DNA of 40,901 nt from Planctomycetota bacterium (lineage in GTDB: Bacteria > Planctomycetota > Planctomycetia > Pirellulales > UBA1268): NCBI GenBank assembly GCA_016872555.1, contig VGZO01000038.1, positions 1-40,901 on the forward strand, in the 5' to 3' direction. Below are positions 1 through 40,901 of the stretch, piece by piece (within the stretch, counting starts at the first letter, position 1; every line of letters begins with the position of its first letter). A program made the translations under genes and the position numbers. Below the pieces are notes generated by a model. It was not told the DNA's origin. It saw only the letters and a list, made by a program, of their open reading frames with translations, and searched no databases.

Positions 1-366
1 CAGTCGCCGCCGCGCCCCGGGCAGACGCGCTCGGCGCTCGAATTGGTCGCGGCCGGCAACGTGATGGTCGAGGGGGAGTCGTTCACGGCACGGAGCGCCA
101 GGCTGTCGTGGAGCGAGGCCAAGGACCTGCTCGTGTTCGAGGGGGATGGGCGCAGCGACGCCCAGCTCTACCGCCAGCTGCGCGTCGGCGCCCCCACGTC
201 GAGCGCGTCGGCCGGCAAGATCCTCTACTGGCGCTCGCTCAACCGGGTCGACGTCGACGACGCCCGGTATCTCGATTTCGACCAGCTCGCGCCGGGCGGG
301 GGCCTCGACCGGCTCCCGGGGCTGCCCGCCCCCGCCGCGGCGCGGCGCGGGACTCCACCGCGCTGA
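1..366 (+). CDS. C-terminal fragment of an LptA/OstA-like beta-jellyroll protein (5' end outside window)
   Basis: The reading frame is open from the first base of the window and stops at 364-366, so only about 121 C-terminal residues are visible. The segment AAGNVMVEGESFTARSA followed by LSWSEAKDLLVFEGDGR has the alternating pattern of OstA/LptA repeats, where 'GNV', 'T.A..' and 'L.G.' recur. In that family (LptA, LptC and the N-terminal domain of LptD) such domains carry lipopolysaccharide across the periplasm. Planctomycetes often have very long proteins of this type. The last ~20 residues are Pro/Ala/Arg-rich and look like a disordered tail. The presence of lpxK elsewhere in the window is consistent with lipid A transport. 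The family assignment rests on pattern only and the missing N-terminus could change it. Confidence 0.5.
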   Translation, partial: QSPPRPGQTRSALELVAAGNVMVEGESFTARSARLSWSEAKDLLVFEGDGRSDAQLYRQLRVGAPTSSASAGKILYWRSLNRVDVDDARYLDFDQLAPGGGLDRLPGLPAPAAARRGTPPR

Positions 367-369
367 CGC

Positions 370-1170
370 TCAGCCGATCCGGCGCGACTCGGCGTCGAGG
401 GCCGTGACCAAAAACGCGATCGCGTCGGGGGCGACCGAGTCGTAGTACGCCGGCCCGTGGCCGCCGCCGACCCGGTCGAGAATCGCGACATGGGGGATGC
501 CGAGGGCGGCGAGCTTCTCGTGGAGCCGGCTGGCGCCGTCGTGCCAGAGGCGGTCGGTGGGGTCGCTGGCGAACCACTGGTGCCGCGGCCAGTTGAGCGG
601 GTGAACGTGGAGGATCGCCGTGTCCTGGCGGGCACGCTCGATCTCGCCGAACAACGGCCACAGCGACGCGAACAGGTCGCCGTCGGGGAGCCGGGCGATG
701 TCGCGCATCGCGAGGTGAAAGTCGATCGCCGGGGAGATCGCCGCCGCCACCGGGAAGGTCGCCGGATGCCGGTAGGCCAGCCGCAGCGCCCCCTGACCCC
801 CCATGCTCGTGCCGACCAGCGCGATCCCCGGTGGCCCCGCGCCGAACCGCCGGGCCGCTTCCGCCACCACCGCGCCGACGACGTGGCGTTCCGGCGAGAC
901 CGCGGTGTCGAACTCGGGGACGATCCGGTCGAGCCACCAGCTGCGCCCCGCGCGCGGGGCGAGCGCCCGCAGCCGCGCCCCCTCGAGGGCCGACCGCAGA
1001 CCCGTCGACTCGCGCAGCGTCCGCTCGCGGACGCCGTGGAGGTAGATCACCGCCCGCCCCGGAACGGCACCGGGCGGATCGAACAGCTCGCAGGGGTGGC
1101 CGGCGACGTCGATCCAGCTCCAGTGCGGCCGGTCGGGGAGGGGCGGGACGGCCGTGGATGGAGGGGGCAT
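370..1170 (-). CDS. alpha/beta hydrolase (putative esterase)
   Basis: A protein of about 266 residues with an alpha/beta-hydrolase fold. The oxyanion-hole region is AVIYLHGVRE (about 40-50), the nucleophile elbow is GTSMGG with Ser122 (GxSxG), and the likely catalytic His is His238 in GGGHGPAYYD. The sequence after the elbow (QGALRLAYRHPATFP) is typical of esterase D-like and putative-esterase families. The substrate cannot be told. No signal peptide is evident with this start, so it is probably cytoplasmic. An upstream in-frame ATG at 1242 would add 24 Pro/Ser-rich residues; I prefer 1170 because the hydrolase begins soon after it and the longer form would leave only 33 bp to the divergent gene. 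The gene is divergent from the phosphoribosyltransferase gene and its 3' end nearly touches the preceding gene. Confidence 0.8.
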   Translation of the reverse strand: MPPPSTAVPPLPDRPHWSWIDVAGHPCELFDPPGAVPGRAVIYLHGVRERTLRESTGLRSALEGARLRALAPRAGRSWWLDRIVPEFDTAVSPERHVVGAVVAEAARRFGAGPPGIALVGTSMGGQGALRLAYRHPATFPVAAAISPAIDFHLAMRDIARLPDGDLFASLWPLFGEIERARQDTAILHVHPLNWPRHQWFASDPTDRLWHDGASRLHEKLAALGIPHVAILDRVGGGHGPAYYDSVAPDAIAFLVTALDAESRRIG

Positions 1171-1275
1171 GGGAGCGGCTGGCGGCGGGCTGGATCGCCG
1201 GGAACAGCCCCCGTTGTAGGCCGGCGGCGTTGCCGCGGCCATAATCGCAGCCCGAACCCGGACGCCACCACCACG

Positions 1276-1851
1276 ATGCGCGTGCTCCTCAGCGCCGATG
1301 AACTCTCCGCCGGCATCGACCGGCTCGCGGCGGCGGTCCGCGCCGACGGCACCGGACCGCTGACCGTCATCGGCGTGCTCACCGGGAGCCTGATGGTGGT
1401 TGCCGACCTGATCCGGCGGCTCGACGGACCGGTGCGCGTGAGCATGGTGTGGGCGAGCAGCTACCGCGGCACCGACACGACTCCCGGCCGGCTCGATCTC
1501 AATCTCGACCTGCTTCCCGACCTCGGGGGGCAGGACGTGCTCGTCGTCGACGACATCTTCGACACCGGACGGACGCTCGAAGCCCTCGTCGCCGAGCTCG
1601 GACGGCGCGGCGCCGCGCGGGTGAGGTCGCTGGTGTTGTTGCGGAAGCTCGGCCGGTCGGAAGTGACGATCGAACCTGATTTCGTCGGCTTCGACATTCC
1701 CGACGTGTTCGTGGTCGGGTATGGTCTCGACTTCGACGGCGCGTGGCGGCACCTGTCGCACGTCGCGGCGCTCGAGTCCCCCGACATCGCTGCCGCGCGC
1801 CATGCCCCGCCCGAGCCCCCGGTCGATCCTCCTGCTGGTCCACGGGGCTGA
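1276..1851 (+). CDS. hpt: hypoxanthine phosphoribosyltransferase
   Basis: A 191-residue purine-salvage enzyme that makes IMP or GMP from hypoxanthine or guanine and PRPP in the cytoplasm. The PRPP-binding loop is clear as VLVVDDIFDTGRTL at about residues 88-101, and the N-terminal VIGVLTGSLMVVADLIRRL matches the conserved GxxxxGSxxFxADLxR segment of the Hpt family. The flexible-loop serine-tyrosine dipeptide is present in WASSYRG (residues 59-65). The length is normal (about 180-190). The final ~20 residues are Pro/Ala-rich and lie over the start of the next gene: the glycosyltransferase ATG at 1802 is 50 bp inside this frame. There is a CATAAT -10-like hexamer at 1240-1245 but no good -35 at the usual distance. 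No strong Shine-Dalgarno sequence precedes the ATG. Confidence 0.92.
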   Translation: MRVLLSADELSAGIDRLAAAVRADGTGPLTVIGVLTGSLMVVADLIRRLDGPVRVSMVWASSYRGTDTTPGRLDLNLDLLPDLGGQDVLVVDDIFDTGRTLEALVAELGRRGAARVRSLVLLRKLGRSEVTIEPDFVGFDIPDVFVVGYGLDFDGAWRHLSHVAALESPDIAAARHAPPEPPVDPPAGPRG

Positions 1852-2893
1852 CCGATTCGGCACCGGCACGCAGGCGCTGCTCGCGGTCACGGCGCTCGTC
1901 GATGCCGGCTGGCGCGTGCGGGTGGCGCTGGCCGGCGGTCGTGGCGCGCTCGGCAGGGCGTTGCAGGATGCCGGCGGCGACGTCGTCGCGCTCTCGTCGC
2001 GCCCGCGGCCGGGGCTGGCACTGGCCGCTCCGCTTTCGCGGCTGCTCCGCGCCGAGCGCCCGCGGGGCGTGGTTTCCATGGGGCGGGCGATGTCGCGCGC
2101 CGCCGCGGCGGCCCTGGTGGTGGTGCCCGGGCCGGCGCTGGTCGCGCTGCTGGCCCGGTCCACGCTCGGTCTCGCCGACCGGCTGGCGGTATCACGGGCG
2201 GCGCGGGTGGTCGCCGCGACGCCGGCGGTCGCCGCGGCATGCCGGGCCGCCGGGGTCGATCCCGATCGGATCGACACCGTCGCCCCGGGGAGCATGCTGC
2301 CGGGACCGCGGCGGCGCGACCGGCGCGAGCTCGCCACCCGCCTCGGGCTCGATCCCGGCAGGTGCTGGACCGTGGCCGTCGCCCCCCTCGAGCCGGCGAC
2401 CCACCTCACGCGGCTCGTGTGGGCGATCGACCAGCTTGGTGTCGTCCGCCGCGACCTCGACCACGTGCTCGTCGGCTCCGGGCCGCTGGCGCCGCGCCTC
2501 GCGCGGCGGGCCCACGTGCAACGGATCACCGACCGGTTCGCGGTCGTGCCGTGGTGCGGCGATGCCGACGACCTGCTCGCCGAGGCGGCGCTGGTCTGGC
2601 AGTCGGGCGACGTCGCGTACGGCGGGGCGCTGGTCGACGGACTGGCGCACGGCAAGCCCTTGGTCGCGGTCGACGGCCCGGCGGCCCGCGAGGCGATCGC
2701 CGACGGCGTCAACGGCCGGATCGTGCCGGCGCGGCCGGAGAGCGAGTTTCCGCGCCGGGCGTTCCAGATCCTCGAAGACGCGGCGCTCGAGTCGCGGTAC
2801 GGGATGGCGTCGCGCACGCGGGCCGCGACGCTGTTCGATCCGGCGCGGGCGGCCGCCGGCTACGTGGCGGCCGTCGAGCGGGCGGTGGGATAG
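1802..2893 (+). CDS. GT-B fold glycosyltransferase (family 4-like)
   Basis: A 363-residue protein. The N-terminus ILLLVHGADRFGTGTQALL is typical of the acceptor domain of GT4-like enzymes, and the C-terminal part has the sugar-nucleotide-binding arrangement (GGALVDGLAHGKPLVAVDG followed by AREAIADGVNGRIV). The usual E-x7-E pair is not conventional here; the region before GLAHGKP reads VAYGGALVD instead of an EGFGL-like loop. It probably transfers a sugar to an envelope glycan or glycolipid; substrates cannot be inferred. The ATG lies 50 bp inside hpt in another frame, so the two are probably co-transcribed and translationally coupled. It runs convergent to the ceramidase-like gene across the palindromic spacer at 2894-3048. 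Confidence 0.75.
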   Translation: MPRPSPRSILLLVHGADRFGTGTQALLAVTALVDAGWRVRVALAGGRGALGRALQDAGGDVVALSSRPRPGLALAAPLSRLLRAERPRGVVSMGRAMSRAAAAALVVVPGPALVALLARSTLGLADRLAVSRAARVVAATPAVAAACRAAGVDPDRIDTVAPGSMLPGPRRRDRRELATRLGLDPGRCWTVAVAPLEPATHLTRLVWAIDQLGVVRRDLDHVLVGSGPLAPRLARRAHVQRITDRFAVVPWCGDADDLLAEAALVWQSGDVAYGGALVDGLAHGKPLVAVDGPAAREAIADGVNGRIVPARPESEFPRRAFQILEDAALESRYGMASRTRAATLFDPARAAAGYVAAVERAVG

Positions 2894-2897
2894 CGGA

Positions 2898-3036
2898 CCG
2901 TGGACAAAGTGATCGGCCGCCGGATGCGGCCGAAGGCGACCCGGGAAACCCTCGGCGCTTCCCGCGAACGCCGGAGTGGACTGAATGAGCCGGCCGTCCC
3001 GCGGCCGGTTGGGGCCATGGATGGCTTTGTCCACGG
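2898..3036. repeat. 12-bp perfect inverted repeat enclosing two GC-rich hairpins in a convergent spacer
   Basis: CCGTGGACAAAG at 2898-2909 is repeated exactly in reverse orientation as CTTTGTCCACGG at 3025-3036. Inside are two 7-bp perfect hairpins: CGGCCGC (2914-2920) with GCGGCCG (2926-2932), and CCGGCCG (2990-2996) with CGGCCGG (3002-3008). The element fills the gap between two convergent stop codons. It could be a bidirectional transcription terminator, or a miniature inverted-repeat element that has landed in a permissive spot. No target-site duplication is obvious immediately outside the arms, and there are no T-tracts, so neither reading is proven. Confidence 0.6.
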
Positions 3037-3048
3037 ACAGGGAGCGGG

Positions 3049-4335
3049 TCACGGCAGCTTGCCGCGGAGCTGGTAGATCCAGGTCAACGCGGTGTTCATC
3101 AGCTGCTCGCCGGCACCGAGCGCCGCCGGGGCGACCTGCGGATCGGCGCCGTAGCCCCCTTCCGCGGCCGCTTCGATCGTCGGGAAGTACTGGTGGTAGC
3201 CGTTGGCGTAGCCGCAGAAGAAGACCTGGTCGACCCGGGCCCGGTCGCGCAGCCGGATGGCGTGCTGGCAGAAGAACTCCCCCGACGCGCCGACCAGTGC
3301 GATCGACTCGTCGAGCACCGCGACGGTGAGGCGCGGCCGGATGCCGGCCGCGTATTCGGCGACGAATGCATTGACCAGCTCGGGGAAGAATGCCATCCCG
3401 TAGGCGGTCACGATCAGCGGGTTGCGGAAGTCGACGCGCGATTCGAAACCGAACCGCTCCTCGCGGACGACGAGCTTCGCCTCCGGGGAGGGTTTCGGCT
3501 CCAGTCCCTTGGCCAGCGCCACCGCCTGGCGGCCGAGCGCCTTGCCGAACGCCACGTGGTCGCCGTGGCCGCGCCGGTCGGTCGACAGGTCCCCCGAGGC
3601 CCCCTGCATGAACACCGCCTGCCCGCCCCATTCCTCGGCGACGGTCGCCCGCAGCGCGCCGACGTAGTCGGCCGAAAACTTCAGCGTCTCAGCCGGGATG
3701 CTCGTCGGGTGGGCGGCGAAGTTCACGAGCAAGGCCAGCGGCTTTCCCGTCTCGGCGTCGTCGCAGCGGAGGACGGCGAGCGTCCGGTCGACCGGGACGG
3801 GATCGATCTTCGAGTGGCGGTTGCGGTTGAAGCCTTCGAGCGTGGTGGCTCCGGTGGCGATTCGGGCCGGGCGGAGCGCGGCGTCGGCGGCGAGGATCGC
3901 CGCCACGATCCCCTCCTCGAGGTGCTTGCCGTAGCGGATCGCCGCCGCGAACTTCCCCCGTCCCTGCCCCGGCTCGTCGGCCAGTTCGACCACCGGGCCA
4001 TGGTGCGTGTGGGAGCCGGCGATGATCGACGAGGTGATCCCCCCCTCGGCGCGGATCCGCTCCCGGATCCGCTCGAGCGAGGCCTCGGACGGGGCGCGGC
4101 CGACATCGAGGCCGACGATCGCGAGTTTCTCCTCGCCGGCCGCGATCACGATCGCGGTGGCGCGGAGCGGGTCGAGGGTGCCGATCGACAGCATGGCGTG
4201 CCGGTCGCCGTAGCCCCACATCGGCACCGGCTCGGTCGGGGTGATGTCGGCGCTGCCGGTGCCGACCCGCAACTCGGCGGCGGCGTTGGTGGCGACAAGC
4301 AAGACGCTGGCCAGGGCGAAAGCGATCCGCTGCAT
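3049..4335 (-). CDS. neutral/alkaline non-lysosomal ceramidase-like protein, secreted
   Basis: A 428-residue protein beginning with a signal peptide (MQRIAFALASVLLVATNAAA, cleavage near residue 20). The start of the mature protein, LRVGTGSADITPTEPVPMWG, is the classic N-terminus of the ceramidase_alk family. Zinc-site candidates are His109 and His111 in GSHTHHGP and His209 in NFAAHPTS. The catalytic serine motif G-D-x-S appears as GDLS at 248-251 (ASGDLSTD). Full neutral ceramidases are about 650 residues with a C-terminal Ig-like domain, so this is the short, catalytic-domain-only form that planctomycetes often have in several copies. Actual substrate is unknown; amide hydrolysis of lipids or other molecules is likely. 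A good SD (GGGAG) lies 8 nt before the ATG. It follows fhcA by 61 bp on the same strand and may share its transcript. Confidence 0.85.
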   Translation of the reverse strand: MQRIAFALASVLLVATNAAAELRVGTGSADITPTEPVPMWGYGDRHAMLSIGTLDPLRATAIVIAAGEEKLAIVGLDVGRAPSEASLERIRERIRAEGGITSSIIAGSHTHHGPVVELADEPGQGRGKFAAAIRYGKHLEEGIVAAILAADAALRPARIATGATTLEGFNRNRHSKIDPVPVDRTLAVLRCDDAETGKPLALLVNFAAHPTSIPAETLKFSADYVGALRATVAEEWGGQAVFMQGASGDLSTDRRGHGDHVAFGKALGRQAVALAKGLEPKPSPEAKLVVREERFGFESRVDFRNPLIVTAYGMAFFPELVNAFVAEYAAGIRPRLTVAVLDESIALVGASGEFFCQHAIRLRDRARVDQVFFCGYANGYHQYFPTIEAAAEGGYGADPQVAPAALGAGEQLMNTALTWIYQLRGKLP

Positions 4336-4396
4336 CGGATGGTCTCCCGGGGAACGGTCACTCTACAGGATCAGCTCCGCCGATCACGCGACAGCC

Positions 4397-5899
4397 TCAC
4401 GGCCCCGTTCCCCGCGCGAGCAGGGCCGCGCCGGGCGTTGCGTCGCGGAGGTGACCCTCGTCGCAGACGAGCCGCCCAGCCTTGTAGACCTTCGCCGGCA
4501 GCGCGAACATCGCGGCCAGGTCGGCCTGCGGCCGGTAGAGCGCGATGTCGGCATCGGCACCGGCGCCGAGATGCCCCTTGTGGGCGAGCCCCGCGATCCG
4601 CGCCGGAGCGGCCCGGGTCACGATGCACAACTCCTGCAGCGAGTATTCCCGGTCGATCGTCGCCAGGGGCGAACGGCTGCGGACTTTCGGATGGATCCGC
4701 GCGAGGGCCTCACGGCGGAAGGCGGCGTCGCCGAGAAGCCGCATCAGGAGCGGGTAGGCGGTGAAGCTCGCGCCGTTGGGATGGTCGGTCGACAACGCCA
4801 CGCGCCACGGATCGGCGACGGAGAGGAACCACTCCAGGCCGATCGCCCACTGCCAGGCGTTGACGAGGCTCGTCTCCCGGTAGCGGATCGGCAGCACGCC
4901 GCAGCCCCCGGAAAGGTGGCGGTCGTGCGACACCCAGGGCATGCCCGTCGTCCGCGCCAGGTGCGCCGCGGCCGCCGAATCGCCGGTCATCACCACCGTC
5001 GAGCCGAACAGCACCTGCCCGACGTCGAGCGTGATCCCGGGATGGGCGTCGAACCACTCGACGAGCGCGGCGACGCCGGAGCCGAACGAGCCCTCGTCGA
5101 GATCGCCGCCGGTGTAGCTGTGGAATTGGACGTGGGCGAGGTGGGCGGGGATACCGTCGAGCGTGCGCAGCGTCTCGAAGAGCGTCCGCCAGTTGCCGGG
5201 AAGGCCGAGGTTGGCGGTGTGGACGTGGAGCGGGTGGGGAAGGCCGACGTCCCGCACGGCGCGGGCGAGGCGCTCGAGGAGGTGGCGCGGCGACAGCGAC
5301 GAACCGGGCAGCGTGGTGTCGAGGTCGTGCTCGTCGCCGCGGCGGCCGTGCTTCCAGAACACCGGCCCGCCCGGATTGGCGACCTTCACCCCCCAGCCGC
5401 GGCCGGCGGAGACCTTGGCCGCCACGAGCCGGCGCAGCTCACCATCGTCGCCACGGTCGAGCGCCGCGACGACGTCGGCATCGTCGGCCGCGAGGAGGTA
5501 GATGCCGCGGTCGAGGACGGGCATCTCGGCCAGCTCCCGGTGGGCCAGGCTCGCGGCGCCGGTCGCGATCGCGGCGTCGAAGACGGTGGTGTAGCCGAGC
5601 GCGGCGTAGAGGGCGCCGGTGGCGTGGATCGTCGGCACCGCCGCCGTTGCACCGGGTGCCGTCGGCGGCGTGAGCAGCCGGCCGGCGGCGACTTTCGGTC
5701 CGGCGACGTGGCTGTGGAGGTCGACGCCGCCGGGCATGACCACCAGGCCGGCGGCGTCGATGCGGCGCCACCCGGTTGGGTCAGCCGGCTGGGAGACGAT
5801 CCGCCCCTCGTCGATCCACAGGTCGCCGACCTCGCCATCCCGGCCGTGGGCCGGGTCGTGGATCGTGCCGCCGGCGATCACGAAGCGCTCGCCGCTCAT
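4397..5899 (-). CDS. fhcA: formyltransferase/hydrolase complex subunit A (formylmethanofuran dehydrogenase subunit A homologue)
   Basis: A 500-residue amidohydrolase-fold protein. Metal-site candidates: His62 and His64 (DLHSHVAG), Lys172 in VKVANPGG (the lysine that is carboxylated in FwdA), His225/His227 (PLHVHTAN), His256/His260 (LAHVQFH) and Asp371 (LSTDHPNG). In bacteria with tetrahydromethanopterin-linked C1 transfer, FhcA hydrolyses the formyl group carried on a methanofuran-like cofactor to formate, in complex with FhcB, FhcC and FhcD. Planctomycetes are known to carry this pathway. The ATG overlaps the fhcB stop as ATGA (5896-5899), so the two subunits are translationally coupled. fhcC and fhcD are not in the window; the next gene downstream is the ceramidase-like gene. 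Confidence 0.9.
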   Translation of the reverse strand: MSGERFVIAGGTIHDPAHGRDGEVGDLWIDEGRIVSQPADPTGWRRIDAAGLVVMPGGVDLHSHVAGPKVAAGRLLTPPTAPGATAAVPTIHATGALYAALGYTTVFDAAIATGAASLAHRELAEMPVLDRGIYLLAADDADVVAALDRGDDGELRRLVAAKVSAGRGWGVKVANPGGPVFWKHGRRGDEHDLDTTLPGSSLSPRHLLERLARAVRDVGLPHPLHVHTANLGLPGNWRTLFETLRTLDGIPAHLAHVQFHSYTGGDLDEGSFGSGVAALVEWFDAHPGITLDVGQVLFGSTVVMTGDSAAAAHLARTTGMPWVSHDRHLSGGCGVLPIRYRETSLVNAWQWAIGLEWFLSVADPWRVALSTDHPNGASFTAYPLLMRLLGDAAFRREALARIHPKVRSRSPLATIDREYSLQELCIVTRAAPARIAGLAHKGHLGAGADADIALYRPQADLAAMFALPAKVYKAGRLVCDEGHLRDATPGAALLARGTGP

Positions 5900-7146
5900 C
5901 GCCGCGCCTCCCGGAGCTTCGTCGCCAGGGCGGCGCCGAGTTGGCCGAGGACGCTCGTGAGACTCGCGCCTTCCCGAGCGGGATGCCGGCCGGGGATCGT
6001 GACCGCGACGCCATCGGCGCGGAGCCACTCGCCCGGGTCGTCGAGCGGGTCGGTGACCGGCACGAAGATCTCCCACCGGACGACCGGGTCCGGCGCGACG
6101 GTGACCACGGCGACGCGGTCGCCAGCGCGAGTGAGCGCCGCCGCGGCCTCCGGACGGGGACGGCCGACGACGAGGACGGCGTCGACCTCGCCCCGGTCGA
6201 GGAGCAGCGCTGCCGCCGCCTCGGCCGGGCGGAACCCGCCCCCCGCGCGGTCGGCGCGGGCGATCGCCCCGGGCCCGCCGTAGCGCCAGGTGAGGAGGGC
6301 GGCGGTCCCCGCTGCGCCTCCGCTGGCCGTGCCGACCCCGCCCGGCAGCGGCACTTCGAAGGCGGGGCGGCGCAGCGCCTCGGCGCGGACCCATTCGGCG
6401 ACCGCCCAGGCGCCGACGCCGCCGTCGCTGCCCTCCGGCGCGCCGGTGACGATCCCCAGGCAGTCGGCACCACCGACGGCGGCGACGAGCGGAGCGAGTG
6501 CGTGCCCGAGCGCGTCGTCGGGGAGCGGCGCGACGGGGCCACGGGCCAGGGCCGTGAGCCGGCGCAGCGCCGCCACACGCTCGTGGGGCTCCAGCGCGAC
6601 CGCGACGTGGCCGGCCGGCAGCCCGCGAGCCGGGGACCGACCGACGTGGAACACCCGTGCCCGCGGCGGCAGGAAGCGCTCGAAGAAGCGCGGATGCGTC
6701 GCCGGGGGATCGCAGCCCCAGACGACGACGACGTCGGCGCGGGAACGCAGGTCGTCGAAGTCGGCCGTCACCGCGCCGCTCCGCGCGACCGTCGGGCCGG
6801 AGCGCAGCGCCATCGCCGGATCACCGCCGTCGATCGCCGCGACGAGCTGCTCCGCGATGTCGGCGGCCCGTGCGGCCGCGTCGAGCGACACCTCGCCGAG
6901 ACCGGTCACGAGCACGCGCCGCGCCGTGGACAGCACCGTGGCGGCGGCTCCGAGCGCCGCTGACGCTTCGAGCGGGGGGCCGTGATCGAGAGGCCGTGCG
7001 ACACCGCCGGGAGACGCGGTCAGCATCCGCCGGCCATGGTCGCAGGCGCGCACGGCCGCCGGCAGGTCGATGTCGGCGCAGAGGAGCGGGCAGGCGGTGC
7101 ACACCGCACCGCCTGCCCGCGTCCCGCTGGCCGTCTGATCGCTCAC
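5896..7146 (-). CDS. fhcB: formyltransferase/hydrolase complex subunit B (formylmethanofuran dehydrogenase subunit B homologue)
   Basis: A 416-residue protein starting at a GTG. Near the N-terminus it has C16-x2-C19-x3-C23 in VCTACPLLCADI, the remnant of the iron-sulfur motif found in FwdB and shared by bacterial FhcB. The rest matches the molybdopterin-oxidoreductase-like fold of FwdB/FhcB (for example VVVWGCDPPATHPRFFERF and the C-terminal PVVRWEIFVPVTDPLDDPG). In bacterial Fhc complexes this subunit is thought to be structural rather than redox-active; I infer the same here. The start codon is fixed by context: GTG at 7144-7146 overlaps the TGA of the upstream DUF1080 gene as GTGA. Its own stop overlaps the fhcA ATG. 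Ala/Gly-rich composition makes the middle poorly conserved. Confidence 0.85.
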   Translation of the reverse strand: MSDQTASGTRAGGAVCTACPLLCADIDLPAAVRACDHGRRMLTASPGGVARPLDHGPPLEASAALGAAATVLSTARRVLVTGLGEVSLDAAARAADIAEQLVAAIDGGDPAMALRSGPTVARSGAVTADFDDLRSRADVVVVWGCDPPATHPRFFERFLPPRARVFHVGRSPARGLPAGHVAVALEPHERVAALRRLTALARGPVAPLPDDALGHALAPLVAAVGGADCLGIVTGAPEGSDGGVGAWAVAEWVRAEALRRPAFEVPLPGGVGTASGGAAGTAALLTWRYGGPGAIARADRAGGGFRPAEAAAALLLDRGEVDAVLVVGRPRPEAAAALTRAGDRVAVVTVAPDPVVRWEIFVPVTDPLDDPGEWLRADGVAVTIPGRHPAREGASLTSVLGQLGAALATKLREARR

Positions 7147-8156
7147 GACTTCTTCGGCACCACCCAGATGTTGCGGTAGCGGACGGGGTTGCCGTGGTCC
7201 TGGAGGAACAGCGGACCCGCCCCCTTGCCGTTGCCCGGACCGCCGGGGGTGATCTTGGGGATCGCGATGTTGTCGTGGATCACCACGCCGTTGTGCTTGA
7301 CGGTCATCCGCGCCGGCTGCGTCTGCGTGTCGCCCTGGAACTTCGGCGCGGTGAAGTCGATGTCGTACGTCTGCCACTGCAGCGGCGGCAGGCACATGTT
7401 CACCGCCGGGGCCGCCACCGAGTAGACGCCTCCGCACTCGTTGTTCTCACCGGTCAGGCCGAAGCTGTCGAGGACCTGCACCTCGTAGGCTCCCTGGACG
7501 TAGACGCCGCTGTTGGCCCGCCCCTGGCCACGGTCCTTCGGCTGGTAGGGGAGGAGGAACTCGACGTGCAATGTGGCGTCGCCGAACGAATCCTTCGTGG
7601 TCGTGCCCTCCATCAACAGGCCGTCGGGTGACAGCCGTCCGTTGACGAACTTGTCGGTGTTCTTGCCGTCGAACAGCACGACCGCGCCGGCCGGCGGGGC
7701 GGCGCCGAGCGAGGGGCTCTTGCGCGCCTTCTTGGCGAGCTTGGCGGCTGCCTTGCCGTCGGGGCCGAGAACGGCGATCTCACCGCCGCGGATCTCCGAC
7801 TTGTAGGTCTCGCCGCCGTCGTCGCGGACCTCGATCTTGACCACCGCGTCGGCGCCGGTCCCCGAGCGCGTGCCGGTGCCGAGGACGCGCGTCGGCGGCT
7901 GCCAGCCGTCGCCGGGGAGGCCGCCCGGGTAGGCGACGACGTCGAACTTGCCGTCGCCGAGGGCGACGACGTGGACGCCGATCCGCATCGGGCTGCCGTC
8001 GATCGGCACCTCGCCGACGTATTCGCCTTGGAAGGCGAAGTCATCGTCGGTCTTGGTCGCATCGGTGTAGGCCGGGTTTGCGGCCCGGGCGGCGGATCCG
8101 AGGGCGAGCGACAGGGCCACGGCCCACAGCCCACGGCGCAGGCGAACGTCGTTCAT
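7143..8156 (-). CDS. secreted DUF1080 (3-keto-disaccharide hydrolase) domain protein
   Basis: A 337-residue protein with an N-terminal signal peptide (positively charged MNDVRLRRG, then LWAVALSLALGSAARAA). Residues about 27-130 form a separate domain (NPAYTDATKTDDDF, GEYVGEVPIDG, VVALGDGKFDVVAYPGG) seen with DUF1080 in planctomycete proteins. The C-terminal half is the DUF1080 jelly roll: VVLFDGKNTDKFVNG, DATLHVEFLLPYQP, GQGRANSGVYVQGAYEVQVLDSFG split across strands, then PVRYRNIWVVPKKS at the end. Characterised relatives hydrolyse 3-keto-glycosides. The stop overlaps the fhcB start (GTGA), so a periplasmic carbohydrate protein is the first gene of a C1 operon. A weak promoter precedes it at 8194-8223. 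Confidence 0.87.
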   Translation of the reverse strand: MNDVRLRRGLWAVALSLALGSAARAANPAYTDATKTDDDFAFQGEYVGEVPIDGSPMRIGVHVVALGDGKFDVVAYPGGLPGDGWQPPTRVLGTGTRSGTGADAVVKIEVRDDGGETYKSEIRGGEIAVLGPDGKAAAKLAKKARKSPSLGAAPPAGAVVLFDGKNTDKFVNGRLSPDGLLMEGTTTKDSFGDATLHVEFLLPYQPKDRGQGRANSGVYVQGAYEVQVLDSFGLTGENNECGGVYSVAAPAVNMCLPPLQWQTYDIDFTAPKFQGDTQTQPARMTVKHNGVVIHDNIAIPKITPGGPGNGKGAGPLFLQDHGNPVRYRNIWVVPKKS

Positions 8157-8193
8157 GACGGAGGTCTCCGGAAGGGGAAATGACGAGGGACGC

Positions 8194-8223
8194 AGTATGG
8201 CGCCCGCCCGTTCTTCTCCGCAA
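8194..8223 (-). promoter_or_regulatory. possible sigma70-type promoter for the DUF1080-fhcBA operon
   Basis: Reading the minus strand, TTGCGG (8223-8218) is followed after 18 bp by CATACT (8199-8194). This gives a leader of about 35-40 nt before the ATG at 8156. The -35 matches 3 of 6 and the -10 matches 4 of 6 consensus positions, so support is weak. Confidence 0.3.
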
Positions 8224-8239
8224 ATCGCCCGCCGGCCGC

Positions 8240-9268
8240 TCAGGCCCGCGACGCCTCCGGCCGCGCGAACACCAGCCGCCCGGCCGTGGTCTGCAGCGTG
8301 CTGGTCACGCTCACCGGCACGGTGCGCCCGATCTGATCGCGGCTTCCCTCGACGACCACCATCGTGCCGTCCTCGAGGTAGCCGACGGCCTGCCCAGCCT
8401 CCTCCCCCGGCTTCACGAGCCGGACGTGGAACGAGTCGCCGGGGACGTAGGTCGGCTTGAGGGCCATGGCGACGTCGTTGACGTTGATCGCCTGGACGCT
8501 CCGCAGGGCGGCGATCTTCACGAGGTTCGGGTCGTTGGTGATGATCCGGCCGCCGAGCCGCCGGGCCATGGCCACGGCACGGGCGTCGTCGGAACCCTCG
8601 GCGGCAACCTCGTTGTCCGGTGTCAGCACCTCGACGTCGATCGATTCGCGGGCCCGGAGCCGGGTGAGGATGTCGAGGCCGCGGCGGCCACGGAGCCGGC
8701 GCTGCTTGTCGGTGCTCTCGGCGGCATTCTGGAGCTCGTCGACCACGAACGACGGGACGACGAACCGGCTCTCGAACACCCCCGCCTCGGCGAGGTCGGC
8801 GATCCGCCCGTCGATGATCGCGGTGGCGTCGAGGAGGTTGGGGCGCATTCCCTGGACGTCGCGGGCGAATTCCACGTAGGGGATGAGGAACCGGAAGTCG
8901 TTGCGCGTCTGGAGGAGCAGGCTGACGCATGAGTAGCAGAGGATCATCCCGAGGATCAGCGGCAGCCAATCGACGATCGGCCAGCGGTTGGGGCCCGTGG
9001 GGAGGATCGGCGTCAGCGCGAGGATCGCGACGTAGGTGAGGAAGATCCCCACCAGCATCCCGAAGTAGACCGCCGTGATCACGGTCAGGTCTTTGCGCTT
9101 GATCCAGGTGTCGAGGCCGATGACCGCGGCGGGAATGGCGATCATCGCCAGGAGGACTGCGAACGGGACCCAGGACGGGTAGTTGCGAATCCCCTCGGAA
9201 CCGAACATCAAGACTGCGATCCCCAGCGACACCATGACGAACAGGCCGCGCAGGATGATCAGGGCCAT
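8240..9268 (-). CDS. membrane-anchored PIN-TRAM domain protein (YacL-like)
   Basis: A 342-residue protein with four predicted membrane helices (about 1-21, 33-52, 62-86, 101-119), then a PIN nuclease domain (about 143-268) and a C-terminal TRAM domain (about 272-335; FHVRLVKPGEEAGQAVGYL, GTMVVVEGSR). PIN acidic residues are visible: Asp147 (LLDATAIIDGR), Asp153, Glu178 (VVDEL), Asp228 (SDDARAV) and Asp246 (TNDPNL). This architecture is that of Bacillus YacL, a conserved presumed RNA-acting nuclease of unknown target. I chose the ATG at 9268 because GGAAG lies about 5 nt upstream; an alternative start at 9316 would add 16 residues without membrane character. It probably has its own promoter at 9318-9345. 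Confidence 0.87.
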   Translation of the reverse strand: MALIILRGLFVMVSLGIAVLMFGSEGIRNYPSWVPFAVLLAMIAIPAAVIGLDTWIKRKDLTVITAVYFGMLVGIFLTYVAILALTPILPTGPNRWPIVDWLPLILGMILCYSCVSLLLQTRNDFRFLIPYVEFARDVQGMRPNLLDATAIIDGRIADLAEAGVFESRFVVPSFVVDELQNAAESTDKQRRLRGRRGLDILTRLRARESIDVEVLTPDNEVAAEGSDDARAVAMARRLGGRIITNDPNLVKIAALRSVQAINVNDVAMALKPTYVPGDSFHVRLVKPGEEAGQAVGYLEDGTMVVVEGSRDQIGRTVPVSVTSTLQTTAGRLVFARPEASRA

Positions 9269-9317
9269 GGCACTTCCGTCGGTCGCGGAGGGCGAGATGC
9301 AGACTACCGGGGCCACA

Positions 9318-9345
9318 ATCCTACCATCGCCCTGCCCCCTCTGAA
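9318..9345 (-). promoter_or_regulatory. candidate promoter for the PIN-TRAM gene
   Basis: On the minus strand TTCAGA (9345-9340) is followed by a 16-bp spacer and TAGGAT (9323-9318), with an extended -10 TG (ATGGTAGGAT). The predicted start would be about 45 nt before the ATG at 9268. It sits in the 129-bp gap after the dGTPase-like gene, so the PIN-TRAM gene can be expressed independently. Confidence 0.4.
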
Positions 9346-9397
9346 GGGCCCGACGCTGGTTTCATGGTCCCGCGTTGGCGGCACTGTCGCGCCGGCC

Positions 9398-10531
9398 TCA
9401 GGCCTTCACGCAGCGGGCGGCATGGTCGCGTTCGAGAAAGCGGTCGGTCATTCCCGCGATGTAGTCCCCGACCGAACGCCGGCGGCCATGGTCGGCGACA
9501 CGGGAGTGGAAGCCGGACGGGAGGCCGTCGGGGTGGTCGACGTACCAGGCGAACAGCTCCCCGAGCTTCCGCTGCGCCGGCCGCCGCACCGCCATCACCC
9601 GCTCGCTGCGGTAGACACGCTCGAAAAGGAACCGCTCCAGCTCCCGTTTGCCGGCGACGAGCTCGGCGGAGTGGACGACCAGCCGCCCCGGGTGGGCGCG
9701 GACGGCGGCCACGGAATCGATCCGCGCCCGGTCGATCGCCGCGCGGGAGTTGGCGAGCAGGTCGGACACCTGCCATTCGATCAACTCGTGGAGCACCGTC
9801 GGCCGGAGATCGGCAGCGGGCAGCGTGCCGAGCCGGTCGTGGACGCGTGCCGCCGCTGTCGCCACCAACGGCAGGTCGAGCAGCTCGCCGAGGCGGACGA
9901 GGCCCAGTTCCACCGCGTCGTCGGCGTCGTGGGTGTCGTAGGCGACCGAGTCGGCGGCATCGACGACCTGGGCCTCGAGCAGCGGCGCGGCGCCCGACGG
10001 CCGGGAGATCCGCGCCCGCTGCGAATCGATCACCTCGCGCGACAGGTTGAGGCCAGGGAAGCCCGGGTAACGGTGCTCGAGCAATTCGACGATCCGCAGC
10101 GCCTGGGCGTTGTGGTTGAAGCCGCCGTCGGCCGCGAGCAGCTCGTCGAGCGTGTCCTCGCCGGCGTGGCCGAGCGGGGGATGACCGATGTCGTGGGCCA
10201 GGGCGAGTGTCTCGACGAGGTCTTCGTTGAGCGCCAGGCCACGGGCCAGCGTCCGCGCGATGCCGGTCACCTCGAGAGTGTGGGTCAGGCGGCTGCGGTG
10301 ATAGTCGCCGAGATACCCGGTGAAGACCTGCGTCTTGTGGGCCAGACGGCGGAACGCGGCCGAATGCACGACGCGATCGCGGTCGCGCTGGTAGGGGCTG
10401 CGGAAGGGATGGGCAGGCTCGGGATGGACGCGCCCCGCCGAGTCAGCCGCGCGCATCGCCCAGGGGGCGAGGAGCAGCGCCTCGCGGGCCTGCCAATCGG
10501 CGGGGGGCGGAGAGGGCGGCGGGTGCGTCAT
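9398..10531 (-). CDS. dgt: deoxyguanosinetriphosphate triphosphohydrolase-like protein
   Basis: A 377-residue HD-domain dNTPase. The family signature SRLTHTLEV with His84, the HD pair His113-Asp114 in ALAHDIGHPPLGHAGE, and the later VAYDTHDADDAVELG are all present, giving the metal site H...HD...D. Members split dNTPs into deoxynucleoside and triphosphate, controlling dNTP pools. The N-terminus HPFRSPYQRDRDRVVHS and FRRLAHKTQVF is the standard start of the bacterial dGTPase-like (type 2) family, and the length is usual. The ATG is 4 bp after the HIT gene stop, so the two form an operon. Confidence 0.92.
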   Translation of the reverse strand: MTHPPPSPPPADWQAREALLLAPWAMRAADSAGRVHPEPAHPFRSPYQRDRDRVVHSAAFRRLAHKTQVFTGYLGDYHRSRLTHTLEVTGIARTLARGLALNEDLVETLALAHDIGHPPLGHAGEDTLDELLAADGGFNHNAQALRIVELLEHRYPGFPGLNLSREVIDSQRARISRPSGAAPLLEAQVVDAADSVAYDTHDADDAVELGLVRLGELLDLPLVATAAARVHDRLGTLPAADLRPTVLHELIEWQVSDLLANSRAAIDRARIDSVAAVRAHPGRLVVHSAELVAGKRELERFLFERVYRSERVMAVRRPAQRKLGELFAWYVDHPDGLPSGFHSRVADHGRRRSVGDYIAGMTDRFLERDHAARCVKA

Positions 10532-10535
10532 GGCG

Positions 10536-11078
10536 TCAGGGGGGCGTCTCGGCGGCGGCGGTGGCGAGCTGCTCCCACAGCGCGTCGAGCGCCTGCGAGA
10601 TCACCCGGACCTCGGCCAGCGCGGGCATGAAATTGACGTCTCCCTGCCAGCGCGGCAGGAGGTGCCAGTGGAGATGCCCCGGCACCCCCGCGCCGGCGAC
10701 GGCGCCGAGATTCAAGCCGACGTTGAAACCCTGCGCGTGGAGCGACCGCTCGAGGAGCCCGATCCACCGCGCCAGCTGCCGCTGGAGGTCGAGGAGGACG
10801 TCGTCGGCAAGCGCCCCGAGCGTGGCGCGGTGGTCGAGGGGGGCCAGCAGCAGGTGGCCGCCACCGTAGGGATACCGGTTGACGATCACGAGGCCCCGCG
10901 CCGTCCGCTCGACGACGCCGAGGGCCCGGTCGTGACGGCCGTCCGTCGCGGCGGCACGGCACAGGAAGCAACGCTCGTCGGCACCGGACCGCCACGCCGT
11001 CGGCATCGGCTCCGCGGCGGTCTCGGTCGCCGTTCCCTGGAGGTACCCCATCCGCCACGGTGCCCAGAGCCTGTCCAT
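10536..11078 (-). CDS. HIT family nucleotide hydrolase/transferase
   Basis: A 180-residue histidine-triad protein. It begins MDRLWAPWRMGYL, the hallmark of the bacterial HIT subgroup related to AP4A phosphorylase, and has Cys37-x2-Cys40 (CFLC) that, with histidines, binds zinc in relatives. The triad is HLHWHLLPRW with His135, His137 and His139; the substrate loop NRYPYGGGHLLLAP precedes it. Likely activity is hydrolysis or phosphorolysis of nucleoside phosphate derivatives such as Ap4A. It is the first gene of a two-gene operon with dgt, both acting on nucleotides. Confidence 0.9.
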   Translation of the reverse strand: MDRLWAPWRMGYLQGTATETAAEPMPTAWRSGADERCFLCRAAATDGRHDRALGVVERTARGLVIVNRYPYGGGHLLLAPLDHRATLGALADDVLLDLQRQLARWIGLLERSLHAQGFNVGLNLGAVAGAGVPGHLHWHLLPRWQGDVNFMPALAEVRVISQALDALWEQLATAAAETPP

Positions 11079-11329
11079 CGTCGCGTGCCTCGTGCCAAGC
11101 GCCGGCGGCGGAGACCGCAGGCAACCACGAGTCCGGGTTGTACCGTCCCGTCGGGGCCGACGGCCAATGGCGGTGGCCGGTGCCCGCCGGCATTGACACG
11201 TGCCGGGGCATCTCGGCAAATGACCCGTGGCCGGCTGTTCGCCGGTCGCCCCCGGTCGGAAACGGGGCCTGGCCATCGCGTGGCGGTGGCACGTGATCGG
11301 GTCGGCGGTGGCCGGCGCGGGAGGCCGTC
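11079..11329. promoter_or_regulatory. divergent intergenic region between the HIT gene and scpA
   Basis: A 251-bp non-coding gap between two divergent starts, so it must hold promoters for both. On the plus strand a perfect TTGACA lies at 11193-11198 with GCAAAT 17 bp later (11216-11221), a poor -10. On the minus strand GTTGTA at 11137-11142 reads as TACAAC, a possible -10 for the HIT gene. No hairpin or repeat stands out. Confidence 0.3.
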
Positions 11330-12091
11330 GTGGAGTTCAAGGTCGCCCTCGACGTCTTCTCCGGCCCTCTCGACCTCCTGCTGCACCTGGTCAAGAGGCA
11401 CGAGGTCGACATCACCACCGTCCCGATCGCACGGATCGCCGAGGAGTTCGTCGCCTACCTCGAACCCCTCGAGGTCCTCGCCATCGACCAGGTGGGGGAG
11501 TTCGTCGACCTGGCCAGCGTGCTCGTCGAGATCAAGGCCCGGGCCCTCGTGCCCCGTCCGGAGGAGCAGGCCGAGGAGCCGGTCGAGACGGTACGCGAGG
11601 ATCTCGTCCGCCGGTTGCTCGAATACAAGCAATTCCGCGACGCCGCGGTGATGCTCGAGGACCGGGCCCGACACTGGGAGCTGCGCTTTCCCCGTCAGGC
11701 AGGCCAGGAACCGGTCGCCGGCGGCCAGCCGCCACCGGTCACGATCGGCGACGTCCAGGTGTGGGATCTGGTCGGGGCCCTGGGGCGCGTGCTGCGGCGC
11801 GGCGAGGCGCGGAAGCCGCGCCGCATCGTCCACGACGACACCCCGATCGAGGTCCATATCGAACGGGTCGAGGCGGCCGTCGCCGAGCGGGGAACGGTGG
11901 CCTTCACGTCGCTGTTCGAGGTGCCGGCCGGTGCCGAGGAGATGCCGCGCTCGCGCGTCGTGGGTATCTTTCTGGCCGTCCTGGAGCTCGTCCGCCGCGG
12001 CCGGCTCGTGACCCGGCAGGAGCGGCTGTTCGACGAGATCTGGCTGGCGGCGGCGAACCGGCCCCCGGCCCCCCTGGAAGTGACCGCATGA
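11330..12091 (+). CDS. scpA: segregation and condensation protein A
   Basis: A 253-residue kleisin starting at a GTG. The N-terminal segment [20 protein letters not shown] followed by [16 protein letters not shown] is diagnostic for ScpA, which bridges the SMC heads together with ScpB during chromosome segregation. The middle is a charged linker (about 85-165), and the C-terminal winged-helix part ([21 protein letters not shown]) binds the SMC head. ScpB is not next to it, unlike in many bacteria; instead the stop overlaps the ATG of an RNase Z-like gene (ATGA, 12088-12091). Confidence 0.92.
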
Positions 12092-12927
12092 TCGACAACG
12101 CGCCGCTGCGGACCCTCGTCCACAAGGGGCTCACGATCGAGGGCTACTCGCGGGCGGCCGTGCAGAGCTACTGGCGTGTCCCGGAGCTGAAGCTCGGCTT
12201 CGACCTCGGGGGGCAGCCGTGGAGCTTCATGGCGACCGGCACCTGGTTCCTCACCCACACCCACCTCGACCACGTCGCGGCGCTGCCGGTGTACGTCGCC
12301 CGCCGGCGGATGATGAAGATGGAGCCGCCGACGATCTACGTGCCCGAGGAGTCGGTCGAACCGATCGAGAAGCTGCTCCGCGCCGTCTCCCGCCTCGACC
12401 GCGGCACGCTCCCCTGCACGCTCCTCGCCGCCCGCCCGGGTGACGAGATCGAGCTGTCGCGCGAGCATGTCGTCACGGTGTCGGCCACCTGCCATACGCT
12501 GCCGAGCGTCGGCTACGTCGTCTGGGAACGGCGGCGCAAGCTCAAGCCGGAGTACCACGGTCTGCCCGGCGAGCGGATCCGCGACCTCCGCCTCTCGGGT
12601 ACCGAGGTCACGCAGGAGATGCGCACGCCGCTGGTGGCCTACCTCGGCGACAGCACCGCCGAGGGGCTCGACCGCTGCCCGGCGATGTATGAGGCGATGG
12701 TCCTGATCACCGAGCTGACGTTCGTCGCCCATGCCCACCGCAAGGACAAGATTCGCAAATTCGGCCACATGCACCTCGACGACTTCCTCGCCCGTCGAGA
12801 GCGGTTCCGCAACGAGGTGATCATCGCCACGCACTTTTCGACGCGCTACACCGACCAGCGCGTCCGCCGGATCCTCGACCGCCGCCTGCCCGGCATGCTC
12901 GACGGCCGATTCCACGTCTGGCTGTGA
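12088..12927 (+). CDS. metallo-beta-lactamase fold protein, ribonuclease Z-like
   Basis: A 279-residue protein with the MBL zinc motif T-H57-T-H59-L-D61-H62 ([14 protein letters not shown]). Further ligands are plausible at His in SATCHTLPS, Asp in AYLGDST and His in [10 protein letters not shown], the order found in RNase Z-type enzymes (tRNA 3' end processing). The sequence [14 protein letters not shown] matches the RNase Z region that follows the His motif. The exosite arm typical of tRNase Z is not obvious, so it may be a relative rather than the true tRNase Z. Translation is coupled to scpA by an ATGA overlap. Confidence 0.8.
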
Positions 12928-13068
12928 GGGCGGGCGTGCCACCGGCGACTCGTCCCGCGGCCCCCCTCCGGCCGCCCGGCCCAATGCGGCGCGCCGGTTC
13001 CGGGCACCGGGGAGCGATGACGGGCGGCTGCGGGTGCGGTCGCCGCCGGCTTGTGGCACGATGCCGTG

Positions 13069-14226
13069 ATGACCCCGCCGGTCCAACCCCGTCACGCCTA
13101 CGTCCACGTCCCGTTCTGCCGCCACCGCTGCGGGTATTGCGACTTCGCGCTGGTCACCGGCCGCGACGATCTCGTCGACCGCTACCTCACGGCGCTCGAC
13201 CGGGAGCTGTCGCGGCTCGACGCGCCGCTCGCGCTCGACACGCTCTATCTCGGCGGCGGGACTCCGTCGCACCTCGGGCCCGACGGCCTGCGCCGGCTGT
13301 TCGCGATCCTCACGCCCTGGCTCGTGGCCGGAGCCGGGGCGGAAGTCACCGTCGAAGCCAATCCCCGCGACGTCAGCGGCGGCTTCGTCGCGGCCGTGCG
13401 CGACTGCGGCGTGAATCGGGTGAGCCTCGGGGCACAGAGCCTCGCCGCCGAGACGCTCCAGATCCTCGACCGTGACCACGCCCCCGACGACGTCCGCGAC
13501 GCCGTCCGCCTGCTCCACGACGCCGGGATGGCGGTCAACGTCGACCTGTTGATCGCGGCACCAGGGCAGTCGCTGGCGGCGGTCGACGCAGATCTCGGGG
13601 CGGTCGTGAATCTTGGCTGCCGGCACGTGTCGGTCTACTGCCTGACGTGGGAGCAGGGGACGGCCTTCGAGTCGCGGCGGCGCAAGGGACTGCTCGCCCC
13701 CGTCGACGAGGCGCTCGAGCGCGCGATGTTCGAGCGGGCGATCGACCGGCTCGTCGCGGCGGGATACGAGCACTACGAGGTCAGCAATTTCGCCCGGCCC
13801 GGCCACCGCTGCCGCCACAACGAGGCCTACTGGGATTGCCGGCCAGGGGAGGCCTTCGGGCCGTCGGCGGCCCGGTTCGACGGCCGGACACGGACCACCA
13901 ACCACCGCAGCGTGACGACCTGGATCACGCGCGTGCTCGCCGGGCACGACGCCACCGGCGACGTCGACGCGATGACCGCCGAGGAGGCGGCCCGCGAGCG
14001 GATCGTCGTCGGCCTCAGGCGCCGGGATGGGCTCGATCGGATGGCGTTCGAGACGGCGAGCGGCTTCTCGCTCGATGCCCTCGCAGGCGGGGTGGTCGGC
14101 CGGTGGCTCGACCGAGGGTGGGTGACCGACGACGGTCGCCATGTCCGGCTCACCCGGCCGGGCTTGCTCGTGTCGGACGGCCTGTGGGGGGAGGTATTAC
14201 GGGGGGAGGCGGGCTCGCCCGGCTGA
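13069..14226 (+). CDS. hemW: radical SAM protein HemW (coproporphyrinogen III oxidase-like, heme chaperone)
   Basis: A 385-residue protein. The radical-SAM cluster motif is Cys17-x3-Cys21-x2-Cys24 in VPFCRHRCGYCDF; the 'CDF' ending and the absence of an extra cysteine fit HemW, a heme chaperone, rather than true HemN. TLYLGGGTPS, VEANPRD and VSLGAQS are conserved family blocks, and the C-terminal HemW domain ends with RLTRPGLLVSDGLWGEVL. Several starts are in frame (TTG 13051, GTG 13066, ATG 13069); I chose the ATG, which begins just before the family core. It stands alone between the RNase Z-like gene and the rplM leader. Confidence 0.9.
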   Translation: MTPPVQPRHAYVHVPFCRHRCGYCDFALVTGRDDLVDRYLTALDRELSRLDAPLALDTLYLGGGTPSHLGPDGLRRLFAILTPWLVAGAGAEVTVEANPRDVSGGFVAAVRDCGVNRVSLGAQSLAAETLQILDRDHAPDDVRDAVRLLHDAGMAVNVDLLIAAPGQSLAAVDADLGAVVNLGCRHVSVYCLTWEQGTAFESRRRKGLLAPVDEALERAMFERAIDRLVAAGYEHYEVSNFARPGHRCRHNEAYWDCRPGEAFGPSAARFDGRTRTTNHRSVTTWITRVLAGHDATGDVDAMTAEEAARERIVVGLRRRDGLDRMAFETASGFSLDALAGGVVGRWLDRGWVTDDGRHVRLTRPGLLVSDGLWGEVLRGEAGSPG

Positions 14227-14269
14227 ATCGCAGGTCGACGGGGGTTTTTCGCCGGCGCCCGAGCGTCGC

Positions 14270-14298
14270 TTGTCCCCTTCCCTGACCACTGGTATCCT
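14270..14298 (+). promoter_or_regulatory. sigma70-type promoter of rplM-rpsI
   Basis: TTGTCC (14270-14275), a 17-bp spacer and TATCCT (14293-14298), with an extended -10 TG just before it. Transcription should start near 14305, giving a leader of about 125 nt before rplM. Spacing is ideal and each box matches 4 of 6, making it the best-placed promoter in the window. Confidence 0.6.
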
Positions 14299-14314
14299 CC
14301 AAACCCGCGTTTTC

Positions 14315-14361
14315 GGCATTCCATCTGCTTTGGGAGTGCCATCCCGGGGGCCCATGCCCCC
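14315..14361 (+). ncRNA. two-hairpin 5' leader of rplM (possible L13 autoregulatory leader)
   Basis: The predicted leader folds into GGCATTCC (14315-14322) pairing with GGAGTGCC (14333-14340) around a 10-nt loop, with one G-U pair. Next comes GGGGGC (14346-14351) pairing with GCCCCC (14356-14361) around CCAT. L13 leaders that bind the ribosomal protein are known in other phyla; I see structure but not a match to a named family. Confidence 0.4.
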
Positions 14362-14429
14362 GCGGCCCGCCCTTCGAGGCGCCGTGCCGGCGATCGATCC
14401 CTTTTTCCCAACGATGGCGACGGTTTCCG

Positions 14430-14864
14430 ATGAAGACCTACATGGCCAAGCCGGGTGAGGTCGAGCAGCGCTGGTGGCTGGTCGACGCCTCCGGAAAGAT
14501 GGTCGGCCGGCTGGCCAGCGATGTCGCGATGGTGCTGATGGGCAAGCACCGCCCCACCTACACGCCGCACATCGACACGGGTGATTACGTCGTCGTCATC
14601 AACGCCGAAAAGATCGAGATGAGCGGCAAGAAGTGGCAGCAAAAGCTCTACAAGTGGTACACGGGTTACCAGGGGCTGCGCTCCGAGACGGCCGAGCACC
14701 GCCGCGACCGGCGCCCGGAATTGATCGTCGAGGAAGCGGTGCGGCGGATGCTGCCCAAGACCCGGCTCGGCCGGGGAATGCTCGACAAACTGAAGGTCTA
14801 CGCCGGACCCGACCATCCCCATCAGGCGCAGGGCCCGGTGGCGATGGAAGCCGGCGTGAAGTGA
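14430..14864 (+). CDS. rplM: 50S ribosomal protein L13
   Basis: A 144-residue ribosomal protein of the large subunit. MKTYMAKPGEVEQRWWLVDA, then GRLASDVAMVLMGKHRPTYTPH and GDYVVVINAEKI, are unmistakable L13. The C-terminal block LPKTRLGRGMLDKLKVYAG with PDHPHQAQGP is also canonical. Length is normal. It is followed 71 bp later by rpsI, the usual bacterial rplM-rpsI pair, and preceded by a promoter and a structured leader. Confidence 0.98.
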   Translation: MKTYMAKPGEVEQRWWLVDASGKMVGRLASDVAMVLMGKHRPTYTPHIDTGDYVVVINAEKIEMSGKKWQQKLYKWYTGYQGLRSETAEHRRDRRPELIVEEAVRRMLPKTRLGRGMLDKLKVYAGPDHPHQAQGPVAMEAGVK

Positions 14865-14935
14865 GCCGAGGACCGTACCGGATCGACGTCGCGGACGGCG
14901 ATCACAGCGAGCGACTCGAACAGGGGTGAAGGGCG

Positions 14936-15358
14936 ATGGCCGAGGAACAGCGGGTGCGGACGGTGCGGTCGGGTGACACGGTCCTGGCGACGGGGCGGCG
15001 GAAGACGGCCGTGGCCCGTGTGCGGCTCCGTCCAGGGGCGGGCACGATCATCGTCAACGGCCGAGCACTCGATGCCTACTTCCCCGCGGTCAAGGACCGG
15101 GTCCTCGTCAGCGGAGCCCTGGAGACGGTGGGGCGCCAAGCGGCGGTCGACATCGCCATCCAGGTGGACGGCGGCGGGCCGGCCGGCCAAGCCGGCGCCT
15201 GCCGGTTGGGGATCGCCCGGGCCCTCAAGTCGCTCGACGGCGAACTGGCCGAACCGCTTCGCCAGGGCGGCCTCCTCACCCGCGACGGGCGGATGAAGGA
15301 GCGAAAAAAGTACGGCCTGCGCGGTGCCCGACGCGGCACGCAGTTTTCGAAGCGCTGA
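14936..15358 (+). CDS. rpsI: 30S ribosomal protein S9
   Basis: A 140-residue small-subunit protein. LATGRRKTAVARVRLRPGAG at the N-terminus of the core, GQAGACRLGIARAL in the middle and the C-terminal RKKYGLRGARRGTQFSKR with the conserved terminal S-K-R, which reaches the tRNA in the P site, identify it. Length matches the family (about 130-140). It is co-transcribed with rplM. No clear terminator follows; the 289-bp gap afterwards holds a short inverted repeat and a tandem repeat. Confidence 0.98.
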   Translation: MAEEQRVRTVRSGDTVLATGRRKTAVARVRLRPGAGTIIVNGRALDAYFPAVKDRVLVSGALETVGRQAAVDIAIQVDGGGPAGQAGACRLGIARALKSLDGELAEPLRQGGLLTRDGRMKERKKYGLRGARRGTQFSKR

Positions 15359-15535
15359 TCGCCCGACCAGATCCGTTTCGGCGTGGACGGCCTTCGGTGT
15401 GGTCCTTGGCCCTGGAGCGAGCCGCTCGCGCGGTCCCGCCGAGGTGGCGGTGCGGGGGCCGGTGCGACGCTACGACCCGCCGATCCGTCATGGCCGGCGG
15501 ATCAGGAAGGCCGGGAGATTTCCCGGGCGCACCAA

Positions 15536-15573
15536 CCGAAGGCATACTTGGGGACCGAAGGCATACTTGGGGA
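15536..15573. repeat. two perfect tandem copies of a 19-bp unit
   Basis: CCGAAGGCATACTTGGGGA occurs at 15536-15554 and again at 15555-15573 without a mismatch, about 75 bp before the ATG at 15648. Each unit contains CATACT, a -10-like hexamer. It could be a recent slippage duplication, a doubled regulator site or two alternative start sites. The rest of the gap from 15359 to 15647 shows only an imperfect inverted repeat around 15511-15528. Confidence 0.6.
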
Positions 15574-15647
15574 CGTCGCCTACGGCCCGTCCATGAGAAC
15601 GGCCGGCGGCGGGGATCGTCCGTCTCCTCCTCGAGGGAGTGTCTGCG

Positions 15648-16499
15648 ATGTCCACGCGTGATCCGTTCCGTCAGCTGGCGCTCGGCGTGGCTTTGGTCGC
15701 CGGCGCGGCGGGACTGCTTCCCGCCGACGCGCGGGAGCCGGTGCGGGGACCCCGGGCCGCCCGGACGCCCCGGATGGCAGTCGCCCCCGAAGACGGCGGC
15801 ACGGTGCTCGAGGCGGAAGCCAAGGGGCTCATCAAACTCACCTACATTCCCAACGACGCCCGCTCGGCTCAGGTGATCGTGCAAAACACCTCCGGCAAGC
15901 CGCTGTCGCTCCGTCTTCCCGATGCCTTCGTCGGCGTCCCGGTCCTCGCCCAGATGGGGATGGGGGGCGGCGGCATGGGGATGGGGGGCATGGGGGGCGG
16001 CGGCAGGGGTGGTGGGGGAGGCTTCCAGACCGGTGGAGGCGGTGGCATGGGTGGCATGGGTGGCATGGGTGGCATGGGCGGCATGGGCGGAGGAATGGGG
16101 GGCGTTGTCGCGCCCGGTGGCCCCTTCTCGGTGCCCCCTGAGAAAACCCGGGTCGTCCGTGTCGCGACCGTCTGCCTGGAATACGGCAAGCACGACCCGA
16201 TGCCTCGGATCCCGTACCGCATGCAGGAGCTCGACACCTTCTCGACCGACCCGAAGCTGGCCGCGGTCCTCGAGGCGCTCGGCCGCGGAGCGATCAGCCA
16301 GAAGGTGGCCCAGGCGGCGGCCTGGCATCTGTCGAGCGGCCTGTCGTGGGAGCAGCTCGCCGCGGAAAAGATCGACCACGTCGGCGTGCCCGACGAGGCC
16401 TACTTCCATCCCGCCGAGCTGCGGGCTGCCCATCAGCTCGTCGAGCAGGTCACGCGGACCACGGCGCCGGCCGTCGAGACTTCTTCGAGCGGCGCGTAA
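15648..16499 (+). CDS. secreted protein with a Gly/Met-rich GGM repeat (unknown function)
   Basis: A 283-residue protein. A signal peptide is clear (MSTRDPFRQ then LALGVALVAGAAGLLPADA, cleavage near 30). The middle, about residues 104-150, is low-complexity Gly/Met, with five exact 9-bp units encoding GGM at 16041-16085. The flanks are ordered: KLTYIPNDARSAQVIVQNTS before it looks like a beta-strand domain with a surface-protein style 'N-terminal to DUF' fold, and VVRVATVCLEYGKHDPMPRI after it is followed by a helical C-terminus. I do not recognise the family; similar proteins occur in planctomycetes. An SD (GAGGGAG, 15633-15639) lies 8 nt before this ATG, which is why I prefer it to the GTG at 15639. 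It is convergent with the pseudopilin gene, 3 bp apart. Confidence 0.75.
   Translation: MSTRDPFRQLALGVALVAGAAGLLPADAREPVRGPRAARTPRMAVAPEDGGTVLEAEAKGLIKLTYIPNDARSAQVIVQNTSGKPLSLRLPDAFVGVPVLAQMGMGGGGMGMGGMGGGGRGGGGGFQTGGGGGMGGMGGMGGMGGMGGGMGGVVAPGGPFSVPPEKTRVVRVATVCLEYGKHDPMPRIPYRMQELDTFSTDPKLAAVLEALGRGAISQKVAQAAAWHLSSGLSWEQLAAEKIDHVGVPDEAYFHPAELRAAHQLVEQVTRTTAPAVETSSSGA
16041..16085 (+). repeat. five 9-bp coding repeats (GGM)
   Basis: GGTGGCATG is repeated four times exactly (16041-16076), with a fifth copy GGCGGCATG (16077-16085), in frame and encoding Gly-Gly-Met. It is part of the longer Gly/Met-rich region from about 15957 to 16100. Confidence 0.9.
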
Positions 16500-16502
16500 C
16501 CG

Positions 16503-17519
16503 TCATTCGTCGCCGGTGACTTCGCCACCGGCACGCGAGCCGAGCGCCCGCCAGGTCGTGGGCGCGATCTCGTTGGCGATGCTCCGCACCGAGCCATCGA
16601 GGAACAGGCTGGCGACCGTGCCCGGATGGTGGCTGCGCGAGGGGATGACGGCAAACGTCGGTTCGGTCGCGCTTCGGCCCTCGCGTGAGCTCGTTACCGA
16701 GATGTCGTAGGTCGTGCCGCCGTTGACGTGGGAAATCACCGTGTTCGGCGGGAACGTGGTGGTGAATCCGTTGTGGATCGCGCGACCGCAGACCCACTCG
16801 GTGTGGCCGTTGGTGGCCGACCATGATCCGCCCGACGTGAACACCGCCGCCGGCGTGGAGGGAGGCTCGTGTGGGGGTGTCGAGCAGTCGTGGTAGCGGG
16901 GGGTAAACGCCTTCACCTCGGACATCGCGAGCGTCTTGCTGAGGCCGTCGGGAACCGCCGCGGCACGGAACTTGGCGTCCGGGGCGAATGCGGCACCGCC
17001 GTCGGCCTTCGCGACCGGATCATGGACGAGGAAGTGCCCGACGCTGAGGGCGTAGTTGAGCGGATAGTGCTCCGGAGTCCCGTCGCTCGCCAGCCGCGCC
17101 TGGTTCTTCGGCTCGGACGGGCACATCAGCACGTCGACGCGCGTCGATGCGAGGATGAACGGCATCTTCGGTGGGCGGTGAGCGGCGTCGTGATAGCCCT
17201 TGGAAAAGTCGATCGCGCGGTAGACCGAGTCTCCCTCGAGGTAGGGCAGCATCAGTGCCTGACCGGACCAAGGCTGTCCCGTCGTGCCGCCGACTCGCGA
17301 ACCGGCCAAGTCACTTGACGGGGGGAGGTGTCCACGGGCGGTGAGGTGGTTGTGGAGCGCCACGCCGAGTTGCTTCAGGTTGTTGTGGCACGATACCCGT
17401 CGGGCCGCTTCGCGGGCCCCCTGAATGGCGGGAAGCAGCAGGCCAACCAAGGTGCCGATGATCGCGATGACCACCAGCAACTCGACGAGTGTGAATCCGC
17501 ATCTCGACTTGATCAGCAC
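16503..17519 (-). CDS. DUF1559 type IV pilin-like pseudopilin
   Basis: A 338-residue protein typical of planctomycetes. The prepilin-type leader is [20 protein letters not shown], with peptidase cleavage before Phe9 and the conserved Glu at +5. After the helix come [21 protein letters not shown] and, near the end, the DUF1559 motif [14 protein letters not shown], which is the 'H-x9-DGS' type ending. Such proteins are exported and built into pseudopili or surface structures; function is unproven. The start is a GTG with a good SD (GAGG, 7 nt away), and a stop codon lies 4 codons upstream. Its promoter and Fur-like operator are immediately upstream. Confidence 0.93.
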
Positions 17520-17539
17520 TGAATCGCCTCACCTGAGAT

Positions 17540-17556
17540 ATTGAGACTCAATCTCG
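17540..17556. promoter_or_regulatory. palindromic operator, Fur-box-like, at the pseudopilin transcription start
   Basis: ATTGAGACTCAAT at 17540-17552 is a perfect 13-bp palindrome. With its right flank it also fits the 7-1-7 Fur-family pattern TGAGACT-C-AATCTCG (17542-17556). It overlaps the predicted start site of the pseudopilin gene, where a repressor would block transcription. That the regulator is Fur rather than another dimer is inference. Confidence 0.5.
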
Positions 17557-17560
17557 ATCA

Positions 17561-17588
17561 ATCGTAGCCGTGTCTGGGCCTTCGTCAA
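17561..17588 (-). promoter_or_regulatory. sigma70-type promoter of the DUF1559 gene
   Basis: On the minus strand TTGACG (17588-17583), a 16-bp spacer, then TACGAT (17566-17561). The -35 matches 5 of 6 and the -10 matches 4 of 6. Transcription would begin near 17553, inside the palindrome, about 33 nt before the GTG start. Confidence 0.55.
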
Positions 17589-17909
17589 GCACAGCCCCGA
17601 GGCGAGACTGGTTCGCGAAATCGCTCCACGGGCCCGGCGAGGGAGACTGCCGTGCGTCTCCGCGCCCGGCGGCGCCCCCCAGGCGTTGGCGTGTCCGCCG
17701 GCCGCGGTGTGCGGGGTCGCAGACGCCGCCGGTTCCGGACCGGAGCAGAGCCGACGAAAACCCTCCGCGGTCGACTGCCGTAGGACTAGCCGCCTCGGCA
17801 TGGATCCGTCCCCTACACAACCGCCCTGTCGGCAGTACAACTGGCGTGCCGGGTAAATCTGGGGCGTGGTGCCGAACACCGGCTGAGCATTGAACCACAG
17901 CGGCGGGGA
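17589..17909. other. non-coding gap upstream of the ABC transporter operon
   Basis: About 320 bp without a convincing gene; open frames here have no recognisable content. It holds one perfect 6-bp hairpin (GGAGAC at 17642-17647 with GTCTCC at 17656-17661, 8-nt loop). I could not find a well-spaced promoter for the ABC ATPase gene, though one must lie here. Confidence 0.4.
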
Positions 17910-17918
17910 ATGGCTCCT

Positions 17919-18863
<945 letters not shown>

Positions 18864-18975
18864 CGCCCCCGCCTCCCGAGACGGGGGCCGGGGCGGTTGG
18901 CTGGGCGTCGAACCGTCCCGCGAGCCGGAAAAACCCCTGATCGACCACCACAGACAGCCACGCGGGTGACCACCG

Positions 18976-20814
18976 ATGGTTCTGGAAAAGGAAATCCCGG
19001 CGTTCGTGTCCTGGTTCGGACCGGCGTTCGCCCAATACCTCCTCGCCGTGAGCCTCGTCGCCGTGATCGCCGCGATGCTCGCCTGGCTCGCCCAGTCGGC
19101 CTCGGTCGGGCCGCTCGTGGCCGGTGACCGCGTCTACCGGGGGGTGATCGGCGGCATCGGCGACCTTTTGCGGATGAGCCCGCGGCGCGTGTGGGCGCTG
19201 GCCCGACTGGCGATCCAGGAATCGCTCCGCCGCAACGTGCTGGTGGTGCTCGGGCTGTTCGCGCTGATCGTCCTGTTCGCCGGCTGGTTCCTCGATCCGG
19301 CCAGCGTCAATCCCGGAAAGCTGTATCTGGGGTTCATCCTCGCCGCCACCAATCTGCTGGTCTGCCTGGTGACGTTGATTCTCTCAGTGTTCAGCCTGCC
19401 GGCCGATTTCAAGGCCAAGGCGATCCAGACGGTGACCACCAAGCCGGTCCGCACCGGCGAGATCGTCCTCGGGCGAATGCTCGGCTTCTCCCTCGTCGGG
19501 ACGGCGCTGCTGGCGGTGATGGGATTGGTCGGCTGGGCGTTCGTCGTGCGCAGCGTGCAGCACGGCCACACGCTCGACGACAACGACATCGCCGAGATCC
19601 GTGCCACCGCCAAGAACGCGGCCGCGGGTGCACCGGCCACCGTGGTCGGCTCCGAGGGACGGACGAGCCTCGACCGTGGCCACCGGCACCGGGTCGAGCT
19701 CGGGACCGACGGCACGGGCCAGACCGACTTCCTCCAGGGGCATCGCCACACCGTGACCCGCACGGCCGCCGGCGGGTACGAGGTCGGTCCCCCGATCGGT
19801 CTCCTCGAGGCCCGGCGGCCGCTGCGCGGCAAGCTCCGCTTCCTCGATCGCGAAGGGCGGCCGAGCACGCGCGGCATCAGTGTCGGTTCGGAGTGGGGCT
19901 ACCGGCAGTTCATCGAGGGGGGCAAGCTGGCAGCGGCGATCTGGGAGTTCGACGGCATTTTCGAGGGCCGGTTCCCCGACGGGCTACCGCTGGAAATGAC
20001 CGTCCGCGTGTTCCGGACGCACAAGGGGGACATCGAAAAGGGAGTCGCCGGCAGCGTTCGGCTGCGCAACCCGACGTCGGGCTTGCAGACCGACCCGTTC
20101 TATTTCACCGCCAAGGAATTCACGATCGACTCGCTGACGATCCCCCGGGCCGTCAGCGCGACGACCGCCGAAGGGACGAGGCAGGTCGATCTGTACCGGG
20201 ATGTCGTCTCCGACGGCCGTGTCGAGGTCGTGCTCCAGTGCCTCGAGCCGTCGCAGTACTTCGGCGTCGCCCAGGCCGATTTCTATCTCCGTACCGGCAG
20301 CGGTTCGTTCGCCTTCAACTACGCGAAGAGTTGCCTCGGGATCTGGTTCTCGATGCTCCTGGTGACGGCGCTGGGGGTGATGTTCAGCACGTTCCTCGCC
20401 GGGCCGGTCGCCCTCCTGGCGACGCTCGCCGTGGTGATGGTGGGGCAGTTCCGGGAGTTCATCAACCGCCTGTTCGCGAGCCAGGTCACCGGGGACTCGA
20501 CGATCGTCCCGGGCGGCGGACCGATCGAATCGCTGTACAGGATCGTGACCCAGATGAGCATCACCCTCCAGCTCGACGAGACGCCGGCGGTGCAGGTGAT
20601 GAAGGCGGTCGACACGGCGCTGCTGGCACCGATGCGGCTCGGAGCCGCGCTGTTCCCGTCGCTGTCGGCGTTGGGAACCGGCGATTTCGTCGCCGGTGGG
20701 TTCGACATCCCCTTCGATCTGGTGGCAGCCCACGGGGCGGAGACGTTCGGCTACCTGCTGGCGTTCTTCATTGCCGGGGCGTTGTGTCTGAAGGCGCGTG
20801 AGGTGGCATCATGA
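18976..20814 (+). CDS. ABC-2 type transporter permease with a large extracytoplasmic domain
   Basis: A 612-residue membrane protein. Hydrophobic helices lie at about 17-40, 85-105, 118-142 and 165-190, then a soluble stretch of about 260 residues (about 192-450) rich in strands and His (RGHRHRVELG, LQGHRHTVTR), then helices at about 453-500 and 590-607. This is the NatB/ABC-2 layout with a very large loop between helices. The HGH/HRH motifs in the loop may bind metal or simply be linker; I cannot tell. It pairs with the upstream ATPase. Its stop overlaps the next ATG (20811-20814). The substrate is unknown; export of an envelope component is a fair inference. Confidence 0.8.
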   Translation: MVLEKEIPAFVSWFGPAFAQYLLAVSLVAVIAAMLAWLAQSASVGPLVAGDRVYRGVIGGIGDLLRMSPRRVWALARLAIQESLRRNVLVVLGLFALIVLFAGWFLDPASVNPGKLYLGFILAATNLLVCLVTLILSVFSLPADFKAKAIQTVTTKPVRTGEIVLGRMLGFSLVGTALLAVMGLVGWAFVVRSVQHGHTLDDNDIAEIRATAKNAAAGAPATVVGSEGRTSLDRGHRHRVELGTDGTGQTDFLQGHRHTVTRTAAGGYEVGPPIGLLEARRPLRGKLRFLDREGRPSTRGISVGSEWGYRQFIEGGKLAAAIWEFDGIFEGRFPDGLPLEMTVRVFRTHKGDIEKGVAGSVRLRNPTSGLQTDPFYFTAKEFTIDSLTIPRAVSATTAEGTRQVDLYRDVVSDGRVEVVLQCLEPSQYFGVAQADFYLRTGSGSFAFNYAKSCLGIWFSMLLVTALGVMFSTFLAGPVALLATLAVVMVGQFREFINRLFASQVTGDSTIVPGGGPIESLYRIVTQMSITLQLDETPAVQVMKAVDTALLAPMRLGAALFPSLSALGTGDFVAGGFDIPFDLVAAHGAETFGYLLAFFIAGALCLKAREVAS

Positions 20815-22439
20815 GCGATTTGCCAGGACGGGGTTCGCGGGGGACGGCGGGGACGTGGCTGGGATTGCGGCGGGGCACGCTGGTGGCCCTGGTGGCGATC
20901 GCCGTCCTCCTCGTGCCGTTGGCGCTGCTGAGCCTGCCGGCCGATGCGGAGAGCCCGGGAGGGCTGTTGGCCAGGCAGCGGCTGGCGTACGGCCTGTCGC
21001 AGGCCAATCTCGGCGAGATCGATCCGACGAGCGAGACGATCCGGCTGGCGACGCTCGGCCTGAAGAACATCGCCGTCACGCTGCTCTGGGATCGGGCGAA
21101 TCACTACAAGAAAGTCGAGGACTGGACCAACCTCTCGGCGACGCTCGAGCAGATGACCAAACTGCAGCCGAACTTCTACTCGGTGTGGGACTTCCAGGCC
21201 CACAACCTCTCCTACAACATCTCGGTGGAGTTCGACGACTACCACGACCGCTATTCCTGGGTCATGAAGGGGATCGAGTTCCTCCGCCAGGGCATCGGCT
21301 ACAACACCAACGAACCGCGCCTGTTCGGAAGGATGGGGTGGTTCATCGGGCAGAAGATCGGCAAGGCCGACGAGAAGGTGCAGTACCGCCGGCTGTTCAA
21401 GACCGACGACGATTTCCACGAGCGCGACCGCAAGGGGGGGCGTGTCCCTGCCGACCGTGACAACTGGCTCGTCGGGCGCGAAAAGTATCTCGAGGGGCAG
21501 CAGCTCGTCGACAAGGGGGCGCCGCTCCGCACCACCGCGCTGATCTTCCACAGCGAGCCGATGATGACGGCGATCAACCACGCCCGCGCGATCGAGGAGG
21601 AGGGGGTGTTCGGCAACGTCGCCCGCGACGCCTGGGCGCAGGCGGGGAGCGACATGATGAAGTTCGCCGAACGCGAGATCCCCACCACCTGGAACGTCCC
21701 GATCCAGTTGCTGATGCGCGAGACGAAGCTGACCCGCGCGGAGCAACTCCAGGGCGAGCTCGAGGCGCTGCTCCCGGGGCAGTTCGCGGCGCTCGAAGCG
21801 AAGCTTCGCGACGGCCTGTCGGATGCCCAGAAGGCGGCCCTCGCGGTGCCGCCTGCCGATCGCACCGAAGACCAGGCGAAGACGGCCTACGAGGCGACGG
21901 TGGCGACGGCGGTGAACTGGCCGATGGTCGCCCGACAGGCCCCGGCCGACGCCCGCGACAAGGCGCGGCAACTCGCCGCCGAGTACGTCGAGGCGGCGGA
22001 GACGGCGGAGATCATCGCCCGTTACCGCGAGATCGTGAACTTCGACTACTGGAAAGCGGCCTGCGAAGCGGAGGTCACCGAGGCGGCGCTCGAGGCCCGC
22101 GAGCAGACGTGGCTCGCCGGCCAGGAATTCGACGCCGCCCGTCTGCAGAATGCGCGCAAGGCCTACGAGACTGCGTTCGCCTCGTGGCGGAAGGTCCTCG
22201 ACAGCTCGGAAATCCTCCGCAACGACCAGATCGGCAACGACGAACTGGTCGAGGTGATCTTCAAGTACCGGCGGCTCCTCGAACAACTCGACGAGCCGTT
22301 CCCGGTGCCGTTCATTCTCCAGGACGTCCTCACTCGCGCCCCGGCTCCGCCGGAGCCCCCTGCGGACCAGCCGCGGCAGCGTCCGGAGCCCCCCCAGCGG
22401 CCCGTCCCGATCCCGGAAGGCTTCGAGCCGGCGAAGTGA
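20811..22439 (+). CDS. membrane-anchored helical protein coupled to the ABC transporter (unknown function)
   Basis: A 542-residue protein with one N-terminal membrane helix (about 20-43, TLVALVAIAVLLVPLALLSL) and a long helical extracytoplasmic part. The block GLKNIAVTLLWDRANHYKK with DWTNLSATLEQMTKLQPNF and SVWDFQAHNLSYNISVEF resembles TPR-type helical pairs. Residues about 300-450 are charged Ala/Glu-rich and probably coiled coil, and the last ~40 residues are Pro-rich. I do not recognise a named family. The ATGA overlap with the permease implies a subunit or partner of the same exporter. Confidence 0.7.
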   Translation: MSDLPGRGSRGTAGTWLGLRRGTLVALVAIAVLLVPLALLSLPADAESPGGLLARQRLAYGLSQANLGEIDPTSETIRLATLGLKNIAVTLLWDRANHYKKVEDWTNLSATLEQMTKLQPNFYSVWDFQAHNLSYNISVEFDDYHDRYSWVMKGIEFLRQGIGYNTNEPRLFGRMGWFIGQKIGKADEKVQYRRLFKTDDDFHERDRKGGRVPADRDNWLVGREKYLEGQQLVDKGAPLRTTALIFHSEPMMTAINHARAIEEEGVFGNVARDAWAQAGSDMMKFAEREIPTTWNVPIQLLMRETKLTRAEQLQGELEALLPGQFAALEAKLRDGLSDAQKAALAVPPADRTEDQAKTAYEATVATAVNWPMVARQAPADARDKARQLAAEYVEAAETAEIIARYREIVNFDYWKAACEAEVTEAALEAREQTWLAGQEFDAARLQNARKAYETAFASWRKVLDSSEILRNDQIGNDELVEVIFKYRRLLEQLDEPFPVPFILQDVLTRAPAPPEPPADQPRQRPEPPQRPVPIPEGFEPAK

Positions 22440-22454
22440 CCGACGGGGCGGCCG

Positions 22455-23741
22455 TCACGAGCGCCTGACGAGCAGCTTGTCGATGCGTCGACCGTCCATG
22501 TCGACGACCTCGAGAACGAGTCCGTTCCAGGTCGCCGTGTCTCCCACCGCCGGGATCCGCTCGAGCGTCGCCAGCACCAGCCCGGAGACGGTCGAGTAGT
22601 CGCGGGGCAGCGACTCGACACGGATCCCGCAGGTCTCGACGAGGTCCTCGACGCTGGCACTGCCGTCGACGAGCCACGAGCCGTCTTCGCGGCGCGTGAA
22701 TCGGGCGGCGGTGTGGCCGTGCTCGTCGTGGATCTCGCCGACGAGCTCCTCGAAGACGTCCTCCATCGTCACCAGACCCTCCGTGCCGCCGTATTCGTCG
22801 AGCACGATGGCGAGCTGGTTGCGCTCCTTCTGAAACAGCTCGAGAAGCCGGTCGAGCGGCATCGACTCCGGGACGAACAGGGGCTTGTGCATCATCCGTC
22901 GCAGCTCGATCGGCCAGCCCATCCAGCTGTGGCGGAGGACGTCCTTGATAGACACGTAGCCGAGGATGTGGTCGAGCGAACCCTGGTAGACGGGCAGCCG
23001 GGAGTAGCCCGCCATCGCGATCGCACCGACGATCTCGTCGGCCGGGGTGTCGATGTCGAGGGCGTCGAGATCGATCCGGGGCCGCATGATGTCGCGGACG
23101 CTGCGCTCGCCCAGCCGCAGCGCCTCGGCGGCAACCGCCTGCTCGACCGCTTCGAGGACCCCTTCGGCCCGCCCGGCCTCGAGGAGGTGCTCGATGTCGT
23201 CGACCGACACGCTCGGCTCGGCACCTCGGTTGGCGCCGAGGAGGAACAGCACCGCCGAGGTCGCCTGCGACAGCCCCCAGACCAGCGGCGTCGCCAGCCG
23301 GGCGAACAGCGACATCGCCGGCGCGACCGCGCGGGCGACCGCTTCCGCGCGGCGCAGGGCGAGCCGCTTCGGCACCAACTCGCCGAGCAGGAGGGTGAAG
23401 AACGACAGCAGCCCGACGAACGTCACCAGGGCGATCGTGTGGGCCCAGGGGACCAGCGCCGGTGGCCCGAGCCGGGCGATGCCCGTGGCAATGTCGCTGA
23501 CGATCCGGTTGCCGCCGTACGCCGCCGCCAGCGTGCCGACCAGCGTGATCCCGACCTGGACAGTGGGGAGGAACCGATCGGGGCTCGAAGCGAGGTCGAG
23601 GGCGATCCGCGCCGCGCGATCGCCCCCTTCGGCGATGTCGGCGAGGCGACCGCGCCGGCTGGCGACGATCGCCATCTCGGCTCCGGAGAAGAAGCCGTTG
23701 GCGAGGATCAGGGCGAAGACGATGACCAATTCCACGATCAT
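22455..23741 (-). CDS. CNNM/CorC-type transporter (DUF21, paired CBS, CorC_HlyC domains)
   Basis: A 428-residue hemolysin-family protein. The N-terminal DUF21 membrane domain (about 1-185) has LILANGFFSGAEMAIVASRRGR and TLLLGELVPKRLALRRAE; two CBS domains follow (about 205-330; RSVRDIMRPRIDLDALD, YSRLPVYQG, QLAIVLDEYGGTEGLVTMED), then CorC_HlyC at the C-terminus (about 345-428). Relatives take part in Mg2+ or Co2+ homeostasis. Length is usual. It is convergent with the ABC trio (15-bp gap) and lies 45 bp downstream of proB on the same strand, so it could be co-transcribed with it. Confidence 0.92.
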   Translation of the reverse strand: MIVELVIVFALILANGFFSGAEMAIVASRRGRLADIAEGGDRAARIALDLASSPDRFLPTVQVGITLVGTLAAAYGGNRIVSDIATGIARLGPPALVPWAHTIALVTFVGLLSFFTLLLGELVPKRLALRRAEAVARAVAPAMSLFARLATPLVWGLSQATSAVLFLLGANRGAEPSVSVDDIEHLLEAGRAEGVLEAVEQAVAAEALRLGERSVRDIMRPRIDLDALDIDTPADEIVGAIAMAGYSRLPVYQGSLDHILGYVSIKDVLRHSWMGWPIELRRMMHKPLFVPESMPLDRLLELFQKERNQLAIVLDEYGGTEGLVTMEDVFEELVGEIHDEHGHTAARFTRREDGSWLVDGSASVEDLVETCGIRVESLPRDYSTVSGLVLATLERIPAVGDTATWNGLVLEVVDMDGRRIDKLLVRRS

Positions 23742-23786
23742 GGGGCAGGGGCGGTCCGGTGCGGTGCGGCGACGGTCGCCTGGGGA

Positions 23787-24944
23787 TCACATGGTGGCGG
23801 CTTCGCGGTTGATGACCGCGAGATTGTCGCGGTGCACCACCTCGTCGTACGGGCAGTAGCCGAGCACCGAAGCGATCGCCTCGGTCTTCAGGCCGGCGAT
23901 CCGCCGCAGGTCGTCGGCCGGGTAATTGACCAGCCCCCGGGCGAACGGCCGTCGGTCGGAGCCGGCGACCGCGACGGTGTCGCCGACGGCGAATTCCCCC
24001 TCGACCTCGACGACGCCGGCCGCCAGCAGGCTGCGCCCGTGGTCGGCAAGCGCCCGGCGGGCACCGTCGTCGACGAGCAACACGCCGCGCGCGTCCGCCG
24101 ACCACCCCAGCCAACGTTTCCGCGCCGGCATGGTCGTCGGCCTTCCGAGAAACAGCGTCCCCACCGGCTCGCCGCGGATGATCCGCTCGAGGACGTGGTC
24201 GTCGCGACCGGAGGCGATCAGGCAATGCCCGCCGGCCTCGGTGACGATCCGTGCGGCGGCGATCTTGCTGGCCATGCCCCCCTTCGACACGCCACCGAGA
24301 CTGTCGCGCGCGAGACCCTCGACGGCGGCGTCGACGGCGGTGATCTCGGGCAGCAGCCGCGCTCCCGGTTCGGCGGGGTGCCGGTCGAACAACCCGTCGA
24401 CGTCGGACAGGAGCACCAGCAGCGGCGCGCCGACCAGCGTCGCCACCTGGGCGGCGAGGCGGTCGTTGTCACCGAAGCTCGACCGCAGTTCCTCGACGCT
24501 GACCGTGTCGTTCTCGTTGATGATCGGCACGGCCCCGTAATCGACCAGGGCCCGGAGCGTGTTGCGGATGTTGAGGTAGCGGGTCCGCTGCCGGAGGTCG
24601 TCGGCCACCAGCAGGACCTGGGCGGCGTGGCGGCCCCGGGAGCGCAGGGCGCGCTCGTAGGCCTCGACGAGGCAGCTTTGGCCGATCGCGGCCACCGCCT
24701 GGAGATGGGCCAGCTCCTGCGGCCGGCTCGCCAGACCGAGCCGGCCCATGCCGGCTCCGACGGCGCCCGAGCTGACCAGGACGATCTCCCGACCGGCCGC
24801 CAGCAGGGTGTCGAATTGACGGCACAACGCCTCGATCCGCCGATCGTCGAGCAGCCCGGCGGAGGTTGTCAGGACGCGCGTGCCGACCTTGACCACGATC
24901 AGGGTCGCAGCCTCGATGACGGCGTGGCGGTGTGACGGATCCAT
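23787..24944 (-). CDS. proB: glutamate 5-kinase
   Basis: A 385-residue enzyme that phosphorylates glutamate in the first step of proline synthesis. Kinase motifs are VVKVGTRVLT at the N-terminus, VLVSSGAVGAGMGRLGL, VPIINENDTVSVEEL and FGDNDRLAAQVA; SLGGVSKGGMASKIAAAR is the conserved nucleotide-site block. The C-terminal ~90 residues form the PUA domain (for example GRSLLAAGVVEVEGEFAVGD and RGLVNYPADDLRRIAG). Length equals the two-domain type. proA is not adjacent. It is divergent from purF across 181 bp. Confidence 0.95.
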   Translation of the reverse strand: MDPSHRHAVIEAATLIVVKVGTRVLTTSAGLLDDRRIEALCRQFDTLLAAGREIVLVSSGAVGAGMGRLGLASRPQELAHLQAVAAIGQSCLVEAYERALRSRGRHAAQVLLVADDLRQRTRYLNIRNTLRALVDYGAVPIINENDTVSVEELRSSFGDNDRLAAQVATLVGAPLLVLLSDVDGLFDRHPAEPGARLLPEITAVDAAVEGLARDSLGGVSKGGMASKIAAARIVTEAGGHCLIASGRDDHVLERIIRGEPVGTLFLGRPTTMPARKRWLGWSADARGVLLVDDGARRALADHGRSLLAAGVVEVEGEFAVGDTVAVAGSDRRPFARGLVNYPADDLRRIAGLKTEAIASVLGYCPYDEVVHRDNLAVINREAATM

Positions 24945-25062
24945 GGCATCCTGCCTGCGGCAGGCCGCGTCACGGGGCGGTTCACGGGCGGCATCCTACT
25001 CGCTCGTCATGGCCCGCGGCCACACCTGCCCGCCGGCGGTGGGCGCGGCGGCGGCTGAGCCG

Positions 25063-25068
25063 TATAGT
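25063..25068 (+). promoter_or_regulatory. possible -10 box of purF
   Basis: TATAGT at 25063-25068 lies about 58 bp before the purF start. No good -35 is present at 16-18 bp upstream (TGGGCG at 17 bp), so the call is tentative. Confidence 0.3.
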
Positions 25069-25125
25069 TCGGGCGGCGTCCGAGCCGCGACCGGATCCGT
25101 TCCCACAGTCCCGCCGTGCGGGTGA

Positions 25126-26688
25126 GTGCCGGTGAGCGACCTCCACCACGAATGCGGGATTGCGGCGATCTACCATCTCGGCACCGCGTCCGCAGGGACC
25201 GCCGACGTGGCCAGGCTCGTGCCGCGGATGCTGCTCGACATGCAGAACCGCGGCCAATTGTCGGCCGGGATGACCGCTTGGAATCCCGAGCGCAACCAAT
25301 TGCTCGTCACCCACAAGGACGTGGGCAGCGTCACCGAGGTGTTCCGCATGAGCCAGCGGCACCCGTTCGAGTCGCTGATGCAGCAACTCACGGGCCGGGC
25401 GGCGATCGGCCACGTGCGCTATGCGACCTGCGGAGCCGACGACCCGGGCTACGCCCAGCCGCTCGAGCGTCCCCACATCCAAAAGCGCAAGTGGTTCGCC
25501 TTCGGCTTCAACGGTCAACTCGCCAACTACCCGCAGCTCCGCGCCGAGATCCTCGCCGACGGCGATAACCACCTCGCCCGCGACAACGACACCGAAGTCA
25601 TCATGCACGCCATCGGCCGCGAGCTGTCGGGGGACGCCGATCCCGATCCGGCCGAGCTGCTCGCGGCGATCTCGGCCCGCTTCGACGGTGCCTGGAACAT
25701 CGCCCTCCTCGATGCCTGCGGCCGGATGATCGTCGCCCGCGATCCCCTCGGGATCCGCCCGATGGAGTACGCGATCGACGGCGGGGTGATGGCGGCGGCG
25801 AGCGAGAGCGTCGCGCTGATCAACCTCGGCTTTCCGACCTCGTCGATCCGCTCACTCGAGCCGGGAACGGCCCTCGTGGTCGATCGCCAGGGTGCGCGGA
25901 CCGTGCGCTTCGCCGCCCCACGCCCCCGGGCCCACTGTTTCTTCGAGTGGATCTACTTCGCCAACGTCGCCAGCACGATGGACGAGCGCAGCGTGTATCT
26001 GGTGCGCAAGCATCTCGGCGAGGAATTGGCACGCCTCGAGACGGTGCCGATCGACGCCGATACGGTGGTGGTGCCGGTGCCCGACACGAGCAAGGCCGCG
26101 GCCGACGCGATGGCCTACCGGTTGGCGATCCCGAGCGTCGAGGGGCTGATCCGCAACCGCTACACGGGGCGCACGTTCATCGACGGTCCGGCGAGCCGGC
26201 GCCAGAAGGCCGAGTCGAAGTACACTCCGCTCCGCGAGGTCCTCGAGGGGAAGCGCGTCCTGCTCGTCGAGGATTCGATCGTCCGCAGCACCACCATGAA
26301 GGTGCTCCTCGGGCGGATGCGGTCGCTCGGCGGGGCGCGCGAGATCCATGTCCGCATCGCCTGCCCGCCGATCATCGCCCCCTGTTTCTACGGCATCGAC
26401 ATGTCGACGATCGACGAGCTGTTCGCACCGGCGTTCCTGCGCGACGGCGTGCTCACCGACGACGCCCAGGCCGAGATGGCCCACCGCCTCGGGGCCGATT
26501 CGCTGCGCTACCTGCCGCTCGACGCGATCGCCCGCTCGATCGGTCTTGGCCAGGATCAGCTCTGCCAAGCCTGCCTCACGGGTCGCTATCCGACCGCCGC
26601 GGGAACGCGGCTCTACCAGATCGCGCTCGACCAGCGTGCCTGTGGCGTCACCGGCCGGACCTACGAGGCGGCCGCGGCGCGCACCTGA
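25126..26688 (+). CDS. purF: amidophosphoribosyltransferase (iron-sulfur type PurF)
   Basis: A 520-residue enzyme for the first step of purine synthesis: glutamine amide is transferred to PRPP. The glutaminase nucleophile is Cys10 ([11 protein letters not shown]), so a nine-residue propeptide must be removed, as in Bacillus PurF. The PRPP loop is [13 protein letters not shown] (378-390). Cysteines at 271 (CFFEWIYFA), 420 ([11 protein letters not shown]) and 480/483 (CQAC before LTGRYPT) sit where the 4Fe-4S ligands of Bacillus PurF are. The start is a GTG at 25126; GTG at 25132 is also possible and would leave a seven-residue propeptide. It is followed by manA after 70 bp on the same strand. 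Confidence 0.9.
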
Positions 26689-26758
26689 CGCCGGTCGGCA
26701 GGCCGGCATCCGCTCCGCTCCCGCCCTGTCGTTCCTCCGCCTTGCCCACCGGACCACG

Positions 26759-27694
26759 ATGACGCCCGACCTCCCCGCCGCACCGCTGACCTTCACGCCC
26801 CGGTACCAGACCCGCGTCTGGGGTGGGAGGCTCTTCGAGACGGCCCTCGGCCGCACCCTCCCCGACGATCGACCGTACGGCGCATCGTGGGAGCTGTCCG
26901 ACCGCCCCGACTGCCAGAGCGTGGTGGCCACCGGAGAGCTTGCCGGGACGACGCTCCACGACCTCTGGAGCCGCCACCGGCGCGCGATCTTCGGGGACAT
27001 GCTGGCCGACCATCCTGCCGCTCGGTTCCCGCTGCTCGTCAAGGTGCTCGACTGCGCCGACGACCTCTCGATCCAGGTGCATCCCCCCGCCGCGATCGCC
27101 CCCGCCCTGGCCGGCGAACCGAAGTCGGAGATGTGGCATTTCGTCGGCGTCCGCCCGGGAGCCCGCCTGTATGCGGGCCTGCGCCACGGCGTGACCCGCG
27201 ACCGATTCGAGGCGGCCCTCTCCGCCGGCACCGTGGCCGAGTGCGTCCACGCCCTGGAACCGGCCGTGGGCGACAGCCTGATGGTGCACAGTGGCCGGTT
27301 GCACGCGCTCGGCGGCGGCCTGCTGGTGTTCGAGATCCAGCAGAACAGCGACACCACCTACCGCGTGTTCGACTGGAACCGCGTCGGCCTCGACGGGCGG
27401 CCGCGTCAGCTGCACGTCGCGGAGTCGTTGCGCTGCATCGACTTCGACGATTTCGAACCCGATCTCCGGCGCGCCGCCGACGGCAACCCTCTCGCTTCCT
27501 GCACCCACTTCCGGGTCGACCGGCTCCCCGGAGCGACTCCCGTCCCCTCCTCCGGGATGCGGCTGGTGATGGCGGTCGATCGCCTCTCCTGGGCGGGGAC
27601 GGTGATCGCCCCGGGGAGCGTGGCGCTGTGGCCGGCCTGTCTGCCTGCCGCGCCGGAGATCGGCGGCGGGGCGTGGCTCGAGATCGTCGTCTGA
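26759..27694 (+). CDS. manA: mannose-6-phosphate isomerase, class I (cupin)
   Basis: A 311-residue type I phosphomannose isomerase of the short (Bacillus-type) form. It interconverts fructose-6-phosphate and mannose-6-phosphate, feeding GDP-mannose. Zinc ligands can be seen: His108 in SIQVHPP, Glu124 in PKSEMWH and His182 in the HSGRLHALGGGLLVFEIQQ segment; NSDTTYRVFDWNR completes the family signature. The first part, PRYQTRVWGGRLFETALG, is also characteristic. The C-terminal cupin half is divergent but present. It is convergent with trmB with only 16 bp between stops. Confidence 0.9.
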   Translation: MTPDLPAAPLTFTPRYQTRVWGGRLFETALGRTLPDDRPYGASWELSDRPDCQSVVATGELAGTTLHDLWSRHRRAIFGDMLADHPAARFPLLVKVLDCADDLSIQVHPPAAIAPALAGEPKSEMWHFVGVRPGARLYAGLRHGVTRDRFEAALSAGTVAECVHALEPAVGDSLMVHSGRLHALGGGLLVFEIQQNSDTTYRVFDWNRVGLDGRPRQLHVAESLRCIDFDDFEPDLRRAADGNPLASCTHFRVDRLPGATPVPSSGMRLVMAVDRLSWAGTVIAPGSVALWPACLPAAPEIGGGAWLEIVV

Positions 27695-27710
27695 GCGCCG
27701 ACGGCGGGCG

Positions 27711-28406
27711 TCAGCCCGGAGGTGGCGAAGGCCGCTCTTCGCGTACGACCCGGGCCGCGGCTCCGGTCCGGACCAGCGCCGCCCGCCACACCGGTGCGCC
27801 GGCGAGGCGCGTGCGCCGCTCGAAGTGCGTGCGGTAGTCGAGATCGTGCGTCGGCTCGGTCGCGGGGACATCCCGGGGGGGAGCGAAACAGCCGGTCGCG
27901 GCAGCGAGGTCGAGCGATTCGCGGAAGTACTCCTCGACGTCGGTCCAGACGTGGAGCACGCCGTCCGCCCCGAGGACCCTGCCGACATGGTCGAGAAAGA
28001 TCGCGGAGAGGACGCGGCGCTTCTTGTGGCGGGCCTTCCACCACGGGTCGGGGAAATAGACATGGACCGCGGCCAGGCACCCGTCGGGGAGGCCGGAGCG
28101 GACGAGCAGGCCGGCGTCGCCGTGCGCGACGCGGGCGTTGGTGAGGCGGGCCCGGGCGAGCCGGCCGGCCGCGAGCCGGGCGTAGCCGAAGGCGATCTCC
28201 GTGCCCAGGTAGAGGCGCTGCGGCTGTGCCGCGGCCGCCGTGGCGAGGAACAGGCCCTTGCCGCTGCCCACCTCCAGTTCGACCGGAGAAGCACCGGTGG
28301 GAAACAACTCGGCAGGGAAGCAGGGAGTGGGAAGGTCGGCGATCCGCAGGAGGTGCCACGACACGTCCAGGGCACGGTCGGGCTTCTTGGCACCACGGCG
28401 CGGCAT
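27711..28406 (-). CDS. trmB: tRNA (guanine-N7-)-methyltransferase
   Basis: A 231-residue SAM-dependent enzyme that methylates G46 in tRNA. The SAM loop is VELEVGSGKGLFLATAAA, and the TrmB signature VHVYFPDPWWKARHKKRRVL is intact, followed by FLDHVGRVLGADGVLHVWTD. The C-terminus has the expected THFERR segment, whose threonine and arginine contact the substrate. Length is normal. The start ATG at 28406 follows a spacer of 97 bp after the FabZ-like stop; longer in-frame readings upstream are Arg/Pro-rich and not part of the family. Confidence 0.93.
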   Translation of the reverse strand: MPRRGAKKPDRALDVSWHLLRIADLPTPCFPAELFPTGASPVELEVGSGKGLFLATAAAAQPQRLYLGTEIAFGYARLAAGRLARARLTNARVAHGDAGLLVRSGLPDGCLAAVHVYFPDPWWKARHKKRRVLSAIFLDHVGRVLGADGVLHVWTDVEEYFRESLDLAAATGCFAPPRDVPATEPTHDLDYRTHFERRTRLAGAPVWRAALVRTGAAARVVREERPSPPPG

Positions 28407-28503
28407 CGGGGATCCTGGAACGGCGGAGCGTGGGCGTGATCCGTGGCTCGCGCGGGCGCGGCGGCGCCGTGGGGCGACCGCGCCCGCCGCTGCGGTACCG
28501 CCG

Positions 28504-29037
28504 TCAACCGGCGTGCGCGTTGCCGGCCGTGGCCGACTGGACGAGGAAGTCGACAGGCAGCGGCACACCCTTGATGACGCCGTCGACGACGATGCTGTCG
28601 CGGACGAGCCCCTGGAACCGGCAGACGATCATCGCCCGCGGACGGACACGGATGCGTTCGACGGTGATCACCAACCGGTCGCCGGGGCGGACCGGTTCGC
28701 GGAACCGCACGTCTTCCATGCCGCCGAAACCGATCATCTGGGCATCGAGCAGGTTGTATTTCTGCGTGAAATAGCTGGAGAGCTGGGCGGCCGCCTCGCA
28801 CATCATCACGCCGGGCATCACCGCCACCTCGGGGAAGTGACCCCGAACCCAGAACTCGTCGGGAGTCACGTCCTTGTAGCCGACGCACAGCCCGCGCGAG
28901 CGGTCCTCGAAGACGATCGCCGTGAGTTGCTCCATCTCGAAACGCTGCCGGTTCCACTGACGGATCTCCGTGATGCCGGCGATCACGCGGGAAACGTCGT
29001 AGGCGGAGGGATCGATGATGTAGTCGCGCGGTGCCAC
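28504..29037 (-). CDS. FabZ/FabA-like hot-dog 3-hydroxyacyl-ACP dehydratase
   Basis: A protein of about 177 residues with the FabZ active-site block GHFPEVAVMPGVMMCEAAAQ: His67 and Glu81 are the catalytic pair. GGMEDVRFREPVRPGDRL and ERIRVRPRAMIVCRFQGLV are further hot-dog strands. Compared with FabZ (about 150 residues) it carries a ~45-residue N-terminal extension (YIIDPSAYDVSRVIAGITEI). The role is probably dehydration of hydroxyacyl chains in fatty-acid or special lipid synthesis. No ATG is available; I chose GTG at 29037, and GTG at 29094 is an alternative. It lies in a minus-strand row with the 32-residue protein upstream and trmB downstream. Confidence 0.78.
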   Translation of the reverse strand: MAPRDYIIDPSAYDVSRVIAGITEIRQWNRQRFEMEQLTAIVFEDRSRGLCVGYKDVTPDEFWVRGHFPEVAVMPGVMMCEAAAQLSSYFTQKYNLLDAQMIGFGGMEDVRFREPVRPGDRLVITVERIRVRPRAMIVCRFQGLVRDSIVVDGVIKGVPLPVDFLVQSATAGNAHAG

Positions 29038-29264
29038 GATCTCGTTCTCGTCGGGAACGGGCCCCCGTGACGCGGAGAACCCGGGAAAGGACACCCTGTG
29101 GACCGGCGACCCAGGGGAGGCAACGGCCGATGGTGTGGAAAGGTGCGTGCCGGCCACGGCCCTCGCAGCCGTCGGTCCCGGTCGATGCACCCCACCGGAA
29201 CGCTGCCGACGGTGCTCTCGCGTGCAGCGGGAGCCGCGACCGACCGGCCGGCCTCCGAACCGGC

Positions 29265-29363
29265 TCAGGTGCGGATGTGTTTCCGTTTCAGTCGCCGTGC
29301 CTTGCTGTTGGCAGGACGGGCGCCGTGATTGGCCTTTTTGAGGCCGCGGTGGGGTTTGGCCAT
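29265..29363 (-). CDS. 32-residue very basic protein, ribosomal-protein-like (small ORF)
   Basis: An uninterrupted 33-codon frame from ATG 29363 to TGA 29265. It begins MAKPHRGLKKANHGARPANS and continues with KARRLKRKHIRT; about 40 percent of residues are Lys/Arg/His and only Glu/Asp are missing entirely. This composition is that of ribosomal or RNA-binding peptides such as bacterial THX or L36-sized proteins, but I cannot name the family. GGAAC lies about 5-9 nt before the ATG, a plausible SD. A TGG-TACAAC extended -10 is found on the minus strand at 29408-29403. It lies alone in a 403-bp stretch between the membrane-protein gene and the FabZ-like gene. The 227 bp downstream of it holds no recognisable gene. 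Confidence 0.65.
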   Translation of the reverse strand: MAKPHRGLKKANHGARPANSKARRLKRKHIRT

Positions 29364-29440
29364 GGATCGTTCCGATCGGACTCCTGGAAGGTGCATCGGG
29401 GGGTTGTACCACGGCGGCGCGGCGGCCGCCATGCCGGCCG

Positions 29441-29977
29441 TCACCCGGCCGAACCCCGCGGGGGCGTGGTCGATGGTCGAGCCTCGCCCGCGGCCCGCTC
29501 CTCCGCCTCGATCGCCTCGCGGAGACCCGTGCGGACCACCTCGACGAACCCGGCCGCGAGGAAACCGAACAGGGCCCCGATCACGGCGCTCGACACGCCG
29601 CCGAAGACGGCGCCGGCGGGCGATGCCCGGGTGGCCATCACCAGCGCCGTGGTGCCCATGGCCCCGCCGCAGATCGCACCCACGGTGGCCGACACCGGCA
29701 CCGTGCGGCCGAGCGATTCGCGCCGTTCCAGCCGTGACGGCACGGCGGTCGGCACGGGAACCTGTTCGAGGGCCCGGTCGCCGCGCGAGCGGCGGCGGCG
29801 GATCGCCCCGTCGGTCTGATCACGGAGGCGCGTGCCGACGAAGTTACCGGCGACATGCAGGCCGATGCTCGCCAGGAGCACGACGACCGCCAGCCAGCCG
29901 GCGACACCGAGCCAGCCCACCGCGGCGGCGGCCACGCCGAGCAGGACGGTCAGACGGGTGTACGTGCCGAGCTGCAT
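29441..29977 (-). CDS. small membrane protein of unknown function
   Basis: A 178-residue protein with two N-terminal helices (about 9-26 and 28-46: TVLLGVAAAAVGWLGVAGWL and continuing LAVVVLLASIGLHV), a charged cytoplasmic loop (RDQTDGAIRRRRSRGDR), and two more helices (about 98-118 and 121-146; GAICGGAMGTTALVMATR, GGVSSAVIGALFGFLAAGF). The tail is charged. No family is recognised. I chose ATG 29977 because GGGAG lies 6 nt upstream; an in-frame ATG at 30040 would add 21 residues with no membrane character and leave the gene nearly overlapping the paralogue's end. Confidence 0.7.
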   Translation of the reverse strand: MQLGTYTRLTVLLGVAAAAVGWLGVAGWLAVVVLLASIGLHVAGNFVGTRLRDQTDGAIRRRRSRGDRALEQVPVPTAVPSRLERRESLGRTVPVSATVGAICGGAMGTTALVMATRASPAGAVFGGVSSAVIGALFGFLAAGFVEVVRTGLREAIEAEERAAGEARPSTTPPRGSAG

Positions 29978-30029
29978 GGACTGCTCCCGACACGATGATA
30001 GCAGTCCGCCGGCCGGCGACCGCCACAGC

Positions 30030-31625
30030 TCAGAAGCCACGGCGCACGGCGTCTTCCGAGTAGATCGGCAGCAGCCGGTAGTAGACCTCGAGTGTCAGCA
30101 CAGCCAGCGCCGTGTGGGCCAGACGGCCCCCTGGCGCCGTCTCCGCGTCGGTAAACCACCAACTGCCCGCCTCGTGCCCGGCCCGGCCCTGGAGGGCGAC
30201 GAGCTGATCCCGGTGACGGGCGTTCCACCTTGGCCAACCGGGGTGGTCGGTCTGGAGGAGGGCCTGCGACAGGTAGAAGTTGGTGTAGATCGCCTGCGGG
30301 TCGGGGCCGGTGCGCACCAGCCCGTCGAGTCCTTCGCGCAGGCGGCGGTCGTCGCGCGGCCAACCGGTGTAGACGCGGCAGAGGAGGCCGATCGCCGACG
30401 TCGCCGGTTTGGCGGCGGGCGTCCGGTAGCCGTAGGCGGAACCTCCGCGCGACTGGACCGAATCGAGGAACCGACGGATCCCGGCGATCGTCGGCGACGG
30501 AGCCTCCTGGCCGGCGAGCTGACAGCTCTTGAGCGCCACCAGTTGCCAGGCGGTGACCGTGATGTCGCCGGCCTGACCCGGCAGGTAGCGCCAGCCGCCA
30601 CCGTGGAGATCCTGCGAGGTCTCGATGAACCGGATCGCACCCGCCACCGGGCGCTCGAGGAGCGCGTCGCCGGTCATGCCGAGCGCCTCGGCGAGGGCCA
30701 GTGTCGTCACGCCCTGGCCATACATGGTGCCTTCGCAGAAGTCGCTCCCCCGGGGGGTCGTCCGCTCGCGGCTGAGCAGGTAATAAATCCCGCGCGCCAC
30801 CGTCTCCTGGTAGGGGCCGGCCGTGTGCGTGTGGCCGGCTCCGAGAAACGGCAACAGCGCCAGGCCGGTGCTCGCCGTCGTGCTCGACAACGTGCCCGGA
30901 GCACGGCAAGCGCCGTCGCAGCGGCAGTCGGCGAGGTCGAAGCGCCACGATCCGTCGGTGGCCTGGTGACGCGCCAGCCATGCCAGGCCGCGTTCGACCG
31001 CCGCGTCGCTGGCCGGCGAGGCGCCGGCCGCCCCGCTTCCGGCATCGGTTCCGCGCCCCGCGCCGAAGCGCCGCCGGGCGGCGAAGGGATCGCCGTCGGC
31101 GGCTGCCCCCGGCGCCGCCGGGGCACCGGGGCGGTGAGCGACCGGCTGCACGTGCCCCGCATTGGCGGTGGGAACACCGGTCTCGGCCGACGGTTCGACG
31201 AGCGGTTGCTCGACCACCGCGGCGGCCTCCGTCGCCGGTGCGGTCACCACGGCGATGTCCGCTGCGGGGGCCTCTGGTCCGGCCGCTTCGGCAGGGTGTG
31301 CCGCCGCGGCCGGACCACGGCCATCCGCGGAGTCGGCGGCGTCGCCGGTGCCGATGTCGATGACCAGCGCCAGCGGCCGGCCGGTCCGGGGGCCGCGGAC
31401 GGTGAGGAGCGAGAGGACGATCAGCGCCGCGAGTTGGACCAGCAGGCTGGCGTAGCCCGAGCGGACCTGCGGGCTGGTGAGGACCCGCTCCAGGCGGGTC
31501 GCCGTGCCCCCGTCGCCGGCTGTGGTGGGACGCCGTTCCGTATCCTCGACGGCACCCTCGGCGGCCACGGTCGACTCTCCCGGTGACGGCGACCCTGCGG
31601 GCGCGGTGATGGCCGCGCACGTCAC
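30030..31625 (-). CDS. prenyltransferase/squalene-oxidase-repeat protein, second paralogue
   Basis: A 531-residue protein. It has one N-terminal membrane helix (about 57-76, LLVQLAALIVLSLLTVRG), a 120-residue Ala/Pro-rich linker (about 95-205), then alpha/alpha-toroid repeats: AWLARHQATDGSWRFDLADC, GTMYGQGVTTLALAEALG, LHGGGWRYLPGQAGDITVTA and so on to TLEVYYRLLPIYSEDAVRRG. Q-x-x-D-G-x-W and GGWRY are repeat hallmarks of squalene cyclase/prenyltransferase folds. The catalytic DxDD of cyclases is absent, so it is probably a binding or structural protein. A Cys cluster (234, 236, 240) sits in the first repeat. The start is a GTG at 31625 with no good SD; the true start could be further inside. 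It follows its paralogue by 59 bp. Confidence 0.82.
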   Translation of the reverse strand: MTCAAITAPAGSPSPGESTVAAEGAVEDTERRPTTAGDGGTATRLERVLTSPQVRSGYASLLVQLAALIVLSLLTVRGPRTGRPLALVIDIGTGDAADSADGRGPAAAAHPAEAAGPEAPAADIAVVTAPATEAAAVVEQPLVEPSAETGVPTANAGHVQPVAHRPGAPAAPGAAADGDPFAARRRFGAGRGTDAGSGAAGASPASDAAVERGLAWLARHQATDGSWRFDLADCRCDGACRAPGTLSSTTASTGLALLPFLGAGHTHTAGPYQETVARGIYYLLSRERTTPRGSDFCEGTMYGQGVTTLALAEALGMTGDALLERPVAGAIRFIETSQDLHGGGWRYLPGQAGDITVTAWQLVALKSCQLAGQEAPSPTIAGIRRFLDSVQSRGGSAYGYRTPAAKPATSAIGLLCRVYTGWPRDDRRLREGLDGLVRTGPDPQAIYTNFYLSQALLQTDHPGWPRWNARHRDQLVALQGRAGHEAGSWWFTDAETAPGGRLAHTALAVLTLEVYYRLLPIYSEDAVRRGF

Positions 31626-31684
31626 CCGGGAGGATCATCGACAACCGGCCGCGGTCGGCTGGAGACCGGGGCGGCCGGTCCCGG

Positions 31685-33208
31685 CTACTCGCGGAAGTCT
31701 TCCTCGACGCTCTGCTGCCCGTAGATCGGCAGGTGGCGGTAGTAGACCTCGAGGATCATCGCCGACAGCGCGGTGCAGTACAGCCGTCCGGCCGCGTCGG
31801 CACCGTGGCCGCTGTCGACGCCGTCGTACCAGCTCCCCGCCTCGTGGCCGCGCTTGGCCTGCGTATTGAGGAGCAGGTCGCGCATCCGGGTGTTCCACGC
31901 GGTCCAGGCGTCGCCCTCGAGGTGGTGAAGGACCTGCGTGGCGTAGTAGTTGTGGTACAGGTCCTTCGACGGACCCGCCTTGGCGAGGTTCGCGACGCCG
32001 CGCTGGAGAGCGGGGTTGTTCTTCTTCCACCCGAGGTACATCCGGCACAGCAGGCCGACGGCGTTCCGCGCCGGCCCGGGGGTCGACTTGTCGGTGTAGC
32101 CGTAGGCGGCGCCGTCGTCGGACTGCACCGAGTCGAGGAACGCCACCGCCTTCTTCACGGTCAGCGGATTGACGCGGAGATTCGCCATGTCGCCGCTCTT
32201 CAGTGCCATCAATTGCCAGCCGACCGCCGAGGTGTCGCCGGGTTGCTTCGGCGAATAGCGCCAGCCGCCGCCCACCGGATCCTGGGCAGTCATGATGAAG
32301 TTCAGCGCCAACTGCGCGGGGAGCTGGAGGCGCGGGTCCTTCGACATCGCGTAGGACTCCGAGAGGACGATCCCCGCGAGCCCCTGCGAGTACAGTGTGC
32401 CATCCTCACCGTAGCACTTCCCCTCTCCCTTGAGCGACATCCCGGCGAGGAACGCGATCCCGGCGTCGAGCTGCTTTTTGTACGGGCCCTCGCGGTGCGT
32501 GTAGCCGCGGCCGAGGAACGGCAGCAGCGCCAGCGCTGTCGCCCCGCAGCGGTCCTTCGCCCGCGACTTCCCCGAGTGCGAGCACTGGCCCTGGCAGCTC
32601 GGGCAGGCGGCGAGGTCGAACGACCAACCGCCGTCGGGCATCTGATGGGAGATGAACCATTTCAATGCCGCCTCGACGGCCGCCTCCGTCTGTGCGTTGC
32701 CGCCGCCGGCGAGAACGAGCTGTTGCCGCATCTTCGGATCAGTGCGGCCACCGAGGCCCCCCGCCTGCCCCGCGATCCCGCCGACGCCGGCGAGCAGATC
32801 GCTCGGCTGCACCATCTCGCTGCCGAAGTCGCTCAGTTCGACCGCCACGGCAGGTGCCGAGAGATCCTCGGCGTCGGCCACCACCTGGACGTTCTCGACC
32901 GCCGCATCGGGGACGACTACCGGGTCGGTCACTTCCTCCATCGGCAACTGATCGGGCATCTCGTCGGCGAGGTCGCCGATGTCCTCGGCGCTCTCCGGGG
33001 CGTTGGAGACGATCATCTTCGGGCGCAGGTCGGCCTTGGGGGCCTCGGAGACGATCAGCGCCATCGCCAGCAGGATGATGATGTGGACGAGCATCGACAC
33101 CGCCCAGGCTGGAACCTGGCGGAGAAGGCCCGCGGCGAGGCCGCGCCCGCTACCCGGGTCGGAGTGCACGCCGGCGGCACCGGTCGAAGAAATGGTCTGC
33201 CCAGCCAT
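31685..33208 (-). CDS. prenyltransferase/squalene-oxidase-repeat protein, first paralogue
   Basis: A 507-residue protein with a membrane helix at about 34-53 ([19 protein letters not shown]), which resembles the N-terminal anchor of TonB-like proteins, then an acidic linker (about 60-130) and a repeat domain (about 170-500): [60 protein letters not shown]. Cysteines 202, 205, 209 and 221 form C-x2-C-x3-C plus one, suggesting a metal or disulfide site in the first repeat; DxDD is absent. The closing [21 protein letters not shown] is shared almost word for word with its downstream paralogue. Such membrane-anchored repeat proteins are common and numerous in planctomycetes; the function is unknown. 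Confidence 0.85.
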
Positions 33209-33294
33209 GAGCGGTCACCGTCGACGATGGTTCGCCCGGACGACCCGCGCGCGTGTTCGCGGGCCCGTCCCGGCTGCCCCGAAGCCCCCTGGGC

Positions 33295-33323
33295 ATCATA
33301 GTGGCGCCCCCAGGGCCCGCAAA
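33295..33323 (-). promoter_or_regulatory. promoter of the tandem repeat-protein genes
   Basis: On the minus strand TTTGCG (33323-33318), a 17-bp spacer and TATGAT (33300-33295). The -10 matches 5 of 6 with ideal spacing. The leader to the ATG at 33208 would be about 80 nt. Confidence 0.45.
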
Positions 33324-33437
33324 TCGGCGGCCACAGAGGCCCCGGACCGGTCGGATGCCGGAGACGACTGGCGGGGGCGGTCCGGCCGCGGTACCCTCTT
33401 GTTTTTCCGACACGCTGGCAGCGGGTGGAGTGGGGTC

Positions 33438-33602
33438 ATGGCCAAGGGCAAGAAGAAACTCGAAGTCGTCCACCTGGTTTGCGAGGAGAGCGGCGACCAC
33501 AACTACACGCTCCGCAAGAAGACCGGCGGCGAGAAGCTGAAGGTCAAGAAGTACTCGCCGCGGCTGCGGAAGCACACGCTCCACCTCGAGAAGAAGAAGT
33601 AG
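33438..33602 (+). CDS. rpmG: 50S ribosomal protein L33
   Basis: A 54-residue protein of the large ribosomal subunit. [30 protein letters not shown] is the standard L33 ending. Zinc-binding L33 has two Cys pairs; here the first pair is Cys-x-x-Ser (CEES) and the second is Ser-x-x-Leu (SPRL), so only one cysteine is left. That makes it the zinc-independent form. The ATG has no neighbouring secE or nusG, unlike in many bacteria. It lies divergent from the repeat-protein genes and convergent with the glycosyltransferase gene, only 24 bp from its stop. Confidence 0.95.
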
Positions 33603-33626
33603 CCGTCGGCCTGCGGCGCCTCCTGG

Positions 33627-34757
33627 TCAGCCGACTTCGTCGAGGACGGCCGGCAGCGTCTCCGGATCGGTAGACACGACCCGATCCGCCCGTCGGCCGA
33701 ACCAGCCTGGGCGGATGCCCGGTGCCGATCGGCCGGTCGCTCCGTCGGCGAGCAGCACCACGCGGCACTCGGCACGTCGGCGGAACGTTCCGCTCCCTGG
33801 ACGGATCACGACGTCGATCTCGCACGCCCCCCCTGGAGCGGCCTGCGGAGCCCCGCCGAGAAGCGCCGCGAGCGCCCGGCCGACTGCGGTCGTCGGCAGA
33901 TCCGGCGGTAGGCCCCAGACGATCTGCCCGCAGGGGCGCCTCACGAGCCCCGCGCGACACTTCGTCAACCGCCCGCGGCGGAGGAAGTAACCGACGTTCG
34001 CACCGTCCCGCCACCGCGGCGTGGCGCTGGGATCGGTCGGGTGCCAGACGTGGTAGGTCATCGTCCGGTCGATGATCGGCTCGAGCCGGACGCCGGCGGC
34101 TCGGAGGCGCAGTCCCAGGTCGTCGTCTTCCTGGCCCCAGCCGCGGAACCGCTCGTCGAAGCCGTTGACGGCGACGTAGTCGTCGCGCCAGACGGCGAAG
34201 TTGCCGCCGGCGAGGCGCGGTTTGGTGGGGTGGCGGAGCCAGGAGTGCCAGCGCTGTTTGCGGAGCCGGCGCGCCACGGCCTCCCGCTCGGCCCGGGGAA
34301 CCCGCGCGGACAGGGCGTGCCAGTCGACGGGCCCCGGTTCGAGGTCGCGGCTGGCCTCCTCGGGGAGGCGCACGCAGTAGCCGAGCAGCGCCGTACCGCG
34401 CTGCCGCCGCGCCAGGTAGGCGGCGACATGGTCCGGGGGGAGGATGCAATCGCCGTCGAGGAACAGCAGCGTCTCTCCGCCGGCCAGCAGCGCCCCGCGG
34501 TTGCGGACCCGCGCTAGCCGGAAGCCGTCGCGCTGCTCGGTGGTGAAGCGCACGGGGAACGGCACGCGCGCGGCGAAGGCGGCGACGACCGCGGCCGTGT
34601 CGTCGGTCGAGCCGTCGTCGCTGACGACGACGTCGAAACGCCCCGCGACCCCCTCCTGGGCGGCGATCGACGCGAGCACCAGCCCCAGGTGCCGCGGGCG
34701 CTGGTGGGTGTTGACCACCAGCGAGATGTCGCACCGCGCGGGGGTGGGGGCGGTCAT
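33627..34757 (-). CDS. glycosyltransferase family 2-like protein with a C-terminal extension
   Basis: A 376-residue GT-A enzyme. The core has VVNTHQRPRHLGLVLASIAA, the nucleotide-binding VVVSDDGSTDDTA, the metal motif LFLDGDCILPPDH, and the acceptor block NGFDERFRGWGQEDDDLGLR, which is characteristic of the chondroitin-synthase/galactosyltransferase-type C-terminal part. The last ~70 residues (from about 305) form a short extra domain of Arg/Gly-rich character. Substrates are unknown. It is the last gene of the lpxK operon; its ATG overlaps the stop of the preceding glycosyltransferase (34754-34757), so it is presumably involved in lipid A-core or other envelope glycans. Confidence 0.85.
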   Translation of the reverse strand: MTAPTPARCDISLVVNTHQRPRHLGLVLASIAAQEGVAGRFDVVVSDDGSTDDTAAVVAAFAARVPFPVRFTTEQRDGFRLARVRNRGALLAGGETLLFLDGDCILPPDHVAAYLARRQRGTALLGYCVRLPEEASRDLEPGPVDWHALSARVPRAEREAVARRLRKQRWHSWLRHPTKPRLAGGNFAVWRDDYVAVNGFDERFRGWGQEDDDLGLRLRAAGVRLEPIIDRTMTYHVWHPTDPSATPRWRDGANVGYFLRRGRLTKCRAGLVRRPCGQIVWGLPPDLPTTAVGRALAALLGGAPQAAPGGACEIDVVIRPGSGTFRRRAECRVVLLADGATGRSAPGIRPGWFGRRADRVVSTDPETLPAVLDEVG

Positions 34758-36457
34758 GGCACGAGTCGCTCGAGGAGTGCCGCCGGACCGTGGACGGCCC
34801 CGACCGCCCGACCCAGCGCGGCGGCGGCGTGCCTGTAATGGTCGGCGTGCCGCGCCACCTCGGCCAGGGCGGCGGGAACGTCGGCGACATCGTCGACGAT
34901 CACGCCCGCGGCCCCCGCCGGTGGCGGGGCGCCGCCGGCCAGCGCGTCGATCGCGATCCGGTCGATCGCCACCTCCGCCGCGGCGCGGACCGGCCCGACG
35001 TGAACGGTCATGGTCCGGGGCGTCGCGACCGGCCGGAGCGGAAACAGCACGGCCGTCGTCCGACCCGCCGACGGTGCACAGGCGACCGTGGCGGGGAGCG
35101 GCGGGGCATCGTCGTCGTCGGTGGCACAGGCCAGCCGGAGCGGCGGTTCGGCGAGGGCATCGGTGCCGTCGCACGCCCATGCCACGTCCACCACCAGCGC
35201 CGTGGTCCCCGCCGGCACGGCGCAGCGCACGGCGAGCCCCGGGTGGCGGACGGTCATGGCGCGAACGAGCCCCAGCCGCTGGCTGGCGGCGCCGGCGGCG
35301 ATCCGCGCGACATGGTCAGCCTGTGCGCCGGCGAGTTGCCGGGCCATCCAGCCCCCGCCGGTGACGATCGGCACCGCCCCGGCGACGAGCGTTTCGAGGA
35401 GGATCGCCGAGAGCCGCGTGCGGTAGCGGTCCTGATCGTAGGCCAGCAGGGCGACGTCGGCGCGGCGCAGCTGGCCGATGTAGGCCGCGTCGTCGAGCGG
35501 CCCGTCGACGAGCTCGACGCTCGGCCGGTCACCGAGTTCCGCCAGGCAGCGGCGCACCGCTTCGTGCCCGGGCGCGGTCGAGGTGGCGGCGAAGCCCGGA
35601 TTGCACTGCACGGCGAACGTCACCGCGGCCGCCAGCACCGGCCGCGCCGCGACCGCGTCGACGATCCCGGCGAGATGGTGGCTGTTCTTCTCCGGGCGGG
35701 CGTCGCCGAGCGCCGCGACCCGCAGGGGCCCCGCGGCGGAGCGCTGCCCCGGCGGTGGCGGCGGAACGACGACCGGGTAGGGCAGCACGCCACAGGGTGC
35801 CACGCCGAGCCGGGTGTACTGCGCCGCCAGCTCGGGCGTCGTGGCGTGGAACGCGAGCCGGTGGGGGGCGGCCTCGTGCACGGCCCCCGCCAGCAGCCGC
35901 CGCACGCGCTCCAACCGCCCGACCTGCCGCGGCCGATCGGTGCGGAAGCCGCGTTCGATCGCGGTGTGGAACAGCACGTGGCAGCCGATGCCGACGGGCA
36001 ACGGGGACCGCGCCAGCGCCCGAGCCAGCCCCGCGGCTTCGAGTTCCGACGCGGTCGTCACGAACACCACGTCGCCGGCACGCAGGTCGGCCAGCGCCGG
36101 GAGCACGCCGCGCGCGAAGCCCTCGATCCGCTCCTCGCGGCGGCGCTGCCGGTGCCAAGCGGCCCACGGCAGCTCGGGACGAAACCGGCGCCGGCCGCGC
36201 TCGTCGAGCCGGTCGAGTTCGCCGGCGGCGGTCACCTTGGAGTGTGGACCGAACGGCAGCGTCGCCTGGACGGCGCACTCTTCCGGGATCCCGGCACCGG
36301 CGACGAATCCGCGCCGCGCGACGATCGTGCAGCGGCGCTGGCCGGCAACGCCCAGCAGCGCGGAGACGAACCGGCCGGCATGGCTCCCCGCCGCCCCCGG
36401 GGCCGAGGGCTCGAGGCAGGGCTCGACGATCACCAGCCGCGGGTCGGAAGCGCTCAC
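34754..36457 (-). CDS. GT-B glycosyltransferase with an inserted beta-rich domain
   Basis: A 567-residue protein. The N-terminal acceptor half contains IVEPCLEPSAPGAAGSHAG and PVGIGCHVLFHTAIERGF; the donor half starts near ALGDARPEKNSHHLAGI and has YDQDRYRTRLSAILLETLVAG, where Glu lies in the usual sugar-nucleotide site. After MARQLAGAQADHVARIAAGA a segment of about 110 residues (about 400-510) interrupts the fold; it is rich in V/T/A strands and in short Cys-containing stretches and resembles a beta-sandwich module. The GT-B helix then resumes with GVIVDDVADVPAALAEVARH. The extra module is unusual for GT4 enzymes. Both ends overlap neighbours by ATGA, so it belongs firmly to the lpxK operon. 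Confidence 0.75.
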   Translation of the reverse strand: MSASDPRLVIVEPCLEPSAPGAAGSHAGRFVSALLGVAGQRRCTIVARRGFVAGAGIPEECAVQATLPFGPHSKVTAAGELDRLDERGRRRFRPELPWAAWHRQRRREERIEGFARGVLPALADLRAGDVVFVTTASELEAAGLARALARSPLPVGIGCHVLFHTAIERGFRTDRPRQVGRLERVRRLLAGAVHEAAPHRLAFHATTPELAAQYTRLGVAPCGVLPYPVVVPPPPPGQRSAAGPLRVAALGDARPEKNSHHLAGIVDAVAARPVLAAAVTFAVQCNPGFAATSTAPGHEAVRRCLAELGDRPSVELVDGPLDDAAYIGQLRRADVALLAYDQDRYRTRLSAILLETLVAGAVPIVTGGGWMARQLAGAQADHVARIAAGAASQRLGLVRAMTVRHPGLAVRCAVPAGTTALVVDVAWACDGTDALAEPPLRLACATDDDDAPPLPATVACAPSAGRTTAVLFPLRPVATPRTMTVHVGPVRAAAEVAIDRIAIDALAGGAPPPAGAAGVIVDDVADVPAALAEVARHADHYRHAAAALGRAVGAVHGPAALLERLVP

Positions 36458-37530
36458 GACTCCACCCCGTCACGCCGCCAGACGTCGTCGAGCAGTCGCT
36501 CGAGGGGGGCGGCGTCGCCGAGGGGCGCCAGCGCGATCTCCACGGCGACGACCGGCAGGGTGAACGCCTCCGGGCTCAGCTTCACCATGTCCTTGAGGGT
36601 CGTGACGAGCACCTCGGCCCCGAGGCCGGCACCCCACGCGCCGAGCCGATGCTGGTCGGAAGCGTCGTAGCGATGGTGATCGGGGAAGGCGTGGAAGCCG
36701 AGCGGAGCCGCACCGCGGCCGACCAGCATCGCGCGGAAGGGGGCGGGATTGCCGATCCCGGCGAACGCCGCCACGCGCCTGCCGGCGAGCCACTCCAGCG
36801 GCCGGAGCGCCCCGTCGAGGCCGCGCAACCCGACCGGCTCGTGGTCCGTCTCCAGCCAGACCAGCGGCCGGGCGCCGCTGGCACGCACGACGGCGGCGTG
36901 GATCTCGCGACGGCGCTCGTGCGCGACGGCGGAGGCGCGGGTGAGGACCACGGCGTCGGCGCGGCGGAGCGCCGCCACCGGCTCGCGCAGCAGACCGCGC
37001 GGGAAGAGGTGGCCGCAGCCGTCGGGATCGGTGGCGTCGACGGCGACGATGTCGACGGTTCGGGCGAGCCGCCGGTGCTGGAAGCCGTCGTCGAGGATCG
37101 CCACCTCGGCTCCCCCGGCGACGGCCCGGGCGACGGCAGCGACCCGGTCACGGTCGGCGACGTGCGGCACGTCGGGGAGCACCACCGCCAGCTCGGCGGC
37201 CTCGTCGCTGGGTTCTCCGGCCAGTGCGCCGTAGCCACGGCTGACGATCGCCACACGCCGTGACCGGCGGCGGTAGGCGCGAGCGATCCACGACACCAGC
37301 GGGGTCTTGCCGGTGCCGCCGAGCGTGAGGTTGCCCACCGACACCACCGGAACGTCCGCGCGGCGGATGCCGAGAAGCCCGGTGTCGTAGGCGCGATTCC
37401 GCAGGCCGACCACCGCGCCATAGGGGATCGCCACCCCGGCGAGCACGCCGCGGGCGAGCGCCGGGCCGACCCCGGTCAGAGAGCCGTCGACGAGCCGACG
37501 GAACGACTCGGCATCGGGCAGGAGACGCAT
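36454..37530 (-). CDS. lpxK: tetraacyldisaccharide 4'-kinase
   Basis: A 358-residue enzyme that phosphorylates the 4' position of the lipid A precursor at the inner membrane. The N-terminal membrane-interacting part (LARGVLAGVAIPYGAVVGLRN) precedes the P-loop VGNLTLGGTGKTP (about 65-77); VAILDDGFQHRRL is the next invariant motif, followed by DPDGCGHLFPRGLLREPVAAL and DHHRYDASD, a conserved late block of the family. Length is usual. It begins a minus-strand operon with two glycosyltransferases. The ATG at 37530 lies 182 bp from the divergent start of the large membrane protein. Lipid A synthesis genes in planctomycetes support an outer membrane with LPS. Confidence 0.93.
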   Translation of the reverse strand: MRLLPDAESFRRLVDGSLTGVGPALARGVLAGVAIPYGAVVGLRNRAYDTGLLGIRRADVPVVSVGNLTLGGTGKTPLVSWIARAYRRRSRRVAIVSRGYGALAGEPSDEAAELAVVLPDVPHVADRDRVAAVARAVAGGAEVAILDDGFQHRRLARTVDIVAVDATDPDGCGHLFPRGLLREPVAALRRADAVVLTRASAVAHERRREIHAAVVRASGARPLVWLETDHEPVGLRGLDGALRPLEWLAGRRVAAFAGIGNPAPFRAMLVGRGAAPLGFHAFPDHHRYDASDQHRLGAWGAGLGAEVLVTTLKDMVKLSPEAFTLPVVAVEIALAPLGDAAPLERLLDDVWRRDGVES

Positions 37531-37658
37531 GGCGGCGGGTCGGCAGGGGGACGGTGGACGCGCCGCACAGATATCGCAGGCCCCGGCACCGATCGGCAAT
37601 GGCAGCCGGCGCGTGGGCCCGGCCGCTTTGCCCGCGGGCCGGCGGGGCGATCGACCGA

Positions 37659-37664
37659 TATACT
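37659..37664 (+). promoter_or_regulatory. possible -10 box of the large membrane protein gene
   Basis: TATACT lies 48 bp before the ATG at 37713, in the divergent gap with lpxK. The matching -35 at 17 bp is GC-rich and poor. No operator-like palindrome is visible. Confidence 0.3.
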
Positions 37665-37712
37665 GGATGCGAGTCGCTGCTGCCGCCGGCCGCGGCGATC
37701 GGAGGACCGCCG

Positions 37713-40700
37713 ATGGCGTCCGTGATCCCGCCCCCCGATGCCGCCGCAGCCGTCGCCGATCCACCGGCCGACGTGCCCCGCCCGGCGCCGGCCGCCGGCG
37801 TCGAGGCGTTGACCGTCCGCGAGTGGACCCCCGGCGCCGCGGGCGAAGGCGCGAACTCCGACGCCTACCTCGCCGGCCGGCTCGCCGCTGCCTCTGCCGA
37901 CTACAAGGGGGTCGCGTTCACCACGTTCATCCTCGGTGCCACGCTCGGGGCGATCGGGTGGCTGGCTTGCGGCGGGCTCGTCGAGCACTGGCTGGTCGTG
38001 GGGGGGCTTCCGCGGCCCGTCCGGTGGGCATGGCTGGGCGCCGGTCTGGTGGGCCTGGCGGCCGCGGCGCTCCGCTGGCTGTTGCCGTTGGTGCGCTACC
38101 GCGTCAATCTCGTCTACGCGGCACGGCAGATCGAACGCGAGCATCCCGAACTGCACAACGACCTGGTGAACACGGTCCTGGTCCGGGCCCGGCCCGCAGG
38201 CAGCGCGCCGGTGGTCGTGACGTCGCTCAAGCGGCGGACGGCGCGGCAACTCGCCGACTTCGCCGCGGGCACCACCATCGACTGGACGATGGCCCTCCGC
38301 CTCACCTACGCCCTGCTGGCGGCGGTGGTGCTTGTGGGGCTGTACGAAGTGCTCGCGCCCAAGAGCCTGCTGGTGTCGGGGGCTCGGCTGCTGGCGCCAT
38401 GGATCGGCTGGGCTGCGCCATCGCGGGTGCAGATCGACAGTCCGCAATTGGCGTGGCGGATGCCCAACGGGGCCGCAGCCGACGATCCTTCCAAGGATGG
38501 GCGCGGGAGCGGGGCCGATCCCCGCCGCAAGGTGGCGATCGACGGGGGCCGGGCGGTTGTCGTCCGCGGACGGCAACTCGAGACCAGCGCCGCGATCCGT
38601 GGCCTGCGGTCGGGCGAGGAGCCGGTCTGCCGGATCACTCCGCTGAACGAGGCGGGGCTTCCCGATCCGCACGGCGCGCCCTGGGAGGTGGCGATGCGCG
38701 CCACCGCCGACGCCGACGGCGGCGGGCGCCTGTACACGGCGCTCTTGCCCGACGCCGCCCGCGGGCTCGATCGGTCGCTCGCCGTCGCGATCGCCGCCGG
38801 CGACAGCCACACCGAGCCGGTGCGGGTGTCGGTGGTCGACGCGCCGTCGCTGCTGGTGCGTGAGGTCCGCTACGACTTTCCGCCGTACACGCGCCGCGGA
38901 CCGGAAACGGCTGCGTGGCAGGGGGACCTCCGCGCTGTTGAGGAGACGCTCGCCACGCTCACCGTCGAGGCCAACCAACCCCTCGACCAGGCCTGGATCG
39001 ACTTCCGCTGCGACGGCCAACGCGACCTGAAAATCAAGCTCTCCGGGACGAGTGCCCGCCACGGAACGGTGTCGTTTCCGCTCCGCCTCAACGGCGACCG
39101 GACGGCCCCCGAGCATCCCACGTATCGCCTCCTCTTCCAGCAGGCGGGGAGCGACGATGGCGTGCTGGCCGACAGTCTCGAACACCGCATCGAGGTGATC
39201 GCCGACCTCGCCCCGGAGATCGCCATCGAGGAACCGACTGATTCACCGTTGCGCGTGCCGCCGGGGAGCCCGGTGGCGGTGCGCGTCCGGGCCAACGATC
39301 CCGACTTCGGCCTGGCGCGGGTCGGCGTCGAGACGCGGATCAAGGGAGCCGGACAAGTGACGCCGATCGTGCTCCTCGAGGAACCCCGCGAAGGGGTGTT
39401 CAAGGGGACGGCACGGCTAATCCCCGACAAACTGGGCGCCGGCCCGGGGAGCGTCCTGGAATACCGTGGATTCGCGATCGATACCCGTCCCCAGGAAATC
39501 AACGTCGCCCGTTCACCGTGGCAGGAACTGCAGATCGACGCGGCTGCCAAGCCCCAGCAGCGCCCCGCCGATCAACCCGGCATCCCCGATGATCCTGACC
39601 GCCAGGGAGCCAGGAAACAGGGCGCGCGCGACGCCGACCAGCGCGGCGGGCGCGAGGGGGCGGAGGGGGGCCGCGAGCGGCAGGATGGTGGTCAGCGGCA
39701 GGACGACGGCGGGTCCGAGGATCAGCAGCAACCCGACCAGCGCGACGCCGGCCAGCAGGCGCGCCAGCGCCCCGGCGGCGATCGCGACCGGAACAGGGAA
39801 AACGACGATCAGCAGCGTCCGCAGCAGCAGCAACGCGATCGAGGCCAGGACGGCGACGAACCGGCCAGCGATGGCGGTGGCGGAGAAGGACAGCAGGCCG
39901 GAGAGGGGGAGCAGGGAGCGGGGCAGGGCAACGCTGGCCGGGGCGAAGAGGGACGCGCGGGGAGATCGGGTGGACGTCAGCAGGGGCAGCCCCGCGCCGG
40001 TGCCGACGGTGAGGCATCGGCGGAGTCGGGTGGGCAGTCCGGTTCGACGGATGGGCAGCGGGGCGCGGGGCGAGGCGGTTCGTCGGACGACCAGCGCGAT
40101 GGGCAGTCGGGTGCGGACGGTCAGGACGCGTCCGGCACCGACGGCGGCGACGGGCGGCCGGCCAACTCCGGTGGACGGTCCGCGCAGCGGTCCGGACGCG
40201 ACGGCGCCGATGCAGACCGTGTCGCCGCCGATGGCACCGACGACGGCACCGCGATGGAGCGGATCCTCGCCGACCGCCAGGCTGCCGGGGCCGACGGCGG
40301 CGCCGCGGACGACGCGCGGGGGCAGCGTGGCGATGGCGATCGTGCTGGCCAGCCCGAGGGGGACCGGCGCGGCGATGAGCAGGGCGGGCAACGTCGCGAC
40401 GATCGAAAGCGTCCCGGCCAGGACGGCGTGAGCTCCGACCGCAACGGCGGGGAGAACGCGGGCGATGGCTCGGGTGCCGATCGTGCACGACCCGGTGACC
40501 AGCGCGGGAGAGGCGGCGAACCGGGCGCTGGCGATGCGCAGGCTGGCACCGATGCCGCTGCGAACGGGGCCGATCGCCCGGGCTCCCGCGATCCAGAAGA
40601 CGGCCGTGGGGAGCAAACCCCCGGCATGCGCGATCAAAAGCCGGCACCGGGGCAAGAACCGGGTGGCGACGGCGACCAAGCGGGGATGCCCCAGGGAGAC

Positions 40701-40901
40701 GGAGCCAATCAAGGCGACGGTCAACGCCGTGGCGACGATCGCCCCGGTCAGCAGCAGGGCGGCGGAGAGCAGCAGGGTGGCGGAGAGCAGCAAGGTGGTG
40801 GAGAGCAGCAAGGTGGTGGAGAGCAGCAAGGTGGTGGAGAGCAGCAAGGCGGTGGAGAGCAGCAAGGTGGTGGAGAGCAGCAAGGCGGTGGAGAGCAGCA
40901 A
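37713..40901 (+). CDS. very large membrane protein with a hydrophilic D/G/Q/R repeat tail (truncated at window end)
   Basis: The frame is open from ATG 37713 to the last base of the window without a stop: at least 1063 residues. GGAGG lies 7 nt before the ATG. The N-terminal part has three membrane helices (about 67-88, 104-124, 194-214) separated by a conserved cytoplasmic-looking block (NLVYAARQIEREHPELHNDL) and then a ~390-residue extracytoplasmic part with beta-rich blocks (RYDFPPYTRRGPE, LAPEIAIEEPTDSPLRVPPG, SVLEYRGFAID). From residue about 610 the composition changes abruptly to Asp/Gly/Gln/Arg with almost no hydrophobic residues, ending in eight 18-bp repeats (40758-40901). The N-terminal layout resembles the DUF4175-type proteins of planctomycetes, but I do not recognise it with certainty. 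The antisense frame over its tail is only a shadow. Confidence 0.8.
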   Translation, partial: MASVIPPPDAAAAVADPPADVPRPAPAAGVEALTVREWTPGAAGEGANSDAYLAGRLAAASADYKGVAFTTFILGATLGAIGWLACGGLVEHWLVVGGLPRPVRWAWLGAGLVGLAAAALRWLLPLVRYRVNLVYAARQIEREHPELHNDLVNTVLVRARPAGSAPVVVTSLKRRTARQLADFAAGTTIDWTMALRLTYALLAAVVLVGLYEVLAPKSLLVSGARLLAPWIGWAAPSRVQIDSPQLAWRMPNGAAADDPSKDGRGSGADPRRKVAIDGGRAVVVRGRQLETSAAIRGLRSGEEPVCRITPLNEAGLPDPHGAPWEVAMRATADADGGGRLYTALLPDAARGLDRSLAVAIAAGDSHTEPVRVSVVDAPSLLVREVRYDFPPYTRRGPETAAWQGDLRAVEETLATLTVEANQPLDQAWIDFRCDGQRDLKIKLSGTSARHGTVSFPLRLNGDRTAPEHPTYRLLFQQAGSDDGVLADSLEHRIEVIADLAPEIAIEEPTDSPLRVPPGSPVAVRVRANDPDFGLARVGVETRIKGAGQVTPIVLLEEPREGVFKGTARLIPDKLGAGPGSVLEYRGFAIDTRPQEINVARSPWQELQIDAAAKPQQRPADQPGIPDDPDRQGARKQGARDADQRGGREGAEGGRERQDGGQRQDDGGSEDQQQPDQRDAGQQARQRPGGDRDRNRENDDQQRPQQQQRDRGQDGDEPASDGGGGEGQQAGEGEQGAGQGNAGRGEEGRAGRSGGRQQGQPRAGADGEASAESGGQSGSTDGQRGAGRGGSSDDQRDGQSGADGQDASGTDGGDGRPANSGGRSAQRSGRDGADADRVAADGTDDGTAMERILADRQAAGADGGAADDARGQRGDGDRAGQPEGDRRGDEQGGQRRDDRKRPGQDGVSSDRNGGENAGDGSGADRARPGDQRGRGGEPGAGDAQAGTDAAANGADRPGSRDPEDGRGEQTPGMRDQKPAPGQEPGGDGDQAGMPQGDGANQGDGQRRGDDRPGQQQGGGEQQGGGEQQGGGEQQGGGEQQGGGEQQGGGEQQGGGEQQGGGEQQ
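40758..40901 (+). repeat. eight 18-bp coding tandem repeats (GGGEQQ) running off the window
   Basis: The unit GGTGGTGGAGAGCAGCAA, with only T/C or A/G third-position changes, is repeated eight times without interruption over 144 bp and in frame. Each unit encodes Gly-Gly-Gly-Glu-Gln-Gln. The array reaches the end of the window, so its full copy number is unknown. Confidence 0.95.

Follow-up and report, generated by a model that had tools for sequence, protein, structure and literature searches.

What kind of protein is encoded where a reading frame passes from a membrane domain into a long hydrophilic tail and leaves its contig inside a repeat, and what might the tail be for? The window, i.e. 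the whole stretch of 40,901 nucleotides analysed here, is the complete contig C38 of a planctomycete-type assembly (4,466,139 bases in 162 contigs; genome G000), and the contig therefore ends inside the repeat itself. The frame starts with the ATG at 37713, a start backed by relatives beginning MATV or MSTA, and remains open to the last base, giving 1063 residues in the window. The features at this end of the contig are as follows.

37713..40901, plus strand: coding sequence of the tailed membrane protein, which the contig end interrupts; its remainder and stop lie on contig C19 of the same genome (C19:1-956, L009)
40717..40749, plus strand: left flank of the array, identical to C19:1-33
40752..40901, plus strand: tandem array of 18-base units encoding QQGGGE, about 8.3 copies to the contig end, found by repeat detection

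The first 33 bases of contig C19 are this flank. C19 then has 13 GGGEQQ units and further tail sequence, followed by a conserved C-terminal domain and a stop codon at C19:954-956, which overlaps the start of nadB (ATGA). A search of the genome for the repeat-unit pattern returned 19 overlapping matches, all on C19 and C38. The stop thus lies outside the window, as a sequence-only reading of this locus had held, and following the gene downstream supplies the units, domain and stop that it lacked. The notion that the protein ends in its tail was dropped, because the conserved domain comes after the tail, which is therefore internal. Just past the shared flank C38 has a Gln codon and C19 an Arg codon, and the synonymous pattern of the array units also differs between the two contigs. 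These two versions in one bin, which are our view of copy number within the species, are either two alleles, with C19 holding the complete 13-unit array, or the product of an assembler mixing copies, so the copy number of the window gene is not exact.

In order from the N-terminus, the protein has three helices predicted to span the membrane, several Ig-like domains in a string, a tail predicted to be disordered and the C-terminal domain. Within the window its parts are located as follows.

37902..38354, plus strand: three predicted membrane helices, residues about 64-94, 101-128 and 192-214 (hydropathy peaks; helices of the AlphaFold model)
38418..39548, plus strand: predicted Ig/FnIII-like beta domain string, residues 236-612 (AlphaFold model; Foldseek and VIA-align matches)
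39537..40901, plus strand: disordered low-complexity tail, residues 609-1063 in the window (composition, charge-hydropathy)
40221..40280, plus strand: conserved mini-motif in the tail, VAADGTDDGTAMERILADRQ (strict pattern and profile matches)

An AlphaFold model of the N-terminal part, made from 34 sequences (mean pLDDT 82.9, pTM 0.53), places beta strands between residues 245 and 608, preceded by helices at 47-94, 101-128 and 192-214. Residues 236-612 match strings of Ig and FnIII domains in both Foldseek and VIA-align (best Z 10.6, rmsd 10.1, 179 aligned). This predicted fold is common and says nothing on function, and the charge pattern of the membrane-helix loops is a weak topology signal in the window protein. 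The C-terminal domain was modelled on the relative L098 with 19 sequences and is predicted to be all-helical, with four helices at a pLDDT of about 80; its end (RRSRPPSEYREQFKA) is conserved yet poorly predicted, and the mean pLDDT of 66 gives the model moderate confidence. A fold search with this model returned no solved structure at E <= 0.001, and comparison of sequence profiles with solved structures gave nothing below E 0.19. For the C-terminal domain we also considered an SMF/DprA SAM domain, which 14 of 19 members match (best 7e-4), and judged the similarity too weak to use.

The window protein has no match at E <= 10 among Pfam and NCBIfam profiles, including DUF4175 (PF13779; cut-off 27.3 bits) and TIGR02302, and we assigned it to neither family. 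Among 27 N-terminal homologues, nine match DUF4175 at E <= 1 (best 9.6e-9) and one matches TIGR02302 (E 0.032). Since nine homologues touch DUF4175 and the homologue in G038 scores 31.5 bits and passes the cut-off, the window protein is, by profile comparison, a remote relative of DUF4175 rather than a member. Its own genome encodes a separate DUF4175 protein above the family cut-off (G000:C9:95546-96052, L091). TIGR02302 proteins (aProt_lowcomp) have a Gln/Gly-rich low-complexity C-terminal part. Like proteins of both families, the window protein has membrane helices close to the N-terminus followed by an extramembrane part; what sets it apart from them is a mini-motif, arrays that change fast and a conserved domain at the C-terminus. 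AdvA of Acinetobacter baumannii, a membrane protein of otherwise unknown mechanism, has a DUF4175 domain with two predicted membrane helices and is reported to be essential and to localize to mid-cell (PMC7481262). We liken the window protein to AdvA by way of AdvA's DUF4175 domain and the membrane helices. One published table of genes bearing CenR sites includes a Rhodobacter TIGR02302 protein (PMC9275681). In a limited literature collection, mostly titles and abstracts, covering DUF4175, TIGR02302 and planctomycete repeats, disorder and envelope, we found no description of this protein.

The tail was examined in a family sample of 35 of 36 genomes, G032 being dropped because it yielded fragments only. 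In the window it spans 455 residues from residue 609 and is rich in a few residue types (G 27, Q 15, D 14, R 12 and A 11 per cent), with V, I, L, M, F, W, Y and C making up only 1.8%. The long G/Q/D/R-rich tail after a membrane domain is as the sequence-only reading described it, and it is predicted to be disordered: charge and hydropathy put the tail on the disordered side in the window protein, in all 12 intact closed family genes, and in all 20 closed homologues of other families, where tail limits are approximate. Tail length in the 12 family genes is 346-719 residues (median 492). Within the family tails this mini-motif is a near-invariant stretch, VAADGTNDGEAMERILEHRR. Its strict pattern is found in 31 of 35 family frames, the misses being three early-cut frames and G025, which has N for D. 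Among 22 proteins of other families, a profile of the motif matches 8 at E <= 0.0016, whereas no shuffled tail out of 440 did better than 0.009. Another conserved island, Gly-rich and GDRSGGGEKGGGQKANQSGTGGAGQNT-like, occurs in eight of the 22 homologues of other families (L066, L068, L070, L071, L074, L075, L084 and L086) and in none of the 35 family proteins; arrays may have replaced it in the family.

The window array comprises about 8.3-8.4 copies of its unit with 95% matches, and its repeat score is 255, whereas none of 500 codon shuffles of that tail scored above 88. The seven differences across eight units are all synonymous, so that the 18-bp repeats, previously called perfect, are near-perfect. 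Across the family the minisatellite units are 12-21 bases long, mostly 15, and encode different peptides by lineage, among them EGKQG, GQQGQ, QGEGQ (about 42 copies in L138), QPGEGS, SGGEK and DGKQ. The unit changes even between close relatives: L097, from the bin of G001, shares 97% N-terminal identity with the window protein and has GGGQQQ in place of GGGEQQ, and L105, L109 and L111, about 98% identical to one another, carry EGQQG and EGQKG units in different orders. Recent expansion and variation between relatives, as first proposed from the near-identical units, are supported by these comparisons and by the two array versions in one assembly. Of the 73 arrays that reach four copies, with no period filter applied, 70 have a period divisible by three, and gain or loss of whole units therefore alters length and leaves the frame intact. 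We thus have an in-frame tandem array that differs between close relatives, as in a variable stalk of the SD-repeat type. Arrays occur in only 3 of 20 closed homologues of other families, whose tails are equally long; an array is therefore one way of building the spacer, not its essence. Another repeat-rich, coding-like stretch, with 9-base units (GGTGGCATG), is located at window positions 15956-16093.

For selection on the array, detection at the DNA level covered the 58 sequences that remained once six near-duplicate loci had been removed, and arrays were kept if their period was a multiple of three and they needed no indel. Compared with the consensus unit, the resulting 45 arrays from 39 sequences show 438 differences, of which 297 are synonymous, where 121 are expected, and 141 replace an amino acid. 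The synonymous share exceeds expectation in 33 of the 36 arrays with at least three differences (sign test 2e-7); these differences are not independent, because units descend from one another and some loci are related. Detection at the protein level, which is biased towards synonymous differences, gave 306 synonymous and 104 replacement differences. A few arrays, mainly degenerate, show the opposite trend (L110, the second array of L116, and L137). Because the differences are mostly synonymous, the array peptide appears to be under selection. As judged from sequence comparison, the synonymous excess, the conserved composition and the mini-motif show selection on the peptide, not on its length. 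With a unit that evolves fast and a peptide that is seemingly selected, the array offers a natural experiment on what a disordered spacer requires.

The assemblies bear on how this variation is read. Of the 35 family genomes, 21 have the frame cut off at a contig end and 14 have it closed. In the 23 family genomes also searched for the neighbouring ABC permease, a contig end cuts the tailed gene in 14 and the permease in none (Fisher p 7e-6), where the control counts full-length permease matches and the match in G013 is split by frame on one contig. The tailed gene is a systematic break point in short-read assemblies of the family. Were the variation mainly a product of short reads that collapse or shuffle a repeat stable in nature, such breaks would be expected, as would the conflicting array versions of G000 and the frame break or stop within the array of G027 (L056) and G035 (L053), two of the 14 closed frames. 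However, the same unit lies on either side of the break in many genomes (GGGQQQ in G001, GAGEK in G008, PSDK in G004, DGAKP in G007 and GEGQQ in G009, from 20 break pairs compared, some of which showed an array on one side at most or were unreadable to the script), arrays are assembled right through in closed frames such as those of G002, G011, G025 and G034, and the unit itself differs between close relatives. We consider this explanation very improbable. The earlier worry about an assembly artefact is answered in part by the unit, which matches across the breaks in many genomes, but copy numbers from such broken bins are unreliable. A frameshift that ends the protein ahead of its tail, also raised as a danger, is not seen in this genome, where the window frame is open to 40901; among the 14 closed family frames, breaks within the array occur in G027 and G035. 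Those two disruptions are either sequence error or real. We set aside phase variation by frameshift, which they might suggest, as sequence error or isolated mutation is equally likely.

With a probability of about one half, we read the gene as encoding a planctomycete membrane-anchored envelope tether with a length-variable disordered spacer, its location, partner and phenotype being inferred. In this arrangement the three membrane helices would anchor the Ig-like string, followed by the long spacer and the small helical C-terminal domain, all three presumably periplasmic. The C-terminal domain may bind a partner that the spacer would allow it to reach across the periplasm, located in the wall or outer membrane or belonging to a neighbouring complex, and the mini-motif could dock a second partner. 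The array would set the reach of the tether, with in-frame minisatellite slippage resetting spacer length in the family and selection keeping the spacer peptide hydrophilic. The sequence-only reading had offered a periplasmic spacer, an aggregation-prone segment and a glycosylation or binding scaffold; the spacer is best supported, because the tail joins two conserved parts and the unit peptide appears selected, and we found no positive evidence for aggregation or a glycosylation scaffold. Conservation of both ends while the array unit changes fast likewise argues for a tether, as do the order-wide presence of the gene, the modelled helices and Ig-like string, the predicted disorder of the tails, the mini-motif, the periods divisible by three, the synonymous excess and the conserved gene setting. 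The weak charge pattern of the loops, the C-terminal model of moderate confidence with no matching fold, the scarcity of arrays outside the family and the dependence among array differences count against it. An island with four cysteines, C-DGKPCGKEGCSSC-GG, would also suit a cytoplasmic metal site and in this respect speaks against it too. The island is present in 14 of 63 tails (L108, L119, L122, L123, L127, L128, L129, L131, L133, L137, L139, L144, L147 and L152), is absent from the window protein, and could bind metal or form disulfides.

The tail might also be a neutral linker, in which any hydrophilic sequence serves and random slippage has expanded it, its length having no tuning role. 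The wide variation of units among lineages and the twofold range of tail lengths among intact genes fit such a linker; the synonymous excess within arrays and the conserved composition and mini-motif do not, and we regard it as unlikely. A tail that is long, rich in Gly and Gln, charged and disordered could instead drive condensates or clustering in or at the membrane rather than reach a partner. However, aromatic and other hydrophobic residues are nearly absent from the window tail and conserved domains stand at both of its ends, which makes this a highly doubtful proposal.

The tether reading can be set beside known systems with similar parts. Staphylococcal SD-repeat stalks, e.g. that of ClfA, are hydrophilic stretches encoded by in-frame minisatellites in Gram-positive surface adhesins (PMC3324548). 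The present array likewise encodes a hydrophilic stretch whose copy number can shift without frameshift. In contrast to the SD-repeats, it lies in an order-wide gene whose setting is conserved, and one lineage has a different unit from the next. Periplasmic force transducers of the TolA/TonB type combine a membrane anchor with one helix, a long linker, a small C-terminal domain and a motor partner (PMC12204202). The window protein shares the anchor, linker and small terminal domain. However, it has three helices, Ig domains and, in the moderate-pLDDT model, an all-helical C-terminal domain; no TolA/TonB-type family was recognised, although one may escape a model of such confidence, and no TolQ-like gene was seen among the immediate neighbours scanned.

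The gene is widespread in its order. Within the order 59 genomes were searched; all of them have the N-terminal part and 56 have the C-terminal domain, the other three (G017, G021 and G033) being family genomes in which the N-terminal half runs off a contig end. A wider draw of 119 genomes from the phylum gave the C-terminal domain in 6, namely its own genome and five that come from a single family in the same class. Named genomes, when scanned, yielded 62 loci, almost all in planctomycete bins. The upstream neighbour is divergent and is listed here.

36457..37530, minus strand: lpxK (Pfam LpxK, E 6e-72)

Downstream lies nadB, recognised from its FAD-binding and C-terminal domains, together with genes for an ABC ATPase, for an ABC-2 permease carrying ABC_transp_aux and for a DUF4340 protein. 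The permease and the C-terminal domain share a contig in 19 of the 21 family genomes that have both, G006 and G020 being the exceptions. In 11 wider stretches, where nadB-like neighbours were judged from start sequences with Pfam confirmation for L164 only, such a gene clearly adjoins the tailed gene in six (L161-L164, L166 and L167), is not seen in L160 and L168, and is ambiguous in three more. The setting before nadB and the ABC-2 permease is largely conserved. Together with its presence in every genome of the order searched, this setting suggests that the uncharacterised protein probably belongs to the core envelope biology of these bacteria. A bolder proposal, which we consider distinctly unlikely as a whole, is that throughout the order the protein tethers the inner membrane, with a reach that swapping and resizing of a selected minisatellite would retune on near-strain time scales, and that it helps these bacteria link this membrane with the wall or the outer one where they grow or divide. 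Elsewhere in the window, the minus-strand protein at 31688-33208 weakly resembles squalene-hopene cyclases in their C-terminal domain, the match falling slightly short of the cut-off.
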